DNA from: Pseudoxanthomonas dokdonensis
GTDB lineage: Bacteria; Pseudomonadota; Gammaproteobacteria; Xanthomonadales; Xanthomonadaceae
Assembly: GCF_001431405.1 (NCBI RefSeq)
Contig: NZ_LDJL01000004.1
Location: 62,001-126,000 of the forward strand
Reading direction: 5' to 3'
DNA length: 64,000 nt
Part shown: piece by piece, positions 1 to 64,000 of the stretch
Numbering within the stretch: the stretch's first letter is position 1
Layout of the letters: each line of letters begins with the position of its first letter
Position numbers and translations under genes: made by a program
The notes under the pieces: generated by a model
Told to the model about the DNA's origin: nothing
What the model saw: only the letters and a program-made list of their open reading frames with translations
Databases searched by the model: none

Positions 1-907
1 GCAGCAGATGGCCGACCGCTGGCTGCACCCGCAACTGCGACGGCAACGCAATCGCGCGCTGCAGCTGGACCGTCGGCCGGATCAGTTGCCAACGGTCGAT
101 GACCTGCTGCGGATCGACTGCTGGCTCGGTACCCGGGTCGGCCGAACTGGCCAGGCCGCGAACGCGATCCCGGCAGACATCGATCAAGCCACGCAGGGTG
201 ATGGCGTCGCCACGCACCTGCGCACTGTCGCTGAGCTCGGCGATGTCGTCGACCAGCAGGGTCATGGTCGCCAATGGCGTGTTGAGTTCATGCGCCACCG
301 CCGCGGCGTGGGTGGCCAGGGCGACAATGCCCTCGTTGCGGGCGAAACGCTCGCGCAGCATCGCCAGTTCGCGCTCACGCTGGCGCAGCGCGGCGACCAG
401 CCGGGTCGAGAAATACAGCACCACCGCGGCCGACAGCACGAAGTTGACCGCCATTCCCCACAAATGCAGGTTGAAGCCATTGCCATGCGCGTGTGGCAGC
501 GGGATGCCGTAGGCGGCGCTCAAACCGTAGCCCAGCAGGCAGGCGGCGGCGGTCGCCATCACCCAGCCGATCGGCAGGGCCAGGGCCGCGACCGCGATGA
601 TCAACAGGAACATCGAGCCGAACGGGTTGCTGATGCCGCCACTGCAGCCGACCAGCCACGCCAGTACCGCCACGTCGACCAGCATGTGCGCGAACGCCCA
701 GCCAGGACGGTCGCCCTGCAGCCGTCGGCTCTGCCAGCCGGCAAACAGATTGAACGCCGCCAGCACCGCGATGCCGGCCCATAGCGGTGCCTGTCGCAGT
801 GGCAGGCCCATCACATGGACCGCCACCAGCACGCTGATGGTCTGGCCGATGATGGCGACCCAGCGCAGGTTGCACAGGGTCCGCAGGAACGTGGGAGGCG
901 CGGGCAT
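1..907 (-). CDS. RegB/PrrB-family redox sensor histidine kinase (C-terminus cut by window edge)
   Basis: About 302 codons are visible, starting at ATG 907-905 and running off the left edge without a stop. The N-terminal half is a set of membrane helices. A loop at residues 90-96 reads GGISNPF, matching the GGxxNPF heptapeptide of RegB/PrrB sensors, which is known to take part in ubiquinone sensing. The phosphoacceptor box follows, with HELNTPL and His at about residue 206. The last visible residues (AVGHLL) look like the start of the N box, so roughly 100-150 residues of ATPase domain lie outside. The family phosphorylates a RegA/PrrA-type regulator in response to the redox state of the quinone pool. 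A regA partner is expected just past the edge, but that is inference. The kinase family is firm; the RegB assignment rests on the heptapeptide and H-box sequence. Confidence 0.85.
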   Translation of the reverse strand, partial: MPAPPTFLRTLCNLRWVAIIGQTISVLVAVHVMGLPLRQAPLWAGIAVLAAFNLFAGWQSRRLQGDRPGWAFAHMLVDVAVLAWLVGCSGGISNPFGSMFLLIIAVAALALPIGWVMATAAACLLGYGLSAAYGIPLPHAHGNGFNLHLWGMAVNFVLSAAVVLYFSTRLVAALRQRERELAMLRERFARNEGIVALATHAAAVAHELNTPLATMTLLVDDIAELSDSAQVRGDAITLRGLIDVCRDRVRGLASSADPGTEPAVDPQQVIDRWQLIRPTVQLQRAIALPSQLRVQPAVGHLL

Positions 908-1019
908 GGGCGCGATCCTAGAGCATCGCCACGGCGATGGCCCGCGACAATCCGTCGCAGCAGGTGAACGGCGCCGCGACGGCCTGCTGCCTGGCCGCCA
1001 AGACGGTCTAAAATAGGGC

Positions 1020-2285
1020 ATGCCTGACGCCATCACCCGCCCCACGCCTCCTGCCACTGCCGCCGCCTGGTCCCGTCGCGACACCCATCCCGTCAATATC
1101 GGCGGTATCTGGGTCGGTGGCGGCAAGCCGGTGGTGGTGCAGTCGATGACCAATACCGACACCGCCGATGTCGCCTCCAGCGTCAGGCAGGTCGCCGATT
1201 TGTGGCGCGCCGGCTCGGAGCTGGTGCGGCTGACGGTCAACAACCCGGAGTCGGCGGCGGCCATCCCGCGCATCCGTGAAAAGCTCGACATGATGGGCGT
1301 GCCGGTGCCGTTGATCGGTGACTTCCACTACAACGGCCACCAGTTGCTGGCCGCCGAGCCGGCCTGCGCCCAGGCGCTGTCCAAGTACCGCATCAATCCC
1401 GGCAATGTCGGTTTCGGCCGCAAGAAGGATCTGCAGTTCGGCCAGCTGATCGAATTCGCCATCCGCTACGACAAGCCGGTCCGCATCGGCGCCAACTGGG
1501 GCTCGCTGGATCAATCGCTGGCCGCGCAGCTGATGGATGAAAACTCGCAGCGCGCCGATCCCTGGGATGCCGGCCGGGTACTGCGCGAGGCGCTGATCCG
1601 TTCGGCGCTGGATTCGGCGGAAAAAGCCGTTGAAATCGGTTTACCACGTGACCGGATCGTGTTGTCGGCCAAGGTCAGCGGGGTCCAGGAACTGATTGCG
1701 GTGTACCGCGATCTGGCCCAGCGCTCGCAGTTCGCGTTGCATCTGGGCCTGACCGAGGCCGGCATCGGCAGCAAGGGCATCGTCGCCTCGTCGGCGGCGC
1801 TGGCGGTGCTGATGCAGGAAGGCATCGGTGACACCATCCGCATCTCGCTGACGCCGGAACCGGGCCAGCCACGAACCCAGGAAGTGATCGTCGCCCAGGA
1901 ACTGCTGCAGACCACCGGTCAACGTGCGTTCACGCCCATGGTCACCGCCTGCCCGGGTTGCGGCCGGACCACGTCGGAATTCTTCCAGGAGCTGGCGAAA
2001 GTGGTGCAGAACCACGTGCGCGGCAAGATGCCGGAATGGAAGATCAGCCATCCGGGCGCGGAGAACATGACCCTGGCGGTGATGGGCTGCGTGGTCAACG
2101 GGCCCGGCGAGTCGCGCCACGCCAACATCGGTATTTCCCTGCCCGGTACCGGCGAGGCGCCGGCGGCACCGGTGTTCGTCGATGGCGAGAAAAAGCTGAC
2201 CCTGCGCGGTGACAACATCGCCCAGGAATTCGTTGCCCTGATCGACGAGTACGTCGAAGCCAACTACTCGCGTGTCGCCAGCTGA
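1020..2285 (+). CDS. ispG: 4-hydroxy-3-methylbut-2-en-1-yl diphosphate synthase IspG (GcpE)
   Basis: 421 residues, normal for the bacterial IspG family. The enzyme makes HMBPP from MEcPP in the non-mevalonate isoprenoid pathway, using a [4Fe-4S] cluster and flavodoxin or ferredoxin electrons. The N-terminal TIM-barrel carries the family's substrate-binding stretches ([28 protein letters not shown]). The C-terminal cluster ligands are present as TACPGCGRT (Cys about 311 and 314) and [11 protein letters not shown] (Cys about 357). A PAP2 phosphatase gene overlaps its 3' end by 14 bases, suggesting co-transcription. Confidence 0.97.
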
Positions 2286-2961
2286 CACCTTGGCCCAGGG
2301 CGCGCGCGTCATCATTGCGCTGTTCCGTCGCCATCCGGCGCGGATCGCCCTGCTGTTCATCGGCCTGTTGCTGCCGCTGTGGCTGTTTGCAGAGCTGGCC
2401 GATGAAGTCCACGAGCTCGAGGATTTCTATTTCGACGCGCCATTGCTGCATGGTGCTCGTGCCATCGCTGGCCCGTGGCTGGACAGGTTGTTCGTCGGCA
2501 TTTCCGCGCTGGGCTATCAGTACGGGGTGATTCCGGCCGACGTGCTGGTGGTGCTGGTGCTGCTGGCCAGACGCTACTGGCGCCGCGCCGGCTTCGCCGC
2601 GGCCGCGTTCATCGGTTCGGCGCTGCTGAACATCGCCAGCAAACAGTTTTTCCAGCGCGACCGGCCCAGCCTGTGGGAGTCGATCGCACCAGAGACCACC
2701 TACAGTTTTCCCAGCGGCCATGCGATGGGTTCAATGACGCTGGCGATGGTGTTGATCCTGCTGGCCTGGCCAACGCGCTGGCGCTGGTGGGTAATGATTG
2801 CCGCGCTTGGCTTTACCGTGCTGGTCGGCTTGTCGCGGGTCTACCTGGGCGTGCATTACCCGTCGGACATCCTCGCTGGCTGGGCTGCCGGCATGGCCTG
2901 GGTCGTCGGCTTGTACCTGGCGCTGTTCACGCCCAAGAGAAACACCCTCCCTTCATCGTAG
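2272..2961 (+). CDS. PAP2-family membrane phosphatase
   Basis: 229 residues with five or six hydrophobic segments. All three PAP2 signatures are present: KQFFQRDRP (Lys about 124), PSGH (about 147-150) and [12 protein letters not shown] (about 189-200), which together form the vanadium-peroxidase-like phosphatase site. Such enzymes dephosphorylate membrane lipids, for example undecaprenyl diphosphate or phosphatidylglycerophosphate; the substrate here is unknown. Neighbouring ispG makes undecaprenyl pyrophosphatase activity attractive, but that is inference. The first possible start is GTG 2272, overlapping ispG; TTG 2290 is an alternative. The TAG stop is supplied by the first GTAG palindrome of the adjacent repeat array. 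Confidence 0.9.
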
Positions 2962-3441
2962 AGCGCAGCTTGCTGCGCCGCTCTGCGTGCAGCGTCCAGC
3001 CGGTATCTCCCGCCGGGTTTCCAGCGCAGCAAGCTGCGCTCTACGGGCAGGGAGAGCCGCCATCCATGTTTCAGGTGCGATTGCTGTTGTAGAGCGCAGC
3101 TTGCTGCGCTGCTCTGCGTGCACCGTCCGCTCGGTATCGCCTGCCGGGTTTCCAGCGCAGCAAGCTGCGCTCTACGGGCAGGGAGAGCCGCCATCCATGT
3201 TTCAGGTGCGATTGCTGTTGTAGAGCGCAGCTTGCTGCGCTGCTCTGCGTGCACCGTCCAGCCGATATCGCCTGCCGGGTTTCCAGCGCAGCAAGCTGCG
3301 CTCTACGGGCAGGGAGTGCCGCCATCCATATTTCAGGTGTGATTGCTGTTGTAGAGCGCAGCTTGCTGCGCTGCTCTGCGTGCACCGTCCAGCCGATATC
3401 GCCTGCCGGGTTTCCAGCGCAGCAAGCTGCGCTCTACGGGG
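2958..3441. repeat. 131-bp tandem array of GTAG-headed palindromes (3.7 copies)
   Basis: Four units start at 2958, 3089, 3220 and 3351, an exact 131-bp period. The fourth unit is cut after its second arm. Each unit has a left arm GTAGAGCGCAGC-TTGCTGCGC (21 bases) and a right arm that is its near reverse complement ending in CTAC, about 66 bases later (arms at 2958-2978/3024-3044, 3089-3109/3155-3175, 3220-3240/3286-3306 and 3351-3371/3417-3437). Each arm is also a palindrome by itself. The head tetranucleotide GTAG and the paired inverted layout match the REP class known in Stenotrophomonas (GTAG/SMAG REPs, linked to RAYT transposases). No transposase gene is in the window. This array fills most of the 494 bases between the PAP2 gene and the DMT gene. 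Confidence 0.95.
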
Positions 3442-3455
3442 AAACGGGTAGCCGA

Positions 3456-4370
3456 TTATTCGCCTGGTGTCGCCGCTTCACTGACCGCCCGCGATTGCGC
3501 GCGCCGTGCCAGCACTGCTTCGCGATGGGCGATATAGGCATTGGCGCCGAGGATGATTGCCGCACCAATCCAGGTCCACAGACCGACGTTTTCGCCAAAC
3601 CACAGCCAGCCAGCGGTGGCGACCAGCGGCAGCTGCATGAAGCTGATCGGGGTCAATGCCGACACTTCGCCCGGCTTCAAGGCATGGGTCCAGAACACCT
3701 GGCCAGCGGTGCCGAACAGCCCGGCGCCCACCACCCACAGCCAGGCGATGCCTTGCGGCCATTGCCAGACCAGCAGCGCCGGCAACAGCGACATCGGCAC
3801 CCAGAACAGGTAGGTGTACAGGACGATGGTGTTGGCGGCATCGACCCGCGACAGCTGCTTGATCTGGATCGCGACCACGCCACTGAGCACGGCCGCGGTC
3901 AGTGCGATCAGGGTACCGGCGGAAAATGACGAAGAACCCGGCTGGACGATGATCAACACACCGATGAAACCGACCGCCACCGCAACCCAGCGGCGCGTGC
4001 GCACATGTTCGCCAAGGAACACCGCCGCGGCGATGGTGACGAACACCGGGGTCGAATAGGAAATCGAAATCGCCTGCGCCAGCGGCAGGTGGCCGATCGC
4101 CCAGAAGCCACACAGCATCGAGCCGATGCCGATCGCGCAGCGCACGAAATAACGCGGCAGTTGCCGGCTGCGCAGCGACGCCGGGTCCATCCGCATCACC
4201 AGCGGCAGTACTGCCAGCAGGCCGAACAGATTGCGGAAGAAGGCGATTTCGAAGGTATGCAGTGATTGCGAGGCCAGGCGGATGGCGATAGCCATGATCC
4301 CGAACGACAAGGTGCTGGCCAGCATCAGGCCGGCCGCCTTCATCGGCATCGCCGGTGCCGCGGAATTCAC
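3456..4370 (-). CDS. EamA/DMT-superfamily transporter
   Basis: 304 residues forming about ten hydrophobic segments in two EamA repeats (about 10-145 and 155-285), the standard size for the ten-helix drug/metabolite transporter group. These are inner-membrane exporters or exchangers; the substrate cannot be told from sequence. The GTG start overlaps the murB stop as GTGA, so it is probably translated together with murB and pyrD. The C-terminal tail is charged and cytoplasmic in character. Confidence 0.88.
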   Translation of the reverse strand: MNSAAPAMPMKAAGLMLASTLSFGIMAIAIRLASQSLHTFEIAFFRNLFGLLAVLPLVMRMDPASLRSRQLPRYFVRCAIGIGSMLCGFWAIGHLPLAQAISISYSTPVFVTIAAAVFLGEHVRTRRWVAVAVGFIGVLIIVQPGSSSFSAGTLIALTAAVLSGVVAIQIKQLSRVDAANTIVLYTYLFWVPMSLLPALLVWQWPQGIAWLWVVGAGLFGTAGQVFWTHALKPGEVSALTPISFMQLPLVATAGWLWFGENVGLWTWIGAAIILGANAYIAHREAVLARRAQSRAVSEAATPGE

Positions 4371-5410
4371 CAGCGGGCGCCGATGATCCGTGGTTCGGGC
4401 TCTATTTCGACCCCGAATGCTTCTTCCACCGAGGTTGCGATGCGGCGGCCGATGGACAGCATCTGCGGGCCACTGGCATGACCGTGGTTGACCAGCACCA
4501 GGGCGTGGCTGTCGGCGACGCCACCATCGCCTTCGCGGAAGCCTTTCCAGCCGCAGGCGTCGATCATCCAGGCGGCGGAGATCTTGCGGCTGCCGGCATC
4601 GGGGCCGGCGAACACCGGCAACGACGGATGCCTGGCCAGCAAGGCGTCGGCCTGTTGCACATCGATGATCGGATTCTTGAAGAAGCTGCCGGCGTTGCCG
4701 ATCAGCGCCGGGTCCGGCAGCTTGCGCTGGCGGATACGGATCACCGCCTGGGCCACGTCGCTGGCGTTGGGCTGCTGGATGCCCATCGCCTGCAGCTCTT
4801 CGCCGATGCCGGCATAGTCCAGTTGCAACGGTGCCTGCCGTGGCAACAGGAACTGCACGCTGGTAACGATGAAGCGGTCGACTTCGCGCTTGAACACGCT
4901 GTCGCGATAGGCAAACCCGCAGGCGGCGCGATCAAGTTGCACCCAGCGCTGCTGCTGGCGATCCCAGGCATCGACCTGATGGATGTAGTCGCCGACTTCG
5001 CGGCCGTAGGCACCGATGTTCTGGATCGGCGCGGCGCCGACGGTGCCGGGGATCAGGGCCAGGTTTTCCAGCCCGCACAAGCCTTGTTGCAGGCTCCACA
5101 TCACCAGCTCATGCCAGCCGACGCCGGCATCGACATGGATGCGTACCTTGCCGTCGCGTTCGTCCAGTATCTGCCGCTGGCCACTGCTGAACTGCAGCAC
5201 CGCGCCGGCTGGATTGCCGGCGAACAGCAGATTGCTGCCACCGCCCAGCACCAGCAGCGGTGCCATCACCGCCTGCGGCAATGACAGCACCCGCGGCAGG
5301 GCGGCGGCGTCATCGAGTTCGATCAGCCACGGCGCAACCGCGGCGACGCCGAGCGTGTTGCGGTCATCCAGCGCGACGTCCTGGCGCAGGCGATAGGGCG
5401 CCGCACTCAT
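4367..5410 (-). CDS. murB: UDP-N-acetylenolpyruvoylglucosamine reductase MurB
   Basis: 347 residues, close to E. coli MurB (342). It reduces UDP-GlcNAc-enolpyruvate to UDP-MurNAc with NADPH and FAD in the cytoplasmic stage of peptidoglycan synthesis. The FAD-binding segment VLGGGSNLL is at about 54-62. [10 protein letters not shown] at about 240 carries the catalytic Ser, and YRDSVFK marks a type I enzyme. The start at 5410 gives [10 protein letters not shown] and overlaps the pyrD stop as ATGA; an upstream in-frame extension is possible but lacks family similarity. Confidence 0.96.
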
Positions 5411-6462
5411 GCAGGTTCGACCGAACCACGGCTGGGCGCTTCGCGCCGACGGCGCATCGCCTCGACGCATTCGCCAATCAGTTCCGGGCCGCGGTAGACC
5501 AGCCCGCTGTAGCATTGCACCAGCGATGCACCGGCCGACATCTTGGCCACCGCATCGGCGCCGGACAGAATGCCGCCGACACCTATCAACGGCATGTTGT
5601 CGGGCAGGCGGGTGCGCAGGCGGCGCAGCACCGTGGTCGCCTGGCCCATCAACGGCGCGCCGGACAAACCGCCGGTTTCGTTGGCATGGCGATGGTCCTG
5701 CACGCTGATCCGCGAGACGGTGGTGTTGGTGGCGATGACGCCGTCCACCGACAGATCGGTCAGCACCCGGGCGACCGCGTCGATGTCTTCATCGGACAGG
5801 TCCGGTGCCACCTTGACCAGCATCGGCACCCGTTTGCCGTGTTGCGCGCCCAACGACTCCTGGCGTTCGCGCAGGCTGCCGATCAACTGTCGCAGTGCCT
5901 GTTCTTCCTGCAGCTCGCGCAGGCCGGCGGTATTGGGCGAGGAGATGTTGATGGTGATGTAGTCGGCCAGCGGATAGACCCGCTCCAGGCAGTAAAGGTA
6001 GTCATCGGCGGCGCGCTCGTTGGCGGTGTCCTTGTTCTTGCCGATGTTGATGCCCAGCAGGCCGCTCTTGCGTTGCGCACGCTCGACATTGCGCACCAGC
6101 GCGTCGACGCCCTGGTTGTTGAAGCCGAGCCGGTTGATGACCGCGCGATGGTGCGAGAGCCGGAACATCCGCGGGGTCGGATTACCCGCCTGCGGTCGCG
6201 GGGTGACCGTGCCGATTTCGACAAAGCCGAAACCCAGCGCCAGCAGCGCGTCGATATGTTCGCCGTTCTTGTCCAGGCCCGCGGCCAGCCCGACCGGATT
6301 GGGAAACTGCAGGCCAAGCACCCGGGTCGGCATCGGCGTCACTGCCGGTGCCAGCAACGGCAGGGCGCCGCTGCGGTAGGCCAGTTCGATGCCCTTGAGG
6401 CCAAGGCCATGGGCGCGCTCGGCATTGAAGGCGAACAACAGGGGACGTGCTAGCGAATACAT
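5407..6462 (-). CDS. pyrD: Dihydroorotate dehydrogenase (quinone), class 2
   Basis: 351 residues. It oxidises dihydroorotate to orotate with FMN, passing electrons to the quinone pool at the inner membrane; this is the fourth step of pyrimidine synthesis. The N-terminal amphipathic helix ([18 protein letters not shown]) is typical of membrane-associated class 2 enzymes. [10 protein letters not shown] binds FMN, and NISSPNT at about 173-179 carries the catalytic Ser. ATG 6462 is preferred over an upstream TTG because it follows the methyltransferase stop (6464) by one base and matches family N-termini. Overlaps murB by four bases. pyrC is elsewhere in the window (53.7 kb). Confidence 0.96.
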
Positions 6463-6463
6463 G

Positions 6464-7235
6464 TCAGGCGGGGGTTCCGACAAAGATGCGGGTGTCGTAT
6501 TTCAGGTCGACCAGGCCATCGACGGCGGTCTGCTCGTATAACCCGTGCAGGACGGCAAGCATGGCGTCGTGGCGCGGGTGGCCGGGCGGGCGGGGGAGCA
6601 TAGGAGGATGACAGCAGGCGGCCACGCAGGCCATCGAAATCGAGCAGCTGGTGATTGTCGAAACTGGCCATGCCACGCAATCCATCACCGAGCCACTCGC
6701 ACATGCTGACGTCATCGGGATAGCGCTCGGCGACCGAGGCGTAATCGCTGCCATAGTCGCGCAACAGCGCTTCGTAGCCTTCCAGGAAGGCGCTGCCGGT
6801 GACTGGGCGGCTGTTCCAGAACACCACCATCAGTCCGTCCGGTTTCAGGATGCGCTGCCATTCGCGCTTCACCGCCGCCTTGTCGAACCAGTGGAAAGCC
6901 TGTGCCGCACTAACCACGTCGACGCTGGCATCGGCCAGGGTGGTGGCCTCGGCGCTGCCATCAACGGCGCTGAAGCCGGGGTGGCCTGCCAGGGCCTCTA
7001 CCGCCGCCGCGCGCATTGCCGCATTCGGCTCGACCGCGACCACCGGATGCCCGGCCTGCAGGAACAGCTGCGAGGAAATGCCGGTACCGGCGCCGATGTC
7101 GGCGACCACATCGCCTGCTTTCATGCCCTGGGTGGCATACAGCCACGGCAGCAACTGGGCCGGGTAACCGGGCCGGTAGCGCACGTAATCCGCTACCCGG
7201 TTACTGAAGCGTTCGGTGGGGGCATCCGCGCTCAT
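6464..7235 (-). pseudogene. SAM-dependent methyltransferase with a frameshift
   Basis: From ATG 7235 the frame encodes a class I methyltransferase. ADIGAGTGISSQL is the SAM-binding motif I, followed by DVVSAAQAFHWF and ILKPDGLMVVFWN. The frame holds good family sequence to LLSSSYAP at about 6600, then turns into Arg/Pro-rich nonsense ending at 6450, inside pyrD. The expected C-terminus (PGHPRHDAMLAVL, then [11 protein letters not shown] and a stop at 6464) continues in the adjacent frame. The shift falls in a C-rich run near 6589-6600 (CCCCCGCCCGCCCGG) that includes a CCCG/CCCG doubling. This is either a one-base excess (or equivalent) in a homopolymer, so possibly a sequencing error, or a recent inactivation. 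The rest of the gene shows no decay. Confidence 0.8.
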
Positions 7236-7315
7236 GTCGTCGGCAGTTCCGGAAATATCCGTGCAAGTTTAAACAACCACGCCGCAGCATGTCAGTGCCG
7301 GCAGGCCGGCAAACG

Positions 7316-7348
7316 CATCCGGCCGCCCCGAAACGGAGCGGCCGGATG
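7316..7348 (-). terminator. Terminator-like hairpin after the aldehyde dehydrogenase gene
   Basis: An 11-bp perfect stem, CATCCGGCCGC (7316-7326) with GCGGCCGGATG (7338-7348), lies 46 bases past the aldehyde dehydrogenase stop on the minus strand. The following sequence is only weakly T-rich (CGTTTG), so termination efficiency is uncertain. Confidence 0.6.
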
Positions 7349-7393
7349 GGTCACTGGTGCGGGCAATACCCGCCGGAAGGCGGGAAAAAGCCG

Positions 7394-8926
7394 TTACAGG
7401 TCGAATTTGATGCCCTGCGCCAGCGGCAGCGAATCCGAATAGTTGATGGTGTTGGTCTGCCGGCGCATGTAGGCCTTCCAGGCGTCGGAGCCGGATTCGC
7501 GGCCACCGCCGGTTTCCTTTTCGCCACCAAACGCGCCGCCGATTTCGGCGCCGCTGGTGCCGATGTTGACGTTGGCGATGCCGCAGTCACTGCCGGCTGC
7601 CGACAGGAACTGCTCGGCGGCTTTCAGGTTCTGGGTGAAGATCGCCGACGACAGGCCTTGCGGCACCGCGTTCTGCATCTCGATCGCCTCATCCAGGGTC
7701 TTGTACTTCATCACGTACATGATCGGCGCAAAGGTCTCGTGCTGGACAATTTCGTCGGCATTGCTGAGGCCGCTGATGATGGTCGGCAGGACGAAATTGC
7801 CCGGCCGGTCGATGGCGGTGCCACCGGTTTCGACCTTGCCGCCGCTGGCCTTGGCCTTGGCCACCGAATCCAGGAACTGCTGTACCGCGGCCGGGCTGTT
7901 GAGCGGGCCCATCAGGTTGCTGGGGTCGGTCGGGTCGCCAATCTTGCCTTCGACCTGCTTGTAGGCTTTGACCAGCGTCGCCAGCACGTCGTCGTAAATC
8001 GCTTCATGGACCAGCAGGCGGCGGGTGCTGGTGCAGCGCTGGCCGCAGGTGCCGACGGCGCCGAACACGATTCCCGGCACCGCCAGTTTGAGGTCGGCCG
8101 ATTCGTCGAGGATGATCGCGTTGTTGCCGCCCAGTTCCAGCAGGCTGCGGCCCATGCGGCGGGCCACGCGCTCACCGACGGTGCGGCCGACGGCGGTGGA
8201 ACCGGTGAAGCTGATCAGCGGGATGCGCTTGTCATCGACAAACTTCTCGGCCAGCTCGGTGCCGGCGTCGTTGATCAGGAAGAAGATGTCCGGGAAGCCG
8301 GCGGCCTTCAGCGCTTCGTTGCAGATCTTGATGCTGGCGATGGCGGTCAGCGGGGTCTTGTTGGACGGCTTCCAGATGCAGATGTCGCCACAGACTGCGG
8401 CCAGGCAGGCATTCCACGCCCACACCGCGACCGGGAAGTTGAACGCACTGATGATGCCGACCAGGCCCAGCGGCTGGTACTGCTCGTACATGCGGTGGCC
8501 AGGGCGCTCCGAATGCATGGTGTAGCCATACAACATGCGCGACTGGCCGACGGCGAAATCGGCAATGTCGATCATTTCCTGCACTTCGCCATCGCCTTCG
8601 GGCTTGCTCTTGCCCATTTCCAGCGCTACCAGCGAACCCAGCGCGTCCTTGTGCTTGCGCAGTGCTTCGCCGCACAGGCGGATGGCCTCGCCACGGCGCG
8701 GGGCCGGGGTCGTGCGCCAGATCTTGAACGCTTCCTGCGCCCGCGCCACCACGGTTTCATAGTCAGCCGCACTGGTCGCATGGACTTCGGCGATGACCTC
8801 GTTGGTGGTCGGATTGATCGACTGCAGGGTGCCAGCCTCGGTGCTGGTGGACCATTCGTCCCGGCCCAGATAGGTGCCGGAATTGGTTTTGCCGAGGCCA
8901 AGAGCCTTGAAAATGTCTGCGGTCAT
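7394..8926 (-). CDS. amaB: ALDH7-family dehydrogenase (alpha-aminoadipic semialdehyde / piperideine-6-carboxylate dehydrogenase type)
   Basis: 510 residues, the size of the ALDH7 family, with extended similarity to human ALDH7A1 (antiquitin). It has [20 protein letters not shown] (NAD-binding), [10 protein letters not shown] with the general-base Glu at about 266, and [12 protein letters not shown] with the catalytic Cys at about 297. The end [17 protein letters not shown] is a hallmark of this family. Known members oxidise alpha-aminoadipic semialdehyde in lysine breakdown (AmaB in Pseudomonas), but also betaine and lipid aldehydes. No other lysine catabolic gene is nearby, so the physiological substrate is inferred. 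The gene stands alone, ends at a hairpin, and is encoded downstream of tRNA-Arg on the same strand. Confidence 0.92.
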
Positions 8927-9148
8927 GTATTACTCCAGAAAAACGGGTTCGGGCGCGGCTAGCCGGCGCCGGAGGAACCCCGATTTTAGCAGACCGGCCG
9001 GTCCAACCCGACCCCGCCCATGGCTGCGAGCCGGCAGCCGGGCACGCGGACGTGGGCTGCCGACAGTGATCGGCGCCGGCAGCGGGACTCGAACGGGATC
9101 TGCCGCACAAGCCAGCGTGGCCGGCCGCGTAGCGGGCAATGGCGCCGA

Positions 9149-9225
9149 TGGTGACCCCGAGTGGATTCGAACCACTGACCTTCCCCTTAGGAGGGGGACG
9201 CTCTATCCAGCTGAGCTACGGGGCC
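9149..9225 (-). tRNA. tRNA-Arg (anticodon CCT)
   Basis: On the minus strand a full cloverleaf can be folded. The 5' acceptor GGCCCCG pairs with CGGGGTC (one G-T wobble). The D-arm is GCTCAGCTGGATAGAGC, and the anticodon loop CTCCTAA gives CCT, reading AGG. The T-loop is GTTCGAATC, and CCA is encoded. The length is 77 bases with CCA. Confidence 0.96.
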
Positions 9226-9498
9226 GAGGGCGGGCATTCTCGCATGATTGGCTCGAACCGCGCAGCGGGCCGGGGCTGGGGCTGACGCCAGACGATTGCG
9301 GCGGCGTCCGAGGATGGCAGTGTTGGGAAAAGCCCGGTCCGACCGCGCGACCGCCGCGGCATGTGGCCGCAGCGCGAATGATGGACTGTCAATGTGACGC
9401 GGAGATGGCCTATCTTGCCATTGCCCGTCGACGTCGCTTGCTGCGCGGCTCAACGCATTCAATATCTGAACTATTACACCTCATTCGAGGACGAAAGC

Positions 9499-10452
9499 GT
9501 GCGGAAACCTGTCTCGTTTGCGGTCATATTGCTGGTTCTGGCCGCTTGCAGCGATCCACCGCCGGTCTCACCTGTCCAATCCGGGCTGACCCAGGCTGAC
9601 TCGGTTGCCGCATCGGCAAAGGTCTCGGCGTCGACCGACCAGCGTGGCAATGGCTTGCCCTATGAAATCATCGGAAGCCAGGTCTGGGATGTACCGGACC
9701 CGGTATCGGGGCGGGACTACCAGGTGTTCGTGGCGTTGCCGGCATCGTATGCCGATGAGCCAGATCGTCGCTATCCGGTGATGTACGTTACCGATGCTGC
9801 CTATGCGTTTCCGCTGATCAAGCAGATCGCAAGGCGCTTGAATGGCGAGGGCCCGGCAATCGAGGAATTCATCCTGGTCGGACTGTCCTACGCCGTGGGC
9901 GAGGCGGGCATGCCGAGCCGGCGTCGGGACTACACGCCTACGCCAGCAGGCGCCAGCGGAGCGCCAGACGACGCGGTGCATGGACAGAGCGAGGCCTACA
10001 TTGCCTATCTGCGCGACAACGTCCTGCCGTTCGTGGCGAAGCGATTCCGGACCGATGAGCAGCAACGCCTGTTGCTCGGCCACTCCTACGGCGGATTGCT
10101 CGCCACTCAGGTCCTGTTGACGCAACCACGATTGTTCACCGGCTATGTGCTGGGCAGCCCCTCCTACTGGTACGACCATCGTGTCATGGAGCAGTTTGAA
10201 CAGCGCTATGCCGATGCGCATGACGATTTGCCCGCATCGGTCTATATCTATGTGGGCGAATACGAACAACGCAGGTTCGGCAAAACCTACGACATGGTGT
10301 CGGATGCCCGGCGCATGGCCAACAATCTGCGTTCACGCCGGTATCCATCGCTGCAGCTCCAGCTGGACGTGCTCGCTGACGAAGACCATCTCAGCGTGGC
10401 CCCCCGTGGTTTCACCCACGGGCTGAAGTACCTGCTGGGGGTCAAGCAGTAA
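9499..10452 (+). CDS. Alpha/beta-hydrolase esterase lipoprotein (putative esterase D-like family)
   Basis: 317 residues from GTG 9499. The N-terminus RKPVSFAVILLVLAAC is a lipoprotein signal with an LAAC lipobox, so the protein should be anchored in the envelope. The mature part has the esterase fold of PF00756 (Fes/IroE/EstD-like). YPVMYVTDAAYAF is the first strand region, GHSYGG at 194-199 carries nucleophile Ser196, and DEDH at 294-297 supplies the likely catalytic His297. Known relatives hydrolyse siderophore esters or other acyl esters; no siderophore gene is adjacent. An in-frame extension to 9394 exists, but the lipobox fixes the start. Transcribed ahead of the following exported protein (gap 62 bases). 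Confidence 0.85.
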   Translation: MRKPVSFAVILLVLAACSDPPPVSPVQSGLTQADSVAASAKVSASTDQRGNGLPYEIIGSQVWDVPDPVSGRDYQVFVALPASYADEPDRRYPVMYVTDAAYAFPLIKQIARRLNGEGPAIEEFILVGLSYAVGEAGMPSRRRDYTPTPAGASGAPDDAVHGQSEAYIAYLRDNVLPFVAKRFRTDEQQRLLLGHSYGGLLATQVLLTQPRLFTGYVLGSPSYWYDHRVMEQFEQRYADAHDDLPASVYIYVGEYEQRRFGKTYDMVSDARRMANNLRSRRYPSLQLQLDVLADEDHLSVAPRGFTHGLKYLLGVKQ

Positions 10453-10514
10453 CACCCATGCGCCGGCAGCCACGATCAGGTATGTCGTCGTGAGGCAAAA
10501 GATGGAGAGACGTC

Positions 10515-11150
10515 ATGGAAGTCAGGAAGATTGCTTTGTTGTGGGTTGCCGCGATGGCTTCAAGTGCTTTTGGAATGCAACCGCAACGTTCAGCTTTTCT
10601 CGAGTCGGTGCAGGACATTGACTTGGAAATAAAGTCGTATCAGAAAATGACCGGTGCGCCAGCGGATGTGGCAAGGATCGAGCTGGCGAAACAGGATCTA
10701 TTGCCAGAGGCGGAACTGGATGCCATCAGGGCCGAGTTCGATAGCAGATTCGCGGGTCTCTACTGGAGTGACTATCCGAACCAGGCAATCAATGTTCGAT
10801 TGACCGGACAGCAAAGCGTGGTTCCCAGAACGCTGACAACGGCAGCTGGGCCGGTGAAAGTAATCTTTTACACGGGTGCGGCAGAAACGCTACAGCAAAC
10901 GCGGCAGCGAATAGATGCGGCGATGGACGGGCTGGCTCAAGCATTGCCGGGGATGGAGGGTTATGGGATAGATCAAAGGACGGGCGTGGTCAATATCGAC
11001 ATCATTTCAGTCGATGGTGATGCTGTTGTCTATGAAGCTGAGAGGGCTGCCGTGGAAAAACTCCTGGGCGCGCCGGTGAAATTTACAGTTTCAGAGCGCT
11101 CGACAGAGCGAGAGTCGGGCATGATGGGTGGGGATGCACCTTCTGGTTGA
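10515..11150 (+). CDS. Exported protein resembling a protease pro-region, orphaned
   Basis: 211 residues with an N-terminal signal peptide (MEVRKIALLWVAAMASSAFG). The body (GLYWSDYPNQAINVRLTG, IDQRTGVVNIDIIS, LGAPVKF) resembles the N-terminal propeptide-like half of secreted chymotrypsin-fold (S1) peptidases common in Xanthomonadaceae, which are usually twice this length with a catalytic domain after it. Here the frame stops at 11150 without His/Asp/Ser motifs. Codon use is slightly more AT-rich than in its neighbours, which may reflect relaxed selection. It could be a free-standing inhibitor or chaperone-like protein, or the left-over front of a broken protease. A ribosome site (GGAGAGACGTC before ATG) is intact. 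Confidence 0.6.
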   Translation: MEVRKIALLWVAAMASSAFGMQPQRSAFLESVQDIDLEIKSYQKMTGAPADVARIELAKQDLLPEAELDAIRAEFDSRFAGLYWSDYPNQAINVRLTGQQSVVPRTLTTAAGPVKVIFYTGAAETLQQTRQRIDAAMDGLAQALPGMEGYGIDQRTGVVNIDIISVDGDAVVYEAERAAVEKLLGAPVKFTVSERSTERESGMMGGDAPSG

Positions 11151-11153
11151 AGC

Positions 11154-11524
11154 GTGGCCTTGTGGTGGGGTTCAACAGAATTATGGAGGTGGGGGTTTAG
11201 CGGCTGCACAGCAGGGTTACTGTCAAAGCCATTGCCGGGGACTGTGCGAGAGCGATTGTCATGCCCATCGATCGGGTCACCAGGGTCGGGCTGCAAATAC
11301 TCCAGGGCAGCTGCGATGCACGACGGCAGCATCCATGCAGATTCAACGAGTTGGAGCGCGCCCGGGAATAGCCGGCGACGCGGTTGTTTATCTGCCGCCG
11401 GAAGGAGACGTTTCGTTCGGGCAGTATCGACGCATGCTGGCTGCGGGTTCCGATGCTTGTGGGCATGAGGGTCGGTAATACCGGGTGGTTTCCCCTGCAA
11501 CCATCCATTGCCGCATCGCAGCAC
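11154..11524 (+). pseudogene. Possible decayed S1 peptidase domain
   Basis: No intact frame exists between the exported protein (ends 11150) and the thr leader (11639). Fragments that resemble S1 peptidase pieces appear in shifting frames: GCTAGLLS and a degenerate CAT-GCC-C stretch near 11260 where AGHCP would be expected, VTRVGLQILQGS from about 11277, and RVGARPGIAGDAVVY at about 11348-11392. These follow the order expected after the pro-region-like gene upstream. Each match is short and was judged by eye, so this is a suggestion only. The 488-base stretch 11151-11638 otherwise holds only a TTGACA hexamer at 11525, possibly part of the thr promoter. Confidence 0.3.
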
Positions 11525-11638
11525 TTGACAGGGCTGGCCGTCATCGTGTCATCTACGGGCATGCATACCACCGCCTACCAGCGAGCAGACCATTGCCAGC
11601 CGACGATTGCGTCGGCCGCTGCTGTGCGGGCAGGTTGC

Positions 11639-11701
11639 ATGACCACCATCATTACCACCATTACCCGGACTTCCCGGGTGCGGCTGGTTGTGTTCGCGTA
11701 A
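11639..11701 (+). CDS. thrL: thr operon leader peptide (ThrL-like)
   Basis: A 20-codon ORF, MTTIITTITRTSRVRLVVFA, lies 93 bases upstream of thrA. It has six Thr and three Ile codons, packed in the first eleven. This is the composition expected of a thrABC attenuator leader; the E. coli ThrL peptide is likewise a run of Thr and Ile. AGG lies six bases before the ATG. Ribosome stalling on uncharged tRNA-Thr or tRNA-Ile would report on the end products of the pathway. The call rests on composition, size and position, not on sequence identity with a known ThrL. Confidence 0.85.
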   Translation: MTTIITTITRTSRVRLVVFA

Positions 11702-11715
11702 CCACGCAGACCACG

Positions 11716-11743
11716 GCCCCGCACCCGAATCAGGATGCGGGGC
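11716..11743 (+). promoter_or_regulatory. Hairpin in the thrA leader (candidate attenuator structure)
   Basis: GCCCCGCA (11716-11723) pairs with TGCGGGGC (11736-11743), an 8-bp perfect stem starting 15 bases after the leader-peptide stop. GGCCCCGC (11715-11722) can instead pair with GCGGGGCC at 11764-11771, and GCCTCA/TGAGGC (11770-11775 and 11779-11784) forms a small hairpin close to the thrA start. The alternatives suggest RNA switching. No U-tract follows any of the stems, so control could act on translation or through Rho rather than by an intrinsic terminator. Confidence 0.5.
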
Positions 11744-11794
11744 GACCCCACCTGATGACGCGCGCGGGGCCTCACCCATGAGGCTCAAGGTTCC

Positions 11795-14287
11795 ATGTCG
11801 TCCAGCGCAGCAGAAGTCGAAAAACCGGTAGCAGTCACCGTCGTCCACAAGTTCGGCGGCACTTCGGTCGCCGATGCCGAACGCTATCGCCACGTCGCCC
11901 AGCTGCTGCTGGCGCGCGACGAGCAGACCCAGGTCACGGTGGTGTCGGCGATGAAAGGCGTTACCGATGCCTTGATCGAGGTCGCGCGCGGTGCCGCCGC
12001 CGACGATCAGGACTGGCGCGAGCGCTGGCATGCGCTGCGTGGCCGCCATCGTGGCGCCGCGGTCGCCCTGCTTGGCGAGCACGCCGGCCCGACCCTGGAA
12101 TGGCTGGAGGAACGCTTCCAGAACCTGTCCGAGGTACTCACCGCGCTGTCGGTGATTGGCGAACTGCCGCGCGAGGTACTGGACCGGGTGCAGGGCATGG
12201 GCGAGGTGTTTTCAGCGCAATTACTGGGCAATCACCTGAGCGTGCTTGGCGAGGATTGCGCGGTGCTGGACGCGCGCGAGGTGCTGGTGGTCGGCAGCAG
12301 TGACCTGGGTGTCGATGTCGATTGGCAGGCCAGCGCCGAGCGCCTGGCCCGTTGGCGCCAGCAGCATCCGCAGCAGCGCATCGTCGCCACCGGCTTTGTT
12401 GCCCGTGACCGCAACGACCGCATCACCACCCTGGGCCGCAATGGCAGCGATTACAGCGGGGCGATTTTCGCGGCGCTGTTCAATGCCCAGGAACTGCATA
12501 TCTGGACCGACGTCGATGGGGTGTTGTCGGCGGATCCACGGGTGGTGTCCGAAGCGGTGCAGTTGCAGACCCTGAGCTACGACGAAGCCTGCGAGCTGGC
12601 TTATTTCGGCGCCAAGGTGGTACACCCGCAGACGATGTCGCCGGCGATCGAGCGTGGCCTGCCGATCATCATCCGCAATACGTTCCAGCCGGATCATCCC
12701 GGCACCCGGATCAGCGCCGACAGCCAGGCCTCGGGGCCGGTCAAAGGTTTGACCCTGAGTCCGGATCTGGCGGTGCTCAATCTGGAAGGCACCGGCCTGA
12801 TGGGTGTGCCGGGTACTGCCGAACGGGTATTTGCCGCCTTGCGCGATGCGAGGGTGTCGGTGGTGATGATCTCGCAGGGTTCGTCCGAACACTCGATCTG
12901 CTGCGTGGTCCGCCAGGCTGAAGCGTCGCGCGCCCGTGATGCACTGCTGCATGCGTTCGCCCACGAATTGTCGATGGGCCAGATCCAGCGCGTGCAGCTG
13001 ACCTCCGATGTCAGCGTGCTGGCGGCGGTCGGTGACGGCATGGCCGGGCAACCGGGCGTGGCCGCACGCTTGTTCGAGTCACTGGGGCGGGCGCGGGTCA
13101 ATATCCTGGCCATCGCCCAGGGCTCTTCCGAGCGCAATATCTCGGTGGCGATCGACAGTGCCGACGCGACCAAGGCATTGCGTGCCGCGCATGCCGGTTT
13201 CTGGTTGTCGCCGCAGACGTTCTCGATCGGGGTGATTGGCCCGGGCAATGTCGGTGCGGCCTTCATTGAACAGTTGCGCGCCGCCCAGCCGCAGTTGCTG
13301 GACAAGGCCAATCTGGATCTGCGCCTGCGCGGCATTGCCTCCAGCACCCGCATGCTGCTGCGCGACCGCAACATCGGCGCCGACTGGAAGCAGGAGATGG
13401 CCAGCAGCAACAGCCAGGTCGATCTGGATGCATTTGCCGCGCACCTGCTGTCGGCGCACCTGCCGCATGCGGTAATCGTCGATTGCAGCGCCAGTCCGGC
13501 GGTGGCCGACCGCTACGCCGACTGGCTGGCAGCCGGCATCCACGTGGTCACTCCCAACAAGCAGGCCGGTGCCGGCGATCAACAGCGCTATGACGCGATC
13601 CGCGCGGCGGCGACCAGCAGCGGTGCGCGCTTCCGTTACGAGGCCACCGTATGTGCCGGCCTGCCGGTGATATCGACACTGCGTGACCTGTGCGATACCG
13701 GTGACCGCATCACCTCGATACAGGGCATTTTTTCCGGCACGCTGGCCTGGTTGTTCAATCGCTTCGACGGCAGCGTGCCGTTCTCGCGGCTAGTCACCGA
13801 TGCGCGTGGCATGGGCTATACCGAGCCGGATCCGCGTGATGATCTGTCCGGCACCGACGTTGCCCGCAAACTGGTGATCCTGGCCCGTGAGGCAGGGCGC
13901 GAGCTGACCCTGGACCAGGTCAAGGTCGAAAGCCTGGTCCCGGCCAGCCTGCAACAGGCCAGCGTCGATGATTTCATGGCCCGCCTGGATGAGGTCGATG
14001 CCGCGTTCGGCGAGCGGCTGGCCAACGCCAATGACAATGGACAAGTGCTGCGTTACGTCGCCCAACTCGACGCCGATGGCAATGCCAGCGTCGGCCTGGT
14101 GGCGATGGCGCGCAGCCATGCGTTCGCCAATCTGCGCGAAACCGACAATATCGTCCAGTTCACCACCCGCCGCTACTGCGATAATCCGCTGATCGTGCAA
14201 GGGCCGGGCGCCGGTCCTGAAGTCACCGCGGCAGGCGTGTTCGCGGATCTATTGCGAGTCGCCGCGGGGCGGGGGGCAAAGTTGTGA
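11795..14287 (+). CDS. thrA: Bifunctional aspartokinase / homoserine dehydrogenase I
   Basis: 830 residues (E. coli ThrA is 820). It catalyses the first and third steps from aspartate to threonine. The kinase domain begins at [16 protein letters not shown] (about 17-32). Paired ACT regulatory regions fall at about 320-460 ([38 protein letters not shown]). The dehydrogenase domain starts at about 475 with the NAD motif [13 protein letters not shown] and continues with THR/HSD motifs ([20 protein letters not shown]). It is first in the thrABC operon behind a Thr/Ile leader peptide and overlaps thrB by four bases. Confidence 0.97.
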
Positions 14288-15222
14288 GTGGAATGGAAGG
14301 AAAGCAGCAGGCGACCGCGTTCGCACCGGCCTCGGTCGGTAACGTCGGGGTCGGTTTCGATATCCTCGGCCATGTCATTGCGGGCGTGGGTGATCGGGTC
14401 AGCGTCAGCCGCAACAACAGCGGTCAGGTACGCATCACCGCCATTCGCGGCGCGACCGTGGATCTGCCGATGGATGCACCTGGCAATACCGCTGGCGCCG
14501 CCTTGATCGCGATGCGCGATGCGCTGGATCTGCCGTTCGGTTTTGACATCGAGATCGACAAGGGCATTCCGCTGGGATCTGGCATGGGCGGTTCGGCGGC
14601 TTCGTGCGTGGCCGCGCTGGTCGCCGCCAACGCGTTGCTGGACCAGCCGCTGTCACGCCAGGCGCTGTATCCGTTTGCACTGGTGGGCGAGGCCGTCGCC
14701 AGTGGCGGCCGCCACGGCGACAATCTGGGACCGATGCTGCTGGGTGGACTGGTGCTGGCCACCGCCGAGCAGCTGGTCAGCGTGCCGGTGCCGGACGCGT
14801 GGCACTGCGTGCTGGTGCACCCGGATGCGATCCTGGAGACCCGTCGCGCGCGCGCCGCACTGCAGGGCAGCTACGAGCTGAAGGAATTCGTCGCCCAGAG
14901 CGGCAACCTGGCGCTGGTGCTGGCCGGCTGTTATCGCGGTGATGCGGCGCTGGTACGTGCTGGCTTGAAAGATGTGCTGGTCGAGCCACGACGCTCGCCG
15001 CTGATCGCCGGCTTTGCCGCCACCCAGCAGGCGGCGCTGCAGGCCGGAGCGATGGGTTCGAGTATTTCCGGCGCCGGTCCCAGCCTGTTTGCCTGGTTCG
15101 AAACCCGCGCCCAGGCCGGGCACGCCGCGCCGTTGATGCAGGCCGCGTTCCAGCAGGCCGGTCTTGCCAGCCAGGCCTGGGTATCGCCGATCAATGCCGC
15201 CGCGGCGGAGGTGGTCTCGTGA
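14284..15222 (+). CDS. thrB: Homoserine kinase
   Basis: 312 residues, the normal size for GHMP-type homoserine kinase, which phosphorylates homoserine with ATP. The N-terminal [16 protein letters not shown] is the family opening. The ATP-binding GHMP loop [17 protein letters not shown] lies at about 96-112, and [14 protein letters not shown] near 258-272 is the third motif. The start GTG 14284 overlaps the thrA stop as GTGA; a further start at ATG 14293 is possible. The stop overlaps the thrC start. Confidence 0.97.
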
Positions 15223-16511
15223 TGCAGTTCATCAGTACCCGCGATTCGTCGCCGGCGGTTGGCCTGGGTCAGGCGATCGCTGCCGGGCTGGCGCCCGACG
15301 GCGGCCTGTACGTGCCACGGCAGCTGCCGGCAAAGCGCCAGTTGCAGGCAGGCGACAGCCTGGCCGAGACCGCCAGCATGTTGCTGGCACCGTTCTTCGA
15401 AGGCGACAGTCTGGCGCCGCAGCTGGCGGAAATCTGCCGGCAGGCGTTCGATTTCCCGGTGCCGTTGCGGGTCTTGGCAACCCCGGATGATCACGTGCTG
15501 GAGTTGTTCCACGGGCCGACCGCGGCGTTCAAGGATGTCGGCGCGCGCTTTCTCGCCAACGCGCTCAGCCGCCTGCGCGCGCAGGACACCACGCCGCTGA
15601 CGATTGTCGTCGCCACCTCCGGCGACACCGGTGCCGCGGTGGCAGCGGCATTCCATCGCCAACCGGGATTGCGGGTAGTGGTGATGTATCCCGATGGCCG
15701 GGTATCGCCACGGCAGGCACACCAGTTGGGCTGTTTTGGTGACAACGTGGTGGCCTTGCGGGTTGCCGGCTCTTTCGACGACTGCCAGGCGATGGCCAAA
15801 CAGGCCCTGGCCGACCGCGCGTTGCAGGCGACGGTGCCATTGAGTTCGGCCAACAGCATCAGCCTCGGCCGGTTGCTGCCGCAGATGACCTATTACGCGC
15901 ATGCCGGCTTGCAGCATCATGCCAGCAGCGGCAACCTGCTCAATCTGGTGATTCCGACCGGCAACCTCGGCAACGCGCTGGCGGCGATCCTGGCCCGCGA
16001 GCTGGGTGTGCCGCTGGGGCAGATCGTACTGGCGACCAACGCCAACGATGTGCTGCCGCGATTTTTTGACGGCGGCGATTATTCGCCCGCCGCCAGCGTT
16101 GCCACCATCGCCAATGCGATGGATGTCGGCGCGCCGAGCAATTTCGAGCGCCTGCGCTGGCTGTACCGGGGCAACGACATGGCATTGCGCAAGGCGTTCC
16201 GCGCTTTCAGCGTCGATGATGCCACGATCCGGCAGACCATCGCCCGCCGCCATGCCGGGCATGGCGAAATGTTCTGCCCGCATACCGCCACCGCCGTGCA
16301 GGTGCTGGAGCAGTTGCGCGAGCAAGGGCAAGACGGCGACTGGGCAGTGGTTGCCACGGCCCACCCGGCCAAGTTTGAAAGCGTGGTCGAACCACTGATC
16401 GGAATGCCGCTGCAGGTGCCGACGGCACTCGCCGAACTGTTGGCACGTCCGGCACATGCGACCCCGGTGCCTGCCGACTACCAGGCGTTGAAGGAGCAAC
16501 TGCTGGCCTGA
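15222..16511 (+). CDS. thrC: Threonine synthase
   Basis: 429 residues. This PLP enzyme converts phosphohomoserine to threonine. N-terminal [13 protein letters not shown] and DGGLYVP are the usual opening. The PLP lysine is in HGPTAAFKDVG (Lys about 104), and the PLP phosphate and ring contacts (SGDTGAA; SANSISLGRLLPQ) are intact. ATG 15222 overlaps the thrB stop as TGATG. GTG 15219 is an in-frame alternative that is better spaced from GGAGG at 15207-15211. Last gene of the operon. Confidence 0.97.
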   Translation: MQFISTRDSSPAVGLGQAIAAGLAPDGGLYVPRQLPAKRQLQAGDSLAETASMLLAPFFEGDSLAPQLAEICRQAFDFPVPLRVLATPDDHVLELFHGPTAAFKDVGARFLANALSRLRAQDTTPLTIVVATSGDTGAAVAAAFHRQPGLRVVVMYPDGRVSPRQAHQLGCFGDNVVALRVAGSFDDCQAMAKQALADRALQATVPLSSANSISLGRLLPQMTYYAHAGLQHHASSGNLLNLVIPTGNLGNALAAILARELGVPLGQIVLATNANDVLPRFFDGGDYSPAASVATIANAMDVGAPSNFERLRWLYRGNDMALRKAFRAFSVDDATIRQTIARRHAGHGEMFCPHTATAVQVLEQLREQGQDGDWAVVATAHPAKFESVVEPLIGMPLQVPTALAELLARPAHATPVPADYQALKEQLLA

Positions 16512-16589
16512 TCGCTTGCGACTCCATCTGCTGTCGGCGGAGTAGCATGGCAACTACGCTTGCCGCTTGTCCCATCGGAGATCAGCACC

Positions 16590-17057
16590 ATGACCGCTGC
16601 CACGCAGACAGTTTCCATCAGCCTTGAACAGCAGCAGGATTACGCCTTCCTGGTGCGCTTCGACGGCACCACCATCGCCAACCTGATGACTGATGAGCCG
16701 GCGCCGCTGGGCGCCGGCGCCGGCCCCAATCCGACCCGGATGCTGGCGGTGGCGGTGGCCAACTGCCTCAGCGCCAGCCTGCTGTTCGCCATGCGCAAGT
16801 ACAAGAACCAGCCCGGGCCGCTGAAAACCCATGCCACCGCCACCCTGCAGGCCAATGATCACGGCCGGCTGCGGGTGGCGCATATCCAGGTCGACATCAA
16901 CCTTGCCGAGCCGGCGCAGTCGCACCAGACCCTGGAGCGGCTGCTCGGCCAGTTCGAGAATTTCTGCGTGGTGACCGAAAGCGTGCGCCAGGGGGTTGAT
17001 GTGAGCGTCAGCATCCGCGACTCGCAGGGCACCCTGCTGCACGGCAGCAGCGGCTGA
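16590..17057 (+). CDS. OsmC-family protein
   Basis: 155 residues. OsmC/Ohr proteins are thiol peroxidases that act on organic hydroperoxides. The two family cysteines are found in VANCLSASLLFAMRK (about 60-75) and ENFCVVTESVRQG (about 122-134), the helix and strand positions expected for the redox pair. The sequence lacks Ohr-specific features, so it belongs to the broader OsmC group of uncertain substrate. ATG 16590 is chosen because the fold starts there; an in-frame ATG 30 bases earlier is less well placed. Single gene between thrC and the LacI-type regulator. Confidence 0.85.
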   Translation: MTAATQTVSISLEQQQDYAFLVRFDGTTIANLMTDEPAPLGAGAGPNPTRMLAVAVANCLSASLLFAMRKYKNQPGPLKTHATATLQANDHGRLRVAHIQVDINLAEPAQSHQTLERLLGQFENFCVVTESVRQGVDVSVSIRDSQGTLLHGSSG

Positions 17058-17157
17058 GTCCAGTCACGCCGGTGACGGCGATGCCTGCGCTGCGCAGCTG
17101 CCGGGCAGGGCGCGGGCATGGCATTATCGTCGCCAGCAGGTACACAAGACCGAAGAC

Positions 17158-18195
17158 GTGATAGCGCCCATCAAAGGCAAGGCCACTTCCCTGGACATCG
17201 CCCATCTGGCGGGGGTGTCACAACCAACGGTGTCGCGCGCGCTGCGCGGCAGCCCGATGGTCAACGAGGAGACCCGCAAGCGGATCCAGGCCATCGCCGC
17301 CGAGCTCAACTACAAGGTCGACAAGAACGCCTCCAATCTGCGCCGCCAGCATTCGGGCACGATTGCCTTGCTGTTCTTCGAGGACCCGACCCCGGATGAC
17401 TCGCAGATCAATCCGTTTTTCCTGTCGATGCTGGGCTCGATTACCCGCGCCTGTGCGCTGCAGGGCTACGATCTGCTGATTTCTTTCCAGCAGCTGTCGA
17501 CCAACTGGCAAGCCGATTACGAAGACAGCAACAAGGCCGATGGTCTGATCCTGCTTGGCTACGGCGACTATCTGGAAGCCCAGCAACGGCTGCAGAAACT
17601 GGTCCGGCAGGGTACCCATTTCGTGCGTTGGGGCGCGGTGCTGCCGGACCAGCCGGGGGTGTCGATTGGCTGCGACAACCGCCAGGGCGGGGCCGACATC
17701 ACCCGTCACCTGCTGGAGCAGGGACGCCGCCGCATCGCCTTCATCGGCGATGCATCCAACCACTATCCGGAGTTCCTCGAGCGCTACCGCGGCTATGGCC
17801 AGGCGTTGCAGGAAGCCGGTATGCAGATCGACCCGCGGTTGCAGGTCGATGCCATCACCACCGAGCAGGCCGGTTACGACGCGGTCCTGCATCTGCTGGA
17901 TCAGCAAATCACATTCGACGCGCTGTTTGCCGCAAGTGACCTGATCGCGATCGGGGCGATGAAAGCCCTGCACGAGCGCGGTCTGGTGGTCCCGCAGCAG
18001 GTCGCGGTCGCCGGCTTCGATGACATCCCGATGGCCGGTTTCATCAGCCCGGGTCTGTCGACGGTGCAGCAGGACACCAAGCTGGCCGGCACGATGCTGG
18101 TCGAAACACTGCTGCGGCAGATCAACGGCGAGCCGGTCGAAAGCCGGGTATTGCCAGCCCGTCTGGTGCTGCGACGCTCCACCGGCATGGCCTGA
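17158..18195 (+). CDS. LacI-family transcriptional regulator
   Basis: 345 residues. The N-terminal helix-turn-helix (ATSLDIAHLAGVSQPTVSRAL, about 9-29) and hinge helix (NASNLRRQHSGTIAL) are canonical. The periplasmic-binding-like domain follows with the typical end FDDIPMAGFISPGLSTV. LacI regulators of this length bind a sugar-type ligand and a palindromic operator. Two identical palindromes in the maltodextrin locus 9-11 kb downstream are plausible targets, since no other LacI-type gene is in the window; this is inference. No such palindrome is seen in front of this gene itself. The start is GTG. Confidence 0.9.
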   Translation: MIAPIKGKATSLDIAHLAGVSQPTVSRALRGSPMVNEETRKRIQAIAAELNYKVDKNASNLRRQHSGTIALLFFEDPTPDDSQINPFFLSMLGSITRACALQGYDLLISFQQLSTNWQADYEDSNKADGLILLGYGDYLEAQQRLQKLVRQGTHFVRWGAVLPDQPGVSIGCDNRQGGADITRHLLEQGRRRIAFIGDASNHYPEFLERYRGYGQALQEAGMQIDPRLQVDAITTEQAGYDAVLHLLDQQITFDALFAASDLIAIGAMKALHERGLVVPQQVAVAGFDDIPMAGFISPGLSTVQQDTKLAGTMLVETLLRQINGEPVESRVLPARLVLRRSTGMA

Positions 18196-18254
18196 AGGCT
18201 GGCATCGCGTAACGGCAGTACGGCGAGGTATTGCTAGCTTCAGTGGCCGTCCGT

Positions 18255-18277
18255 AAAATAGGAATGATTCTTATTTT
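18255..18277 (+). promoter_or_regulatory. Fur box upstream of the siderophore receptor
   Basis: The 23-bp imperfect palindrome AAAATAGGAATGATTC-TTATTTT has arms that match the reverse complement at most positions and contains GAATGATTCTTATT, close to the Fur hexamer pattern (GATAAT). It stands out as AT-rich in GC-rich surroundings and lies 92 bases before the receptor ATG. This is consistent with iron repression of the whole 18.4-22.7 kb cluster. Confidence 0.7.
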
Positions 18278-18368
18278 CACGGTTGGCCGCGTTGCGTGGG
18301 CTGTCCCGGCATCGCCCGGCAGGCCTGCCGGCGAGCGGCGCAGTCGCTCACCAGAAGGTTTCCACCGC

Positions 18369-20522
18369 ATGTCCTTGTTCGCACGTCCTCGTTCCTCCCA
18401 CCTGCCGCTGGCGATCCGCAGCGTGTTGCTAGGCCTGGCCGCCCTGCACGCCATGCCGGCGCTGGCACAACCGGCCGAGGACTCGGCAGTGGAGTTGGAC
18501 GCGGTCCAGGTGCAGGCGCCGATTGCCACCCGCAGCGGCACCGCGACCAAGACCGGCACCCCGATTGCCGAGATCCCGCAGTCGGTGTCGGTGATCACCG
18601 ACCGGCAAATGCAGGACCGCGCCGTGCATGGTGTCGAAGAAGCGCTGTGGTTCACCGCCGGCGCCCAGGGCGGGCAGTACGGTGACGACTCGCGCAGCGA
18701 CTGGATGATCGTGCGCGGCTTCGAACCGGCGCGCTATCTGGATGGGCTGGCCGTGGTCAGTGGTACCTGGACCGGCGATTCGCGGATCGAGCCGTATGGC
18801 CTGGAACGCATCGACGTGTTGAAGGGCCCGAGCTCGGTCAACTACGGCGCGATGCCCCCCGGCGGCCTGGTCAACTATGTCAGCAAGCGCCCGACCGAAC
18901 AGAGCCTGCATGAAGTCGAACTGCAGGTGGGTAGCGAAAACCTGCTCCAGGCCGGCTTCGACCTGGGTGGCAAATTGAACGACAGCGGGACCTGGCTGTA
19001 TCGCCTCACCGGCATGGCCCGCAACAGCGACAGCGTCATCGACCAGGTGCACGACGACCGCTATTTCCTGGCCCCGGCGGTGACCTGGCGTCCGGATCAG
19101 TCGACCCGCCTGACCATTCTGGCGCGCTGGCAGAAGGCGGAGACGGTTGAAGCCGGCGGTTTCCTGCCGCTGGAGGGCACGCTGGAACCGGGTGCCGATG
19201 GCCGGCGGATTTCACCGAGCTTCTTCGCCGGTGAACCGGGTGCCAATGATTTCGACAAGGACAGCCAGTCACTGGGCTACGAGTTCGAGCATGATTTCGC
19301 CGCTGGCTCCAGCTTTCACCAGAGCGCGCGTTACATGAGTTCGGAAGTCGATGCCAGCAACGCCAACTTCGGCCTGTTCGGCCTGCAGGATGATTTCATT
19401 CCCGGCAGTGATCCCGGCCGCACGCTGCTGACCCGCTATTACTATCCGCGCCTGGAAAAATCCAAAAGCTTCGCGCTGGACAACAACCTGCAATTCAAAT
19501 TCCGCACCGGCCGCGCCGAGCATACCTTGCTTGCCGGCCTGGACTACCGCCGTTCGCGCGACGACTACGCGTCGGCATTCGCTTTTGGCGCACCGCCGAT
19601 CGATGCCTACAACCCGGTCTACGGCGCTGATTACCAGGTCCCGGATTTCACCGCGCACACCTTGCAGGTGCAGACCCAGACCGGCCTGTACCTGCAGGAT
19701 CAGATCAAGCTGGATCGCTGGGTGTTCACCCTCGGTGGCCGCCAGGATGCGGTCAACACCCGCACCGAAGACAAGTTGAACGGCGGCAGCAGCGACCAGA
19801 GCGATCAGGAGTTTTCCGGCCGGGTCGGCATCAACTATCTGTTCGACAACGGCATCACGCCCTATATCGGTTACTCGCAGTCGTTCCAGCCAACAATCGG
19901 TACTGCCTTCGACGGACAGGCGTTCGTGCCAACCACCGGTGAGCAGACCGAAGTCGGGATCAAGTACCAGCCTGCCGGTGGCCGCCTGCTGGCCACTCTG
20001 GCTGCCTACGAAATCACCCAGCAGAACACCCTCACCGTCGACCCCGACAATGCGCTGTATTCGGTACAGCAAGGCGAAACCCGGGTCCGCGGCGTCGAGC
20101 TGGAAGGACGCTGGAACCTGGGTAGCGGCCTGAGCATCCATGGCGCCTACACCTATACCGATTCGGAAGTCACCGAATCGACCGCGGTCGACACCATCGG
20201 CAAGGAAATCGCCCTGCAGCCGGGCAGCCAGGGTTCGCTGGGTGCCGACTACACCATCACCCAGGGAGTGCTGGCCGGGCTCGGCTTTGGTGGCGCGGTG
20301 CGTTACACCGGCAGCCAGTACGGCGACATCTACAACGTGTTCGAGACCGGCTCGTACACCGTGTTCGATGCCAGTGTGCACTACGACGTCGCTGCCTGGC
20401 GCTTCCAGCTCAATGCCAACAACGTGACCGACAAGGAATACGTCGCGGTCTGCAACAGCGCGGCGTGGTGCTATTACGGCTATCCGCGCACAGTCACCGC
20501 CACCGCCCGCTTCCAGTGGTAA
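18369..20522 (+). CDS. TonB-dependent siderophore receptor
   Basis: 717 residues from ATG 18369, which opens a signal peptide ending ALAQP; longer in-frame starts lack one. The plug domain begins with a TonB-box-like stretch (VELDAVQVQAP) and has the siderophore-receptor motif GTPIAEIPQSVSVITDRQM and LERIDVLKGPSSVNYGAMPPGGLVN. The barrel follows and ends in Phe-x-Trp (ATARFQW), the usual outer-membrane terminal signature. The layout resembles FhuA/FhuE/FpvA-type ferric hydroxamate or mixed siderophore receptors. A Fur box lies 92 bases upstream, and three membrane-protein genes follow in tight order. Confidence 0.92.
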   Translation: MSLFARPRSSHLPLAIRSVLLGLAALHAMPALAQPAEDSAVELDAVQVQAPIATRSGTATKTGTPIAEIPQSVSVITDRQMQDRAVHGVEEALWFTAGAQGGQYGDDSRSDWMIVRGFEPARYLDGLAVVSGTWTGDSRIEPYGLERIDVLKGPSSVNYGAMPPGGLVNYVSKRPTEQSLHEVELQVGSENLLQAGFDLGGKLNDSGTWLYRLTGMARNSDSVIDQVHDDRYFLAPAVTWRPDQSTRLTILARWQKAETVEAGGFLPLEGTLEPGADGRRISPSFFAGEPGANDFDKDSQSLGYEFEHDFAAGSSFHQSARYMSSEVDASNANFGLFGLQDDFIPGSDPGRTLLTRYYYPRLEKSKSFALDNNLQFKFRTGRAEHTLLAGLDYRRSRDDYASAFAFGAPPIDAYNPVYGADYQVPDFTAHTLQVQTQTGLYLQDQIKLDRWVFTLGGRQDAVNTRTEDKLNGGSSDQSDQEFSGRVGINYLFDNGITPYIGYSQSFQPTIGTAFDGQAFVPTTGEQTEVGIKYQPAGGRLLATLAAYEITQQNTLTVDPDNALYSVQQGETRVRGVELEGRWNLGSGLSIHGAYTYTDSEVTESTAVDTIGKEIALQPGSQGSLGADYTITQGVLAGLGFGGAVRYTGSQYGDIYNVFETGSYTVFDASVHYDVAAWRFQLNANNVTDKEYVAVCNSAAWCYYGYPRTVTATARFQW

Positions 20523-20535
20523 GGCGCGGTTGCTG

Positions 20536-20817
20536 ATGGGGACCACCATCGCCGCCGTGGTGACCGTGTTGTCGGCGCTGGCGTTGTACCTGGGCTCGCC
20601 CAACTGCGTGTGGAATCGAACCGCGCGGCCGCGGCCAGCGTGGTCGCTGGCTGGTGGCGTTGCTGCGGTGGCCGGGCTGCTGCTGTGGATATGGCTGCTC
20701 GGGGCGGGGGCGGGGATCAGCGTGGCGTTGGCGACCTGGATGCTGGCGCTGGTGCTGCTGCCTTACCTGGCCTGCTGGCTGGTCTCGGCGCGCGGCAATG
20801 TCCGGAACATGCGCTGA
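20536..20817 (+). CDS. Small membrane protein of the siderophore receptor cluster
   Basis: 93 residues with three predicted membrane segments (about 2-20, 36-56 and 61-83). It lies 13 bases after the receptor stop, and its stop overlaps the next start (TGATG). It resembles in size and position the small DUF3325/DUF3649-type proteins that accompany PepSY membrane proteins in iron-uptake operons; the exact family is not recognised. ATG 20536 is preferred over a TTG six bases earlier. Function unknown; a role with the PepSY protein in iron release is inferred from context. Confidence 0.75.
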   Translation: MGTTIAAVVTVLSALALYLGSPNCVWNRTARPRPAWSLAGGVAAVAGLLLWIWLLGAGAGISVALATWMLALVLLPYLACWLVSARGNVRNMR

Positions 20818-21080
20818 TGTGGGCGCGCGCGCTGGCGGGAGTGGTTCCCGGTTTTTTCCTCTCGGCTGCGGTGTTGGGGCTGTTCTGCTGGGGGCTGCCC
20901 GGTCCCTGGCAAAGTACCCTGGTGCCGGGTCTGGTCGCTTTCTTCCCGATCTGGACGATCGTCATCGCCGCCAGTTTCAAGTTTGCCGATGGCCGCCGTG
21001 CGTGGGCGTGGCTGAGCGCGCTGGCAGTTCTCGCGCAGTCGCTGTTGTGGGCGCTGCAGGCATCGCAATGGCTGCGATAG
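20817..21080 (+). CDS. Small membrane protein of the siderophore receptor cluster (second)
   Basis: 87 residues with three hydrophobic segments (about 5-26, 31-50 and 60-84). The start ATG overlaps the previous stop by one base and the gene ends seven bases before the PepSY gene, so all four genes appear to be one transcript. It has a DUF3649-like pattern (short, three helices, between a TonB receptor and a PepSY protein), but no motif allows a firm family name. Confidence 0.75.
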   Translation: MWARALAGVVPGFFLSAAVLGLFCWGLPGPWQSTLVPGLVAFFPIWTIVIAASFKFADGRRAWAWLSALAVLAQSLLWALQASQWLR

Positions 21081-21087
21081 ACCCCGC

Positions 21088-22662
21088 ATGAAAATCAAAT
21101 CCGCCACTCTTCGCACGTTCACTACACTGCATACCTGGGTCGGGCTGGTAGCTGGCTTCGCCCTGTTCGTCGCCTTCTACGCCGGTGCCATCACCGTGTT
21201 CCATCACGATCTGATGCTGTGGCAGTCACCGCCGGCGGCGACGATGGCGGTCGAAAGCATCGACGACGCGCAGCGTTTGCTGGATGACACCCTGCGTGAA
21301 CACCCCGAAGCGCGCGCTCATGTCGGCATGCTGTTCCCCGGTGCCGAATCGCCGCAGGCGCTGATTTACTGGCAAGACACGGCGGGCAGCTGGTGGTACG
21401 ACACCAACACCGGCGCGCCCAGCGAAACCCCGCCCGGCGGCGGCTTGTCAGAGCTGATCAACCGCCTGCACTTTTCATTGGGTATACCGCTGGCAGGCAC
21501 CTACCTGATGGGCATTGTCAGCCTGCTGTATGGGCTGGCACTGATCTCGGGCGTGGTCATCCATCTGCCCAGATTGTTGCCGGACCTGTTTGCGCTGCGA
21601 CCGGGACGCAATCTCAAGCGTTTCTGGCAGGACGCGCACAATGTCATCGGCGTGCTCGGCCTGCCGATGCATATCATGTTCGCGGTCACCGGGGCGATGC
21701 TGTGCCTGTTGATGATCGCGGCGATGGCACTCAATCCGCTGATCTATGACGGCAAGCTGATGCAGGCGATGCCGGCGGCGCTGGATACCGCGCCGGTAGT
21801 GCAGCCTGCCGGTACCCGCGTCGAAGATCAGCGCCTGCGAGGGTGGTTGCAGCGCGCCACCGATACCGCGCTGGAGCAGGGCGTGGCATCGTTCGAACCG
21901 GCCTACATGAAGCTGGCCAACGCCGGTGACGCCAATGCCACCATCGAAATCACCGGCGCCTCGCCCGGCACACTCGGGCCATTGGGGGCGGTGGCCTTGA
22001 ACGCCCACAGCGGACAGGTACTGGCCACCCAGCTGCCGGGCCGGCGCGATGCCAACCACGCCACGCTGGCAGCGGCCTACGCGCTGCATTTCGGCGAATA
22101 CGGCAACCGCTGGGTGGCATGGTTGTATTTCCTGCTGGGGCTGGGCGGGGCGTTCCTGTTCTATTCGGGCAACCTGTTGTGGGTGGAGTCACGGCGCAAG
22201 CGCCGGCAGCCCGCGCAATCGCGCGCCTCGCTCAACATGGCGCGGGCAACGGTCGGTGTCTGCATCGGCTTCTGCGTGGCGGTATCGGCGGCGTTCCTGG
22301 CCTCGCAGCTGGCGTGGCTGGTGGGGATTCGCGATGACGCGGTCTCGAGCCGGGTCATCGAATGGGCCTGCTTCACCAGTTGGGCTGGGTGCGCGGCATG
22401 GGCGGCATTGCGGCCGCCGGTGCGTGCGGCGATCGAACTGCTGTGGCTGGCAGCGCTGGTGTCGGCGCTGGTGCCGGTCGCTCATGGCCTGGCTTCCGGT
22501 GACTGGTTATGGACCAGCGCCAGCCAAGGCCATTGGGCGCTGTTCTGCATCGACGCTGGCGCATTGGCATTGGCCGCGGGCTTTGTCGCTCTGGCGCGCG
22601 CCAGCACGCGCCGCGCCCGTGATGGTGATCCCAACAGCGTATGGGCGCAGCGTCTCCCGTAG
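21088..22662 (+). CDS. PepSY-associated transmembrane protein (iron-uptake associated)
   Basis: 524 residues. It opens with RTFTTLHTWVGLVAGFALFVAFYAGAITVF, the PepSY-TM helix that follows a conserved His, and has further helices near 140-165, 190-215, 345-365 and four at the C-terminus. Periplasmic PepSY-like regions lie between. Members near siderophore receptors (FoxB/FsqB-like) are thought to reduce or release iron from the siderophore in the inner membrane. Conserved His residues in the helices (HTW, HHD, HMMF-type positions, HFGEYG) would suit haem or iron binding. The TAG stop is supplied by the adjacent GTAG palindrome. Confidence 0.85.
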   Translation: MKIKSATLRTFTTLHTWVGLVAGFALFVAFYAGAITVFHHDLMLWQSPPAATMAVESIDDAQRLLDDTLREHPEARAHVGMLFPGAESPQALIYWQDTAGSWWYDTNTGAPSETPPGGGLSELINRLHFSLGIPLAGTYLMGIVSLLYGLALISGVVIHLPRLLPDLFALRPGRNLKRFWQDAHNVIGVLGLPMHIMFAVTGAMLCLLMIAAMALNPLIYDGKLMQAMPAALDTAPVVQPAGTRVEDQRLRGWLQRATDTALEQGVASFEPAYMKLANAGDANATIEITGASPGTLGPLGAVALNAHSGQVLATQLPGRRDANHATLAAAYALHFGEYGNRWVAWLYFLLGLGGAFLFYSGNLLWVESRRKRRQPAQSRASLNMARATVGVCIGFCVAVSAAFLASQLAWLVGIRDDAVSSRVIEWACFTSWAGCAAWAALRPPVRAAIELLWLAALVSALVPVAHGLASGDWLWTSASQGHWALFCIDAGALALAAGFVALARASTRRARDGDPNSVWAQRLP

Positions 22663-22816
22663 AGCGGAGCTCGCTCCGCTGCTTTGAATTCGTGGAGATT
22701 GCAAGCAAGCAGCGGGGCAGGTGCCAGTCCGGGTAATCAGCGGAGCAGGCTCCATTCGAGGTAATCAGCGGAGCAAGCTCCAGTCCGCGTAATCAGCGGA
22801 GCAAGCTCCGCTCTAC
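22659..22816. repeat. GTAG palindrome pair with three internal direct repeats
   Basis: A left arm GTAGAGCGGAGC-TCGCTCCGC at 22659-22679 and an inverted right arm at 22795-22816 ending CTCTAC bracket three copies of GTAATCAGCGGAGCARGCTCC (beginning near 22733, 22761 and 22789). The arm sequence differs from the 2958-3441 array (GCGGAGC core rather than GCGCAGC), but the head, spacing logic and insertion point at a stop codon are the same. The interval between the PepSY and amylase genes holds nothing else. Confidence 0.85.
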
Positions 22817-22833
22817 GGGGCAAGCGGGGATTG

Positions 22834-24522
22834 CTAGTCGGCTTTTGGTACCTTGCGCGCCATCAACTGCTGAAGGCGTTGCTTCAGGTCTGGACGGGTG
22901 ACGGCTTGATCCAGCAGCAACACCCGCACGTCATGGCCCGGCACCTCGACCTGCAGCTTGCCATCGACCTGCACCCTCTTGCCGCTGAAACCATCGCGCC
23001 AGCTGCCACTTTGCAGCCACTGTTCGACTTCGAACCGGTGCGAAGCATCGCCTTTGTTCAGCAGCACCAGCGCGATCTGGTGCTGATCGTCTTGCTGGTA
23101 GACACGGTAGAAAACCGCCTGGTCGCCTTCCAGGCTGACATCCAGCTGCAACCCGCGCTGCAAGGCGATGTTGTCGCGACGCAGATTGGCGATGCGCTTC
23201 AGCGGTGCGTAGATCGGGCTCCGCGCTGCGTCGTCGATGCGTTGCTGGCCATAGTAGTTGCGGTTGCCGGCGTGTTCGCCACGGCCACGCATGAAGCCTG
23301 TCTCCGAGCCGTAATACAGCGCCGGGATGCCGCGCGCGGTGAACAGCCAGTTGTTGGCATCGATGAAGCCCTGGTCACTCGCGTTGAGCCGGGCCATGTC
23401 GTGATTGTCGTAGAACGTCACCAGGTCATACGGATTGGCGTAGGGGCCGTCTTCCAGGTACAGCGAGGCGGCCAGCCTGGCGTAATCGCTGCCCGGGCTT
23501 TCAAAGACCTCGGCCATCGCCTTTTTCATCGGGAAATCGAGCACGCTGATGTGGCCGTTACGGGCCCAGGTATGCGGCGCGATGGTGGCGGCGTCGTAAT
23601 CGAAATTCTCGCCGAACATGAAGAAGTCCGGGTGCCTGGCGCGGATGCGGTCGGCGAACTGCTTCCAGAAATCATGTGGCATCCAGCGGATCGTATCGAC
23701 CCGGAAAGCGGCCGCGCCCTGATCTATCCACTGCTCGTAGGCACCGACGAAATAATCCAGCACATCCGGATTGTTTTCATTGGTGTCCGACAGCTCGGCC
23801 AGACCCGGGCGGGTGTTGTAGAAGCGGTGCAGTGGTTGCCGGGCCGGGTCCAGCTGCCCGGGACGCAGGTTCTGATGGTCGGCGACCAGCTTGCCGTCGG
23901 CATCGTAGATCTGGCCAAACATCGGCTGTGCCACCGGCATGCTGTAGGCCGGCGATCCGTGGTTGGCGACGATGTCGAGCACCACTTTCAGATCCTGCGC
24001 CTGCATGGCGCGGGTGAAGCCGGCAAAATCCAGTCCCGGGCTGGGCAGGTGTTCGTCCAGTTTGTAGAAATTGACGCCCCAGTAGCCGTGGTAACCGGTC
24101 TTGCCCTGATCGGTACCGATGCTGCCGCTGGCGATTGGCTTGCTGCCGGTGAACGCCTGGTCCGGGTTGTCGACGATGGGAGTGATCCAGACCGCGTTGA
24201 AACCCAGATCGTGGATATAGCCGGCGTTGTCGAGCACGCCCTTGAAGTCGCCGCCAAGGTAGCCGATGTTGGCAAGCTCGCCGGGCTTCAGTTCCACTGG
24301 CCGATCAAACGTGGGATGGTCGCCACCCTGATCGCGCTGGTCATTACCGGGGTCGCCGTTGACGAAGCGGTCGGTCATCACGAAGTAGATGGCATCGCTG
24401 GCGAAGGCTTCCCGGGTGCCGTAGAACGCCTCGCCGTCGCTGGCCTGCGCGCCCAGGCACGCGCCCAGGCTCACCGGCAACAGCCATGGCCGCAGCCGAA
24501 TTTTCATGGACACTCGTTTCAT
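22834..24522 (-). CDS. Secreted GH13 alpha-amylase / cyclomaltodextrin-glucanotransferase-like enzyme
   Basis: 562 residues from ATG 24522, which overlaps the transporter stop as ATGA; ATG 24507 is an alternative that starts directly at the signal peptide (MKIRLRPWLLPVSLGACLGA). The GH13 barrel has all four regions: DIVANHGS (about 183), FRVDTIRW with the nucleophile Asp (about 274), FGENFD with the acid Glu (about 303) and YDNHDMARL with the third Asp (about 371). The opening YFVMTDRFVNGDPGND is shared with amylases of the CGTase/neopullulanase type. It should cut maltodextrins in the periplasm after uptake by the TonB receptor. A C-terminal beta domain is present; no starch-binding module is visible. 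Confidence 0.9.
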   Translation of the reverse strand: MKRVSMKIRLRPWLLPVSLGACLGAQASDGEAFYGTREAFASDAIYFVMTDRFVNGDPGNDQRDQGGDHPTFDRPVELKPGELANIGYLGGDFKGVLDNAGYIHDLGFNAVWITPIVDNPDQAFTGSKPIASGSIGTDQGKTGYHGYWGVNFYKLDEHLPSPGLDFAGFTRAMQAQDLKVVLDIVANHGSPAYSMPVAQPMFGQIYDADGKLVADHQNLRPGQLDPARQPLHRFYNTRPGLAELSDTNENNPDVLDYFVGAYEQWIDQGAAAFRVDTIRWMPHDFWKQFADRIRARHPDFFMFGENFDYDAATIAPHTWARNGHISVLDFPMKKAMAEVFESPGSDYARLAASLYLEDGPYANPYDLVTFYDNHDMARLNASDQGFIDANNWLFTARGIPALYYGSETGFMRGRGEHAGNRNYYGQQRIDDAARSPIYAPLKRIANLRRDNIALQRGLQLDVSLEGDQAVFYRVYQQDDQHQIALVLLNKGDASHRFEVEQWLQSGSWRDGFSGKRVQVDGKLQVEVPGHDVRVLLLDQAVTRPDLKQRLQQLMARKVPKAD

Positions 24523-25883
24523 GCATGCACCTGCGCTTTCGGCTCTTCGACCCGGACCAGCAACAGTGCGGCCAGTACCAGGCTGAGACCGCTGATTACC
24601 AGCGCGTAGATTGACTGGTTGTCGAACAGCAGCCGCAAGGCCGGGCCGAGCAGGGTGGAGGCGACTATCTGCGGAATCACGATGAACATGTTGAAGATGC
24701 CCATGCTGATACCCATCTTGCGCGGGTCGACCGAACTGGACAGCAGCGCGTACGGCATCGACAGGATGCTGGCCCAGGCCACGCCGACCAGGGCGAAGGA
24801 ACCAATCAGCCAGGCCGGCTCGGGCACCCACATCATCGACAGGAAGCCGATGCCGCCCAGCATCAGCGACACGAAATGCACCCGTCGACGATTGATCACG
24901 TGGCGTGACGCATACAGGCTCAGCAGCAACGCCACCAGCATCGAGGACAGGCCGTAGTAGCCGGTGTAGGAACCCACCAGATCGGCCGCGCTCTGGTAGG
25001 CGCCATTGGCGAGCGCGAAGGCCTGTGCCTGGGCAGGCACGGTCACGTCGAAGGCAGCAGGGTCCGGCGCGGGCGCCTTGAACACATGTTCGGTCAGCGC
25101 CGGCGTCGACAGGCTCCACATGCTGAAGAATGCCAGCCAGCTGAAGAACTGGACGAAGCCGAGATTGAGCATCTGCCTGGGCATATGCACGATGTTGTGC
25201 AGGATCTCGGCCGGCAACGAGGCTTTCTCGCTGGTATCCACCGGTTCCGGCCATACTGCCGGCGGATCCTCGCGGGTGGTCACCACGGTGACCAGGATGC
25301 TGACCAGGAACACCGCCGCACCAATCGCGAAAGCCAGCTTGACCGACGGTGGCACCACTCCCGGCGCGGCCTGGTTGCTGACCCCCAACTGGTTGACCAG
25401 CCATGGCAGGTTGCTGGCGACCCAGGTGCCGATGCCGATGATCAGGGTCTGCAGCACGAATCCGTAGGAGCGCTGCTGTTCGGACAACTTGTCGGCAACC
25501 AGCGCCCGGAACGGCTCCATGCTGATGTTGATGCTGGCATCCAGGATCCACAGAAAGCCGACCGCGACCCACAAGGTCGGCGAGTACGGCACGAAGAACA
25601 GGGCGATGGAACTGAGCACCGCGCCGATCAGGAAATACGGGCGGCGCCGGCCCAGCCATGGGTGCCAGGTGCGATCACTCAGGTAACCAATCACCGGTTG
25701 CACCAGCAGCCCGGTCAATGGCGCGGCGATCCAAAGCAGCGGCAGCGAATCCTTGTCGGCACCCAGGGTCTGGAAAATGCGCGACATGAAGCCGCCCTGC
25801 AAGGCGAAGCCGAACTGGATGCCCAGGAAGCCGAACGACATGTTCCAGATTTGCCAGAACGACAGATGAGGCTTTTGCGACAT
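24519..25883 (-). CDS. MFS sugar transporter (maltose/sucrose:proton symporter type)
   Basis: 454 residues with twelve predicted helices. The N-terminal block FWQIWNMSFGFLGIQFGFALQ and the loop SDRTWHPWLGRRRPYFLIGA are typical of the SLC45/SUT-like bacterial sugar symporters found in Caulobacter and Xanthomonas maltose and sucrose loci. It would bring maltose or maltodextrin from the periplasm to the cytoplasm for the alpha-glucosidase encoded divergently at 26244. The start at 25883 (MSQKPHLSFW) gives the usual N-terminus; an extension to 25967 adds low-complexity sequence only. Co-transcribed with the amylase gene. Confidence 0.9.
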   Translation of the reverse strand: MSQKPHLSFWQIWNMSFGFLGIQFGFALQGGFMSRIFQTLGADKDSLPLLWIAAPLTGLLVQPVIGYLSDRTWHPWLGRRRPYFLIGAVLSSIALFFVPYSPTLWVAVGFLWILDASINISMEPFRALVADKLSEQQRSYGFVLQTLIIGIGTWVASNLPWLVNQLGVSNQAAPGVVPPSVKLAFAIGAAVFLVSILVTVVTTREDPPAVWPEPVDTSEKASLPAEILHNIVHMPRQMLNLGFVQFFSWLAFFSMWSLSTPALTEHVFKAPAPDPAAFDVTVPAQAQAFALANGAYQSAADLVGSYTGYYGLSSMLVALLLSLYASRHVINRRRVHFVSLMLGGIGFLSMMWVPEPAWLIGSFALVGVAWASILSMPYALLSSSVDPRKMGISMGIFNMFIVIPQIVASTLLGPALRLLFDNQSIYALVISGLSLVLAALLLVRVEEPKAQVHA

Positions 25884-26128
25884 GGGTGATTCCAGCAGGA
25901 CGGGGGCGAGGGCAGGCACGGCGGCCAGACCGCTGTGCATCTTGCCGTCAGCGCCTGGCAAAGCCATGCTGCACTGCGGTGAAAAAAGTCAGCGGCGCTT
26001 GATCGTTGAAATTCGCCATCCAGGCGCGTCAATGGCAGCAGGAAGCTGTTTTCAAGCTGTTTCCGGCAACTGCGCTGGCGGCCTGCGGTGTCGTGGTGGT
26101 TTGCGCGCGCGAATGCGACCGCCGTGGC

Positions 26129-26146
26129 TGCATACGTATTCATGCC
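26129..26146. promoter_or_regulatory. Palindromic operator in the transporter/glucosidase divergent region
   Basis: TGCATACGTATTCATGCC, with the palindromic core TGCATACGTATTCA and a central CG, the pattern of LacI-family operators. It lies 98 bases before the alpha-glucosidase start and 246 bases before the MFS start. The same 18 bases occur inverted at 28086-28103 in front of the TonB receptor. The rest of the 360-base divergent region (25884-26243) shows no ORF and no other clear signal. Confidence 0.7.
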
Positions 26147-26243
26147 CCGCCATGCCGAATCACATCTGACAGGATTGGCGCGGCATGAAATAGTTTGCCG
26201 CGGCCCATCGCGGGCGCGATGTTCCATACGATTCGGGAAGGCA

Positions 26244-27863
<1,620 letters not shown>

Positions 27864-28085
27864 AGCGCCGCGGAGCCGGTGACCGACGTTACTGACCTGG
27901 TGCACGCACGACCGATCAAGCAGCCGCAGCAGAGCAATGAGAGTCGCTTGCGCCAAACGCCTACTGCGATGCAACAAACCTGGGGTTTTCACGTTTGCCT
28001 GATGGGTGAATCGTCGAACGGTGCGCGTCAGCTGGCCGTGCATGCGCTGTCCAGCCGCCAACCAACCGCGTTTTTCAGTGCCGCC

Positions 28086-28103
28086 GGCATGAATACGTAT
28101 GCA
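28086..28103. promoter_or_regulatory. Palindromic operator upstream of the maltodextrin TonB receptor
   Basis: GGCATGAATACGTATGCA is the exact reverse complement of the site at 26129-26146. It lies 137 bases before the receptor ATG. The shared 18-bp match, the palindromic core and the positions in front of both sugar-uptake promoters argue for one LacI-type regulator. The 377-base region 27864-28240 contains no other ORF or repeat that I can recognise. Confidence 0.72.
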
Positions 28104-28240
28104 TGAAAGCGTGCACCGACTTGCCCGCGACTACCATTGCCGCTCGATGGAGACGGCTGTTTCCACGTATCGAATGCAGGGCGACTGGCAACCGCCGACG
28201 ACCCTGCATCACGACAAACAACATTTCTGGAGAGGGGAAG

Positions 28241-31015
28241 ATGTTGCAACTTGAACGTAATCTTTTGAGCATGGCGCTGCTGTCGGCGCTGGCCTTGTCG
28301 GCAACGACCGCGCGTGCGCAGGACACGGCCCGCACCGACGCCACCGACACCGCCGACGTGACCACCGCCGACGCGACCAACCTGGACGTGGTCCAGGTCA
28401 CCGGCATCCGCGCCGGCATCGAGCGCGCCATCGACACCAAGCGCGACTCCACCTCGATTGTCGAAGCAGTCAGCGCCGAGGACATCGGCAAGCTGCCCGA
28501 CATCAGCATCGCCGAATCGCTGGCGCGCCTGCCCGGCCTGAGCGCCCAGCGCGTGGCCGGTCGTGCCCAGGTGATCAGCGTGCGCGGCCTGTCCCCCGAT
28601 TTCGCCACCACGCTGTTGAACGGCCGCGAAGTGGTCAGTACCGGTGACAACCGCAGCGTCGAGTTCGATCAGTACCCATCCGAGCTGATGAGCGGTGCCA
28701 CGGTCTACAAGACCCCCGACGCCGGCCTGATCGGCCAGGGCCTGTCAGGCACCATCGACATGCAGACGGTGCGTCCGCTCAACTTCGCCGATCGGGTGGT
28801 GTCGATCAGCGGTCGCTACCAGGAGAATTCACTGGACTCGGCCGCCAATGCCGATGCCGATGGCAACCGTTTCAATGTCAGTTACATCGATCAGTTCGCC
28901 GACAACACGATCGGCCTGTCGCTGGGCTATTCGCATATCGAACTGCCAACGCAGGAGAACCAGGTCGGGCTGTATGAGCCATGGCAGGCGGTCGGTGATG
29001 GCTGGCGTCCGGGCGTACCGGCCGGCACTTTCTATTCCGACGGTATCAAGGCCCTGCGTCGTACCGGCGAATCCAAGCGCGATGCCTACATGGCAACGCT
29101 CCAGTTCAGGCCGTCCAACACGTGGACCAGCACCCTGGATCTGTTCCACACCGAAGCCTCACAGACCGATACCGCCAATCAGTTCGAAGTCAATCTGAGC
29201 GGCTACAACGGCGGATATACCCCCGGCCTCAACATCACTGACCTGGTGGTCAACGACAACGACAGCATGACCGGCGGCGTGGCCAGTGGCGTGTATCCGT
29301 TGGTCCGCGGGATGTATAACGACCGCGAAGACACCATCGATGCATTTGGCTGGAACAACGAGTTCAATGTCGGATTCGCCCGCATCGTCGCCGATGTCAG
29401 CTACTCCAAGGCCGACCGCGCGGAAACCAACCTGGAGAACAACCTGCAGCTGGCTCCGATGCCGCAGCTGGACAGCGTGGGCTTGGAGTATCGCAACAAC
29501 GGTTTCTCGCAGATCCGACCGGGGCTGGATTACTCCAACCCCGACGCGCTGTTCCTCACCAACACCATCTATGGCTCGGGTTACGGCAAGACGCCGCGGG
29601 TTGAAGACGAACTGAAGAGCGCCAAGCTGGTGCTGTCGTTGCCCGCACCCGAAAAGCTGGGCTGGCTGTCGAACATCGACGTTGGCTTCAATTACGCTGA
29701 TCGGCAGAAAGACAAGCGCCAGCCGGAAGGCAATATCCTGCTTGGTGCGCAGGGTGACAGCACGGTGGCGTCCGATTTGCAGTACGACCCTGTCAATCTC
29801 GGCTTCGCCGGTATCGGTTATATCCCGGCCTGGAACGTGCCGGCAGCGGTTGCCCGTTACATGGTGTTCGAACCGACCGAAGACCTGTCCTATCTGGTGC
29901 CGAAGAAATGGACGGTCGACGAGGAAATCATCACCGGCTACATCCGTGCCGACATCGATACCGAATGGGGATCGGTGCCGGTGCGCGGCAACTTCGGCGT
30001 GCAGTTCCAGAATGTCGACCAGCGTTCGTCTTCAGCGTACTGGGATCCTTCGCAGCCGGCTGGCAGCAATGCCATTCCGTTCGAGGACGGCAAGAACTAC
30101 ACAGATGTGTTGCCGAGCATGAACCTGGCGTTCCTGTTCGCCCATGACCAGACTCTGCGCGTGGCCGCGGCCAAGCAGGTCGCGCGTCCGCGCGTGGATC
30201 AAATGCGCGCCTCGTTTGAATTCGGGGTCGACAGCGCTACCGGCAAGCCCGGTGCCAGTGGTGGCAACCCACAGCTGGATCCCTGGGAAGCCAACGCGTT
30301 CGACATTTCCTATGAAAAGTATTTCGGTGGCAAGGGCTATGTCGCTGCAGCCTACTTTTACAAGGATCTGAAAACCTACATCTACACGCAGACCCGTGAT
30401 GGCTACGATTTCAGCGACGTGCTGGGTGACTATGTGCCACAACCCGGTCCCGACGGTGTCATTCTTCCGGTCCAGCCAACCGGCAACTTCACCGCGCCAT
30501 ACAATGGTGAAGGCGGTACCTTGCAGGGACTGGAGCTGAGTGCCTCGATTCCGTTCGATCTTTTCAGTGATGCGCTGGAAGGCTTCGGTATCCAGGCCAG
30601 CGCCAGCTTCACCGACAGCGACATCGAGATCCTCGATCCCGAAAGCGCGTCCAGCGTCGGTAGCGGCCCGATCAGCCTGCCAGGCCTGTCCGACGAGGTC
30701 TACAACCTGACCGCGTATTTCGAACGTGGTGGTTTCGAGGCCCGGGTCAGCCAGCGCAAGCGCTCGGACTTCATCGGTGAGATTGGCAACTTCAACGGCA
30801 ACCGCACGCTGCGCTATGTGGTAGGCGAAGACGTGACCGATGCGCAGGTCAGCTACACCTTCGGCTCCGGCGCATTGGAAGGGCTGGGGCTGATTGCGCA
30901 GGTCAGCAACCTGACGAATTCGCCGTACCAGACCTATGCCGAAAGCAAGGATCGGCCGCTGGAATACATCGAGTGGGGTCGCACCTGGCTGGTTGGATTC
31001 AGCTACAAGTTCTGA
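28241..31015 (+). CDS. TonB-dependent receptor, maltodextrin (MalA-like) type
   Basis: 924 residues from ATG 28241 with a strong ribosome site (GGAGAGGGG). The signal peptide ends TTARAQD. A TonB box region (LDVVQVTGIRAGIERAI) and plug (KRDSTSIVEAVSAEDIGKLPDISIAESLARLPG) follow the TonB-receptor group used for carbohydrates in Caulobacter and Xanthomonas. The barrel ends in Phe (VGFSYKF). The locus (amylase, symporter, alpha-glucosidase, shared operator) and family point to uptake of maltodextrins across the outer membrane. An intrinsic terminator follows 26 bases after the stop. Confidence 0.92.
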   Translation: MLQLERNLLSMALLSALALSATTARAQDTARTDATDTADVTTADATNLDVVQVTGIRAGIERAIDTKRDSTSIVEAVSAEDIGKLPDISIAESLARLPGLSAQRVAGRAQVISVRGLSPDFATTLLNGREVVSTGDNRSVEFDQYPSELMSGATVYKTPDAGLIGQGLSGTIDMQTVRPLNFADRVVSISGRYQENSLDSAANADADGNRFNVSYIDQFADNTIGLSLGYSHIELPTQENQVGLYEPWQAVGDGWRPGVPAGTFYSDGIKALRRTGESKRDAYMATLQFRPSNTWTSTLDLFHTEASQTDTANQFEVNLSGYNGGYTPGLNITDLVVNDNDSMTGGVASGVYPLVRGMYNDREDTIDAFGWNNEFNVGFARIVADVSYSKADRAETNLENNLQLAPMPQLDSVGLEYRNNGFSQIRPGLDYSNPDALFLTNTIYGSGYGKTPRVEDELKSAKLVLSLPAPEKLGWLSNIDVGFNYADRQKDKRQPEGNILLGAQGDSTVASDLQYDPVNLGFAGIGYIPAWNVPAAVARYMVFEPTEDLSYLVPKKWTVDEEIITGYIRADIDTEWGSVPVRGNFGVQFQNVDQRSSSAYWDPSQPAGSNAIPFEDGKNYTDVLPSMNLAFLFAHDQTLRVAAAKQVARPRVDQMRASFEFGVDSATGKPGASGGNPQLDPWEANAFDISYEKYFGGKGYVAAAYFYKDLKTYIYTQTRDGYDFSDVLGDYVPQPGPDGVILPVQPTGNFTAPYNGEGGTLQGLELSASIPFDLFSDALEGFGIQASASFTDSDIEILDPESASSVGSGPISLPGLSDEVYNLTAYFERGGFEARVSQRKRSDFIGEIGNFNGNRTLRYVVGEDVTDAQVSYTFGSGALEGLGLIAQVSNLTNSPYQTYAESKDRPLEYIEWGRTWLVGFSYKF

Positions 31016-31040
31016 TCGCTTGAGCAAGTGGTATCGAATG

Positions 31041-31072
31041 GCTCCCGCTGGCTATGCTGGCGGGAGCTTTTT
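31041..31072 (+). terminator. Intrinsic terminator of the TonB receptor gene
   Basis: GCTCCCGC (31041-31048) pairs with GCGGGAGC (31060-31067) and is followed by TTTTT. It sits 26 bases after the receptor stop. The remaining sequence up to the protease ATG at 31356 contains no ORF or recognised motif. Confidence 0.9.
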
Positions 31073-31355
31073 GTGCCGAAAACGGCGCAGACGTTGTCGG
31101 CCGAAGGTCGCGAAGCAGATGGCGCAAGATGGCGAACAGGCCAGGGCCATTTGGCGCTGGCCGCTGATTTGAATCACATTTAGGCTCGGCGCGACGGCCC
31201 GCAAATGCTTGTTTTCAGGGGGTAATGGATCAAATTGCAACCGGGTTCTCAGCCGTTCACAGCTCAGCGCCAATGTGCCGTGCTAGCTTCCGTTCACCGT
31301 CCATTGTGGACGGCTTGCTGTTCGCATTCCCTTTTTCCAGAAGGATTCCAAGATT

Positions 31356-32606
31356 ATGCGTAAGCCCGGAATATCTGCCATTGCCACTGCCATCCTGATG
31401 GCGTTCTCAACCAGCGCATGGGCCGCGGACGACGTTGCCCCCGCGTTGAAGAATGCCATGCAGCGCGATCTGGGCCTTTCAGGTCCACAACTGGCGCAGT
31501 ACATCAAGGCCGAGCGACTGGCCAACAAGCAGCAGAAGACGATTGAAAAACAACTGGGCAGGAATTTCGCCGGCACCTGGCTTGAACGCAAGGCCGATGG
31601 TTCCTACAGCCTGGTGGCTGCCACTACCGCGATCCAGCAGGCTGTGCCTGCCGGTGTGGAATCGCGCCAGGTACGCAACAGCCTGGCAGCGCTCAAGGCC
31701 GCCAAGCAGCAGTTGGATTCCGAACTCGAACACGGTGTCAGGGCGCCCAAGGGGGTTTACGGTTGGGCAGTGGACTTGCCGGATAACAGCGTGACGCTGA
31801 GCATCGCCCCGGGTGCCGAAGATGCCGGCATCGACTTCATTGCACGCAGTGGCATTGATGCTTCGGTGGTGCGCTTCGAGACGATGCAGGACGCGCCAAA
31901 ACTGCACAAGGGCAAGCCGACACCACCACCGCCGCCGGTCGCCAACGTCAATGTCCAGGGTGGTATCGGTTACCTGCGCCAGCCAGGTGACGGCTACCTG
32001 TATGCATGCTCGGTGGGCTTCTCGGTGACCCAGGGCAGCACCCCTGGATTCGCCACCGCCGGCCATTGCGGTGATGCCGGGGAAGTGGTCTACCACGAAC
32101 TCTCGCAGTGGGTGCCAGGGGTCAAGCTGGGCGCGTTCGCGGCATCGGAGATGCCCGGTGATTTTGAGACCGGCGTTGACCAGGGCTGGGTGAAGCTTGA
32201 TGCAGCGCATTCGCTGTCCGCCAGCGTCTACGGCTATGGCAGTGGCGACGTGACGGTCCATGGCAGTACCGAGGGCGTCGTCGGCACCGCTATCTGCCGT
32301 TCCGGCCGTACCAGTGGCTGGCGCTGCGGCGCGATTGTCGCCAAGGATGTCACCATCTCCTACGTCGATGACAATAACCAGCCTGATGGCACGGTTACTG
32401 GCTTGACCCGGACCAGTGCCTGTTCAGAGGGCGGTGACTCCGGCGGCTCCTTCATCACCGGCGTCGGCCAGGCCCAAGGCGTACTGTCTGGTGGCAGCGG
32501 CAGCTGCTCGGGTAGGAGCGGCAAAACTGGCGGTGGCAACAGCTACTTCAGTCCAATCAATCCGCTGCTGGCGGACTACTCGCTGACCCTGAAGACCAGC
32601 CCGTAA
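31356..32606 (+). CDS. Secreted alpha-lytic-type serine protease (S1E) with pro-region
   Basis: 416 residues. A signal peptide (about 1-24, ending AWA) is followed by an alpha-lytic-protease pro-domain (about 25-190, ALKNAMQRDLGLSGPQLAQYIKA and so on) that acts as folding catalyst in this family. A Pro-rich linker (PTPPPPPV) leads to the protease domain. The catalytic triad is complete: His237 in TAGHC, Asp275 in GVDQGW and Ser362 in GGDSGG. Cysteine pairs typical of alpha-lytic protease are present (YACSVGF/HCGD; AICRS..WRCG). It is likely exported by the Sec pathway and then by type II secretion to attack extracellular protein or other bacteria. Single gene with its own upstream region and a bidirectional terminator after it. 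Confidence 0.93.
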   Translation: MRKPGISAIATAILMAFSTSAWAADDVAPALKNAMQRDLGLSGPQLAQYIKAERLANKQQKTIEKQLGRNFAGTWLERKADGSYSLVAATTAIQQAVPAGVESRQVRNSLAALKAAKQQLDSELEHGVRAPKGVYGWAVDLPDNSVTLSIAPGAEDAGIDFIARSGIDASVVRFETMQDAPKLHKGKPTPPPPPVANVNVQGGIGYLRQPGDGYLYACSVGFSVTQGSTPGFATAGHCGDAGEVVYHELSQWVPGVKLGAFAASEMPGDFETGVDQGWVKLDAAHSLSASVYGYGSGDVTVHGSTEGVVGTAICRSGRTSGWRCGAIVAKDVTISYVDDNNQPDGTVTGLTRTSACSEGGDSGGSFITGVGQAQGVLSGGSGSCSGRSGKTGGGNSYFSPINPLLADYSLTLKTSP

Positions 32607-32700
32607 ACACGGCTGACCGCATCCGGGCAGGTGCCCCGCAGATTGGGGCGCCTGCCTGGCGGATGCAGTGGCGATGAGCATCTGCCCGCCATTCGGGCAC

Positions 32701-32727
32701 AAAAAAACCGGACATTGTCCGGTTTTT
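32701..32727. terminator. Bidirectional intrinsic terminator
   Basis: AAAAACCGGAC (32703-32713), loop ATT, GTCCGGTTTTT (32717-32727). A-tract and T-tract flank the stem symmetrically, so it can stop the protease transcript (plus strand) and the tRNA-Ala transcript (minus strand) from opposite sides. Confidence 0.93.
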
Positions 32728-32734
32728 CCTTGAC

Positions 32735-32810
<76 letters not shown>

Positions 32811-32873
32811 GTTGACGACAGAGTGTAGCGCCGAGCAGGCGGCGCTGCCAAGTCATTGATGGGCAACGACCCG

Positions 32874-33971
32874 TCAGGGCGAAGCCTCATTGGCCTTGGT
32901 CAACAGCGGCTTCAGCAGCGGAGCCAGCTCGGCGTGGCGCCAGCCGGACAATGCAGGCGGCCACTGTCCGCTCTCCAGCAGTTGCTCGAGCAGCTTGCGT
33001 GAAGCCAGCACGCCATCGGGCAGGCCGAGTTCAGCGGTGCGGGTGGCGACCACTTCCTGCATGCGCTTCAGCAATGTCTTGTCGCGGTCGCTGGCGGCGC
33101 GTGCCACCGGTGCCTGTGATTCATCGTCCAAGGGTGTCTGCAGCGCCTGCCACAACGCACCGGACAGTTTGCGCGGCGCCTTCGGGTGGGTATCCAGCAC
33201 CTGCTGCAGCGCCGGTGCATCGTCGGGGACGTTGCGGGCCAGATTGGCGGCCAGTTCGTTGTCCAGGATCCAGCTGCGAGGCTTGTCGCTGCTGCGGGCC
33301 AGAGCGTCGCGCCAGCGCAGCAGCCGCAACAGCCGTACCTGTGCGGCGCCATCGAGGAACTGCGCGCTGCGCATCGACAGGTGCGGCCACGGATCGCCGT
33401 CATCGGCGGCGGCATTGGTGACAAAACGCGCGCAATCCTCCTGCAGCCATGCCAGCCGACCGGCGGCCTGCAGTTGCGCACCCAGCACGTCATGCAGTTC
33501 GAACAGGTGCAGCACGTCATCGGCGGCATATTTGAGCTGCGAGTCGCTGAGCGGGCGTCGCAACCAGTCCGAACGGGTTTCACCCTTGGGCAGGTTGTCG
33601 CCGGTGATGCTTTCGACCAGGCGCTGGTAACTCATGCCACCACCGACGCCGGCCAGTGCGGCGGCGATCTGGGTGTCGAACAACGGCGTCGGCACCACGC
33701 CGCAGGTGTGCTTGAAGGCGACCATGTCCTCGCTGGCACTGTGCATGATCTTGAGGATCGCGGTATTCGCCAGAATCGGCGCCAGGGCCGCGGGCATGCC
33801 GGGGGCCAGCGGGTCGACCAGCAGGATTTCACCGTTGACGGCAATCTGCACCAGCGCAAGCTGCGGCCAGTAGGTGCGTTCGCGGACGAATTCGGTGTCC
33901 AGGCCAATCCGGTCCGGGACCTGGGTGAAAAAAGAGGCGAGGGCGTCGGGGGTGGTAATCCAATGAGGCAC
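32874..33971 (-). CDS. rnd: Ribonuclease D
   Basis: 365 residues (E. coli RNase D is 375). This 3'-5' exoribonuclease helps mature tRNA and other stable RNA. The DEDD exonuclease domain begins with IGLDTEFVRERTY (Asp25, Glu27). LKIMHSASEDMVAF and DTQIAAALAG carry the second Asp, and YAADDV the last motif. Two HRDC domains fill the C-terminal half (about 205-365). The GTG start 33971 (PHWITTPDAL) fits the family; longer in-frame sequence upstream overlaps the divergent gene and looks non-coding. tRNA-Ala lies directly downstream on the same strand. Confidence 0.95.
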   Translation of the reverse strand: MPHWITTPDALASFFTQVPDRIGLDTEFVRERTYWPQLALVQIAVNGEILLVDPLAPGMPAALAPILANTAILKIMHSASEDMVAFKHTCGVVPTPLFDTQIAAALAGVGGGMSYQRLVESITGDNLPKGETRSDWLRRPLSDSQLKYAADDVLHLFELHDVLGAQLQAAGRLAWLQEDCARFVTNAAADDGDPWPHLSMRSAQFLDGAAQVRLLRLLRWRDALARSSDKPRSWILDNELAANLARNVPDDAPALQQVLDTHPKAPRKLSGALWQALQTPLDDESQAPVARAASDRDKTLLKRMQEVVATRTAELGLPDGVLASRKLLEQLLESGQWPPALSGWRHAELAPLLKPLLTKANEASP

Positions 33972-34114
33972 GAAATCTCCGCTGAATGCGTTGTTTGCCG
34001 AGGCAGGACACAATAGCCTAACGTCAGCCGGCCGGATTGCGGCGTTTTCGAGCTGACCGAAGCCGATTGCGCCAGCCGCCTGCGTCCGTCGCACCACATT
34101 CGAAGGGAAGAGAT

Positions 34115-36019
34115 TTGCGTTTGAAGCGCCCATCCGTCGGTATTGCCTTGTCGCTGTTGGCGGCCTTGTCCGGCTGCACGCCGGAGGCCAGCCAGGGCAA
34201 TGACAAAGGGCCGGCACAGATGGCCCCGGTGCGCATGCCCAGCGTGACCATTTCCGGCGATGACAGCGCGATGCAGGCGTTGACCTGGCAGGTGCCGCGG
34301 GTCGACATCGCCAGCTTTGCCGAAGAGACGGACCAGGCCGCAGGGCAGGACCCGGCCGCGTTGGCCGGACAGGCACGCAAGGCGGCGCTGGAACAGGCGC
34401 GGCAGGCGCTGGCCGATGGCCATCTGTACGAGGATGGCCAGGCCGCGATTCCCATTTACCTGGCGCTGGCGACGGAACAGCCGCAGGACCCGCGCGTGCA
34501 GGCCGGGCTGGACCGGGCGGTCAGCGCACTGCTCAAGCGTGGCGAACCGCTGCTGCGCAGCGCACCGGATCTGGATGCCTCGCTGGACGAGGCCTCGCGG
34601 ATAGCGGCGGTAGCGCGCAGCGTGCGTCCTGACGACGAAGCGGTGCTGGCGTATCTGGCCCGGCTGGACGAGATTGAACAGATGGTGCGGCTCAATCGCG
34701 CCAGTGAGCGGGCCTTGCGCAACGGCCAGCTGGGCGAGCAGGGCGGCGGCGCGCTGGCCGGCTTCCGCGAAGTATTGAAGTGGCAACCGGGCCAGGCACG
34801 GGCCATGCAGGGCATGGCCGCGGTTGAAAGCGCCTTGATCCGACGCGCCGAGAGCAGCGCCAATGCCGGTGATTTCGAGGCTGCCGGCAAGTGGCTCGAC
34901 TATGCCGCGCAGGTGCGCGAGCAGTCACCCACCATCGCTGACGCCCGTCAGCGGGTGGCCGGCATCCGCACCGCGCGCATCATCGAACTGCGCGATCAAG
35001 GCGTCAAGGACATGGTCAGTCCGCGCGGCCTGGACGCGGCGCGCGAGAAACTGGCCGAAGTCCTGCGTATTGCCGAGCCGGGCAATGCGGTGGCCGCCGA
35101 TTTCCGCAAGCGCATCGATCTGGCGACCTATTACGGACTGTTCAAGCCGGGGCAGGCATTCACCGATGCATTGAGCAACGGCGGTCGCGGCCCGGAAATG
35201 GTGGTGGTACCGCATGGCGGCTTCACGATGGGCGCCGCGGCCGAGGAACTGGGCGCCAGCGATGCCGAAAAGCCGGCCCATTACGTCCGCTTCAACCGTG
35301 GCTTCGCAATGTCGCGCACGCCGGTGACGGTGGCCGAGTTCCGCCGCTTCGTGCAGGCCAGTGGCTATCGTCCGCGTGCCAGCCGGCGCGGGCTTTCGAT
35401 TGTCTACGACGAGGCCAGTGGCAATTTCGTCCGCCATACCGGGGTTGACTGGCAGAGCGACTACAGTGGTGGCAAGGCCAGTGATGACATGCCGGTGCTG
35501 CATGTCAGCGTGTATGACGCCGAGGCCTACGCGCAGTGGCTGGCGCAGCAGACCGGCCACAGCTACCGCCTGCCCAGCGAGGCCGAATTCGAATACGTGC
35601 TGCGTGCCGGCACCCAGGCGCGCTATCCGTGGGGCAACGGCCAGCCGCCGGAACGCTTCGGCAATCTCACCGGTGGCAACGACGTCTCGCCCAGCGGCCG
35701 CAACTGGAAGAATGCATTCGTCGGCTATGGCGATGGCTACTGGGGGCCGGCGCCGGTGGCCAGCTTCAAGCCCAATCGCTGGGGCCTGCATGGCCTGGGC
35801 GGCAACGTCAGCGAGTGGGTGGCCGACTGCTGGCACGCCAGCTATCGACGGGCGCCGGCCGACGGCGCGGCCTGGTTCAACCCCGGCTGCCGCTCGCGGG
35901 TGGTGCGTGGGGGATCGTGGGCCAGCGCGCCGGTGCAGAGCCGCGCGGCGTGGCGGGTGGCATCGGATTCGGACATCACCAATGCGCGGGTAGGGTTCCG
36001 GGTCGTGCGCGGGATCTGA
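34115..36019 (+). CDS. Lipoprotein with C-terminal formylglycine-generating-enzyme (SUMF1/EgtB-like) domain
   Basis: About 634 residues. The N-terminus RLKRPSVGIALSLLAALSGC is a lipoprotein signal with Cys after LSG. A long, Ala/Glu-rich helical middle (about 80-340) has repeats of tetratricopeptide style. The C-terminal domain (about 358-634) is FGE-sulfatase (PF03781): EMVVVPHGGFTMGA, YRLPSEAEFEYVLRAGT, WGLHGLGGNVSEWVADCW, RVVRGGSWASAP, NARVGFRVVRG. Only the fold motifs are seen; the copper-binding Cys pair of true FGE is not obvious, so it may be a binding or structural domain, as in several envelope proteins of this family. The start is TTG 34115 behind GGGAAG; TTG 34121 is an alternative. 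Confidence 0.8.
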   Translation: MRLKRPSVGIALSLLAALSGCTPEASQGNDKGPAQMAPVRMPSVTISGDDSAMQALTWQVPRVDIASFAEETDQAAGQDPAALAGQARKAALEQARQALADGHLYEDGQAAIPIYLALATEQPQDPRVQAGLDRAVSALLKRGEPLLRSAPDLDASLDEASRIAAVARSVRPDDEAVLAYLARLDEIEQMVRLNRASERALRNGQLGEQGGGALAGFREVLKWQPGQARAMQGMAAVESALIRRAESSANAGDFEAAGKWLDYAAQVREQSPTIADARQRVAGIRTARIIELRDQGVKDMVSPRGLDAAREKLAEVLRIAEPGNAVAADFRKRIDLATYYGLFKPGQAFTDALSNGGRGPEMVVVPHGGFTMGAAAEELGASDAEKPAHYVRFNRGFAMSRTPVTVAEFRRFVQASGYRPRASRRGLSIVYDEASGNFVRHTGVDWQSDYSGGKASDDMPVLHVSVYDAEAYAQWLAQQTGHSYRLPSEAEFEYVLRAGTQARYPWGNGQPPERFGNLTGGNDVSPSGRNWKNAFVGYGDGYWGPAPVASFKPNRWGLHGLGGNVSEWVADCWHASYRRAPADGAAWFNPGCRSRVVRGGSWASAPVQSRAAWRVASDSDITNARVGFRVVRGI

Positions 36020-36117
36020 CATCAGCGGCGGGCCATGGCCAGCACGTGGCCGCTGCTGTCACTCACCCAAATCCAACCGGTACGCTCTAGAATCGCGGGG
36101 CCAGCAAGGAGAAGCCC

Positions 36118-37038
36118 ATGAGCAACAACCCGTTCGGAAATTCCGGTTACCGCCGCAGCAGTGCGCCGCGGCGGCGTGGCGGTTTCAATCCGCGCTGGAT
36201 CATCCTGCTGGGGTTTGCCGGCTATGCCGCGTTCTACTGGTTTTCCAACCGGGTCGAAGATCCGTATACCGGCGAGAAGGTGCTGATCGACAGTTCCATC
36301 GACCTGGAACAGGAAAAAGCCCTCGGCCTGCAGGCCTACGAGGAAATCCTCAGCCAGGAACCGCCACTGGATCCCAACTCCGAGGTGGCCCGCCAGATCC
36401 GCGGCATCGCCCAGCGACTGGTCAACAAGGTCGATGTGGTCGAGGAGGCGCTGGCGGCCGAGCATGGCCTGCCGGCCAATCATTTTTCCCGCAGCTTCGA
36501 CTGGGACGTCAATGTCATCCAGTCGGAGCAGGCCAATGCATTCTGCCTGCCCGGCGGCAAGATGGCGGTCTATACCGGGCTGATCCCGGTCGCCCAGAAT
36601 GCCGATGCGATGGCGGTGGTGATGGGCCACGAAATCGCCCACGCACTGCTGCGCCATGGCGCGCAACGGATGTCGCAGCAGAAGCTGACCCAGATCGGGC
36701 AGATGGCCGGGGCGATGAGCGGGATGGACCCGCAACAGCAGCAGATGGTGATGGCGGCGATGGGTTATGGCTATCTGTTGCCATACGCGCGCGCGCATGA
36801 AACCCAGGCCGATGAAGTGGGGCTGATGCTGGCCGCCGCCGCCTGTTTTGATCCGCAGCAGGCGGTTCCGCTGTGGCAGCGGATGGGCGAGGCCTCGGGC
36901 GGCCAGGCGCCGCCGGAATTCTCCTCCACCCATCCCAACCCTGGCACGCGCATCCAGAACCTCACCAATCTGATGCCCAAGGCGATGCAATACCGGCAGA
37001 AGTTCTGTAGCGACGCCCCGGCCAGCGGCGCGCCCTGA
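36118..37038 (+). CDS. M48-family metallopeptidase (membrane-anchored, YggG/LoiP-like)
   Basis: 306 residues. One membrane helix lies at about 26-43 after a basic N-terminus, so the catalytic part should be in the periplasm. The zinc motif HEIAH is at 171-175 and the third ligand lies in HETQADEVG (about 227-235). The SSTHPNPGTRIQNL end is typical of the BepA/LoiP type of M48 proteases that degrade misfolded outer-membrane proteins. Preceded by AAGGAGAAG. A second M48 protease, HtpX, is 3 kb downstream. Confidence 0.88.
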   Translation: MSNNPFGNSGYRRSSAPRRRGGFNPRWIILLGFAGYAAFYWFSNRVEDPYTGEKVLIDSSIDLEQEKALGLQAYEEILSQEPPLDPNSEVARQIRGIAQRLVNKVDVVEEALAAEHGLPANHFSRSFDWDVNVIQSEQANAFCLPGGKMAVYTGLIPVAQNADAMAVVMGHEIAHALLRHGAQRMSQQKLTQIGQMAGAMSGMDPQQQQMVMAAMGYGYLLPYARAHETQADEVGLMLAAAACFDPQQAVPLWQRMGEASGGQAPPEFSSTHPNPGTRIQNLTNLMPKAMQYRQKFCSDAPASGAP

Positions 37039-37057
37039 GCGTCAGGCCCGGCCTTGA

Positions 37058-37228
37058 TCAGAAGCGCGCGAAAAGCGTCGACAGCACCAGCAGGATGAAA
37101 CCGGCCACCACCAGCCAGAATGCGTGCGCGGCCAACGCTGGTATATAGCCAAAGCGCGCGGCGATGCCGGCGCCGCCAACCAGGACCGCAATCAACCAGA
37201 CGCCGAAGGTGGGTGGGGTGAGCTTCAT
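37058..37228 (-). CDS. Small membrane protein, 56 residues
   Basis: On the minus strand ATG 37228 opens a 56-codon frame ending TGA 37058-37060. The product starts MKLTPPTFGVWLIAVLVGG and has two hydrophobic segments (about 8-24 and 36-53) joined by a short loop, ending TLFARF. A good ribosome site (AGGAG, eight bases upstream) supports it. No family is recognised; the length, hydrophobic hairpin and ribosome site argue for a real gene. Confidence 0.7.
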   Translation of the reverse strand: MKLTPPTFGVWLIAVLVGGAGIAARFGYIPALAAHAFWLVVAGFILLVLSTLFARF

Positions 37229-37479
37229 CCATTTCTCCTGTTGCAGATGGCACGGTGCGGGCGCATCCGTGTGGCCGGCAGCGGCCAGCCGACGATCTTA
37301 GAACGAGCGCTGCCTGTTGTGTTGGCGGGACGTGATGCGCCTCATCCGTAGCGGCGTCAGGCCGGCACGCGAAGGTTGAAGCTGGGCCTTGCCGTCACTC
37401 GAACGGCGCCGGGGGCAGGCCATCGATCGCAATCGCCGCTGCCGAGCGGGTCAACGGGTTGCCCAAAACGGCGGGCAAC

Positions 37480-37510
37480 AAAAAGCCCGCGCCGGTCGCC
37501 GGCGCGGGCT
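37480..37510 (-). terminator. Intrinsic terminator of phaR
   Basis: The 12-bp perfect stem AGCCCGCGCCGG/CCGGCGCGGGCT has loop TCG, with an A-run on the plus strand that reads as TTTTT after the stem for the minus-strand phaR transcript. It lies 20 bases after the phaR stop. The rest of 37229-37479 holds no ORF or other signal I can support. Confidence 0.9.
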
Positions 37511-37529
37511 GGGATTCCATTTGCCTGTA

Positions 37530-38051
37530 TCAGCGGCTGCGGGTCTTGCCGCCCACGTCGCGCGGCGCGTCCTTGGGCTTGTTGGCAGTCGGGCCCACGG
37601 TGGGACGTCCGAGTCCGCCGCCGGTCAGGCTGCGCTGGAACTCCTGCCACATCTCCATGTTGCGTTCGGTCAGCTGGTTCATCATGGTCCACGGGGTCTG
37701 GCCCAGCAGGTTGCCCATCTGGCTGCGGAACTGGTGCTGCTGGTCCATGAACATCTGCATGCTGCGCTCCAGGTAGTTGCCCATGAAGCCCTGCATGGAA
37801 TCGCCATAGAAACGGATGATGTGGCTCAGCAACTGGGTCGACAGCACCGGTTCGCCGTCCTGCTCCTGCTCGCTGATGATCTGCAGCAGCACGATGCGGG
37901 TCAGGTCCTCGCCGGACTTGGCATCGCGTACCTCGAAATCCTCGCCGTCGACGATCAGCTGGCGGACGTCTTCGATGGTGATGTAGCTGGAAATCTCGGT
38001 GTCGTACAAACGACGGTTGGGATACTTCTTGATAATGCGTGTCGCAGCCAT
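37530..38051 (-). CDS. phaR: PHA synthesis repressor PhaR
   Basis: 173 residues. The N-terminal PHB/PHA accumulation regulator DNA-binding domain is seen as RIIKKYPNRRLYDTEISSYITIEDVRQLI. Two central PHB-accumulation domains follow (LTRIVLLQIISEQEQ and onward). PhaR binds polyhydroxyalkanoate granules and represses phasin and synthesis genes. Start ATG 38051 (MAATRIIKKYPNRRLYD). Located after phbB on the same strand, 207 bases apart with phbB's own terminator between, so the two are likely separate units. Confidence 0.92.
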   Translation of the reverse strand: MAATRIIKKYPNRRLYDTEISSYITIEDVRQLIVDGEDFEVRDAKSGEDLTRIVLLQIISEQEQDGEPVLSTQLLSHIIRFYGDSMQGFMGNYLERSMQMFMDQQHQFRSQMGNLLGQTPWTMMNQLTERNMEMWQEFQRSLTGGGLGRPTVGPTANKPKDAPRDVGGKTRSR

Positions 38052-38186
38052 GAAGCCATCACTCTGAAAAACCATTTGAAGGCCAGCATGACGCAGCGCA
38101 ACAGCTGTTGCAACAGGCGGAAGTCAGGCTCGCCCTGTTCAGCTTTGGGCATGCGATGTTTGTGATTGTGCGGGGGCCGGCGCCGC

Positions 38187-38216
38187 AAAAAAAAGCATCC
38201 GCCAGTGGCGGATGCT
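38187..38216 (-). terminator. Intrinsic terminator of phbB
   Basis: GCATCCGCC, loop AGT, GGCGGATGC, with a run of eight A on the plus strand, giving a U-tract on the minus-strand transcript. It lies 43 bases past the phbB stop. Confidence 0.92.
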
Positions 38217-38258
38217 TGGTCTGCGTCAACCGGCCGGGTGACGGGCCGGGGTGGCGGC

Positions 38259-38999
38259 TTACCAGCCCATGTGGTGGCCGCCGTTGATGTCCAGGTTGGA
38301 ACCGGTGATCCAGCTGGCTTGGTCGTCGACCAGGAACGCCACCGCGTAGGCGATTTCCTCCGGTTTGCCGAGCCGGCCAGTGGGGATGTCGGCGGCAATC
38401 TTGGCGCGCACTTCCTCCGGTACTGCCATCACCATGTCGGTGGCCACGTAGCCGGGTGAGACCGTGTTGACGGTGATGCCGAGCTTGGCGTTCTCGCGCG
38501 CCAGCGAAATGGTGAAGCCGTGCATGCCGGCCTTGGCCGCCGCATAGTTGGCCTGGCCATATTGGCCTTTCAGGCCGTTGATCGAGCTGATCTGGATGAT
38601 CCGGCCCCATTTGCGCTCACGCATGCCTTCGATCACCGGCCGGGTCATGTTGAACACCGAATTGAGGTTGGTGCTGATCACATCGGTCCACTGCAGCGTG
38701 GACATGCGATGGAACGTGGTGTCGCGGGTGATGCCGGCATTGTTGATGAGGATGTCGATCGGCCCGAGCTGCGACTCGACTTCCTTGATGACAGCCGCGG
38801 CCTGCTCCGGGTCGGTGACGTCACCGGCGGCCAGCGCTACATCGAAGCCTTCTGCCTTCATCTGCTGCTGCCAGGCTCTGGCTTTTTCCTCATTGCGGTA
38901 GTTGGTGGCGACCTTGTGGCCCATCTGGGCCAGTTTCTTGCAGATGGCCGTACCGATACCACCGGTACCACCGGTAACGAGTGCAACGCGAGTTGTCAT
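38259..38999 (-). CDS. phbB: Acetoacetyl-CoA reductase (PHB pathway)
   Basis: 246 residues, a short-chain dehydrogenase. TGGTGGIG (9-16) is the NADPH-binding loop, NNAG is at 86-89, and Ser139, Tyr152 and Lys156 (in QANYAAAKAG) form the catalytic set. ITRDTTFHRM and the ending SNLDINGGHHMGW are close to PhaB/PhbB proteins. It reduces acetoacetyl-CoA to 3-hydroxybutyryl-CoA for polyhydroxybutyrate. Neither phaA nor phaC is in the window; phaR follows downstream. Confidence 0.93.
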   Translation of the reverse strand: MTTRVALVTGGTGGIGTAICKKLAQMGHKVATNYRNEEKARAWQQQMKAEGFDVALAAGDVTDPEQAAAVIKEVESQLGPIDILINNAGITRDTTFHRMSTLQWTDVISTNLNSVFNMTRPVIEGMRERKWGRIIQISSINGLKGQYGQANYAAAKAGMHGFTISLARENAKLGITVNTVSPGYVATDMVMAVPEEVRAKIAADIPTGRLGKPEEIAYAVAFLVDDQASWITGSNLDINGGHHMGW

Positions 39000-39045
39000 G
39001 TGGGGAGCTCCAGGAACAGCGATGGAAGGGTGACGCGGTTTGATT

Positions 39046-39969
39046 CTAGACAGCGGATGCGTCGCCGATGTTGTGCGTCGCAGCGAACGTGATTGATGGC
39101 ACGCCGGGCAAGCGTGACGGATCGAACTCGGCCTGTGCGCGCTGCAAGGTCGTGGCCACACTGAAGGCCGCGTCCAGCGCCGCAGGGGCCTGGCCAAGGC
39201 AGCGCCATGCAAGCCGCAGCATCGCCAACGGATCCTGCTGTTCGATGGGCGCCGAGGACAGCGATTTCGACAGTTTCTGGCCGTCGGCATCCAGCAGCAG
39301 CGGCAGGTGCAGGTAGCGTGGCGCTGCCCAGCCCAGTCGCTGTTGCAGGAACATCTGCCGCGGCGTCGAATCCAGCAGGTCGGCACCGCGGACCACATCG
39401 GTGATGCCCTGCAGGTGGTCATCGACCACCACCGCCAACTGATAGGCCCACAGGCCATCGGCGCGCCTGAGCACGACATCGCCGACCTGCGCATGCAAAT
39501 CCTGGACGAAATGACCCTGCAGGCCGTCCTCGAATCCGATCACGGTGCCGGCCGGCACCCGCAGGCGGATCGCGGGTGTATCGCGCAGGCGTTGGCCCAG
39601 GCAGGCATGGTGGATGCCGCCCTGGTCGGCGAGGTCGCTGCGGCTGCAATGGCATTCAAAGGCCTCGCCACGCGCCATCAGTTGCTGCAGGACGGTCTGG
39701 TAGGAGGAGTGGCGCTGGCTTTGCCGGACGACCGCCAGATCCGATTCCAGCCCCAGCGCCTGCAGCGTGCGCAGCTGGCGCTCGACGGCGCCGGGAACTT
39801 CGCGCGGAGGGTCCAGATCCTCGACCCGGATCAGCCATTGACCGCCAGCGTGACGGGCCAGCAGCCAGCTGGCGAAGGCGGCCAGCAGCGAGCCCAGGTG
39901 CAGGTCGCCGGTCGGCGAGGGAGCGAAACGGCCACGGTAGGGAGGGGGAGGCGTCGGCGCGGTGGGCAA
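39046..39969 (-). CDS. gluQ: Glutamyl-Q tRNA(Asp) synthetase
   Basis: About 307 residues. This truncated glutamyl-tRNA synthetase lacks the anticodon domain and attaches Glu to queuosine in tRNA-Asp. RFAPSPTGDLHLGSL contains the HIGH-equivalent, CHCSRSDL with downstream HHACLG forms the zinc site, and GQKLSKSL is the KMSKS-equivalent. The start is uncertain: TTG 39969 gives the shortest sensible N-terminus (PTAPTPPPPYRGRFAPSPTG); an ATG at 40044 would overlap the divergent htpX leader. Same strand as phbB, 46 bases upstream. Confidence 0.92.
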   Translation of the reverse strand: MPTAPTPPPPYRGRFAPSPTGDLHLGSLLAAFASWLLARHAGGQWLIRVEDLDPPREVPGAVERQLRTLQALGLESDLAVVRQSQRHSSYQTVLQQLMARGEAFECHCSRSDLADQGGIHHACLGQRLRDTPAIRLRVPAGTVIGFEDGLQGHFVQDLHAQVGDVVLRRADGLWAYQLAVVVDDHLQGITDVVRGADLLDSTPRQMFLQQRLGWAAPRYLHLPLLLDADGQKLSKSLSSAPIEQQDPLAMLRLAWRCLGQAPAALDAAFSVATTLQRAQAEFDPSRLPGVPSITFAATHNIGDASAV

Positions 39970-40061
39970 GCTGAATTTCCAGTCATTCAGTGTCTTGAAT
40001 TTTGAGCACAATAACCGCAATTCGCAGTCATCGCAGCCCATCATGGGCGTTGGAGAAAACC

Positions 40062-40943
40062 GTGTTCAATCGCGTCTTCCTGTTCCTGGCCACCAACCTG
40101 GCGGTGCTGGTGCTGGCCGGCATCGTGATGCGCCTGTTCGGCATCAATCCGCAGCAGATGAGTGGCCTGCTGGTCATGGCGGCCCTGTTCGGTTTTGGTG
40201 GCTCGCTGATCTCGCTGATGTTGTCCAAGACCATGGCCAAGCGCGCCACTGGCGCGGTGGTCATCGAACAGCCGCGCAATGAGGCTGAGCAATGGCTGCT
40301 GGCCACGGTGCAGCGGCAGGCGCAGGCGGCCGGCATCGGCATGCCCGAAGTGGCGGTGTACGACGCCCCGGAAATCAACGCTTTCGCCACCGGCGCCAAC
40401 CGCAACAAATCACTGGTGGCGGTATCGACCGGGCTGCTGCGGCAGATGAACCGCGACGAGGCCGAAGCGGTGCTGGCGCATGAAGTCAGCCACGTCGCCA
40501 ACGGCGACATGATCACGATGGCCTTGCTGCAGGGTGTGCTGAACACCTTCGTCATCGTGCTGGCGCGGGTGGTCGGCGGCATCATCGACAATTACCTGTC
40601 CGGCAATCGCGACAGCCGCGGCCCCGGCTTTGCCTATTTCATCATCGTGATGGTGCTGGAAGTGGTGTTCGGCCTGTTCGCGACGATGATCGCGATGTGG
40701 TTCTCGCGTCGCCGCGAGTTCCGTGCCGACGCCGGCGGTGCGCAGCTGGCCGGTCGGAACAAAATGATTGCCGCACTGGAGCGGCTGTCAGCCAATCATT
40801 CGGCCAGCACCCTGCCATCGCAGGTGGAAGCGTTTGGCATCGCCGGTGGTGTCGGCCACGGTTTGAAGAAGCTGTTCCTGAGCCATCCGCCGCTGGAACA
40901 GCGCATCGCGACCCTGCGCAACAGCCAGACCAGCGTGATGTAA
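40062..40943 (+). CDS. htpX: Protease HtpX
   Basis: 293 residues from GTG 40062, behind GGAG. Inner-membrane M48B zinc protease involved in quality control of membrane proteins. Two N-terminal helices (about 4-24 and 33-55), the zinc motif HEVSH at 140-144, two more helices (about 155-180 and 192-215), and [15 protein letters not shown] with the third ligand. Family start [15 protein letters not shown]. Divergent from gluQ. Confidence 0.96.
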
Positions 40944-41043
40944 GTCCGCCGGCAATGGATTGTTCGCAGCCGTGGCGGATCGGTAACCGCCACGTCCGCA
41001 ATGGTTCGACGCGCATGCGCTGCGCGTTGAAGCGCCGCCGCTC

Positions 41044-43119
41044 TCAGCCGAAGTCGTAGTTCATCACTGGCCCGGAGGTGGCCAGGAAGTTGCCTTCCAC
41101 GTAATCCACCGCCGAGGTGAACAGGAAGCTCATCGTGCCGGCATCCTGCACGTGTTCGGCGATGGTGATGATGCCCTGTTCCTGGGCGCGCTCGGCGATT
41201 TCGCGGATCTTGGTCTGGTGTTCCGGGGTCTTGCTCAATTCCTGGGTGAATACCCGATCAATCTTCAGGAAGGCCGGCTGCACATGGGCCAGCAACTGGA
41301 ACGAATCGAGCCCGGCACCAAACTGCTCCAGGCCCAGTTTGCAGCCCAGTCGCTGCAAGCCGGCCTGGAACGCCTGCGCCTGGCGCAGATGGGTGAAGAC
41401 CTTGGCCTCGGCGGTTTCCAGCCACAGGCAGTCGCCGGCGACATCATGGGCGGCCAGTTGCTGGGCAATAACCTCGAGCAGGCGACCATCGGCGAATGAA
41501 GCCGGGTTGACCTTGACCAGCAGCCGTACCGGCTTGCCGCTGCGCTTGCGCTCGCCCATGACCTGGATGGCATGGCTGACGACCCAGCGGTCGATCGCAT
41601 CCAGCAGCTTGTTGTCTTCGGCGATGCCCATGAACGCCTGCGGCATGACCAGCTCGCCATTGGCATCCAGCCGCAGCAGCACTTCGTAGACTTCGGTGGT
41701 GTCGCCCTGCAGGCTGACCACCGGCTGGTAATGCAGCACGAAGCCATCGTTGGCCAAGGCCGCCTGCAGCTGCTGCACCCAGCTCTGCACGCGTTCTTCC
41801 TCGGCGCGATCGGCGGCGCCGGGATCGAAAATCTCAATCCGGTTGCCGCCCAGGCCGACCGCGGTCTGCAGGCTTTCGGTGGCACGCGCCAGCACCTGGC
41901 CGACGCTGGCGATGCGCTCGCCAATCTGCACGCCACCGCTGCTGGCGGTGAACGACACCGAGCGGTTGGCGACGTTGAACACATGCGAGGCGAATGCCGC
42001 CTGCAGTTTTTCCGACAGGCTGGCGGTGTTGGCATGGTTGCCGGCCAGCAGGATGGCAAAAGTGCGCTCGCCAAAGCGGGCCACGCTGGCATCGGCCGGC
42101 ACCCGCTCGCGGATGCGCGCGGCCATCGCCGCGATCAGTTCGTCGGCATGGCTGATGCCGATTTCCGGCAGCAGCCGCTGGAAATGATCCGGTTCCAGCA
42201 GCAGCAGTCCGTACTGCTGGTCGCCTTGTGCCACCTTGCTGACCGCGGCTTCCAGTTCGCGCAGGAACGCCGGGCGGTTGAGCAGGCCGGTGACCATGTC
42301 GCGCTGGCGCAGTTCCTCGACCTCGCGGGCCAGTTCCGGGTCCAGCTCCTCCCGGCGGCGGAATACCACCTGCACGCAGGATTCGCCTTCATAGGTGGCG
42401 GTGGTGAACTCCAGGGTGGCCGGGAAACTGTCGCCATCCAGGCTGCGTGCTTCCAGCTCGAACCGCGGCGGGCTCGCTTCGCCTTTACCGAGTTGCTTGA
42501 GCAGTTGCTTGAAATCGGCGACGTACTGCGGTGCGACCAGATCCAGCAGTGACAGGCCTTCGACATCCTCGAACGATTCAAAGCCGAACATTTCCAGGTA
42601 AGCCTCGTTGGCCCGGATATGCATGCCTTCGTGGATGTAGGCGATGGGATCGCGCGAAGAGGCGATCAATGCGTCGCAGCGGCGTTCGGTTTCGCGCAGG
42701 CTGCCTTCCAGCCGGCGCAGGGCCCGGCGCGCATCCAGATCCACCCATTCGCGGCGGATGATGTTGAGCAGGTGCTCGTCGCGGCCACGCAGGGCCTGGC
42801 CGCGCACACCGTGGGCGAGGTCGTCGATGATCTCGGCTTCGCCCAGGGTATCGCTGATGACGATGACCGGAATGTCCTTGCCACTGGCGTCGACCTGCTC
42901 CAGCACCTGCGCCAGCGGCACCCCGGTGGCCTTGCGTGCGGCCAATACCAGATCCATCGGCTGGCTGGCCAGCATGCGGGTCAGTTCGGCCAGGTCCAGC
43001 GGCCGCAACGGCCTGACCGCGATGCCGCCATTGCGCAGTGCGCTGACGATGGCTTCGGCTTCTTCGCCGCTGTCATCAATCAGGGTCAGGCGCAACGTTG
43101 TCTCTTTGCCAATCTGCAT
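41044..43119 (-). CDS. fimX: FimX-like degenerate GGDEF-EAL regulator of type IV pili
   Basis: 691 residues, the size of Xanthomonas FimX. Order: receiver-like domain (about 8-130), PAS (about 150-260), GGDEF (about 275-430), EAL (about 440-691). The GGDEF signature is replaced by GERTF at about 348-352 and EAL by EVL (YEVLLRL, about 476), while other catalytic residues of the EAL domain are missing. This is the state known for FimX, where the EAL domain binds c-di-GMP rather than degrading it and the protein controls pilus assembly through PilZ/PilB. Start ATG 43119 (MQIGKETTLRLTLIDDSGEE) is preferred; ATG 43128 is nearby. Confidence 0.9.
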   Translation of the reverse strand: MQIGKETTLRLTLIDDSGEEAEAIVSALRNGGIAVRPLRPLDLAELTRMLASQPMDLVLAARKATGVPLAQVLEQVDASGKDIPVIVISDTLGEAEIIDDLAHGVRGQALRGRDEHLLNIIRREWVDLDARRALRRLEGSLRETERRCDALIASSRDPIAYIHEGMHIRANEAYLEMFGFESFEDVEGLSLLDLVAPQYVADFKQLLKQLGKGEASPPRFELEARSLDGDSFPATLEFTTATYEGESCVQVVFRRREELDPELAREVEELRQRDMVTGLLNRPAFLRELEAAVSKVAQGDQQYGLLLLEPDHFQRLLPEIGISHADELIAAMAARIRERVPADASVARFGERTFAILLAGNHANTASLSEKLQAAFASHVFNVANRSVSFTASSGGVQIGERIASVGQVLARATESLQTAVGLGGNRIEIFDPGAADRAEEERVQSWVQQLQAALANDGFVLHYQPVVSLQGDTTEVYEVLLRLDANGELVMPQAFMGIAEDNKLLDAIDRWVVSHAIQVMGERKRSGKPVRLLVKVNPASFADGRLLEVIAQQLAAHDVAGDCLWLETAEAKVFTHLRQAQAFQAGLQRLGCKLGLEQFGAGLDSFQLLAHVQPAFLKIDRVFTQELSKTPEHQTKIREIAERAQEQGIITIAEHVQDAGTMSFLFTSAVDYVEGNFLATSGPVMNYDFG

Positions 43120-43260
43120 GCAAGGCATCCATCGGGGGAGCGGGTTTAATACACGATTGTGAGGGACGGCGTCCAATGCTGCCGTCGCAGTTCGCGGGTG
43201 CCTGGCGACCGGCGCGGGTTCGAACGGGCGTGACGCGCTGCAGCGCAGCGGTAATGGCCG

Positions 43261-44280
43261 CTACAGCGGACGCTTGCCGGTATCGCCGGCGATCTCGCGG
43301 ACCAGCCGGGGCACCAGATAGCCGGACAGGCGCGTGGCCAGCTCGCGGTGCAGGGCCAGCGCGCGCTGATCATCGACCTCGAAATGGGCGACCCCGGCGA
43401 CCCGGTCCAGTTGATGCAGGTAGTAGGGCAGCACGCCAGCGGCAAAGCTGCGCTCGCTGAGCGCGGCCAGCGCGTCGACGCTGTCGTTGACCCCACGCAG
43501 CAGCACCGACTGGTTGAGCACCTGCGCGCCACTGTCGCGGAGACCGGCGATGGCGGCATCGACATGGCCGTCGAACTCGTTGGCGTGATTGGCATGGACC
43601 ACGAAGGCGACCGGCCATGGCAGGCTGGCCAGCCACTGGCGCAGGTCGTCGTCGACGCGCTCGGGCAGCACGATCGGCAACCGGCTGTGGATGCGCAGGC
43701 GCTTGATGTGCGGCAGCGGACGCAGGGCATCGGTCAGTCCGGCCAGCTTGGGCGTCGCCAGCGACAACGGATCGCCGCCGGACAGCAGCACTTCGTCGAT
43801 GCCGGGGTCGGATTCAATCTGGGCGATGGCCTGGCGCCAGCCGTCGCGGGCGGCGGTCTGCTCGGCGTAGGGAAAATGGCGGCGGAAGCAATAGCGACAG
43901 TTGATCGCGCAGCTGCCGGTGGCCACCAGCAGGGCGCGTCCGCGGTATTTCTGCAGCACCCCGGTGGCGGTGGTGGCGGCACCATCGCCAACCGCGTCCA
44001 GGTCGAAACCCGGCACCCGGCGCATTTCATCGTCCAGTGGCAGCACCTGGCGCAGCAACGGATCGTCCGGATCGCCATGCGCCATGCGGGCGACAAAGCC
44101 ACGCGGCACCCGCATGGCGAACTGCTGGCCGGCCGCCACCGACACCCGCGGCGCCATGCTCTGCAGCCCCAGCAGGGCCAGCAACTCGTGCGGATCGCGC
44201 ACGGCGTCGCGCCAGAGCTGCTGCCAGCCTGGCTGGCGGGTGCGTGGAAGCTGCAAGGGGTGGGGGGCTGCGGTTATCAT
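43261..44280 (-). CDS. epmB: EF-P lysine 2,3-aminomutase EpmB
   Basis: 339 residues. Radical-SAM KamA-family enzyme that converts lysine to beta-lysine for modifying elongation factor P. The cluster motif CAINCRYCFRR (Cys about 124, 128 and 131) and VLLSGGDPLSL, IRIHSRLPIVLPERV and NQSVLLRGVND are the family signatures. The gene is divergent to efp with about 100 bases between, which fits the assignment. epmA is not in the window. Confidence 0.94.
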   Translation of the reverse strand: MITAAPHPLQLPRTRQPGWQQLWRDAVRDPHELLALLGLQSMAPRVSVAAGQQFAMRVPRGFVARMAHGDPDDPLLRQVLPLDDEMRRVPGFDLDAVGDGAATTATGVLQKYRGRALLVATGSCAINCRYCFRRHFPYAEQTAARDGWRQAIAQIESDPGIDEVLLSGGDPLSLATPKLAGLTDALRPLPHIKRLRIHSRLPIVLPERVDDDLRQWLASLPWPVAFVVHANHANEFDGHVDAAIAGLRDSGAQVLNQSVLLRGVNDSVDALAALSERSFAAGVLPYYLHQLDRVAGVAHFEVDDQRALALHRELATRLSGYLVPRLVREIAGDTGKRPL

Positions 44281-44382
44281 GGCGGGTCTGGAAACTGACG
44301 CCCGCCGGTTGCGGCGGGCTCCCCATTCTACCGGCCAGCTGCCCCACGCGCGGGGTTGGTCTTACCTCCGAGGAGTTTGCGC

Positions 44383-44949
44383 ATGGCCAGTTATGGCATG
44401 AATGATGTCAAGAACGGGATGAAAATCCTGATCAACAACGACCCCGCCATCATTACCGACACCGAATACGTCAAGCCCGGCAAGGGCCAGGCCTTCACCC
44501 GCGTCAAGTACCGCCTGATCAAGTCCGGCCGGGTGCAGGAAGTGACGATGAAGAGTACCGACTCGGTGGAAGCGGCCGATGTGGTCGATACCGACATGCA
44601 GTACCTGTATTCGGATGGCGAATACTGGCACTTCATGCAGCAGGAGACTTTCGAGCAGGTACAGGCCGACAAGGCCGGCATGGCCGGCGCCGAAAAGTGG
44701 CTGAAAGGCGAGGAGGACTGCGTGGTGACCCTGTGGAACGGCACCCCGATCCAGGTCGTGCCGCCGAACTTCGTCGAACTCAAGATCACCGAAACCGATC
44801 CCGGCGTGCGCGGCGACACCTCCGGCGGCGGCGGCAAGCCAGCGACGCTGGAAACCGGCGCCGTGGTCCGGGTGCCGCTGTTCGTCAACCAGGATGAAGT
44901 GATCAAGGTCGACACCCGCACCGGCGACTACGTCAGCCGCGTCAAGTGA
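44383..44949 (+). CDS. efp: Elongation factor P
   Basis: 188 residues. Relieves ribosome stalling at polyproline. The modifiable lysine is Lys34 in PGKGQAF, the position that carries beta-lysine in E. coli. Three beta-barrel domains with [15 protein letters not shown] and the C-terminal [10 protein letters not shown] are intact. ATG 44383 follows GAGGAG. EpmB, which makes the modifying amino acid, is encoded divergently next door. Confidence 0.98.
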
Positions 44950-44959
44950 CGCATTGGCC

Positions 44960-44981
44960 CGTGGCCGCGCCAGCGGCCACG
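44960..44981 (+). terminator. Hairpin after efp
   Basis: CGTGGCCGC, loop GCCA, GCGGCCACG, followed by GCTTT. It lies 11 bases after the efp stop. The short U-tract makes it a weak or Rho-assisted terminator. Confidence 0.55.
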
Positions 44982-44990
44982 GCTTTGCCA

Positions 44991-45400
44991 ATGCGTCATC
45001 CCGGCGAACGCCGGGATCCAGCCTTTGCTGTTGCGACCCGTGAGCCATCATGCTCTGCCAATGCGTCATCCCGCCGAAAGCCGGGTTTTCAACCAACGAA
45101 CGTTGGGTCATCCAGCCTTTGCTGTTGCGGCCGGTGAGCACCAAAGCTTTGCCAATGCGTCATCCCGGCGAAAGCCGGGATCCAGCCTTTGCTGTTGCAA
45201 TCAACGATCGACCACGGCCTCATCCACACATCGTCATCCCAGTGAGAGCCGGGTTTTCAACCAACGAATGCTGGGTCCTCCAGCTTTTGCTGTTGCAATT
45301 CAACGATCAGGCACGGCCTCACCTAAACATCGTCATCCCGGCGAAAGCCGGGTTTTCAACCAACGAATGTTGGGTCATCCAGCTTCGCCGTTGCAGCCAA
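44991..45400. repeat. Interspersed palindrome array (five units, two length classes)
   Basis: Five head-to-tail units start at 44991, 45061, 45155, 45230 and 45329. Each begins RTCATCCC, then the hairpin CCGGCGAAAGCCGG (degenerate in unit 4), then CCAGCYTTTGCTGTTGC or a close variant. Units 1 and 3 are short (about 70-75 bases, GCCGGG-ATCCAG). Units 2, 4 and 5 are longer by about 25 bases, with TTTTCAACCAACGAAYGYTG inserted between GCCGGG and the CCAG block. The insert carries its own inverted repeat, CCAAC/GTTGG. The array fills most of the 533 bases between efp and the amidohydrolase; nothing else is seen there. Confidence 0.85.
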
Positions 45401-45482
45401 CAAGCGCTATGGCCTCACCCGACCTTCACTCGCATCACTTACAAACGGCTATCTATCTACACCGCAATGACACCGAGCACGC

Positions 45483-46829
45483 ATGAGCACTGATAAGCCA
45501 CCCGTCACCTGCGATCTGCTGATCGAAGCCGGATTCGTCGTTCCCATCGTGCCGCATGGCGTGGTACTGGAAGATCATGCGGTCGCCGTCAGCGGCAGCC
45601 GCATCGTGGCGCTGTTGCCGATTGCCGAGGCGCGCGCACGCTATCAACCGCTGCGGACGGTGTCGCGGCCGGATGCGGTGCTGATGCCGGGCATGGTCAA
45701 TGCACACACGCACAATCCGATGACCCTGCTGCGTGGCGTGGCCGATGATCTGCCGTTGATGGAATGGCTGAACCAGCATATCTGGCCGGTGGAAGCCGCC
45801 GTCATCGGCCCCGAATTTGTCGCCGACGGCATGACCCTGGCAATCGCCGAGATGCTGCGTGGTGGCACCACCTGCGCCAACGAGAACTATTTCTTTCCCG
45901 ACGTGCAGGCGGCCGTCTACAAGCAGCACGGTTTCCGAGCGCTGGTCGGGCTGCCGGTGATCGATTTCCCGACCGCCTGGGCCAGGACCGCCGACGAATA
46001 CTTCGACCGCGCCGGCGAGGTCCACGACCAATGGCGCGACGACGAGTTGATCGGCACCGCATTCGCGCCACACGCGCCTTACACCGTCAACGATGCCAAC
46101 TTCGAACACATCCGCATGCTGTCGGATCAGCTGGACATCCCGGTGCACCTGCACACCCACGAGACGGCGCAGGAAATCAGCGACTCGCTGAAGCAGTACG
46201 GGCAACGTCCGTTGGCGCGGCTGGACCGGTTGGGACTGGTCAATGACCGCCTGATTGCCGTGCACATGACCCAGTTGACCGACGCCGAGATCCATCTGTG
46301 CGCCGAGCGCGGCGTCAATGTGGTGCATTGCCCGGAGTCGAACCTGAAACTCGCCTCCGGTTTCTGCCCGGCCTGCGCGCTGCAACGCGCAGGTGTCAAT
46401 CTGGCGATAGGCACTGATGGCTGCGCCAGCAACAACGACCTGGACATGTTCAGCGAAACCCGCACCGCCGCCATCCTGGCCAAGGCCGTGGCCCAGGACC
46501 CGACTGCACTGGATGCGGCGACCACGCTGCGCGCCGCCACCCTGGGCGGTGCGATCGCGCTGGGCATGGGCGAGCGGATCGGTTCGATCGAAGCAGGCAA
46601 GCAGGCCGATCTGATCTGCGTGGATCTGTCGCAGCTTGAAACCCAGCCAATCCACCACGTGTTGTCGCAGCTGGTCTACGCCAGCGCCCGCCATCTGGTC
46701 AGCGATGTCTGGATTGCCGGCCAGCCGAAGCTGGTCCAGCGGCAACTGCTGGACATCGACGTCGAAGCACTGGTCGCCAATGCCCGCCACTGGCGTGAGC
46801 GCATCCGTACACTGCATCCGGCGACATGA
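45483..46829 (+). CDS. mtaD: TRZ/ATZ-family amidohydrolase (methylthioadenosine / S-adenosylhomocysteine deaminase-like)
   Basis: 448 residues. Metal-dependent amidohydrolase: HTH in [13 protein letters not shown] (about 75-87), HTHE at about 223-226, HMTQLTD with the next His (about 260), and [14 protein letters not shown] with the metal Asp (about 306). The sequence fits the MtaD/TrzA group that deaminates 5'-methylthioadenosine or S-adenosylhomocysteine, or in relatives guanine or triazines. A neighbouring SAM-dependent methyltransferase (ubiG, 34 bases downstream) produces S-adenosylhomocysteine, which supports that reading by context only. Confidence 0.85.
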
Positions 46830-46863
46830 AGCGCCGCATCCGCCAAGCAGGAGAAGAACAACG

Positions 46864-47613
46864 ATGACCGAACACACTGCACAGAATCCCGGCGGCGCCA
46901 CGGCTGACAACTTCCGCCAGGCCGAACTCGATAAATTTGGTGCTTTGGCGCAACGATGGTGGGATCCCAACGGCCCGCAGAAAGCGCTGCATGCGCTGAA
47001 TCCGGCGCGCCTGCAATACGTGCGCGAGCGGGTTTCCCTGGCGGGCGCCAACGTGCTGGACGTCGGGTGTGGTGGCGGCCTGCTCAGCGAAGCGCTGGCC
47101 CGCGCCGGTGCGCGGGTGACCGCCATCGATCTGGCGCCGGAACTGATCAAGGTGGCGCGGCTGCATCGGCTGGAATCCAATGTCAGCGTCGATTACCGCG
47201 AACAGACGGTGGAGTCGCTGGCCGACCAGCAGGCCGGTGAATTCGATGCCATCACCTGCATGGAGATGCTCGAACACGTGCCGGATCCGGCCTCGGTCAT
47301 CGCTGCCTGCGCGCGCCTGCTGAAGCCCGGCGGGCAACTGTTCGTGTCCACTCTCAACCGCACCCCGGCGGCCTTCGCGCTGGCGATTGTTGGCGCCGAA
47401 TACATCGCCCGCCTGCTGCCCAGGGGCACCCATCATTACCGCGAGTTCATCAAGCCGGCAGAACTGGCGGCGTGGTTGCGGCAGGCAGGCCTGCGGACCG
47501 AAGACGTCAGCGGATTGATGTACGAGCCCTGGCGCAACCGCGCGCGGATCGTGTCGCGGACCGACGTCAACTATCTGGCGTGTGCATCCAAGCCAGCGCA
47601 TGAAGGGCAATGA
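46864..47613 (+). CDS. ubiG: Ubiquinone biosynthesis O-methyltransferase UbiG
   Basis: 249 residues. Carries out both O-methylation steps in ubiquinone synthesis. [36 protein letters not shown] is the UbiG-specific N-terminus. [20 protein letters not shown] is SAM motif [10 protein letters not shown] motif II, and [10 protein letters not shown] motif III. ATG 46864 lies behind AGGAGAAG. It overlaps or abuts the following HAD phosphatase gene, so the two form one unit with the squalene-synthase-like gene. Confidence 0.96.
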
Positions 47614-48334
47614 CGTGGATGGCAGCAACGTGAGCAGGCCGGCACCGGTGGGTTTTCCCAGGGTGGTGTTGTTTGATCTGGACGGTACCTTGCTGGACAG
47701 CGCGCCGGACATGCTGGCCACCGCCAACCAGCTGCGGCAGGCGCACGGCGAAGCGGCAATGAGCCTGGAGCAGATTCGCCCGCATGTCTCCAAGGGCTCG
47801 CGGGCGATGCTGGCGGCCGCTTTCCCGGCGCTGGCCGTGGCCGAGCGCGATGCGCTGGTGCAGCCGTTCCTGGATGCCTACCAGGGTTTGTCGGGCCAGC
47901 ACGCGCGCCTGTTCGACGGCGTCGAGCCGATGCTGGCCGCGCTGGAGGCCGCTGGCACCGCCTGGGGCATCGTCACCAACAAACCCGAATATCTGGCTCG
48001 CGAGATCCTGCCGATGCTGGGTTGGCAGCAGCGTTGCCAGGTGCTGATTGGCGGCGACAGCCTGGCCGAAAGAAAACCCCATCCGCTGCCGCTGCAGGTC
48101 GCCGCCGAGCGACTGGGCGTGGCACCGGCCGAATGCGTATACGTGGGCGATGACGAACGCGATATCGTCGCCGCGCGCGCCGCCGGCATGCCGTCGATCG
48201 CCGCGCTCTGGGGTTACCGCCAGGCCGATGAGCAGCCCGCGCAGTGGCAGGCCGACATGATGTGCGAACAGGCCAGCGAACTGCTGGACCCGGCGCGTTG
48301 GCCGTCAACCAGGAGTGAGCGCGGTGATGGCTGA
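47600..48334 (+). CDS. gph: HAD phosphatase, phosphoglycolate phosphatase type
   Basis: About 244 residues from ATG 47600; GTG 47615 and GTG 47630 are equally possible starts with better-placed GGA/AAGGG sites, and the fold starts only at [19 protein letters not shown]. The nucleophile is the first Asp of DLDGTLLD, motif II is in IVTNKP, and ERKPHPLPL plus YVGDDERDI give motifs III and IV. Position directly after ubiG is as in many Gammaproteobacteria (ubiG-gph). Substrate probably phosphoglycolate. It overlaps the ubiG stop if ATG 47600 is used, and overlaps the next gene by eight bases. Confidence 0.9.
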
Positions 48335-49013
48335 CTCGCCGGCGCTCGACAGCTTCCTCGACAAATGGCGGCAGCGCTGGCCGGAGTGGTCACTGGCCAG
48401 CGTGTTCGTGGCACCGACGCAGCGCGAGGTCGCGGTGGCGTGGTTCGCGTTGCTGCAGGAATTCGAGAATGTCCTGAACATCAGCGGTGACCCGTTGCCG
48501 GCCGACGCCAAGCTGGCGTGGTGGGGCGAAGAATTGCGCGACTGGTCGCGGCACCGTTCGCGGCATCCGCTGGGGCGCGTGCTGGAGCCGTGCAAGGCGC
48601 CGTGGGCGGCGCTGGCGGAAACGCTACCGCGACTGGTCGAGGCGCGTGGCATGGCAGCCGACGGCGGTCACGCGCTGGCGCTGCTGCAACCGCTGGGCGA
48701 GGCCATTGCCGCGGTCGAACAGGCGTTGTTTGGCGCTGCCGCCGATGCCCGCGTGGTGAACGTGGCGTCGGTACAACTGTTGGCCTCACGTTGGCTGGAA
48801 GGCGAGCATGCCGGCGCGTCGGAGCTGGCCGCGGCCAAAGCCCTGCTGGCGCAATGGTCATCCAGCCGGGTAGGCGGCCGGCCGCGGCGGCTGTGGTCAG
48901 CGTTCGCGCGTGCGCGGCTGGCGCGCTTTGTCGCCGCCGGCAAGCCGACGCCGCTGCCATCGCCGATGCGCCTGCTGTGGACGGCGTGGTGGGCGGCCGC
49001 CGGCGCCCGATAG
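48327..49013 (+). CDS. Squalene/phytoene-synthase-superfamily-like protein
   Basis: 228 residues. The N-terminal half (QREVAVAWFALLQEFENV and LAWWGEELRDWSR, RHPLGRVLEP) is like the squalene/phytoene synthase fold, where LAWW.EEL is a strong family pattern. The two Asp-rich metal motifs (DxxxD) needed for catalysis are not found, so it is unlikely to be an active prenyl synthase. It follows ubiG and gph with an eight-base overlap, suggesting a role tied to quinone or isoprenoid metabolism. ATG 48327; GTG 48315 is an alternative. Confidence 0.65.
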   Translation: MADSPALDSFLDKWRQRWPEWSLASVFVAPTQREVAVAWFALLQEFENVLNISGDPLPADAKLAWWGEELRDWSRHRSRHPLGRVLEPCKAPWAALAETLPRLVEARGMAADGGHALALLQPLGEAIAAVEQALFGAAADARVVNVASVQLLASRWLEGEHAGASELAAAKALLAQWSSSRVGGRPRRLWSAFARARLARFVAAGKPTPLPSPMRLLWTAWWAAAGAR

Positions 49014-49122
49014 GCCCTGGCAATGCCGGTGATAGGCCGCCGGTTTCTGCGTAACAGACTGTTTCATCAAAGGTTTGTGGCGAACGGTTACACTGGGCGC
49101 TGTTTTCAGTGACGACCTCCCC

Positions 49123-50040
49123 ATGTCCACCCCACGCCCTGTTCTTGCCGACGTTGCCGATCAATCCGTGCCGCATGCGCGCGCGCTGGACTGGGTGGGC
49201 ATGGAAGGCATCGCCCTGCCGATCCGACTGGCGGATGTGGATGGCCAGCCGGTGATGGTCCCGGCCAGCATCGATCTGTCGGTCAACCTGACCAATCCAG
49301 ACGCCCGTGGCATCCACATGTCGCGGTTGTATCTGCAATTGCAGCAGGGCCTCGCCAGTGAGGTGATCACGCCCGCCGGCCTGCGCCACCTGTTGAGCAA
49401 CAGCGTGGCCTCGCAGCAGGGACTGGCATCGCAGGCGCGGCTGGTCATCCGCTATGAAGCGCTGTTGCAGCGGCGCGCGCTGGAAAGCGAGTTCGCCGGC
49501 TGGAAGCGCTACCCGGTCGAAATCGAAGCGACCCTGGTCGATGAACACCTGCAGCTGGCCTTGTCGCTGGCGGTTGAATACTCCAGCACCTGTCCGGCTT
49601 CGGCGGCGTTGTCGCGCCAGGCCAATGCCGCCCGCTTCGATACCGACTTCGCCGACGCCACGCCGCTGTCGCCGCAGGTGGTCAGCGACTGGCTGGCATC
49701 CGAACGCGGCATGGCCGCCACCCCGCATGCGCAGCGCAGTCGCGCCAGCGTGCGCGTGCAACTGCGTCCGCAGTTCGACGAGCTGCCGCTGGTGGCCCTG
49801 ATCGACGCACTGGAAGCGGTGCTGGCGACACCGGTACAGACTGCGGTCAAGCGTGTCGACGAACAGGCGTTTGCCCGCCTGAATGCGGAAAACCTGATGT
49901 TCTGCGAAGACGCCGCGCGGCGGGTGGCCTCGGTGCTGTCCACCGATCCGCGGGTCGAAGCGTTCGACGCCACGGTCGCCCATTTCGAAAGCCTGCACCC
50001 GCACGATGCCGTCGCCCGCGTCAGTGGGCGCGGTCCCTGA
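49123..50040 (+). CDS. folE2: GTP cyclohydrolase FolE2 (type IB)
   Basis: 305 residues. Makes 7,8-dihydroneopterin triphosphate from GTP, an alternative to the zinc-dependent FolE. LDWVGMEGIALPIRL, LSVNLTNPDARGIHMSRLY and the key Cys in YSSTCPASAALSRQ (about 157) are family signatures. FolE2 does not require zinc and is induced by zinc shortage in several bacteria; no clear Zur site was found in the 109 bases upstream. Start ATG 49123. Confidence 0.94.
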   Translation: MSTPRPVLADVADQSVPHARALDWVGMEGIALPIRLADVDGQPVMVPASIDLSVNLTNPDARGIHMSRLYLQLQQGLASEVITPAGLRHLLSNSVASQQGLASQARLVIRYEALLQRRALESEFAGWKRYPVEIEATLVDEHLQLALSLAVEYSSTCPASAALSRQANAARFDTDFADATPLSPQVVSDWLASERGMAATPHAQRSRASVRVQLRPQFDELPLVALIDALEAVLATPVQTAVKRVDEQAFARLNAENLMFCEDAARRVASVLSTDPRVEAFDATVAHFESLHPHDAVARVSGRGP

Positions 50041-50177
50041 GCAGCCGTCATGACCGGTGCCGAGCGGTCCAGGGTGGCCGCCCCCGGTCGCTGTTGATGG
50101 CCGCGGTGCCCGGATTTACACGCCGGCCGCCGAAACTGGCTATTCTCACATTTGAGTCCGCATCCTAGAGCAGGGTC

Positions 50178-51857
50178 ATGGGGAACCCTTGGGGTCGGGT
50201 GGTCGGCGTGCTGCTGTCGATGTGCACGGTTGCCGGCGCCAGTGCCCAGACGCTGACATTGCAACGTCTCGACGCCGAGGCCACGACGGCCGAGGTGGTC
50301 GCGGGCACGCGTCCGCTGCCATGGCAGGACAATCGCAACGGCGACGTCATCTTTGAAGGCTCGCATCACCCCCGCTGGTGGAAGCTGACCGCCACCCGGT
50401 CGTTTCCGGCCAGCCAGCAGCCGCGCCTGCTGCTGGAGTCGCCGTATCTGACCCGGGTCCAGGCCTGGGTGCCTGGTTCAACCAGTCCCAGCCGCCATGC
50501 GCTGTACGGTGCGGATGCCGACGACCGATATTCGACCCGTGCACTGGTCATCGATCTACCGTCCGGACTAGAGGCCGGTGACTCGGTGCTGTTGCGCGTC
50601 GAAGCACCCGCGGCGATACCGATGCGGGCTTCGCTGGTGCCGCTGGCGCAGGTGCATCGCGGTGATCTGCTGTTTGTCGGCTGGCGCAGTTTCATTCTCG
50701 GCAGCCTGAGCGTGCTGCCGTTGCTGGCGCTGACGTTGTGGCTGCGGCTGCGCGATCCGCAGTACCTGTATTTTGCCGCCAGCGTCTTGTTGGTGACGTT
50801 GTACCTGCTGGCGCTGGGCGGCGAGATGCGGGCCATTCCGTGGCTGGCCGGGATTGCCGGCAGCGGGGTCGGTTTCGCGCGGGTGACGGCGGGGCTGGCC
50901 ACGGTTTGCATGATCCTTTTCCAGCGCCGCTACCTGCAGTTGCCGCAGTTCATGCCGCGGGTGTCGCGCTGGCTGGCCGGCTGCGTCGCCGCGATTCTGG
51001 CCATCAGCGTCTTCAACGTGTTTTCAGAGGCCTCGCTGGGCAGCCTGGCTGGCAACGTGTGCCTGTTGATTTCAGGCATGCTGCTGGTCGGCAGCGGCGT
51101 GGTGATGGCCTGGCGCGGTCAACGCCAGGCCTGGGCACTGCTGTTTTCGTGGCTGCCGTTCCTGCTGCTGGCGATGCTGCGCACCGCCGAACTGGCCGGC
51201 TGGCTGCTGGGGCCGCCCTGGCTCGGCCACGGCATCACCATCAGCGTCGCGCTGTCGGCGTTGCTGCTCAGCATCGGCATGGCCGACACCATGCTGCAGC
51301 TGCGCCGCGATCGCGACCACGCCAGCCGCCGCGCCAACGTCGACAGCCTGACCGGCATGTCCACCCGGCTGGCAGTGGACGAATATCTGGCCAAGGCCAT
51401 CCAGGATGCGGCGGCCAATGCCACACCGCTGTCGATCGCCTTCATCGACGTCGATCACTTCAAGGCGGTCAATGATCGCCATGGCCATGCGATAGGCGAT
51501 GAGTGCCTGCGCATCCTGGCCGCGCGCGTGCGCCGGCAACTGCGCGCCAGCGACATGCTTGGCCGTTATGGCGGTGACGAAATGCTGGCAGTGATGCCCG
51601 GCATGGATCTGGAGCAGGCCCGGGTGCGTGCCGAGGCCATGCGCAACACGGTCGACGTGCGACCCATCGATATCAATCACCTCAGCCTGGACGTATCGCT
51701 GAGCATCGGCGTGGCCCAGTGGCAACCCGGCGAGCTGCTGGAACAGCTGCTGCAACGCGCCGACATGGCGCTGTACGCCGGCAAGGCCGCCGGCCGCAAC
51801 CGCACCTGCCTGGCGGCCGCCAGCCAGACATTTTCCCCATGCGAGACCATGCAATGA
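50178..51857 (+). CDS. 7TMR-DISM diguanylate cyclase with GGDEM site
   Basis: 559 residues. A signal sequence (about 1-23) leads to a periplasmic DISM-type beta domain (about 40-165), seven hydrophobic helices (about 170-375), and a GGDEF domain (about 395-550). The active site reads GGDEM (465-469) instead of GGDEF. The inhibitory site RASD (RxxD) sits at the standard five-residue distance upstream. FIDVDHFKAVNDRHGHAIGD and the SIGVAQW end are intact, so activity is likely. Makes c-di-GMP in response to a periplasmic signal. Its stop overlaps the next start (ATGA). Confidence 0.9.
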   Translation: MGNPWGRVVGVLLSMCTVAGASAQTLTLQRLDAEATTAEVVAGTRPLPWQDNRNGDVIFEGSHHPRWWKLTATRSFPASQQPRLLLESPYLTRVQAWVPGSTSPSRHALYGADADDRYSTRALVIDLPSGLEAGDSVLLRVEAPAAIPMRASLVPLAQVHRGDLLFVGWRSFILGSLSVLPLLALTLWLRLRDPQYLYFAASVLLVTLYLLALGGEMRAIPWLAGIAGSGVGFARVTAGLATVCMILFQRRYLQLPQFMPRVSRWLAGCVAAILAISVFNVFSEASLGSLAGNVCLLISGMLLVGSGVVMAWRGQRQAWALLFSWLPFLLLAMLRTAELAGWLLGPPWLGHGITISVALSALLLSIGMADTMLQLRRDRDHASRRANVDSLTGMSTRLAVDEYLAKAIQDAAANATPLSIAFIDVDHFKAVNDRHGHAIGDECLRILAARVRRQLRASDMLGRYGGDEMLAVMPGMDLEQARVRAEAMRNTVDVRPIDINHLSLDVSLSIGVAQWQPGELLEQLLQRADMALYAGKAAGRNRTCLAAASQTFSPCETMQ

Positions 51858-52813
51858 CCGATGCAAACCCCGCCCTGGACTCCACCATCGACGCCAATCT
51901 GCTGCAGACCGCGGACATCCTGCTGATGCGCGGCACCGGACCACTGTCGACGCTGATCGCCTGGTGCGGCGACAGCATCTACAGCCATGCCGCGATTACC
52001 GCCGACAAGGATGACCTGATCGAAGCCTCCGCCGTCGGCGTGCGTCGCTATCCGTTGCAGAAGCGACTGCTGGACACCGACAACTACTACTTTGTCGACG
52101 GCTTCAGGCCGCAGGCCGGCGGTGAGCCGCTCAGTCCGCCGGATCGTGGCAGTGTGCTGGCGCATGCCGTGTCGTTGCTGGGCGTGCCGTATCCACTCGA
52201 CAGCCTGGCCACGCTGGGCGTGGTGGTCGCCATCCGCGGCAAACTTCCGCAGCACTGGCTGGCGCGCATCGTGGTGCGCGAGGCGCTGGATCACCTGGTC
52301 AAGGACAATCCTTCGCACATGGTCTGCAGTGAAGTGGTGTACCGGGCGCTGGCCGAGTGCGACGTCACCCCGGAAGGACGTCTGGCACCGGTGATCGTGC
52401 TGACTCCGCCGACCCATATGCCGTTCCCACCGGTGGACTGGAAAGAACTGTGGGACGAAGTCTGGCCGTTGCTGCATCCACAGCGGCAGTCGCATCTGGC
52501 GACGCTGGCGGGACAGTTGCAGGACGGGCAGGGCAGCGTGCTGCAAGCCGGCAGCATCGACCCGGCGTTGCAGGTGGGCGATGACGAATTGCAGCAGCGC
52601 GCACGACAGGTACGCGAGCAGCTTGGCCTGGATGCTTCGCCGTTGCCGCAGCTGGGCGACATCGCCAGCGCGGGTGCGGAGCGTGTGGAGATGCCGGCGA
52701 CGGTCATTCCGCATCCCAACCCCAAGCTGGTGATGCCGCTGGATCTGGCGGCATCGCCGAGTAATCACCTGCTGGGTCGATTGATGGATTCAGGCAAGCT
52801 GCCGCCAACCTGA
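51854..52813 (+). CDS. Permuted papain-like (YiiX/NlpC-P60 superfamily) cysteine enzyme
   Basis: 319 residues. TADILLMRGTGPLSTLIAW.GDSIYSHAAIT (about 19-50) with His46 and NPSHMVCSEVVYRALAE with Cys at about 158 fit the circularly permuted papain-like family (PF05708, YiiX/YebB). A likely catalytic Cys is preceded by a hydrophobic stretch (LGVPYPLDS). The rest (about 200-319) is a charged tail of unknown role. Enzymes of this family are proposed lipid or peptide hydrolases. ATG 51854 overlaps the diguanylate cyclase stop, so co-translation is probable. Confidence 0.75.
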   Translation: MTDANPALDSTIDANLLQTADILLMRGTGPLSTLIAWCGDSIYSHAAITADKDDLIEASAVGVRRYPLQKRLLDTDNYYFVDGFRPQAGGEPLSPPDRGSVLAHAVSLLGVPYPLDSLATLGVVVAIRGKLPQHWLARIVVREALDHLVKDNPSHMVCSEVVYRALAECDVTPEGRLAPVIVLTPPTHMPFPPVDWKELWDEVWPLLHPQRQSHLATLAGQLQDGQGSVLQAGSIDPALQVGDDELQQRARQVREQLGLDASPLPQLGDIASAGAERVEMPATVIPHPNPKLVMPLDLAASPSNHLLGRLMDSGKLPPT

Positions 52814-52864
52814 TCCGGTCACCTCGACGCCGGGCCGCGCAACGTGCATTTCGCGGTCAGACGG

Positions 52865-53713
52865 TTACTGGCTGCCGCGTTCCAGCACCAGCAGCGGATC
52901 AATGCGGATCGTGAACCAGCTCATGCCCCAATGCAGGTGTGGGCCGGTAGCGCGGCCGGTGGCGCCAACCGCGCCAATCACCTGGCCCTGCTGCACGCGA
53001 TCACCGACCTTGACGTCGATGCGCGACAGATGCAGGAAATTGGAGCTGACGCCATGGCCGTGGTCGAGCAGCACGGTGCCACCGGTCAGGTATAGATCGG
53101 CATCGGCGAAGGTGATGATGCCGGCGGCGGGCGCCTTGACCGGGGTCCCGGTCGGCACCGCGATATCCATGCCCGAATGTCCGGACGGACTGGGCTGGCC
53201 GTTGTAGACGCGGGCATTGCCGAAGCGGCCGCTGATGCGACCCTGCACCGGCCAGATGAAGGTCTGGGCGAAGTCGGCACGATCATCGTCGCGTTCGCGC
53301 GCGGCGGTGACCTCGGCCTGTTCGCGCTTGATCCGCTCGGCGATGGCCGGTGGCGGGTTGACCGTCTTCGGTGGCACCCCGTTGATCCGTTCGGTCGGCC
53401 AGTCGCGGGCGGTGACGGCAATCTGCCGCACCTGCCGGCTGCCATCGGCCAGCGTCACCTCGACCTGCAGCGGCCCGGTCTGGTTGCGGCCGACGCCAAA
53501 TACCACCGTGCCGTAAGGCGTCGGGCGCAGCTCATGGCCGTCGAAGCGGGCACGCGCATCGGCCGGGATCCTGCCCAGCACCAGCGCCCCCTGCGATACC
53601 GAGGCCGGGAACACGAGCTGCGCGTCGGCCGCCTGCTCACTGGGCGCCGGTACGCTTTGGGCCATGGCCAACGGTGCCAGCAGCAATGCCAGCACGATTG
53701 CCACTGCCCTCAT
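52865..53713 (-). CDS. Exported M23-family metallopeptidase
   Basis: 282 residues. The signal peptide ends at MAQS (about 1-19). The M23 domain spans about 150-275: GRFGNARVYNGQPSPSGHSGMDIAVPTGTPV carries His and Asp zinc ligands, and GPHLHW carries the final His. The domain order is a beta-rich N-terminal half then lysostaphin-type peptidase. Likely cuts peptidoglycan cross-links or modulates cell shape in the periplasm. The ATG overlaps the pyrC stop as ATGA. Confidence 0.9.
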   Translation of the reverse strand: MRAVAIVLALLLAPLAMAQSVPAPSEQAADAQLVFPASVSQGALVLGRIPADARARFDGHELRPTPYGTVVFGVGRNQTGPLQVEVTLADGSRQVRQIAVTARDWPTERINGVPPKTVNPPPAIAERIKREQAEVTAARERDDDRADFAQTFIWPVQGRISGRFGNARVYNGQPSPSGHSGMDIAVPTGTPVKAPAAGIITFADADLYLTGGTVLLDHGHGVSSNFLHLSRIDVKVGDRVQQGQVIGAVGATGRATGPHLHWGMSWFTIRIDPLLVLERGSQ

Positions 53714-55056
53714 CGATCAAATTCCAGCCGCTGCCCGCGCGGGGTGCCGACCAGCTGTTCGCCATTCCAGACCAGCGCGCCATTGACCCAGGTGGCGCCG
53801 ATCTTTGAACGGAAGGTAGTGCCTTCGAACGGCGACCAGCCACATTTGGACAGCACGTCCTCGCGCTTGACCGTGAACGGGCCATCGTCGATCAACACCA
53901 GATCCGCCCAGTAGCCTTCGCGCAGGTAGCCGCGCTCCTTGACGTCGAACAGCTGCGCTGGGGCGTGCGCGAACTTGTTGACGATCTGGGCCACCGTGGA
54001 ACGGCCTTCATGGACCAGCTCCAGCGCTGCGTTCAGTGCGTACTGGACCAGCGGCAAGCCCGATGGGGCCTGTGAGTAGGGCTTGGACTTCTCTTCCAGC
54101 GTATGCGGCGCATGATCGGTGGCCAGCACGTCGATGACGTCCTCGGCCAGTGCCTTGATCAGTGCTTCGCGGTCGCTGGCATCCTTGATCGCCGGGTTGC
54201 ACTTGATGAAATTGCCCAGCCGCGCGTAATCGCCGCGGTCAAAGCGCAGGAAATGGATGCAGGTCTCGGCGGTGATGCGCTTGCGGGTACCGTCGGCGGC
54301 GACCAGCGGACCGGGAGTGAACAGGGCCAGCTCGTCGGCGGTGGAGATGTGCAGCACGTGCAGCCGCGTGTTGTGCCTGCGTGCCAGTGACAACGCCAGC
54401 CGGGTCGACTTGATGCAGGCCTCGCGGCTGCGGATGTCAGGGTGGCACTCGACCGGGATGTCCTCGCCATAGCGGGCCTTGAAGGCCGCCAGGTTGGCAT
54501 CGATGGTCGGGGTGTCCTCGCAATGGGTGATGATCGGCGTGGGTGCGTCGCGGAAGATCGCATCCAGGGTGTCCGGGTTGTCGACCAGCATGTTGCCGGT
54601 CGAGGCGCCCATGAACACCTTGACCCCCGGCGTGGTCAGCGGGTCGATGGCCTGGATCGCCGCCAGGTTGTCGTTGCTGGCGCCCATGTAGAAGCCATGG
54701 TTGCCCCATACGCGGCCCTTGGCGCGCTGGTACTTGTCTTCCAGCGCGACGGCGTCGAGGGTCGGCGGGCTGGTGTTGGGCATGTCCATGAAGGTGGTCA
54801 GGCCACCGGCCACGGCTGCCGCCGATTCGGTCGCCATGTCGCCCTTGTGCGGCATCCCCGGTTCGCGGAAGTGGACCTGGTCATCGATCATGCCGGGCAA
54901 CAGCCAGCGGCCGCCGGCATCAATCACCTTGTCCTCGGCGCGGGCCGGGATGTGACCGCCGACGCGGGTGATGCGACCGTTCTCGAAACGCAGGTCGCCT
55001 TCGGTTTCCTGGCCTTCGTTGACCAGTCGGGCGTTGACTATCAGGGTGGCTGGCAT
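53710..55056 (-). CDS. pyrC: Dihydroorotase
   Basis: 448 residues, of the longer dihydroorotase type (the short E. coli-type PyrC has about 350 residues). Third step of pyrimidine synthesis. Metal motif DDQVHFREPG at about 58-67, the segment GVKVFMGASTGNM holds the carbamylated Lys candidate, and ATDHAPH (about 312) contributes the catalytic Asp. Start ATG 55056 ([15 protein letters not shown]). The gene overlaps yidD (TGATG) upstream and the M23 gene downstream, so the three are one unit. Confidence 0.93.
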   Translation of the reverse strand: MPATLIVNARLVNEGQETEGDLRFENGRITRVGGHIPARAEDKVIDAGGRWLLPGMIDDQVHFREPGMPHKGDMATESAAAVAGGLTTFMDMPNTSPPTLDAVALEDKYQRAKGRVWGNHGFYMGASNDNLAAIQAIDPLTTPGVKVFMGASTGNMLVDNPDTLDAIFRDAPTPIITHCEDTPTIDANLAAFKARYGEDIPVECHPDIRSREACIKSTRLALSLARRHNTRLHVLHISTADELALFTPGPLVAADGTRKRITAETCIHFLRFDRGDYARLGNFIKCNPAIKDASDREALIKALAEDVIDVLATDHAPHTLEEKSKPYSQAPSGLPLVQYALNAALELVHEGRSTVAQIVNKFAHAPAQLFDVKERGYLREGYWADLVLIDDGPFTVKREDVLSKCGWSPFEGTTFRSKIGATWVNGALVWNGEQLVGTPRGQRLEFDR

Positions 55057-55304
55057 CAGTGCTTTCCGTGATGAGTGCATGAAGAGGGGGCATCGGGGAC
55101 GGGATCCAGCCCGCCCGGATGCAGAGGGTGGCAGCGGCCGATGCGCTTGAGCGCCATCCAGCTGCCCTTAACCGGACCAAACCGGGCGATGGCCTGCATC
55201 GCGTACTCCGAGCAGGAAGGCACGAAACGGCAGCGCGGCCCCAGCAACGGGCTGATGAAACGCTTGTAGAACCGCAGCAGGGCGATGAGCAGACGGCCAA
55301 CCAT
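55056..55304 (-). CDS. yidD: Membrane protein insertion efficiency factor YidD
   Basis: 82 residues. Small Cys-containing protein that aids YidC/Sec-dependent insertion. [31 protein letters not shown] and GGLDPVP are the family signature. In most bacteria it stands between rnpA and yidC; here it precedes pyrC with an overlapping TGATG, and no rpmH/rnpA/yidC is in view. Confidence 0.93.
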
Positions 55305-55402
55305 GCGCCTATGATAGGTCAGTTGGCTTGCCGCTGCCCGCTGGGTAGGCTATAAAGTCGCGCTTTCCCGGAATCGGGAAGAAAAACAAGGAAGCGCTGT
55401 TC

Positions 55403-56560
55403 GTGGCCGCAAAAAAACCTGCCAAGAAGGCCGCCAAGGCCGTCAAGAAACCCGCCAAGACCGTTGCCAAGAAGCCAGTCGCGAAGAAAGCTGTCGCGAA
55501 AAAGGCCGTTGCCAAGAAGCCGGCCACCAAACCGGTGGCGAAGAGGGCAGCGGCCAAACCCGTCACCGGCAAGCCGGCGGCGAAGAAGGCGCCTGTTGCC
55601 AAGAAAACCGCTGCCAGCAAGGCGCCGGTGAAGAAGCCGGTGGCCAAGACCGGCAAGCCCGCCGTCGCCAAGCAGGCCGCGGTGAAGAAGGTTGCGTCCA
55701 AGCCCACGGCCAACAAGCCGGCAGCCAAGGCCGCACCCAGCAAAGCACCGGCCAGGAAAGCCGCCAGCAAGACCCCGGCCACGGTCGCCAAGACCGCTGC
55801 CAAAGCCGCACCCAAATCCGTGCCGAAAGCGGCCAGCAAAGCCGCCCCCGCAAAATCCGCAGCCCCCAAGGCGACCCCACGCGCCGTAGAAAAAGCCGCT
55901 CAACCAGCCGCCGCTCCTGCGTCCGCACCGGCCGCCAAGGCTCAAGCCACAAAGAAGCCAGTGCCAGTCTCCAAAACCAAAAGCAACACATCTCCCCGCC
56001 CGGCACCTGCCGCTCCCGCAACCAGCAAAGCCACGCCGGTGCCGCGCGCCGTTGGCAAGGTGGCCGTCGCCGTCGCCGCCAAGCCGCAGGCACCCGTCGT
56101 GCGTGAGAAGGTGAAGGTCGTGCCTTACAAAACTGATGAAGCCACCGGTCGTCCGATTGTCCCGGCCGGTTACAAGCCCAGCGCCGACGAGGAGTACATG
56201 AGCCCGTTGCAGCTGGAATACTTCCGCCAGCGCCTGCTCAACTGGCGCGCGGATCTGGTCGAGGAATCCAAGCAGACCATCGAAAACCTCAAGGATGAAG
56301 TGCGCGACATCGGCGACGAAGCCGAACGCGCCACCCGCGAAACCGAAAACTCGCTGGAACTGCGTACCCGCGACCGCTACCGCAAGCTGATCGGCAAGAT
56401 CGACAGCACGCTCAAGCGCCTGGATGCCGGTGACTACGGTTACTGCGTCGACACCGGTGAGGAAATCGGCCTGGACCGGCTGGAAGCCCGCCTCACCGCC
56501 GAACGCACCATCGATGCGCAGGAACGCTGGGAGCATATGCAGAAGCAGCAGGGCGACTGA
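55403..56560 (+). CDS. dksA: DksA-like RNA polymerase-binding protein with long Lys/Ala/Pro-rich N-terminal tail
   Basis: 385 residues, against about 150 for E. coli DksA. Residues 1 to about 240 are low-complexity, rich in AKK/PAK/KPA units, like histone H1 or AlgP tails, and would bind DNA or RNA by charge. The C-terminal part (about 253-385) is DksA: YMSPLQLEYFRQRLLNWR, then the coiled-coil tip DIGDEAERATRETENSLELR with both tip Asp residues (DxxDxA) kept. The zinc-finger region retains only one of the usual four Cys (Cys348, YGYC); the others are Thr, Thr and Ala-type substitutions, as in Cys-poor DksA proteins. Start GTG 55403. Works with ppGpp on RNA polymerase in the family. Confidence 0.88.
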   Translation: MAAKKPAKKAAKAVKKPAKTVAKKPVAKKAVAKKAVAKKPATKPVAKRAAAKPVTGKPAAKKAPVAKKTAASKAPVKKPVAKTGKPAVAKQAAVKKVASKPTANKPAAKAAPSKAPARKAASKTPATVAKTAAKAAPKSVPKAASKAAPAKSAAPKATPRAVEKAAQPAAAPASAPAAKAQATKKPVPVSKTKSNTSPRPAPAAPATSKATPVPRAVGKVAVAVAAKPQAPVVREKVKVVPYKTDEATGRPIVPAGYKPSADEEYMSPLQLEYFRQRLLNWRADLVEESKQTIENLKDEVRDIGDEAERATRETENSLELRTRDRYRKLIGKIDSTLKRLDAGDYGYCVDTGEEIGLDRLEARLTAERTIDAQERWEHMQKQQGD

Positions 56561-56599
56561 GCCCGGCGCTGGCCTGCAACTGGCCATCGACACGCACGC

Positions 56600-56625
56600 A
56601 GAAAGCCCGCGCAAGCGGGCTTTCT
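56600..56625. terminator. Terminator between dksA and the MFS gene (bidirectional)
   Basis: GAAAGCCCGC, loop GCAA, GCGGGCTTTC. The stem extends into A/T on both sides, so it can serve dksA (plus) and the convergent MFS gene (minus). It lies 40 bases after the dksA stop. Confidence 0.85.
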
Positions 56626-56764
56626 GCTGTCGCTGCCACCTCCAGCCCGGGGCGGCGGTCTCGCCTTGCTGTGAATGCCGTTCAAGCGCCTGCATCGCGA
56701 CGGCCGGCAGATACATCCCAATATCCGCAACCGGATCCGTCCGCGGGCCGGGCCCGGCAGCGGG

Positions 56765-58015
56765 CTACTGCAGGTCGCGCAGATCCAGCCGGCGCAGCGC
56801 CGGCGCCTTGACACTGGTGATGCCGACCACGCCCAGCGTCACCAGGCCGCCGACCACGACCGCCGGTACCAGTCCAATCAGGCGGGCCATGGTGCCGTCG
56901 TAGAACGCGCCCAGCTCGTTGGACGAACCGATGAAAATGCCGTTGATGGAAGACACCCGGCCGCGCATTTCATCGGGCGTGACCAGTTGCAGGATGGTCG
57001 AGCGCACCACCATCGACACCCCGTCGCAGGCGCCATAGGCCAGCAGGATGACCGCCGACAGCCAGAAATGCCGCGACAGGCCGAACGCAATCGTGCACAG
57101 GCCAAAGCCAGCCACCGCCAGCAACAGGGTGCGGCCGGCATTCTTCTGCAGCGGGTGCCGGGCCAGCCACAGGCCGACCAGCACCGAGCCCAGCGCCGGT
57201 GCCGCGCGCAGGATGCCCAGGCCTTCCGGGCCGTAGTGCAGGATGTCGTGGATGAAAGCCGGCAGCATCGACACCGCGCCGCCCAGCAGTACCGAGAACA
57301 TGTCCAGGGTCATCGCCGCCAGCATGATCTGGTTGCCGAACACGAACTGGATGCCTTCGACGATGCTGCCGAAGATCGGCGCACGCTGGCTGGCCGGCGG
57401 TGGTTCGCTGACCCGCAACAGTGCCAGCGCCAGCATCGCCAGCAGGGCGAAGCCGGCCGCGGTGGCATAGGCGACGGTGGTACCGGCCCAGCCGACCAGC
57501 GCACCGCCCAGCGCCGGTCCCAGCACCATGCCGCCCTGGAACACCACGCTGCCGAGGCTGGCGCCACGGGCGAACTGTTCACGCGGCAGGACCCGCGCGA
57601 ACAGCGCGTTGTAGATCGGGCTGAGGAACGAGCGCACCACACCGGTCAGCGCGATCGCCGCGTAGATCGGCCAGACCCCGTGCCAGGGCAGGCGGTCGCT
57701 GGCAATCACCACCAGCAGGCCGGCGGTCAGCAACAGGCCGGCGCAGGCCAGCATGCCCAGCTTGCGCCGTGGCAGGTGATCGACCAGATAGCCGGCAAAC
57801 GGCGCCACGCAGAAGTAAGGCAGGACTTCGGCCAGGCCAATCAGGCCCAGTGAAAAAGGATTGCCGGTGATCTTGTAGACATGCCAGCCGACCGTCACCG
57901 CCACGATCTGGTAGGACAGAATGGCGAAGATGCGATAGCCCATCACCGCGACGAAGCCGCGGTTGCGCAGCATCGCCCAGGCCGATGCCACGTCCGACGA
58001 TGGCGCGGCGGTCAT
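56765..58015 (-). CDS. MFS transporter (enterobactin-exporter EntS-like group)
   Basis: 416 residues with about twelve hydrophobic helices. The N-terminal block (FRNRGFVAVMGYRIFAILSYQIVAVTVGWHVYKIT-type sequence, around residues 17-50) and the loop DHLPRRK resemble MFS permeases of the EntS/TMEM-like (PF05977) group. Substrate unknown. Start ATG 58015 overlaps the sufE stop as ATGA. Ends at a shared bidirectional terminator. Confidence 0.85.
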   Translation of the reverse strand: MTAAPSSDVASAWAMLRNRGFVAVMGYRIFAILSYQIVAVTVGWHVYKITGNPFSLGLIGLAEVLPYFCVAPFAGYLVDHLPRRKLGMLACAGLLLTAGLLVVIASDRLPWHGVWPIYAAIALTGVVRSFLSPIYNALFARVLPREQFARGASLGSVVFQGGMVLGPALGGALVGWAGTTVAYATAAGFALLAMLALALLRVSEPPPASQRAPIFGSIVEGIQFVFGNQIMLAAMTLDMFSVLLGGAVSMLPAFIHDILHYGPEGLGILRAAPALGSVLVGLWLARHPLQKNAGRTLLLAVAGFGLCTIAFGLSRHFWLSAVILLAYGACDGVSMVVRSTILQLVTPDEMRGRVSSINGIFIGSSNELGAFYDGTMARLIGLVPAVVVGGLVTLGVVGITSVKAPALRRLDLRDLQ

Positions 58016-58452
58016 TGCAGCTGGCGCTGGGCGGTGTCGCGGATGAACGCCAGCAGCGAGGCAAGGCCGTTGCTGCGGGTCGGCGACAGATGCTTGGCCA
58101 GGCCGATGTCGGCGATGTAGTCGGGATCGGCGGCCAGGATCTCCTGTGCCGAACGACCCGAGTAGACCCGCAGGGCCAGGTAGATCAGGCCAGAGACGAT
58201 GGCCGAATCGCTGATGGCATGGAAGTCCAGCCGCTGCGCGTCGCCCTGCGGCACGATCCAGACCATCGACTGGCAGCCGAGCAGGCGGTGCTGCTCGGTT
58301 TTCCACTCGGCCGGCAGATCCGGCAACTTGCGGCCAAGATCGATCAGGTACTGGTAGCGTTCGGACCAGTCGCCGAAGAACGCGAACTCGTCCTTGATCG
58401 CCTGTTGGGCCTGTGCCGGGGTGGATTCGAGGGGGAAGGGGGATTCAATCAC
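58012..58452 (-). CDS. sufE: Cysteine desulfurase sulfur acceptor SufE
   Basis: 146 residues. Accepts persulfide sulfur from SufS for Fe-S cluster assembly. The active Cys60 lies in LLGCQSMVWI, followed by GDSDSAIVSGLIYL-like sequence (AISDSAIVSGLIYLAL). Start GTG 58452. The rest of the suf system is not in the window; cysS lies upstream on the same strand, 65 bases away. Confidence 0.93.
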   Translation of the reverse strand: MIESPFPLESTPAQAQQAIKDEFAFFGDWSERYQYLIDLGRKLPDLPAEWKTEQHRLLGCQSMVWIVPQGDAQRLDFHAISDSAIVSGLIYLALRVYSGRSAQEILAADPDYIADIGLAKHLSPTRSNGLASLLAFIRDTAQRQLQ

Positions 58453-58517
58453 TGGGTCATGTCACTCAAGTAGGCGGCGGAATCGCCGTGTCCGCGACAG
58501 CCGGCCATGCGGCCAGC

Positions 58518-59912
58518 TCAGCCGCGCTTCCAGCGCACGCCATCCCTGGTGTCTTCGAGCAGGATGCCCTCGGCGGCCAGCTGCTCGCGGATGGCATCGG
58601 AGCGGGCGAAATCACGCGCCTGCTTGGCCTGGGTCCGCTCGTCGATCAAGGCCTGGATGCGGGCATCGTCGTCCTGGCTGGTGTCGCCGGCAAACCACTG
58701 GGCCGGATCCTGTTGCAGCAGACCCAGAGCCAGACCGGCGCCAAGCAGATCGGCCTTGATGTTGGCCAGCTCGGCGCGTTCGGCGCTGCCGAGTTCGCCA
58801 CTGTTGGCAATCACCCATCGTGCCTGGGCGGCCAGCGCGGCGATTTCGGCCAGCGCCTGTGGCGTGTTGAGGTCATCATCCAGCGCCGCCTCGACACTGA
58901 CCGGGATCGTCGCTTCGACTTCAAACGCAGCCAGATCGCGCAAGGTGCCGTACAACCGGTCCAGGGTGCGCACCGATTGTTCAATCAAGGCGTCCGACCA
59001 GTCCAGCGGCTGCCGGTAGTGCGCCGACAGCAGCGCATAGCGCAGCGCCTCGGGCGGGTGTTTGCCAAGCAGATCGTGGACACGCTCGATGTTGCCCACC
59101 GACTTGGACATCTTGCTGCCGGCGAAATTGAGCATGCCGTTATGCAGCCAGTACCGGCTGAAGGTCTTGCCGCCGTGCGCGCACTGGCTCTGGGCGATTT
59201 CGTTCTCGTGATGCGGAAACTGCAGGTCGACGCCACCGGCATGGATATCGATGGTGTCGCCGAACAGGGCGGCAATCATCGCCGAGCATTCGATATGCCA
59301 GCCCGGACGGCCACGGCCCCACGGCGAGTCCCAGCCGGGCTGGTCGGCGTCGGAGGGCTTCCACAGCACGAAATCGCCGGCATCGCGCTTGTACGGCGCC
59401 ACTTCTACCCGCGCACCGGCCAGCATTTCCTCCGGCGCCCGCCGCGACAACTTGCCGTAATCGGCAAAGGTCGCCACCGAGAACAGCACATGGCCTTCGG
59501 CGGCATAGGCATGGCCGCGTTCGATCAGCTGCTCGATCATGGCGACGATGTCCGCGATGTGCGCGGTCGCCGCCGGCTCCAGGTCCGGGGCCCGCACCCC
59601 CAGCGCGGCCATGTCGGCCCGGTAGATGGCGGCAAAGTGATCGGTGATGACGCTGATGTCCACCCCCTGGTCCCTGGCCGCGGCGTTGATCTTGTCATCG
59701 ACGTCGGTGATGTTGCGGGCGTAGCGCAGCTTGCCGTAGCGGCGCCGCAGCAGTGCCGCCAGCACGTCGAAGACGACCGGCCCGCGCGCGTTGCCGACAT
59801 GGGCGTAGTTGTAGACGGTGGGGCCGCAGACGTACATCGTCGGGCAGGTCGGATCGAGCGGCTCGAAGGCCTCGACCCGGCGCGTCAGGTTGTTGTGTAG
59901 GCGCAGGCTCAT
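58518..59912 (-). CDS. cysS: Cysteinyl-tRNA synthetase
   Basis: 464 residues (E. coli 461). Class I synthetase: [17 protein letters not shown] with the zinc Cys (about 29) and the HIGH-equivalent (about 38-41), ECSAMI and HHENEIAQS with further zinc ligands, and KMSKS at about 267-271. C-terminal anticodon domain intact ([17 protein letters not shown]). Confidence 0.97.
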
Positions 59913-60071
59913 CAGTGTGGGGCTGGTGGAAGCCCGGCAATTCTACAGGTTTGGTCCGCTCGCCGAGCGCTGCCGAGCGCTGCCGGGCAGGTCGGCACCG
60001 CGCCGAGCCGCCGATGTGCCGTCGCGTACGTTGGTGTTCAGCCGATCGGCGGGCGCAGCGTATAGACTCCG

Positions 60072-60635
60072 ATGAGCAATTCCATGCCAGACCGTATGTA
60101 TCCCCGACCAGCCCTTTGCTTCCCACTGATACTGTTTTTCTGCAGTGCCTCCGCCGCGGCGCAGGAACGGGTGATCCAGTCCGAGAACATCCGCGTGGAA
60201 TATGCCGAGGTGCTGGAGGTGCAGCCGGTCTACCAGACCCTGACCGCGACCCGCACCGAGCAGCACTGCGATGAAGTGGTGGTCAAGCCCTCGGAAAAGA
60301 AGCGCAAGGACCGGCCCAGCCGCTGGGACCGCTTCCTGGCCTCGGTCAAGGGGGTGTTCACCAGCGATGACGACGAAGAGCAGGGCGAGGTCAAGTCCGA
60401 GCCGATCGAAACCGACGAAGGATTCAAGTTGAATTGCCGCAGCGTGCCGGTCGAGCGCGAGTTCCGCCGTCCCATCGCCTATGACGTGGACTATGTCTAC
60501 AAGGGCACCCGCTACCGTTCGCGGCTGGCCGAGGACCCGGGCGACCGCCTGCGCATCCGGGTATCGATCATGCCTTTCAGTGGCGACCTGGCCCCGGAGC
60601 CGCCGGCTGCGACGGCCGCCGATCCTGCGCAATAA
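60072..60635 (+). CDS. Exported protein of unknown function (YMGG/2TM-zipper outer-membrane-type relative)
   Basis: 187 residues (or 179 from ATG 60096, where the signal peptide MYPRPALCFPLILFFCSASAAAQ starts). VEYAEVLEVQPVYQTLTATRTEQHCDEV and the end CRSVPVEREFRRPIAYDVDYVYKGTRYRSRLAEDPGDRLRIRV-type sequence (around 118-165) look like the flanks of glycine-zipper 2TM surface proteins, but the zipper itself is replaced by a charged Lys/Asp/Glu-rich loop. Found between cysS (divergent) and the arginine leader. No function can be assigned. Confidence 0.7.
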   Translation: MSNSMPDRMYPRPALCFPLILFFCSASAAAQERVIQSENIRVEYAEVLEVQPVYQTLTATRTEQHCDEVVVKPSEKKRKDRPSRWDRFLASVKGVFTSDDDEEQGEVKSEPIETDEGFKLNCRSVPVEREFRRPIAYDVDYVYKGTRYRSRLAEDPGDRLRIRVSIMPFSGDLAPEPPAATAADPAQ

Positions 60636-60675
60636 ACGGTTGCGCTGCAACGCAGCACATGCGACGATCCGGCAA

Positions 60676-60768
60676 ATGAAGATGAATGCTCACGCACACG
60701 CAAGCAGTGCAGCCCGGATGGCCTCGGGCATGACCTCGCGTGCTCGTCGACCGGAAACCTGCTTCTAG
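60676..60768 (+). CDS. Arg-codon leader peptide upstream of argF'
   Basis: A 30-codon frame from ATG 60676 (or 28 codons from ATG 60682) ends at TAG 60766-60768. Near its end it has SRARRP, that is Arg at codons 60739, 60745 and 60748 (CGT, CGT, CGA), plus one Arg at 60715. The stop codon overlaps the first base of the antiterminator arm described separately. No strong ribosome site is seen (the sequence upstream is GATCCGGCAA). Composition and spacing are those of an amino-acid leader peptide; it resembles no sequence I recognise. Confidence 0.6.
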   Translation: MKMNAHAHASSAARMASGMTSRARRPETCF

Positions 60769-60810
60769 CTGGGTCACCGGACGTATTCGCTGTTTTTACC
60801 GGAACCCAGC
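60768..60810 (+). promoter_or_regulatory. Antiterminator stem (arginine attenuator, inferred)
   Basis: GCTGGGT (60768-60774) pairs with ACCCAGC (60804-60810), and CCGG (60777-60780) with CCGG (60799-60802), giving an 11-bp stem with a small bulge (CA opposite A) around an 18-base loop. It uses the same ACCCAGC that forms the left side of the terminator, so the two cannot coexist. Confidence 0.65.
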
Positions 60811-60834
60811 CTGGCGCTGGGTTTTTTCGTTTTT
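60804..60834 (+). terminator. Intrinsic terminator / attenuator before argF'
   Basis: ACCCAGC (60804-60810), loop CTGGC, GCTGGGT (60816-60822), then TTTTTTCGTTTTT. A strong U-tract. It ends only about 30 bases before the argF' ATG, so any arginine promoter is likely upstream of it. It could also terminate the upstream gene's transcript. Confidence 0.85.
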
Positions 60835-60864
60835 GGGCCGTCGTTGCAACCATGGGAAGCCTTG

Positions 60865-61866
60865 ATGAAGCACTTTTTGAATACGCAGGACTGGAGCCGT
60901 AGCGAACTGGACGCGTTGTTGACGCAGGCCGCGTTGTACAAACAGCACAAACTCGGCGACGCCCTGAAGGGCAAGTCGATTGCGCTGGTGTTCTTCAACC
61001 CGTCGATGCGCACCCGCACCAGCTTCGAGCTGGGGGCATTCCAGCTGGGCGGCCATGCGGTGGTGCTGCAGCCCGGCAAGGACGCCTGGCCGATTGAATT
61101 CAACCTCGGCACGGTGATGGACGGCGACACCGAGGAACACATCGCCGAAGTGGCCCGGGTACTGGGCCGCTATGTCGACCTGATCGGGGTGCGTGCGTTC
61201 CCGAAATTCGTTGACTGGGCCTATGACCGCCAGGACATCGTGCTGGAAAGCTTCGCCAGATATTCGCCGGTGCCGGTCATCAACATGGAAACCATCACCC
61301 ATCCCTGCCAGGAGCTGGCCCACGCGCTGGCCCTGCAGCAGCATTTCGGCACCCATGATCTACGCGGCAAGAAGTACGTGCTGACCTGGACCTACCATCC
61401 CAAGCCGTTGAACACCGCGGTTGCCAATTCCGCGCTGACCATCGCCACCCGGCTGGGCATGGACGTGACCCTGCTGTGTCCGACCGAGCAGTACATCCTG
61501 GATGAGCGCTACATGGGCTGGGCCGAACAGAATGTCGCCGAGAGCGGCGGCTCGCTGACCGTCAGCCACGACATCGACAGCGCCTATGCCGGCGCGGACG
61601 TGGTCTACGCCAAGAGCTGGGGTGCGCTGCCGTTCTTCGGCAACTGGGCCCCGGAAAAGCCGATCCGCGACCAGTACCAGCACTTCATCGTCGACGAGCG
61701 CAAGATGGCGCTGACCAACAACGGCGTCTTCAGCCACTGCCTGCCGCTGCGCCGCAACGTCAAGGCGACCGACGCAGTCATGGATTCACCGCAATGCATC
61801 GCCATCAACGAAGCCGAAAACCGCCTGCATGTGCAGAAAGCGATCATGGCTGCGTTGGTTGAATAA
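60865..61866 (+). CDS. argF': N-acetylornithine carbamoyltransferase
   Basis: 333 residues. KHFLNTQDWSRSELDALLTQAALYK is nearly the Xanthomonas AOTCase start. FFNPSMRTRTSFELG (carbamoyl phosphate site, SMRTR) and FSHCLPLRRN are present. This enzyme uses N-acetylornithine, not ornithine, which is the diagnostic arginine pathway of Xanthomonadaceae and some Bacteroidetes; the carbamoylation comes before deacetylation, so argE follows later in the cluster. ATG 60865 gives MKHFLNTQDW; an in-frame ATG at 60844 is less likely. Confidence 0.97.
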   Translation: MKHFLNTQDWSRSELDALLTQAALYKQHKLGDALKGKSIALVFFNPSMRTRTSFELGAFQLGGHAVVLQPGKDAWPIEFNLGTVMDGDTEEHIAEVARVLGRYVDLIGVRAFPKFVDWAYDRQDIVLESFARYSPVPVINMETITHPCQELAHALALQQHFGTHDLRGKKYVLTWTYHPKPLNTAVANSALTIATRLGMDVTLLCPTEQYILDERYMGWAEQNVAESGGSLTVSHDIDSAYAGADVVYAKSWGALPFFGNWAPEKPIRDQYQHFIVDERKMALTNNGVFSHCLPLRRNVKATDAVMDSPQCIAINEAENRLHVQKAIMAALVE

Positions 61867-61870
61867 CAAA

Positions 61871-62197
61871 GTTCTGCCCCTTCCTCCGCTTGCGGGGGAA
61901 GGCGGGGATGGGGGGAGCTTTACCACCAATGAAGTCACCCCGTTCTTTTTGCCCCCACCCCAACCCTCCCCCGTGAACGGGGGAGGGGGCTGAAACAGAG
62001 TTGATTGAGATATGGACGCAGGACCGGCATGACGAGCTACGGAAAAATCGTGTGCTCGGCCTTGGTCGAGCAACCAGGTTCTGCCCCTTCCTCCGCTTGC
62101 GGGGGAAGGCGGGGATGGGGGGCGCTTTCCCTGCAGTCACCCCGTTCCCTTTTGCCCCAACCCCAACCCTCCCCGTGAACGGGGGAGGGGCCTGAAA
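61871..62197. repeat. Two directly repeated C/G-rich hairpin units between argF' and argG
   Basis: Units at 61871-61996 and 62078-62197 are similar over about 120 bases (GTTCTGCCCCTTCCTCCGC at both starts). Each contains two stem-loops: CCTTCCTCCGC/GCGGGGGAAGG and CCCTCCCC(C)G/CGGGGGAGGG. Also shared is CACCCCGTTC. They fill the 362-base gap. There is no ORF in the gap, and no clear promoter for argG can be pointed to. Confidence 0.85.
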
Positions 62198-62228
62198 ACA
62201 AAATTGATGCAATCCAGAGAAAAATAAA

Positions 62229-63428
62229 ATGAACACTTCCAACAAAGACATCGTGCTGGCTTTTTCCGGCGGCCTGGATACCAGTTTCTGCGTGCCTTAT
62301 CTGCAGGAGCAGGGCTACAACGTGCACACCGTGTTTGCCGACACCGGCGGCGTCGATGCCGAGGAGCGTGATTTCATCGAAAAGCGCGCGGCCGAGTTGG
62401 GCGCTGCCAGCCACCTGACCATCGATGGCGGTCCGGCCATCTGGGACGGCTTCGTCAAGCCGTTCGTATGGGCCGGTGAAGGCTACCAGGGCCAGTACCC
62501 GCTGATGGTGTCGGACCGTTATCTGATCGTCGATGCCACCCTCAAGCGCGCCGCCGAGCTTGGTACCCGCTCGATAGCCCACGGTTGCACCGGCATGGGC
62601 AACGATCAGGTCCGCTTCGATCTGGCCGTCAAGGCGTCCGGCGACTACCACATCGTCGCGCCGATCCGCGAAATCCAGAAAGAGCACACCCAGACCCGCG
62701 CCTACGAGCAGAAATACCTGGAAGACCGCGGCTTCGGCGTGCGCGCCAAGCAGAAGGCCTACACCATCAACGAAAACCTACTGGGGGTGACCATGTCCGG
62801 CGGCGAAATCGACCGCTGGGAAGCGCCCGGTGACGGTGCCCGAGGCTGGTGCGCGCCGCGCAGTGCGTGGCCGAGCGAACCGTTGACCGTTTCGCTGAAG
62901 TTCGTCAATGGCGAAGCCGTCGAGCTGGATGGCAAGCCGCTGGAAGGCGCCAGGATCCTGGCCAAGCTCAACACCTTGTTCGCGCAGTACGGTGTTGGCC
63001 GTGGCATCTACACCGGCGACACCACCATCGGCCTGAAGGGCCGCATCGTGTTCGAAGCCCCGGGCCTGGTGGCGCTGTTGACCGCCCATCGCGCGCTGGA
63101 AGAAGCCGTGCTCAGCAAGCAGCAGAACCGCTTCAAGCCCGAGGTCGCGCGCAAGTGGGTCGAGCTGGTCTATGAAGGCTTTTTCCACGATCCGCTGAAG
63201 ACCGATCTGGAAGCGTTCCTGGCGTCGTCGCAGTCCACCGTCAATGGCGAAGTGGTGCTGGAAACCCGTGGCGGTCGCGTCGATGCAGTGGCGATCAAGT
63301 CGCCGCACTTGCTGCATGCCAAGGGGGCGACCTACGCGCAGTCGGCCGACTGGGGCGTGGAAGAGGCCGAAGGCTTCATCAAGCTGTTCGGCATGAGCAG
63401 CACGCTGTGGGCGGAAATCAACCGCTGA
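62229..63428 (+). CDS. argG: Argininosuccinate synthase
   Basis: 399 residues. ATP-dependent condensation of citrulline and aspartate. The pyrophosphatase-type P-loop [10 protein letters not shown] (about 11-20), [14 protein letters not shown] and [10 protein letters not shown] are intact. Joined to argF' by a repeat-bearing gap and to the following GNAT gene by 16 bases. Start ATG 62229. Confidence 0.97.
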
Positions 63429-63444
63429 GCGCGGACCTGGGCAC

Positions 63445-63879
63445 ATGAGCGAACTGCGCATCAGCACTGACAAGGACGAGCTGGATCTGGCAATGATCCA
63501 TCGCTACCTGAGCAGCGAAGCCTACTGGAGCCGCGGCATCCCGATGGCGACGCTGGAGCAGGCGGTGGCGGGTTCGTTCTGTTTCGGCGGCTATCTGGCC
63601 GATGCTGGACAGGTGGCCTTCGCCCGGGTGGTGACCGATCACGCCACATTCGGTTACCTGGCCGATGTGTTCGTGTTGCCGGCCTGGCGCGGGCAGGGTT
63701 ACAGCAAGCAGCTGGTCGCCGCGATCATGGCCCACCCGCGCCTGCAGGGCCTGCGCCGGTTCATGCTGGCCACCGCCGATGCGCATTCGCTGTACGCACG
63801 GCATGGATTCGCCGCCCCGGCCAGGCCGCAAACGCTGATGGAAATCAGTCGTCCCGACATCTATCTGGCCAAGGCCTGA
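63445..63879 (+). CDS. GNAT-family N-acetyltransferase in the arginine cluster
   Basis: 144 residues. VFVLPAWRGQGYSKQLVAAIM is GNAT motif A (acetyl-CoA loop RGQGYS, about 80-85). Located between argG and argE, as in xanthomonad arginine clusters, where acetyltransferases serve the acetylated intermediates. Whether it makes N-acetylglutamate or has another acceptor cannot be told. Starts 16 bases after argG. Confidence 0.85.
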   Translation: MSELRISTDKDELDLAMIHRYLSSEAYWSRGIPMATLEQAVAGSFCFGGYLADAGQVAFARVVTDHATFGYLADVFVLPAWRGQGYSKQLVAAIMAHPRLQGLRRFMLATADAHSLYARHGFAAPARPQTLMEISRPDIYLAKA

Positions 63880-63889
63880 GACCGACTCA

Positions 63890-64000
63890 ATGACTCCTCT
63901 GTTGCAAAGCACGCTGACCCATCTGCAGGCGCTGGTGTCGTTCGATACCCGCAACCCGCCACGCGCCATCACCACCGGTGGCATCTTTGACTACATCCGC
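63890..64000 (+). CDS. argE: Acetylornithine/acetylcitrulline deacetylase (5' fragment)
   Basis: The first 37 codons (MTPLLQSTLTHLQALVSFDT and onwards to GIFDYIR) run to the window's right edge. FDTRNPP is the N-terminal pattern of M20-type ArgE/DapE. In the argF' pathway it removes the acetyl group from N-acetylcitrulline. Only the start is visible. Confidence 0.85.
   Translation, partial: MTPLLQSTLTHLQALVSFDTRNPPRAITTGGIFDYIR

Follow-up and report, generated by a model that had tools for sequence, protein, structure and literature searches.

The locus examined here raises the question of how arginine synthesis could be controlled in an order of bacteria (Xanthomonas, Stenotrophomonas, Lysobacter, Pseudoxanthomonas and relatives) most of whose genomes have no match to the repressor ArgR. 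The window, that is, the whole analysed stretch of 64,000 nucleotides from Pseudoxanthomonas dokdonensis, contains argF', and the initial annotation had ascribed to the region before this gene the logic of trp/his attenuation, applied to arginine. This proposal is supported by the conservation of the Arg codons, by covariation, by spacing and by the position of the transcription start. With a probability of roughly 0.87, we consider that a ribosome-mediated, arginine-specific transcription attenuator of the trp/his type precedes the argF'-argG-...-argB-argC-argH cluster. Judged from sequence, the attenuator appears to be real and order-wide, and it would respond to arginine; it offers a concrete answer to the question above.

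The genes next to the element are the following.

60072-60635, + strand: upstream gene, on the same strand as the leader and argF'
60865-61866, + strand: argF', N-acetylornithine carbamoyltransferase, with an ATG start (NCBIfam NF003384, 639.6 bits against a cut-off of 288)
62229-63428, + strand: argG, argininosuccinate synthase (NCBIfam NF003385)

The frame of argF' is open already from TTG 60844. Past argG, the same strand carries a short ORF, an acetylornithine-deacetylase-like (argE-like) gene, argB, an ORF with an acetyltransferase domain, argC and argH (partly beyond the window), and proB and proA come after argH. The genes from argF' and argG through argB, argC and argH probably form one operon. 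The ORF 63445-63879 had no NCBIfam match; its X. sacchari counterpart is annotated as GNAT, which makes it a probable acetyltransferase by annotation alone. A second probable acetyltransferase ORF of the arginine cluster, with an acetyltransferase-domain match, lies at 6896-7531 of L322. The argB of the cluster codes for 438 amino acids and is of the longer PRK04531 type. A GC-rich repeat is found twice between argF' and argG, at 61865-61995 and 62072-62197 (60 nt at 93% and 66 nt at 83%), and these intergenic copies could affect the read-through from argF' to argG. Outside the order, the identity of carbamoyltransferases was at most 42% over the full length and 47% in one partial match, among the matches listed.

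The leader proposed for argF' contains a small reading frame with a cluster of Arg codons.

60676-60768, + strand: leader peptide ORF, MKMNAHAHASSAARMASGMTSRARRPETCF followed by the stop codon, running from ATG 60676 or ATG 60682 to TAG 60766-60768 (30 or 28 codons)
60739-60750, + strand: control region, with Arg CGT 60739, Ala, Arg CGT 60745 and Arg CGA 60748

When checked base by base, the limits of this ORF, the three Arg codons, the pairing segments and the T-run all lay exactly where the initial annotation had placed them. A fourth Arg codon of the leader, CGG 60715, was absent from it.

For the comparison of leaders, a core set of 185 loci from four families was assembled; eight of them repeat the leader sequence of another locus, leaving 177 distinct leaders, and L260 (64 nt at a contig end) and L171 (the same as L035) were left out. 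The leader was found in 80/80 named argF' loci (the best 80 of 402 relatives in a scan of GTDB contigs), in all 80 further upstream regions of the family, four of which duplicate the leader sequence of a named locus, and in all 25 usable loci of the families f12, f2 and f3. For the 80 further upstream regions, a hand selection covering a spread of genera was made among the 197 family genomes with a match, and another 80, outside the family, were taken from 145 genomes of the order with a match. The search of plasmids gave one record, L326 (NZ_CP010410.1), a 508 kb sequence of Xanthomonas sacchari carrying the argF'-argG-GNAT region and a leader match; this "plasmid" is perhaps a mislabelled piece of the chromosome. 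Among the phages searched, no record had a match.

The motif MTSRARR stands in frame in 185/185 core loci (177 distinct), and its ATG is kept in 175 of the 177 distinct leaders. Across the four families, Arg occupies codons +3 and +5 in 177/177 distinct leaders and codon +6 in 175/177; the other two have Thr and then Arg there, giving R-A-R-T-R, not R-A-R-R. Expressed as pairwise counts and not as events, the single-base codon differences for the leader ORF were 42714 synonymous and 13248 nonsynonymous in 145 distinct segments, a ratio of 3.2, compared with ratios of 0.28 and 0.05 in the control frames of the same alignment. For the seven codons of MTSRARR, the corresponding counts in the 145 distinct segments were 21081 and 383. 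Such a codon signature in one frame is what an attenuator with a translated leader ORF between the promoter and the first gene would be expected to leave. Since the core motif has only three close Arg residues, the metric of at least four Arg in eight residues fails on the core set (30% in the leaders, against 25% for the opposite strand and 20% for shuffles), and the tests of frame and conservation were used.

The choice of codons is also conserved. The rare codon CGA stands at +6 in 170 of the 177 distinct leaders (60748-60750 in the window), and in the argF' genes of 80 loci CGA makes up only 13 of 1272 Arg codons (~1%). At codons +3 and +5, CGU or CGC is used in 353 of 354 cases. CGU, CGC and CGA are all read by a single tRNA-Arg isoacceptor. 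The N-terminal half of the ORF is under little codon-level constraint, with an ambiguous signal, and therefore ribosomes may start at the conserved internal ATG of MTSRARR instead of the 5' ATG. The leader peptide of the window matched no Pfam or NCBIfam family at E values up to 1, PF10940 included. As a DNA pattern, MTSRARR had one match in the genome of the window and was found in 3 of 274 genomes of the class, all within the family to which the window belongs.

Downstream of the Arg codons lie the segments of a putative RNA switch.

60751-60762, + strand: segment B, beginning with CCGGAAACC, which can pair with C (pairing '1:2') and was seen in the fold
60768-60780, + strand: segment C, the 5' arm of the antiterminator (GCTGGGT-CA-CCGG), overlapped by the stop codon
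60799-60810, + strand: segment D, the shared arm (CCGG-A-ACCCAGC), forming the antiterminator with C or the terminator with E
60816-60834, + strand: segment E (GCTGGGT 60816-60822) and the T-run (T6-CG-T5), an intrinsic terminator with D

A pattern scan of 60300-61200 gave four terminator sites against 0.8 expected; the one before argF' is the sole site on the + strand, and three are on the - strand. The terminator is present in 184 of the 185 core loci (176/177 distinct). With loci taken as independent and shared ancestry ignored, as in all pairing and covariation counts given here, segments C and D form six or seven of their seven core pairs in 164/176 distinct leaders with a terminator and fewer than six in the other 12. 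Together with the base-by-base check, these counts bear out that the stop codon overlaps C and that D is shared by C and E, as had been proposed. Near the stop codon, the sequence most complementary to D had a median score of 19 over 184 loci (a few of them duplicates), compared with 11 for shuffles and 10 for an upstream control stretch; about 1% of the shuffles reach 19. Segment D alternates between the types CCCAGC and CCCGGC, and E tracks D with one exception. Where the fifth base of D is G, segment C offers the matching base C in 24 loci and the wobble base U in 10; where it is A, segment C offers U in 126 loci and a mismatch in four.

The spacing of the segments is nearly fixed as well. 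Among the 166 leaders with a strong C, the distance from the last Arg codon to the start of C is 20-22 nt in 154; the stop codon lies 6-8 nt inside C in 131 of these 166 and begins 2-8 nt before C in 35. This arrangement, typical of attenuators, would free the antiterminator arm when the ribosome stalls and mask it when the ribosome is at the stop codon. In one locus, L165, the usual stop within C is lost and the ORF continues through the terminator, which may be a natural variant or an assembly error. The leaders of 184 loci were folded with the ribosome placed on Arg, so that the RNA was freed 13 nt past the Arg codon, and the median for the antiterminator stretch was then -19.3 kcal/mol. 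The same stretch reached a median of only -3.7 kcal/mol once the ribosome stood at the stop codon, and the terminator had one of -17.7 kcal/mol; the values for the window were -16.6, -3.4 and -14.3 kcal/mol, respectively. An antiterminator and an intrinsic terminator that exclude each other, as attenuators have them, are thus predicted by the folding. The 5' pairing of the Arg-codon segment (B) with C appears in many single folds and is weak, with a class median z of -0.36 (183 loci). The initial annotation had made its case depend on the conservation of the Arg run and of the second pairing in relatives; both are conserved there, with covariation and a fixed spacing.

The start of the transcript was placed by means of a promoter search and of an RNA family in Rfam.

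60640-60668, + strand: sigma70-like promoter (TTGCGC 60640-60645, 17 nt, GACGAT 60663-60668)
60674, + strand: probable transcription start, where position 1 of the Rfam Xoo5 model corresponds to the RACE-mapped 5' end in X. oryzae
60674-60796, + strand: hit of the Rfam family RF02242 "Xoo5", scoring 77.1 bits (gathering threshold 50) over the full length of the model, 124 positions

Both in the window and in loci of the Xanthomonas type, model position 1 falls 2 nt ahead of the leader's ATG. Transcription probably starts there or, by promoter spacing, at the ATG itself, as the 5' end mapped in the relative X. oryzae suggests. According to the initial annotation, a start downstream of 60804 would have contradicted the proposal; the mapped X. 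oryzae end aligns to 60674, and a promoter of the form TTG-N3-N16..18-hexamer, with the -10 element ending 4-12 nt before the leader start, is present in 142 of 185 loci (135/177 distinct) and in 2.3% of shuffles. A stricter consensus promoter scan found none at the leader of the window. Of the 185 loci, 41 have a four-mer resembling the Shine-Dalgarno sequence ahead of the leader start, and 76 have one ahead of argF'. The weak ribosome site that had been named as the main doubt is therefore a correct observation that loses its force as a doubt, because a near-leaderless ATG, 0-2 nt from the probable 5' end, predicts no Shine-Dalgarno sequence. The leader peptide is probably near-leaderless, with its translation starting at the 5' end of the RNA. 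The open-licence papers listed for leaderless transcripts of Xanthomonas contained nothing pertinent.

Meanwhile, the eight outer families of the order, sampled at 54 loci, lack the MTSRARR peptide, and a terminator is found at 45 of these loci. For these, a leader ORF was required to end 10-60 nt before the terminator. At least three Arg in seven residues were present in the leader ORF of 41 of the 45 terminator-bearing upstream regions (12.3% in shuffles), and at least four in 33 of them (2.1% in shuffles); among the 12 residues compared, the runner-up was Val, with 13/45 and 2/45, respectively. The outer leader peptides differ from each other, as in VVVRRRRPVKRMELFG and FIRRLRRPGFY. A C:D pairing of strong score was found in 24 of the 41 outer leaders (6% in shuffles), the other 17 being without a strong C, and in 12 of these 24 the distance from the last Arg codon to the start of C is exactly 21 nt (range 12-31). 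One outer family has rewritten the whole trio as CCAGGTT / AACCTGG / CCAGGTT. Unlike peptides that share the same codons and a common spacing are what the sensing of codons by a ribosome predicts, and several codons for the operon's own amino acid, a mark of attenuators, are present in these leaders too.

In the family f9, the leader test was passed by only 9 of 18 loci, and no ArgR match was found there. The f9 loci L274, L290, L299, L303, L308, L311 and L314 have an argF' upstream region with no terminator in its last 200 nt and no ArgR match; they are either under another control or have argF' within a longer operon. ArgR (PF01316) matched 0/60 genomes of the family, that of the window included, and 9 of 14 controls, E. 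coli among them. Across the order, it matched 8 of 151 genomes, all of the family f11, and none of the other 143. No more than ~1.5 kb separates the argR gene of f11 from a carbamoyltransferase gene whose identity is only 38-43% (e.g. G255:C58, G224:C6), and the two f11 upstream regions examined contained no leader under the placement rule. A looser search finds Arg-rich ORFs by chance, for example in both of these f11 regions, which fail that rule. The control of argF' as a member of an ArgR regulon was set aside on the lack of a PF01316 match in the genome of the window. In 21 relatives, the same test for an Arg leader was passed by 1 of 20 upstream regions of carA and by 0/20 of argS; terminators were present in 12/20 of the former (by a loose rule) and 4/20 of the latter. 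Arginine genes as a whole do not share the Arg leader.

The match to Xoo5 connects the leader with an RNA that is already known. The only Rfam matches of the window at gathering thresholds are Xoo5 and two tRNAs. At E values up to 0.001, 146 of 198 family genomes contain RF02242, 82 of them with a score over the cut-off. When loci were fetched with the Xoo5 model rather than with argF', argF' was the next gene in 30/30. In X. oryzae, sRNA-Xoo5 sits between PXO_00354 and PXO_00353, the latter named N-acetylornithine carbamoyltransferase; its 5' end was determined by RACE and its 3' end from a cloned sequence of 124 nt, and Northern bands of ~130 and ~100 nt were both seen in early growth and the shorter alone later (PMC3039613). 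With all 124 model positions matched and the same neighbouring gene, Xoo5 and the leader of the window are the same RNA. The terminated leader is predicted to be ~158 nt long in the Xanthomonas loci examined; since the bands and the clone are shorter than this, Xoo5 does not simply correspond to the whole terminated leader, and processing, or another end, is assumed. The cloned 3' end falls between C and D, ahead of the terminator; Xoo5 may be cleaved within this spacer. We infer that the attenuated leader is at least partly the RNA catalogued as sRNA-Xoo5. In the sections of the Xoo5 report available to us (PMC3039613), the RNA is called an sRNA with no function assigned, and a leader ORF, Arg codons, an antiterminator or control of argF' are not mentioned. 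The initial annotation knew of no described Arg leader attenuator at this gene. This holds in so far as the open-licence literature searched, beside which subscription journals could hold more, contained no report of the argF' element as an attenuator; the RNA itself was already in Rfam, and that same literature describes it solely as an sRNA.

The basis for a mechanism consists of the anatomy of the leader, its conservation, covariation and spacing, the absence of an ArgR match and the 5' end mapped in one relative. From these, we infer the stalling of the ribosome, the antitermination switch, the direction of the arginine response and the control of the genes beyond argF'. The transcript would begin at the ATG of the leader peptide or 2 nt before it, and ribosomes would load on its 5' end. 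Under a shortage of charged tRNA-Arg, the ribosome would stall at the CGT-Ala-CGT-CGA run and leave C, which lies 20-21 nt downstream, free to pair with D, so that RNA polymerase would read into argF'. When arginine is plentiful, the ribosome would proceed to the stop codon in or at C and mask this arm; D would then pair with E, and transcription would end before argF'. In this way, the leader switch would stand in for ArgR, which is unfound in most of the order.

A different account of the same anatomy is that the MTSRARR peptide itself halts the ribosome, perhaps together with arginine or a pathway intermediate, and so drives the same switch. The residues A-x-x-A-[SA]-[GS]-M-T-S-R-A-R-R-P around the motif are kept as amino acids, with synonymous change, in four families, and SpeFL/ORF34 provides the precedent of a conserved Arg-containing leader peptide. 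This conservation of the flanks exceeds the need of codon sensing, which keeps an arrest by the nascent chain, possibly with a ligand, in play. We consider it unlikely nonetheless, since the outer families keep their Arg runs, and many of them the 21-nt spacing, with other peptides, and since R-A-R-T-R has replaced R-A-R-R in two core loci; moreover, an arrest caused by arginine would presumably antiterminate here, the wrong sign for feedback. Somewhat more doubtful still is a dual sensor, in which the leader, started at the RNA 5' end, would count charged tRNA-Arg through CGU, CGC and CGA, and the chain A-[SA]-[GS]-M-T-S-R-A-R-R-P would in addition cause ribosome arrest and might sense a metabolite of the pathway, for example the argF' substrate N-acetylornithine, with the rare CGA as a pausing point.

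It is quite improbable that the RNA is a trans-acting sRNA with its own terminator that merely precedes argF'. Both Rfam and PMC3039613 treat Xoo5 as an sRNA, and its size on Northern blots varies with the growth phase in the part of that report available; yet what is conserved in Xoo5 is a reading frame whose codon signature is strong, the covariation in its 3' half is that of a switch and not of a single fold, argF' follows in every locus found with the Xoo5 model, and the MTSRARR pattern occurs once in the genome of the window. The leader RNA may act in trans additionally. A metabolite riboswitch or a T-box would also be a cis-acting RNA with a terminator ahead of a biosynthetic gene, and we regard it as very improbable: Xoo5 is the sole Rfam match in the leader at gathering thresholds, and the conservation is protein-like and confined to one frame. 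Practically no weight is left for an ordinary terminator of the gene at 60072-60635 combined with a chance ORF. A gene on the same strand does precede the element, but promoter-like elements and the 5' end mapped in a relative fall inside the gap, and the ORF and the C:D pairing are conserved; we judge this reading refuted by the conservation tests. A second, upstream start that reads through could use the same terminator.

The ribosome-mediated attenuator favoured here can be compared with several known systems, as described in the accessible parts of the respective reports. In the leader of Salmonella speF, consecutive Arg codons of SpeFL/ORF34 sense arginine, and low arginine favours expression (PMC6386406). 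The argF' leader is alike in having Arg codons in a leader ORF; SpeFL differs in its means of action, namely Rho, RNase G and an RNA structure that covers the ribosome site, in serving a polyamine gene and in having a PF10940 peptide (PMC6386406). In S. aureus rbfL, too, the Arg codons of a short peptide sense arginine shortage; unlike the argF' leader, it blocks the ribosome site and so acts on translation, low arginine represses, and the target is a biofilm regulator (PMC13009471). As far as the available parts show, neither of these leaders is a transcription attenuator of arginine synthesis (PMC6386406, PMC13009471). The carA gene of P. aeruginosa and P. syringae shares with argF' a 5' leader with proposed attenuation at an arginine/pyrimidine gene, and a leader peptide has been reported in P. 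aeruginosa; there, in contrast, attenuation is attributed to pyrimidines, and no start codon was seen in the P. syringae leader (PMC4997734). In a survey of premature terminators, a term search of the main text gave no "arginine" or "argF" (PMC2965389).

The closest likeness is to the amino-acid attenuators in the leaders of trp, his, leu, thr and other operons, for which a model is given in PMC1183508. Like these, the argF' leader has codons for its own amino acid, an antiterminator and a terminator that would exclude each other, and a stop codon placed so that a finishing ribosome would mask the antiterminator arm (PMC1183508). If our reading is true, arginine joins the amino acids sensed by the classical transcription attenuation of biosynthetic operons, and a catalogued "sRNA" is to be read anew as a cis switch. 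It would also be a natural case of an attenuator peptide that begins at the 5' end of its RNA, with ribosome loading locked to the start of transcription. Unlike the attenuators of that model, the argF' leader has a weak 5' anti-antiterminator pairing and sits where the usual repressor is unfound; it further differs from them in being directed to arginine, in its leaderless or near-leaderless ORF and in a peptide context conserved in four families.
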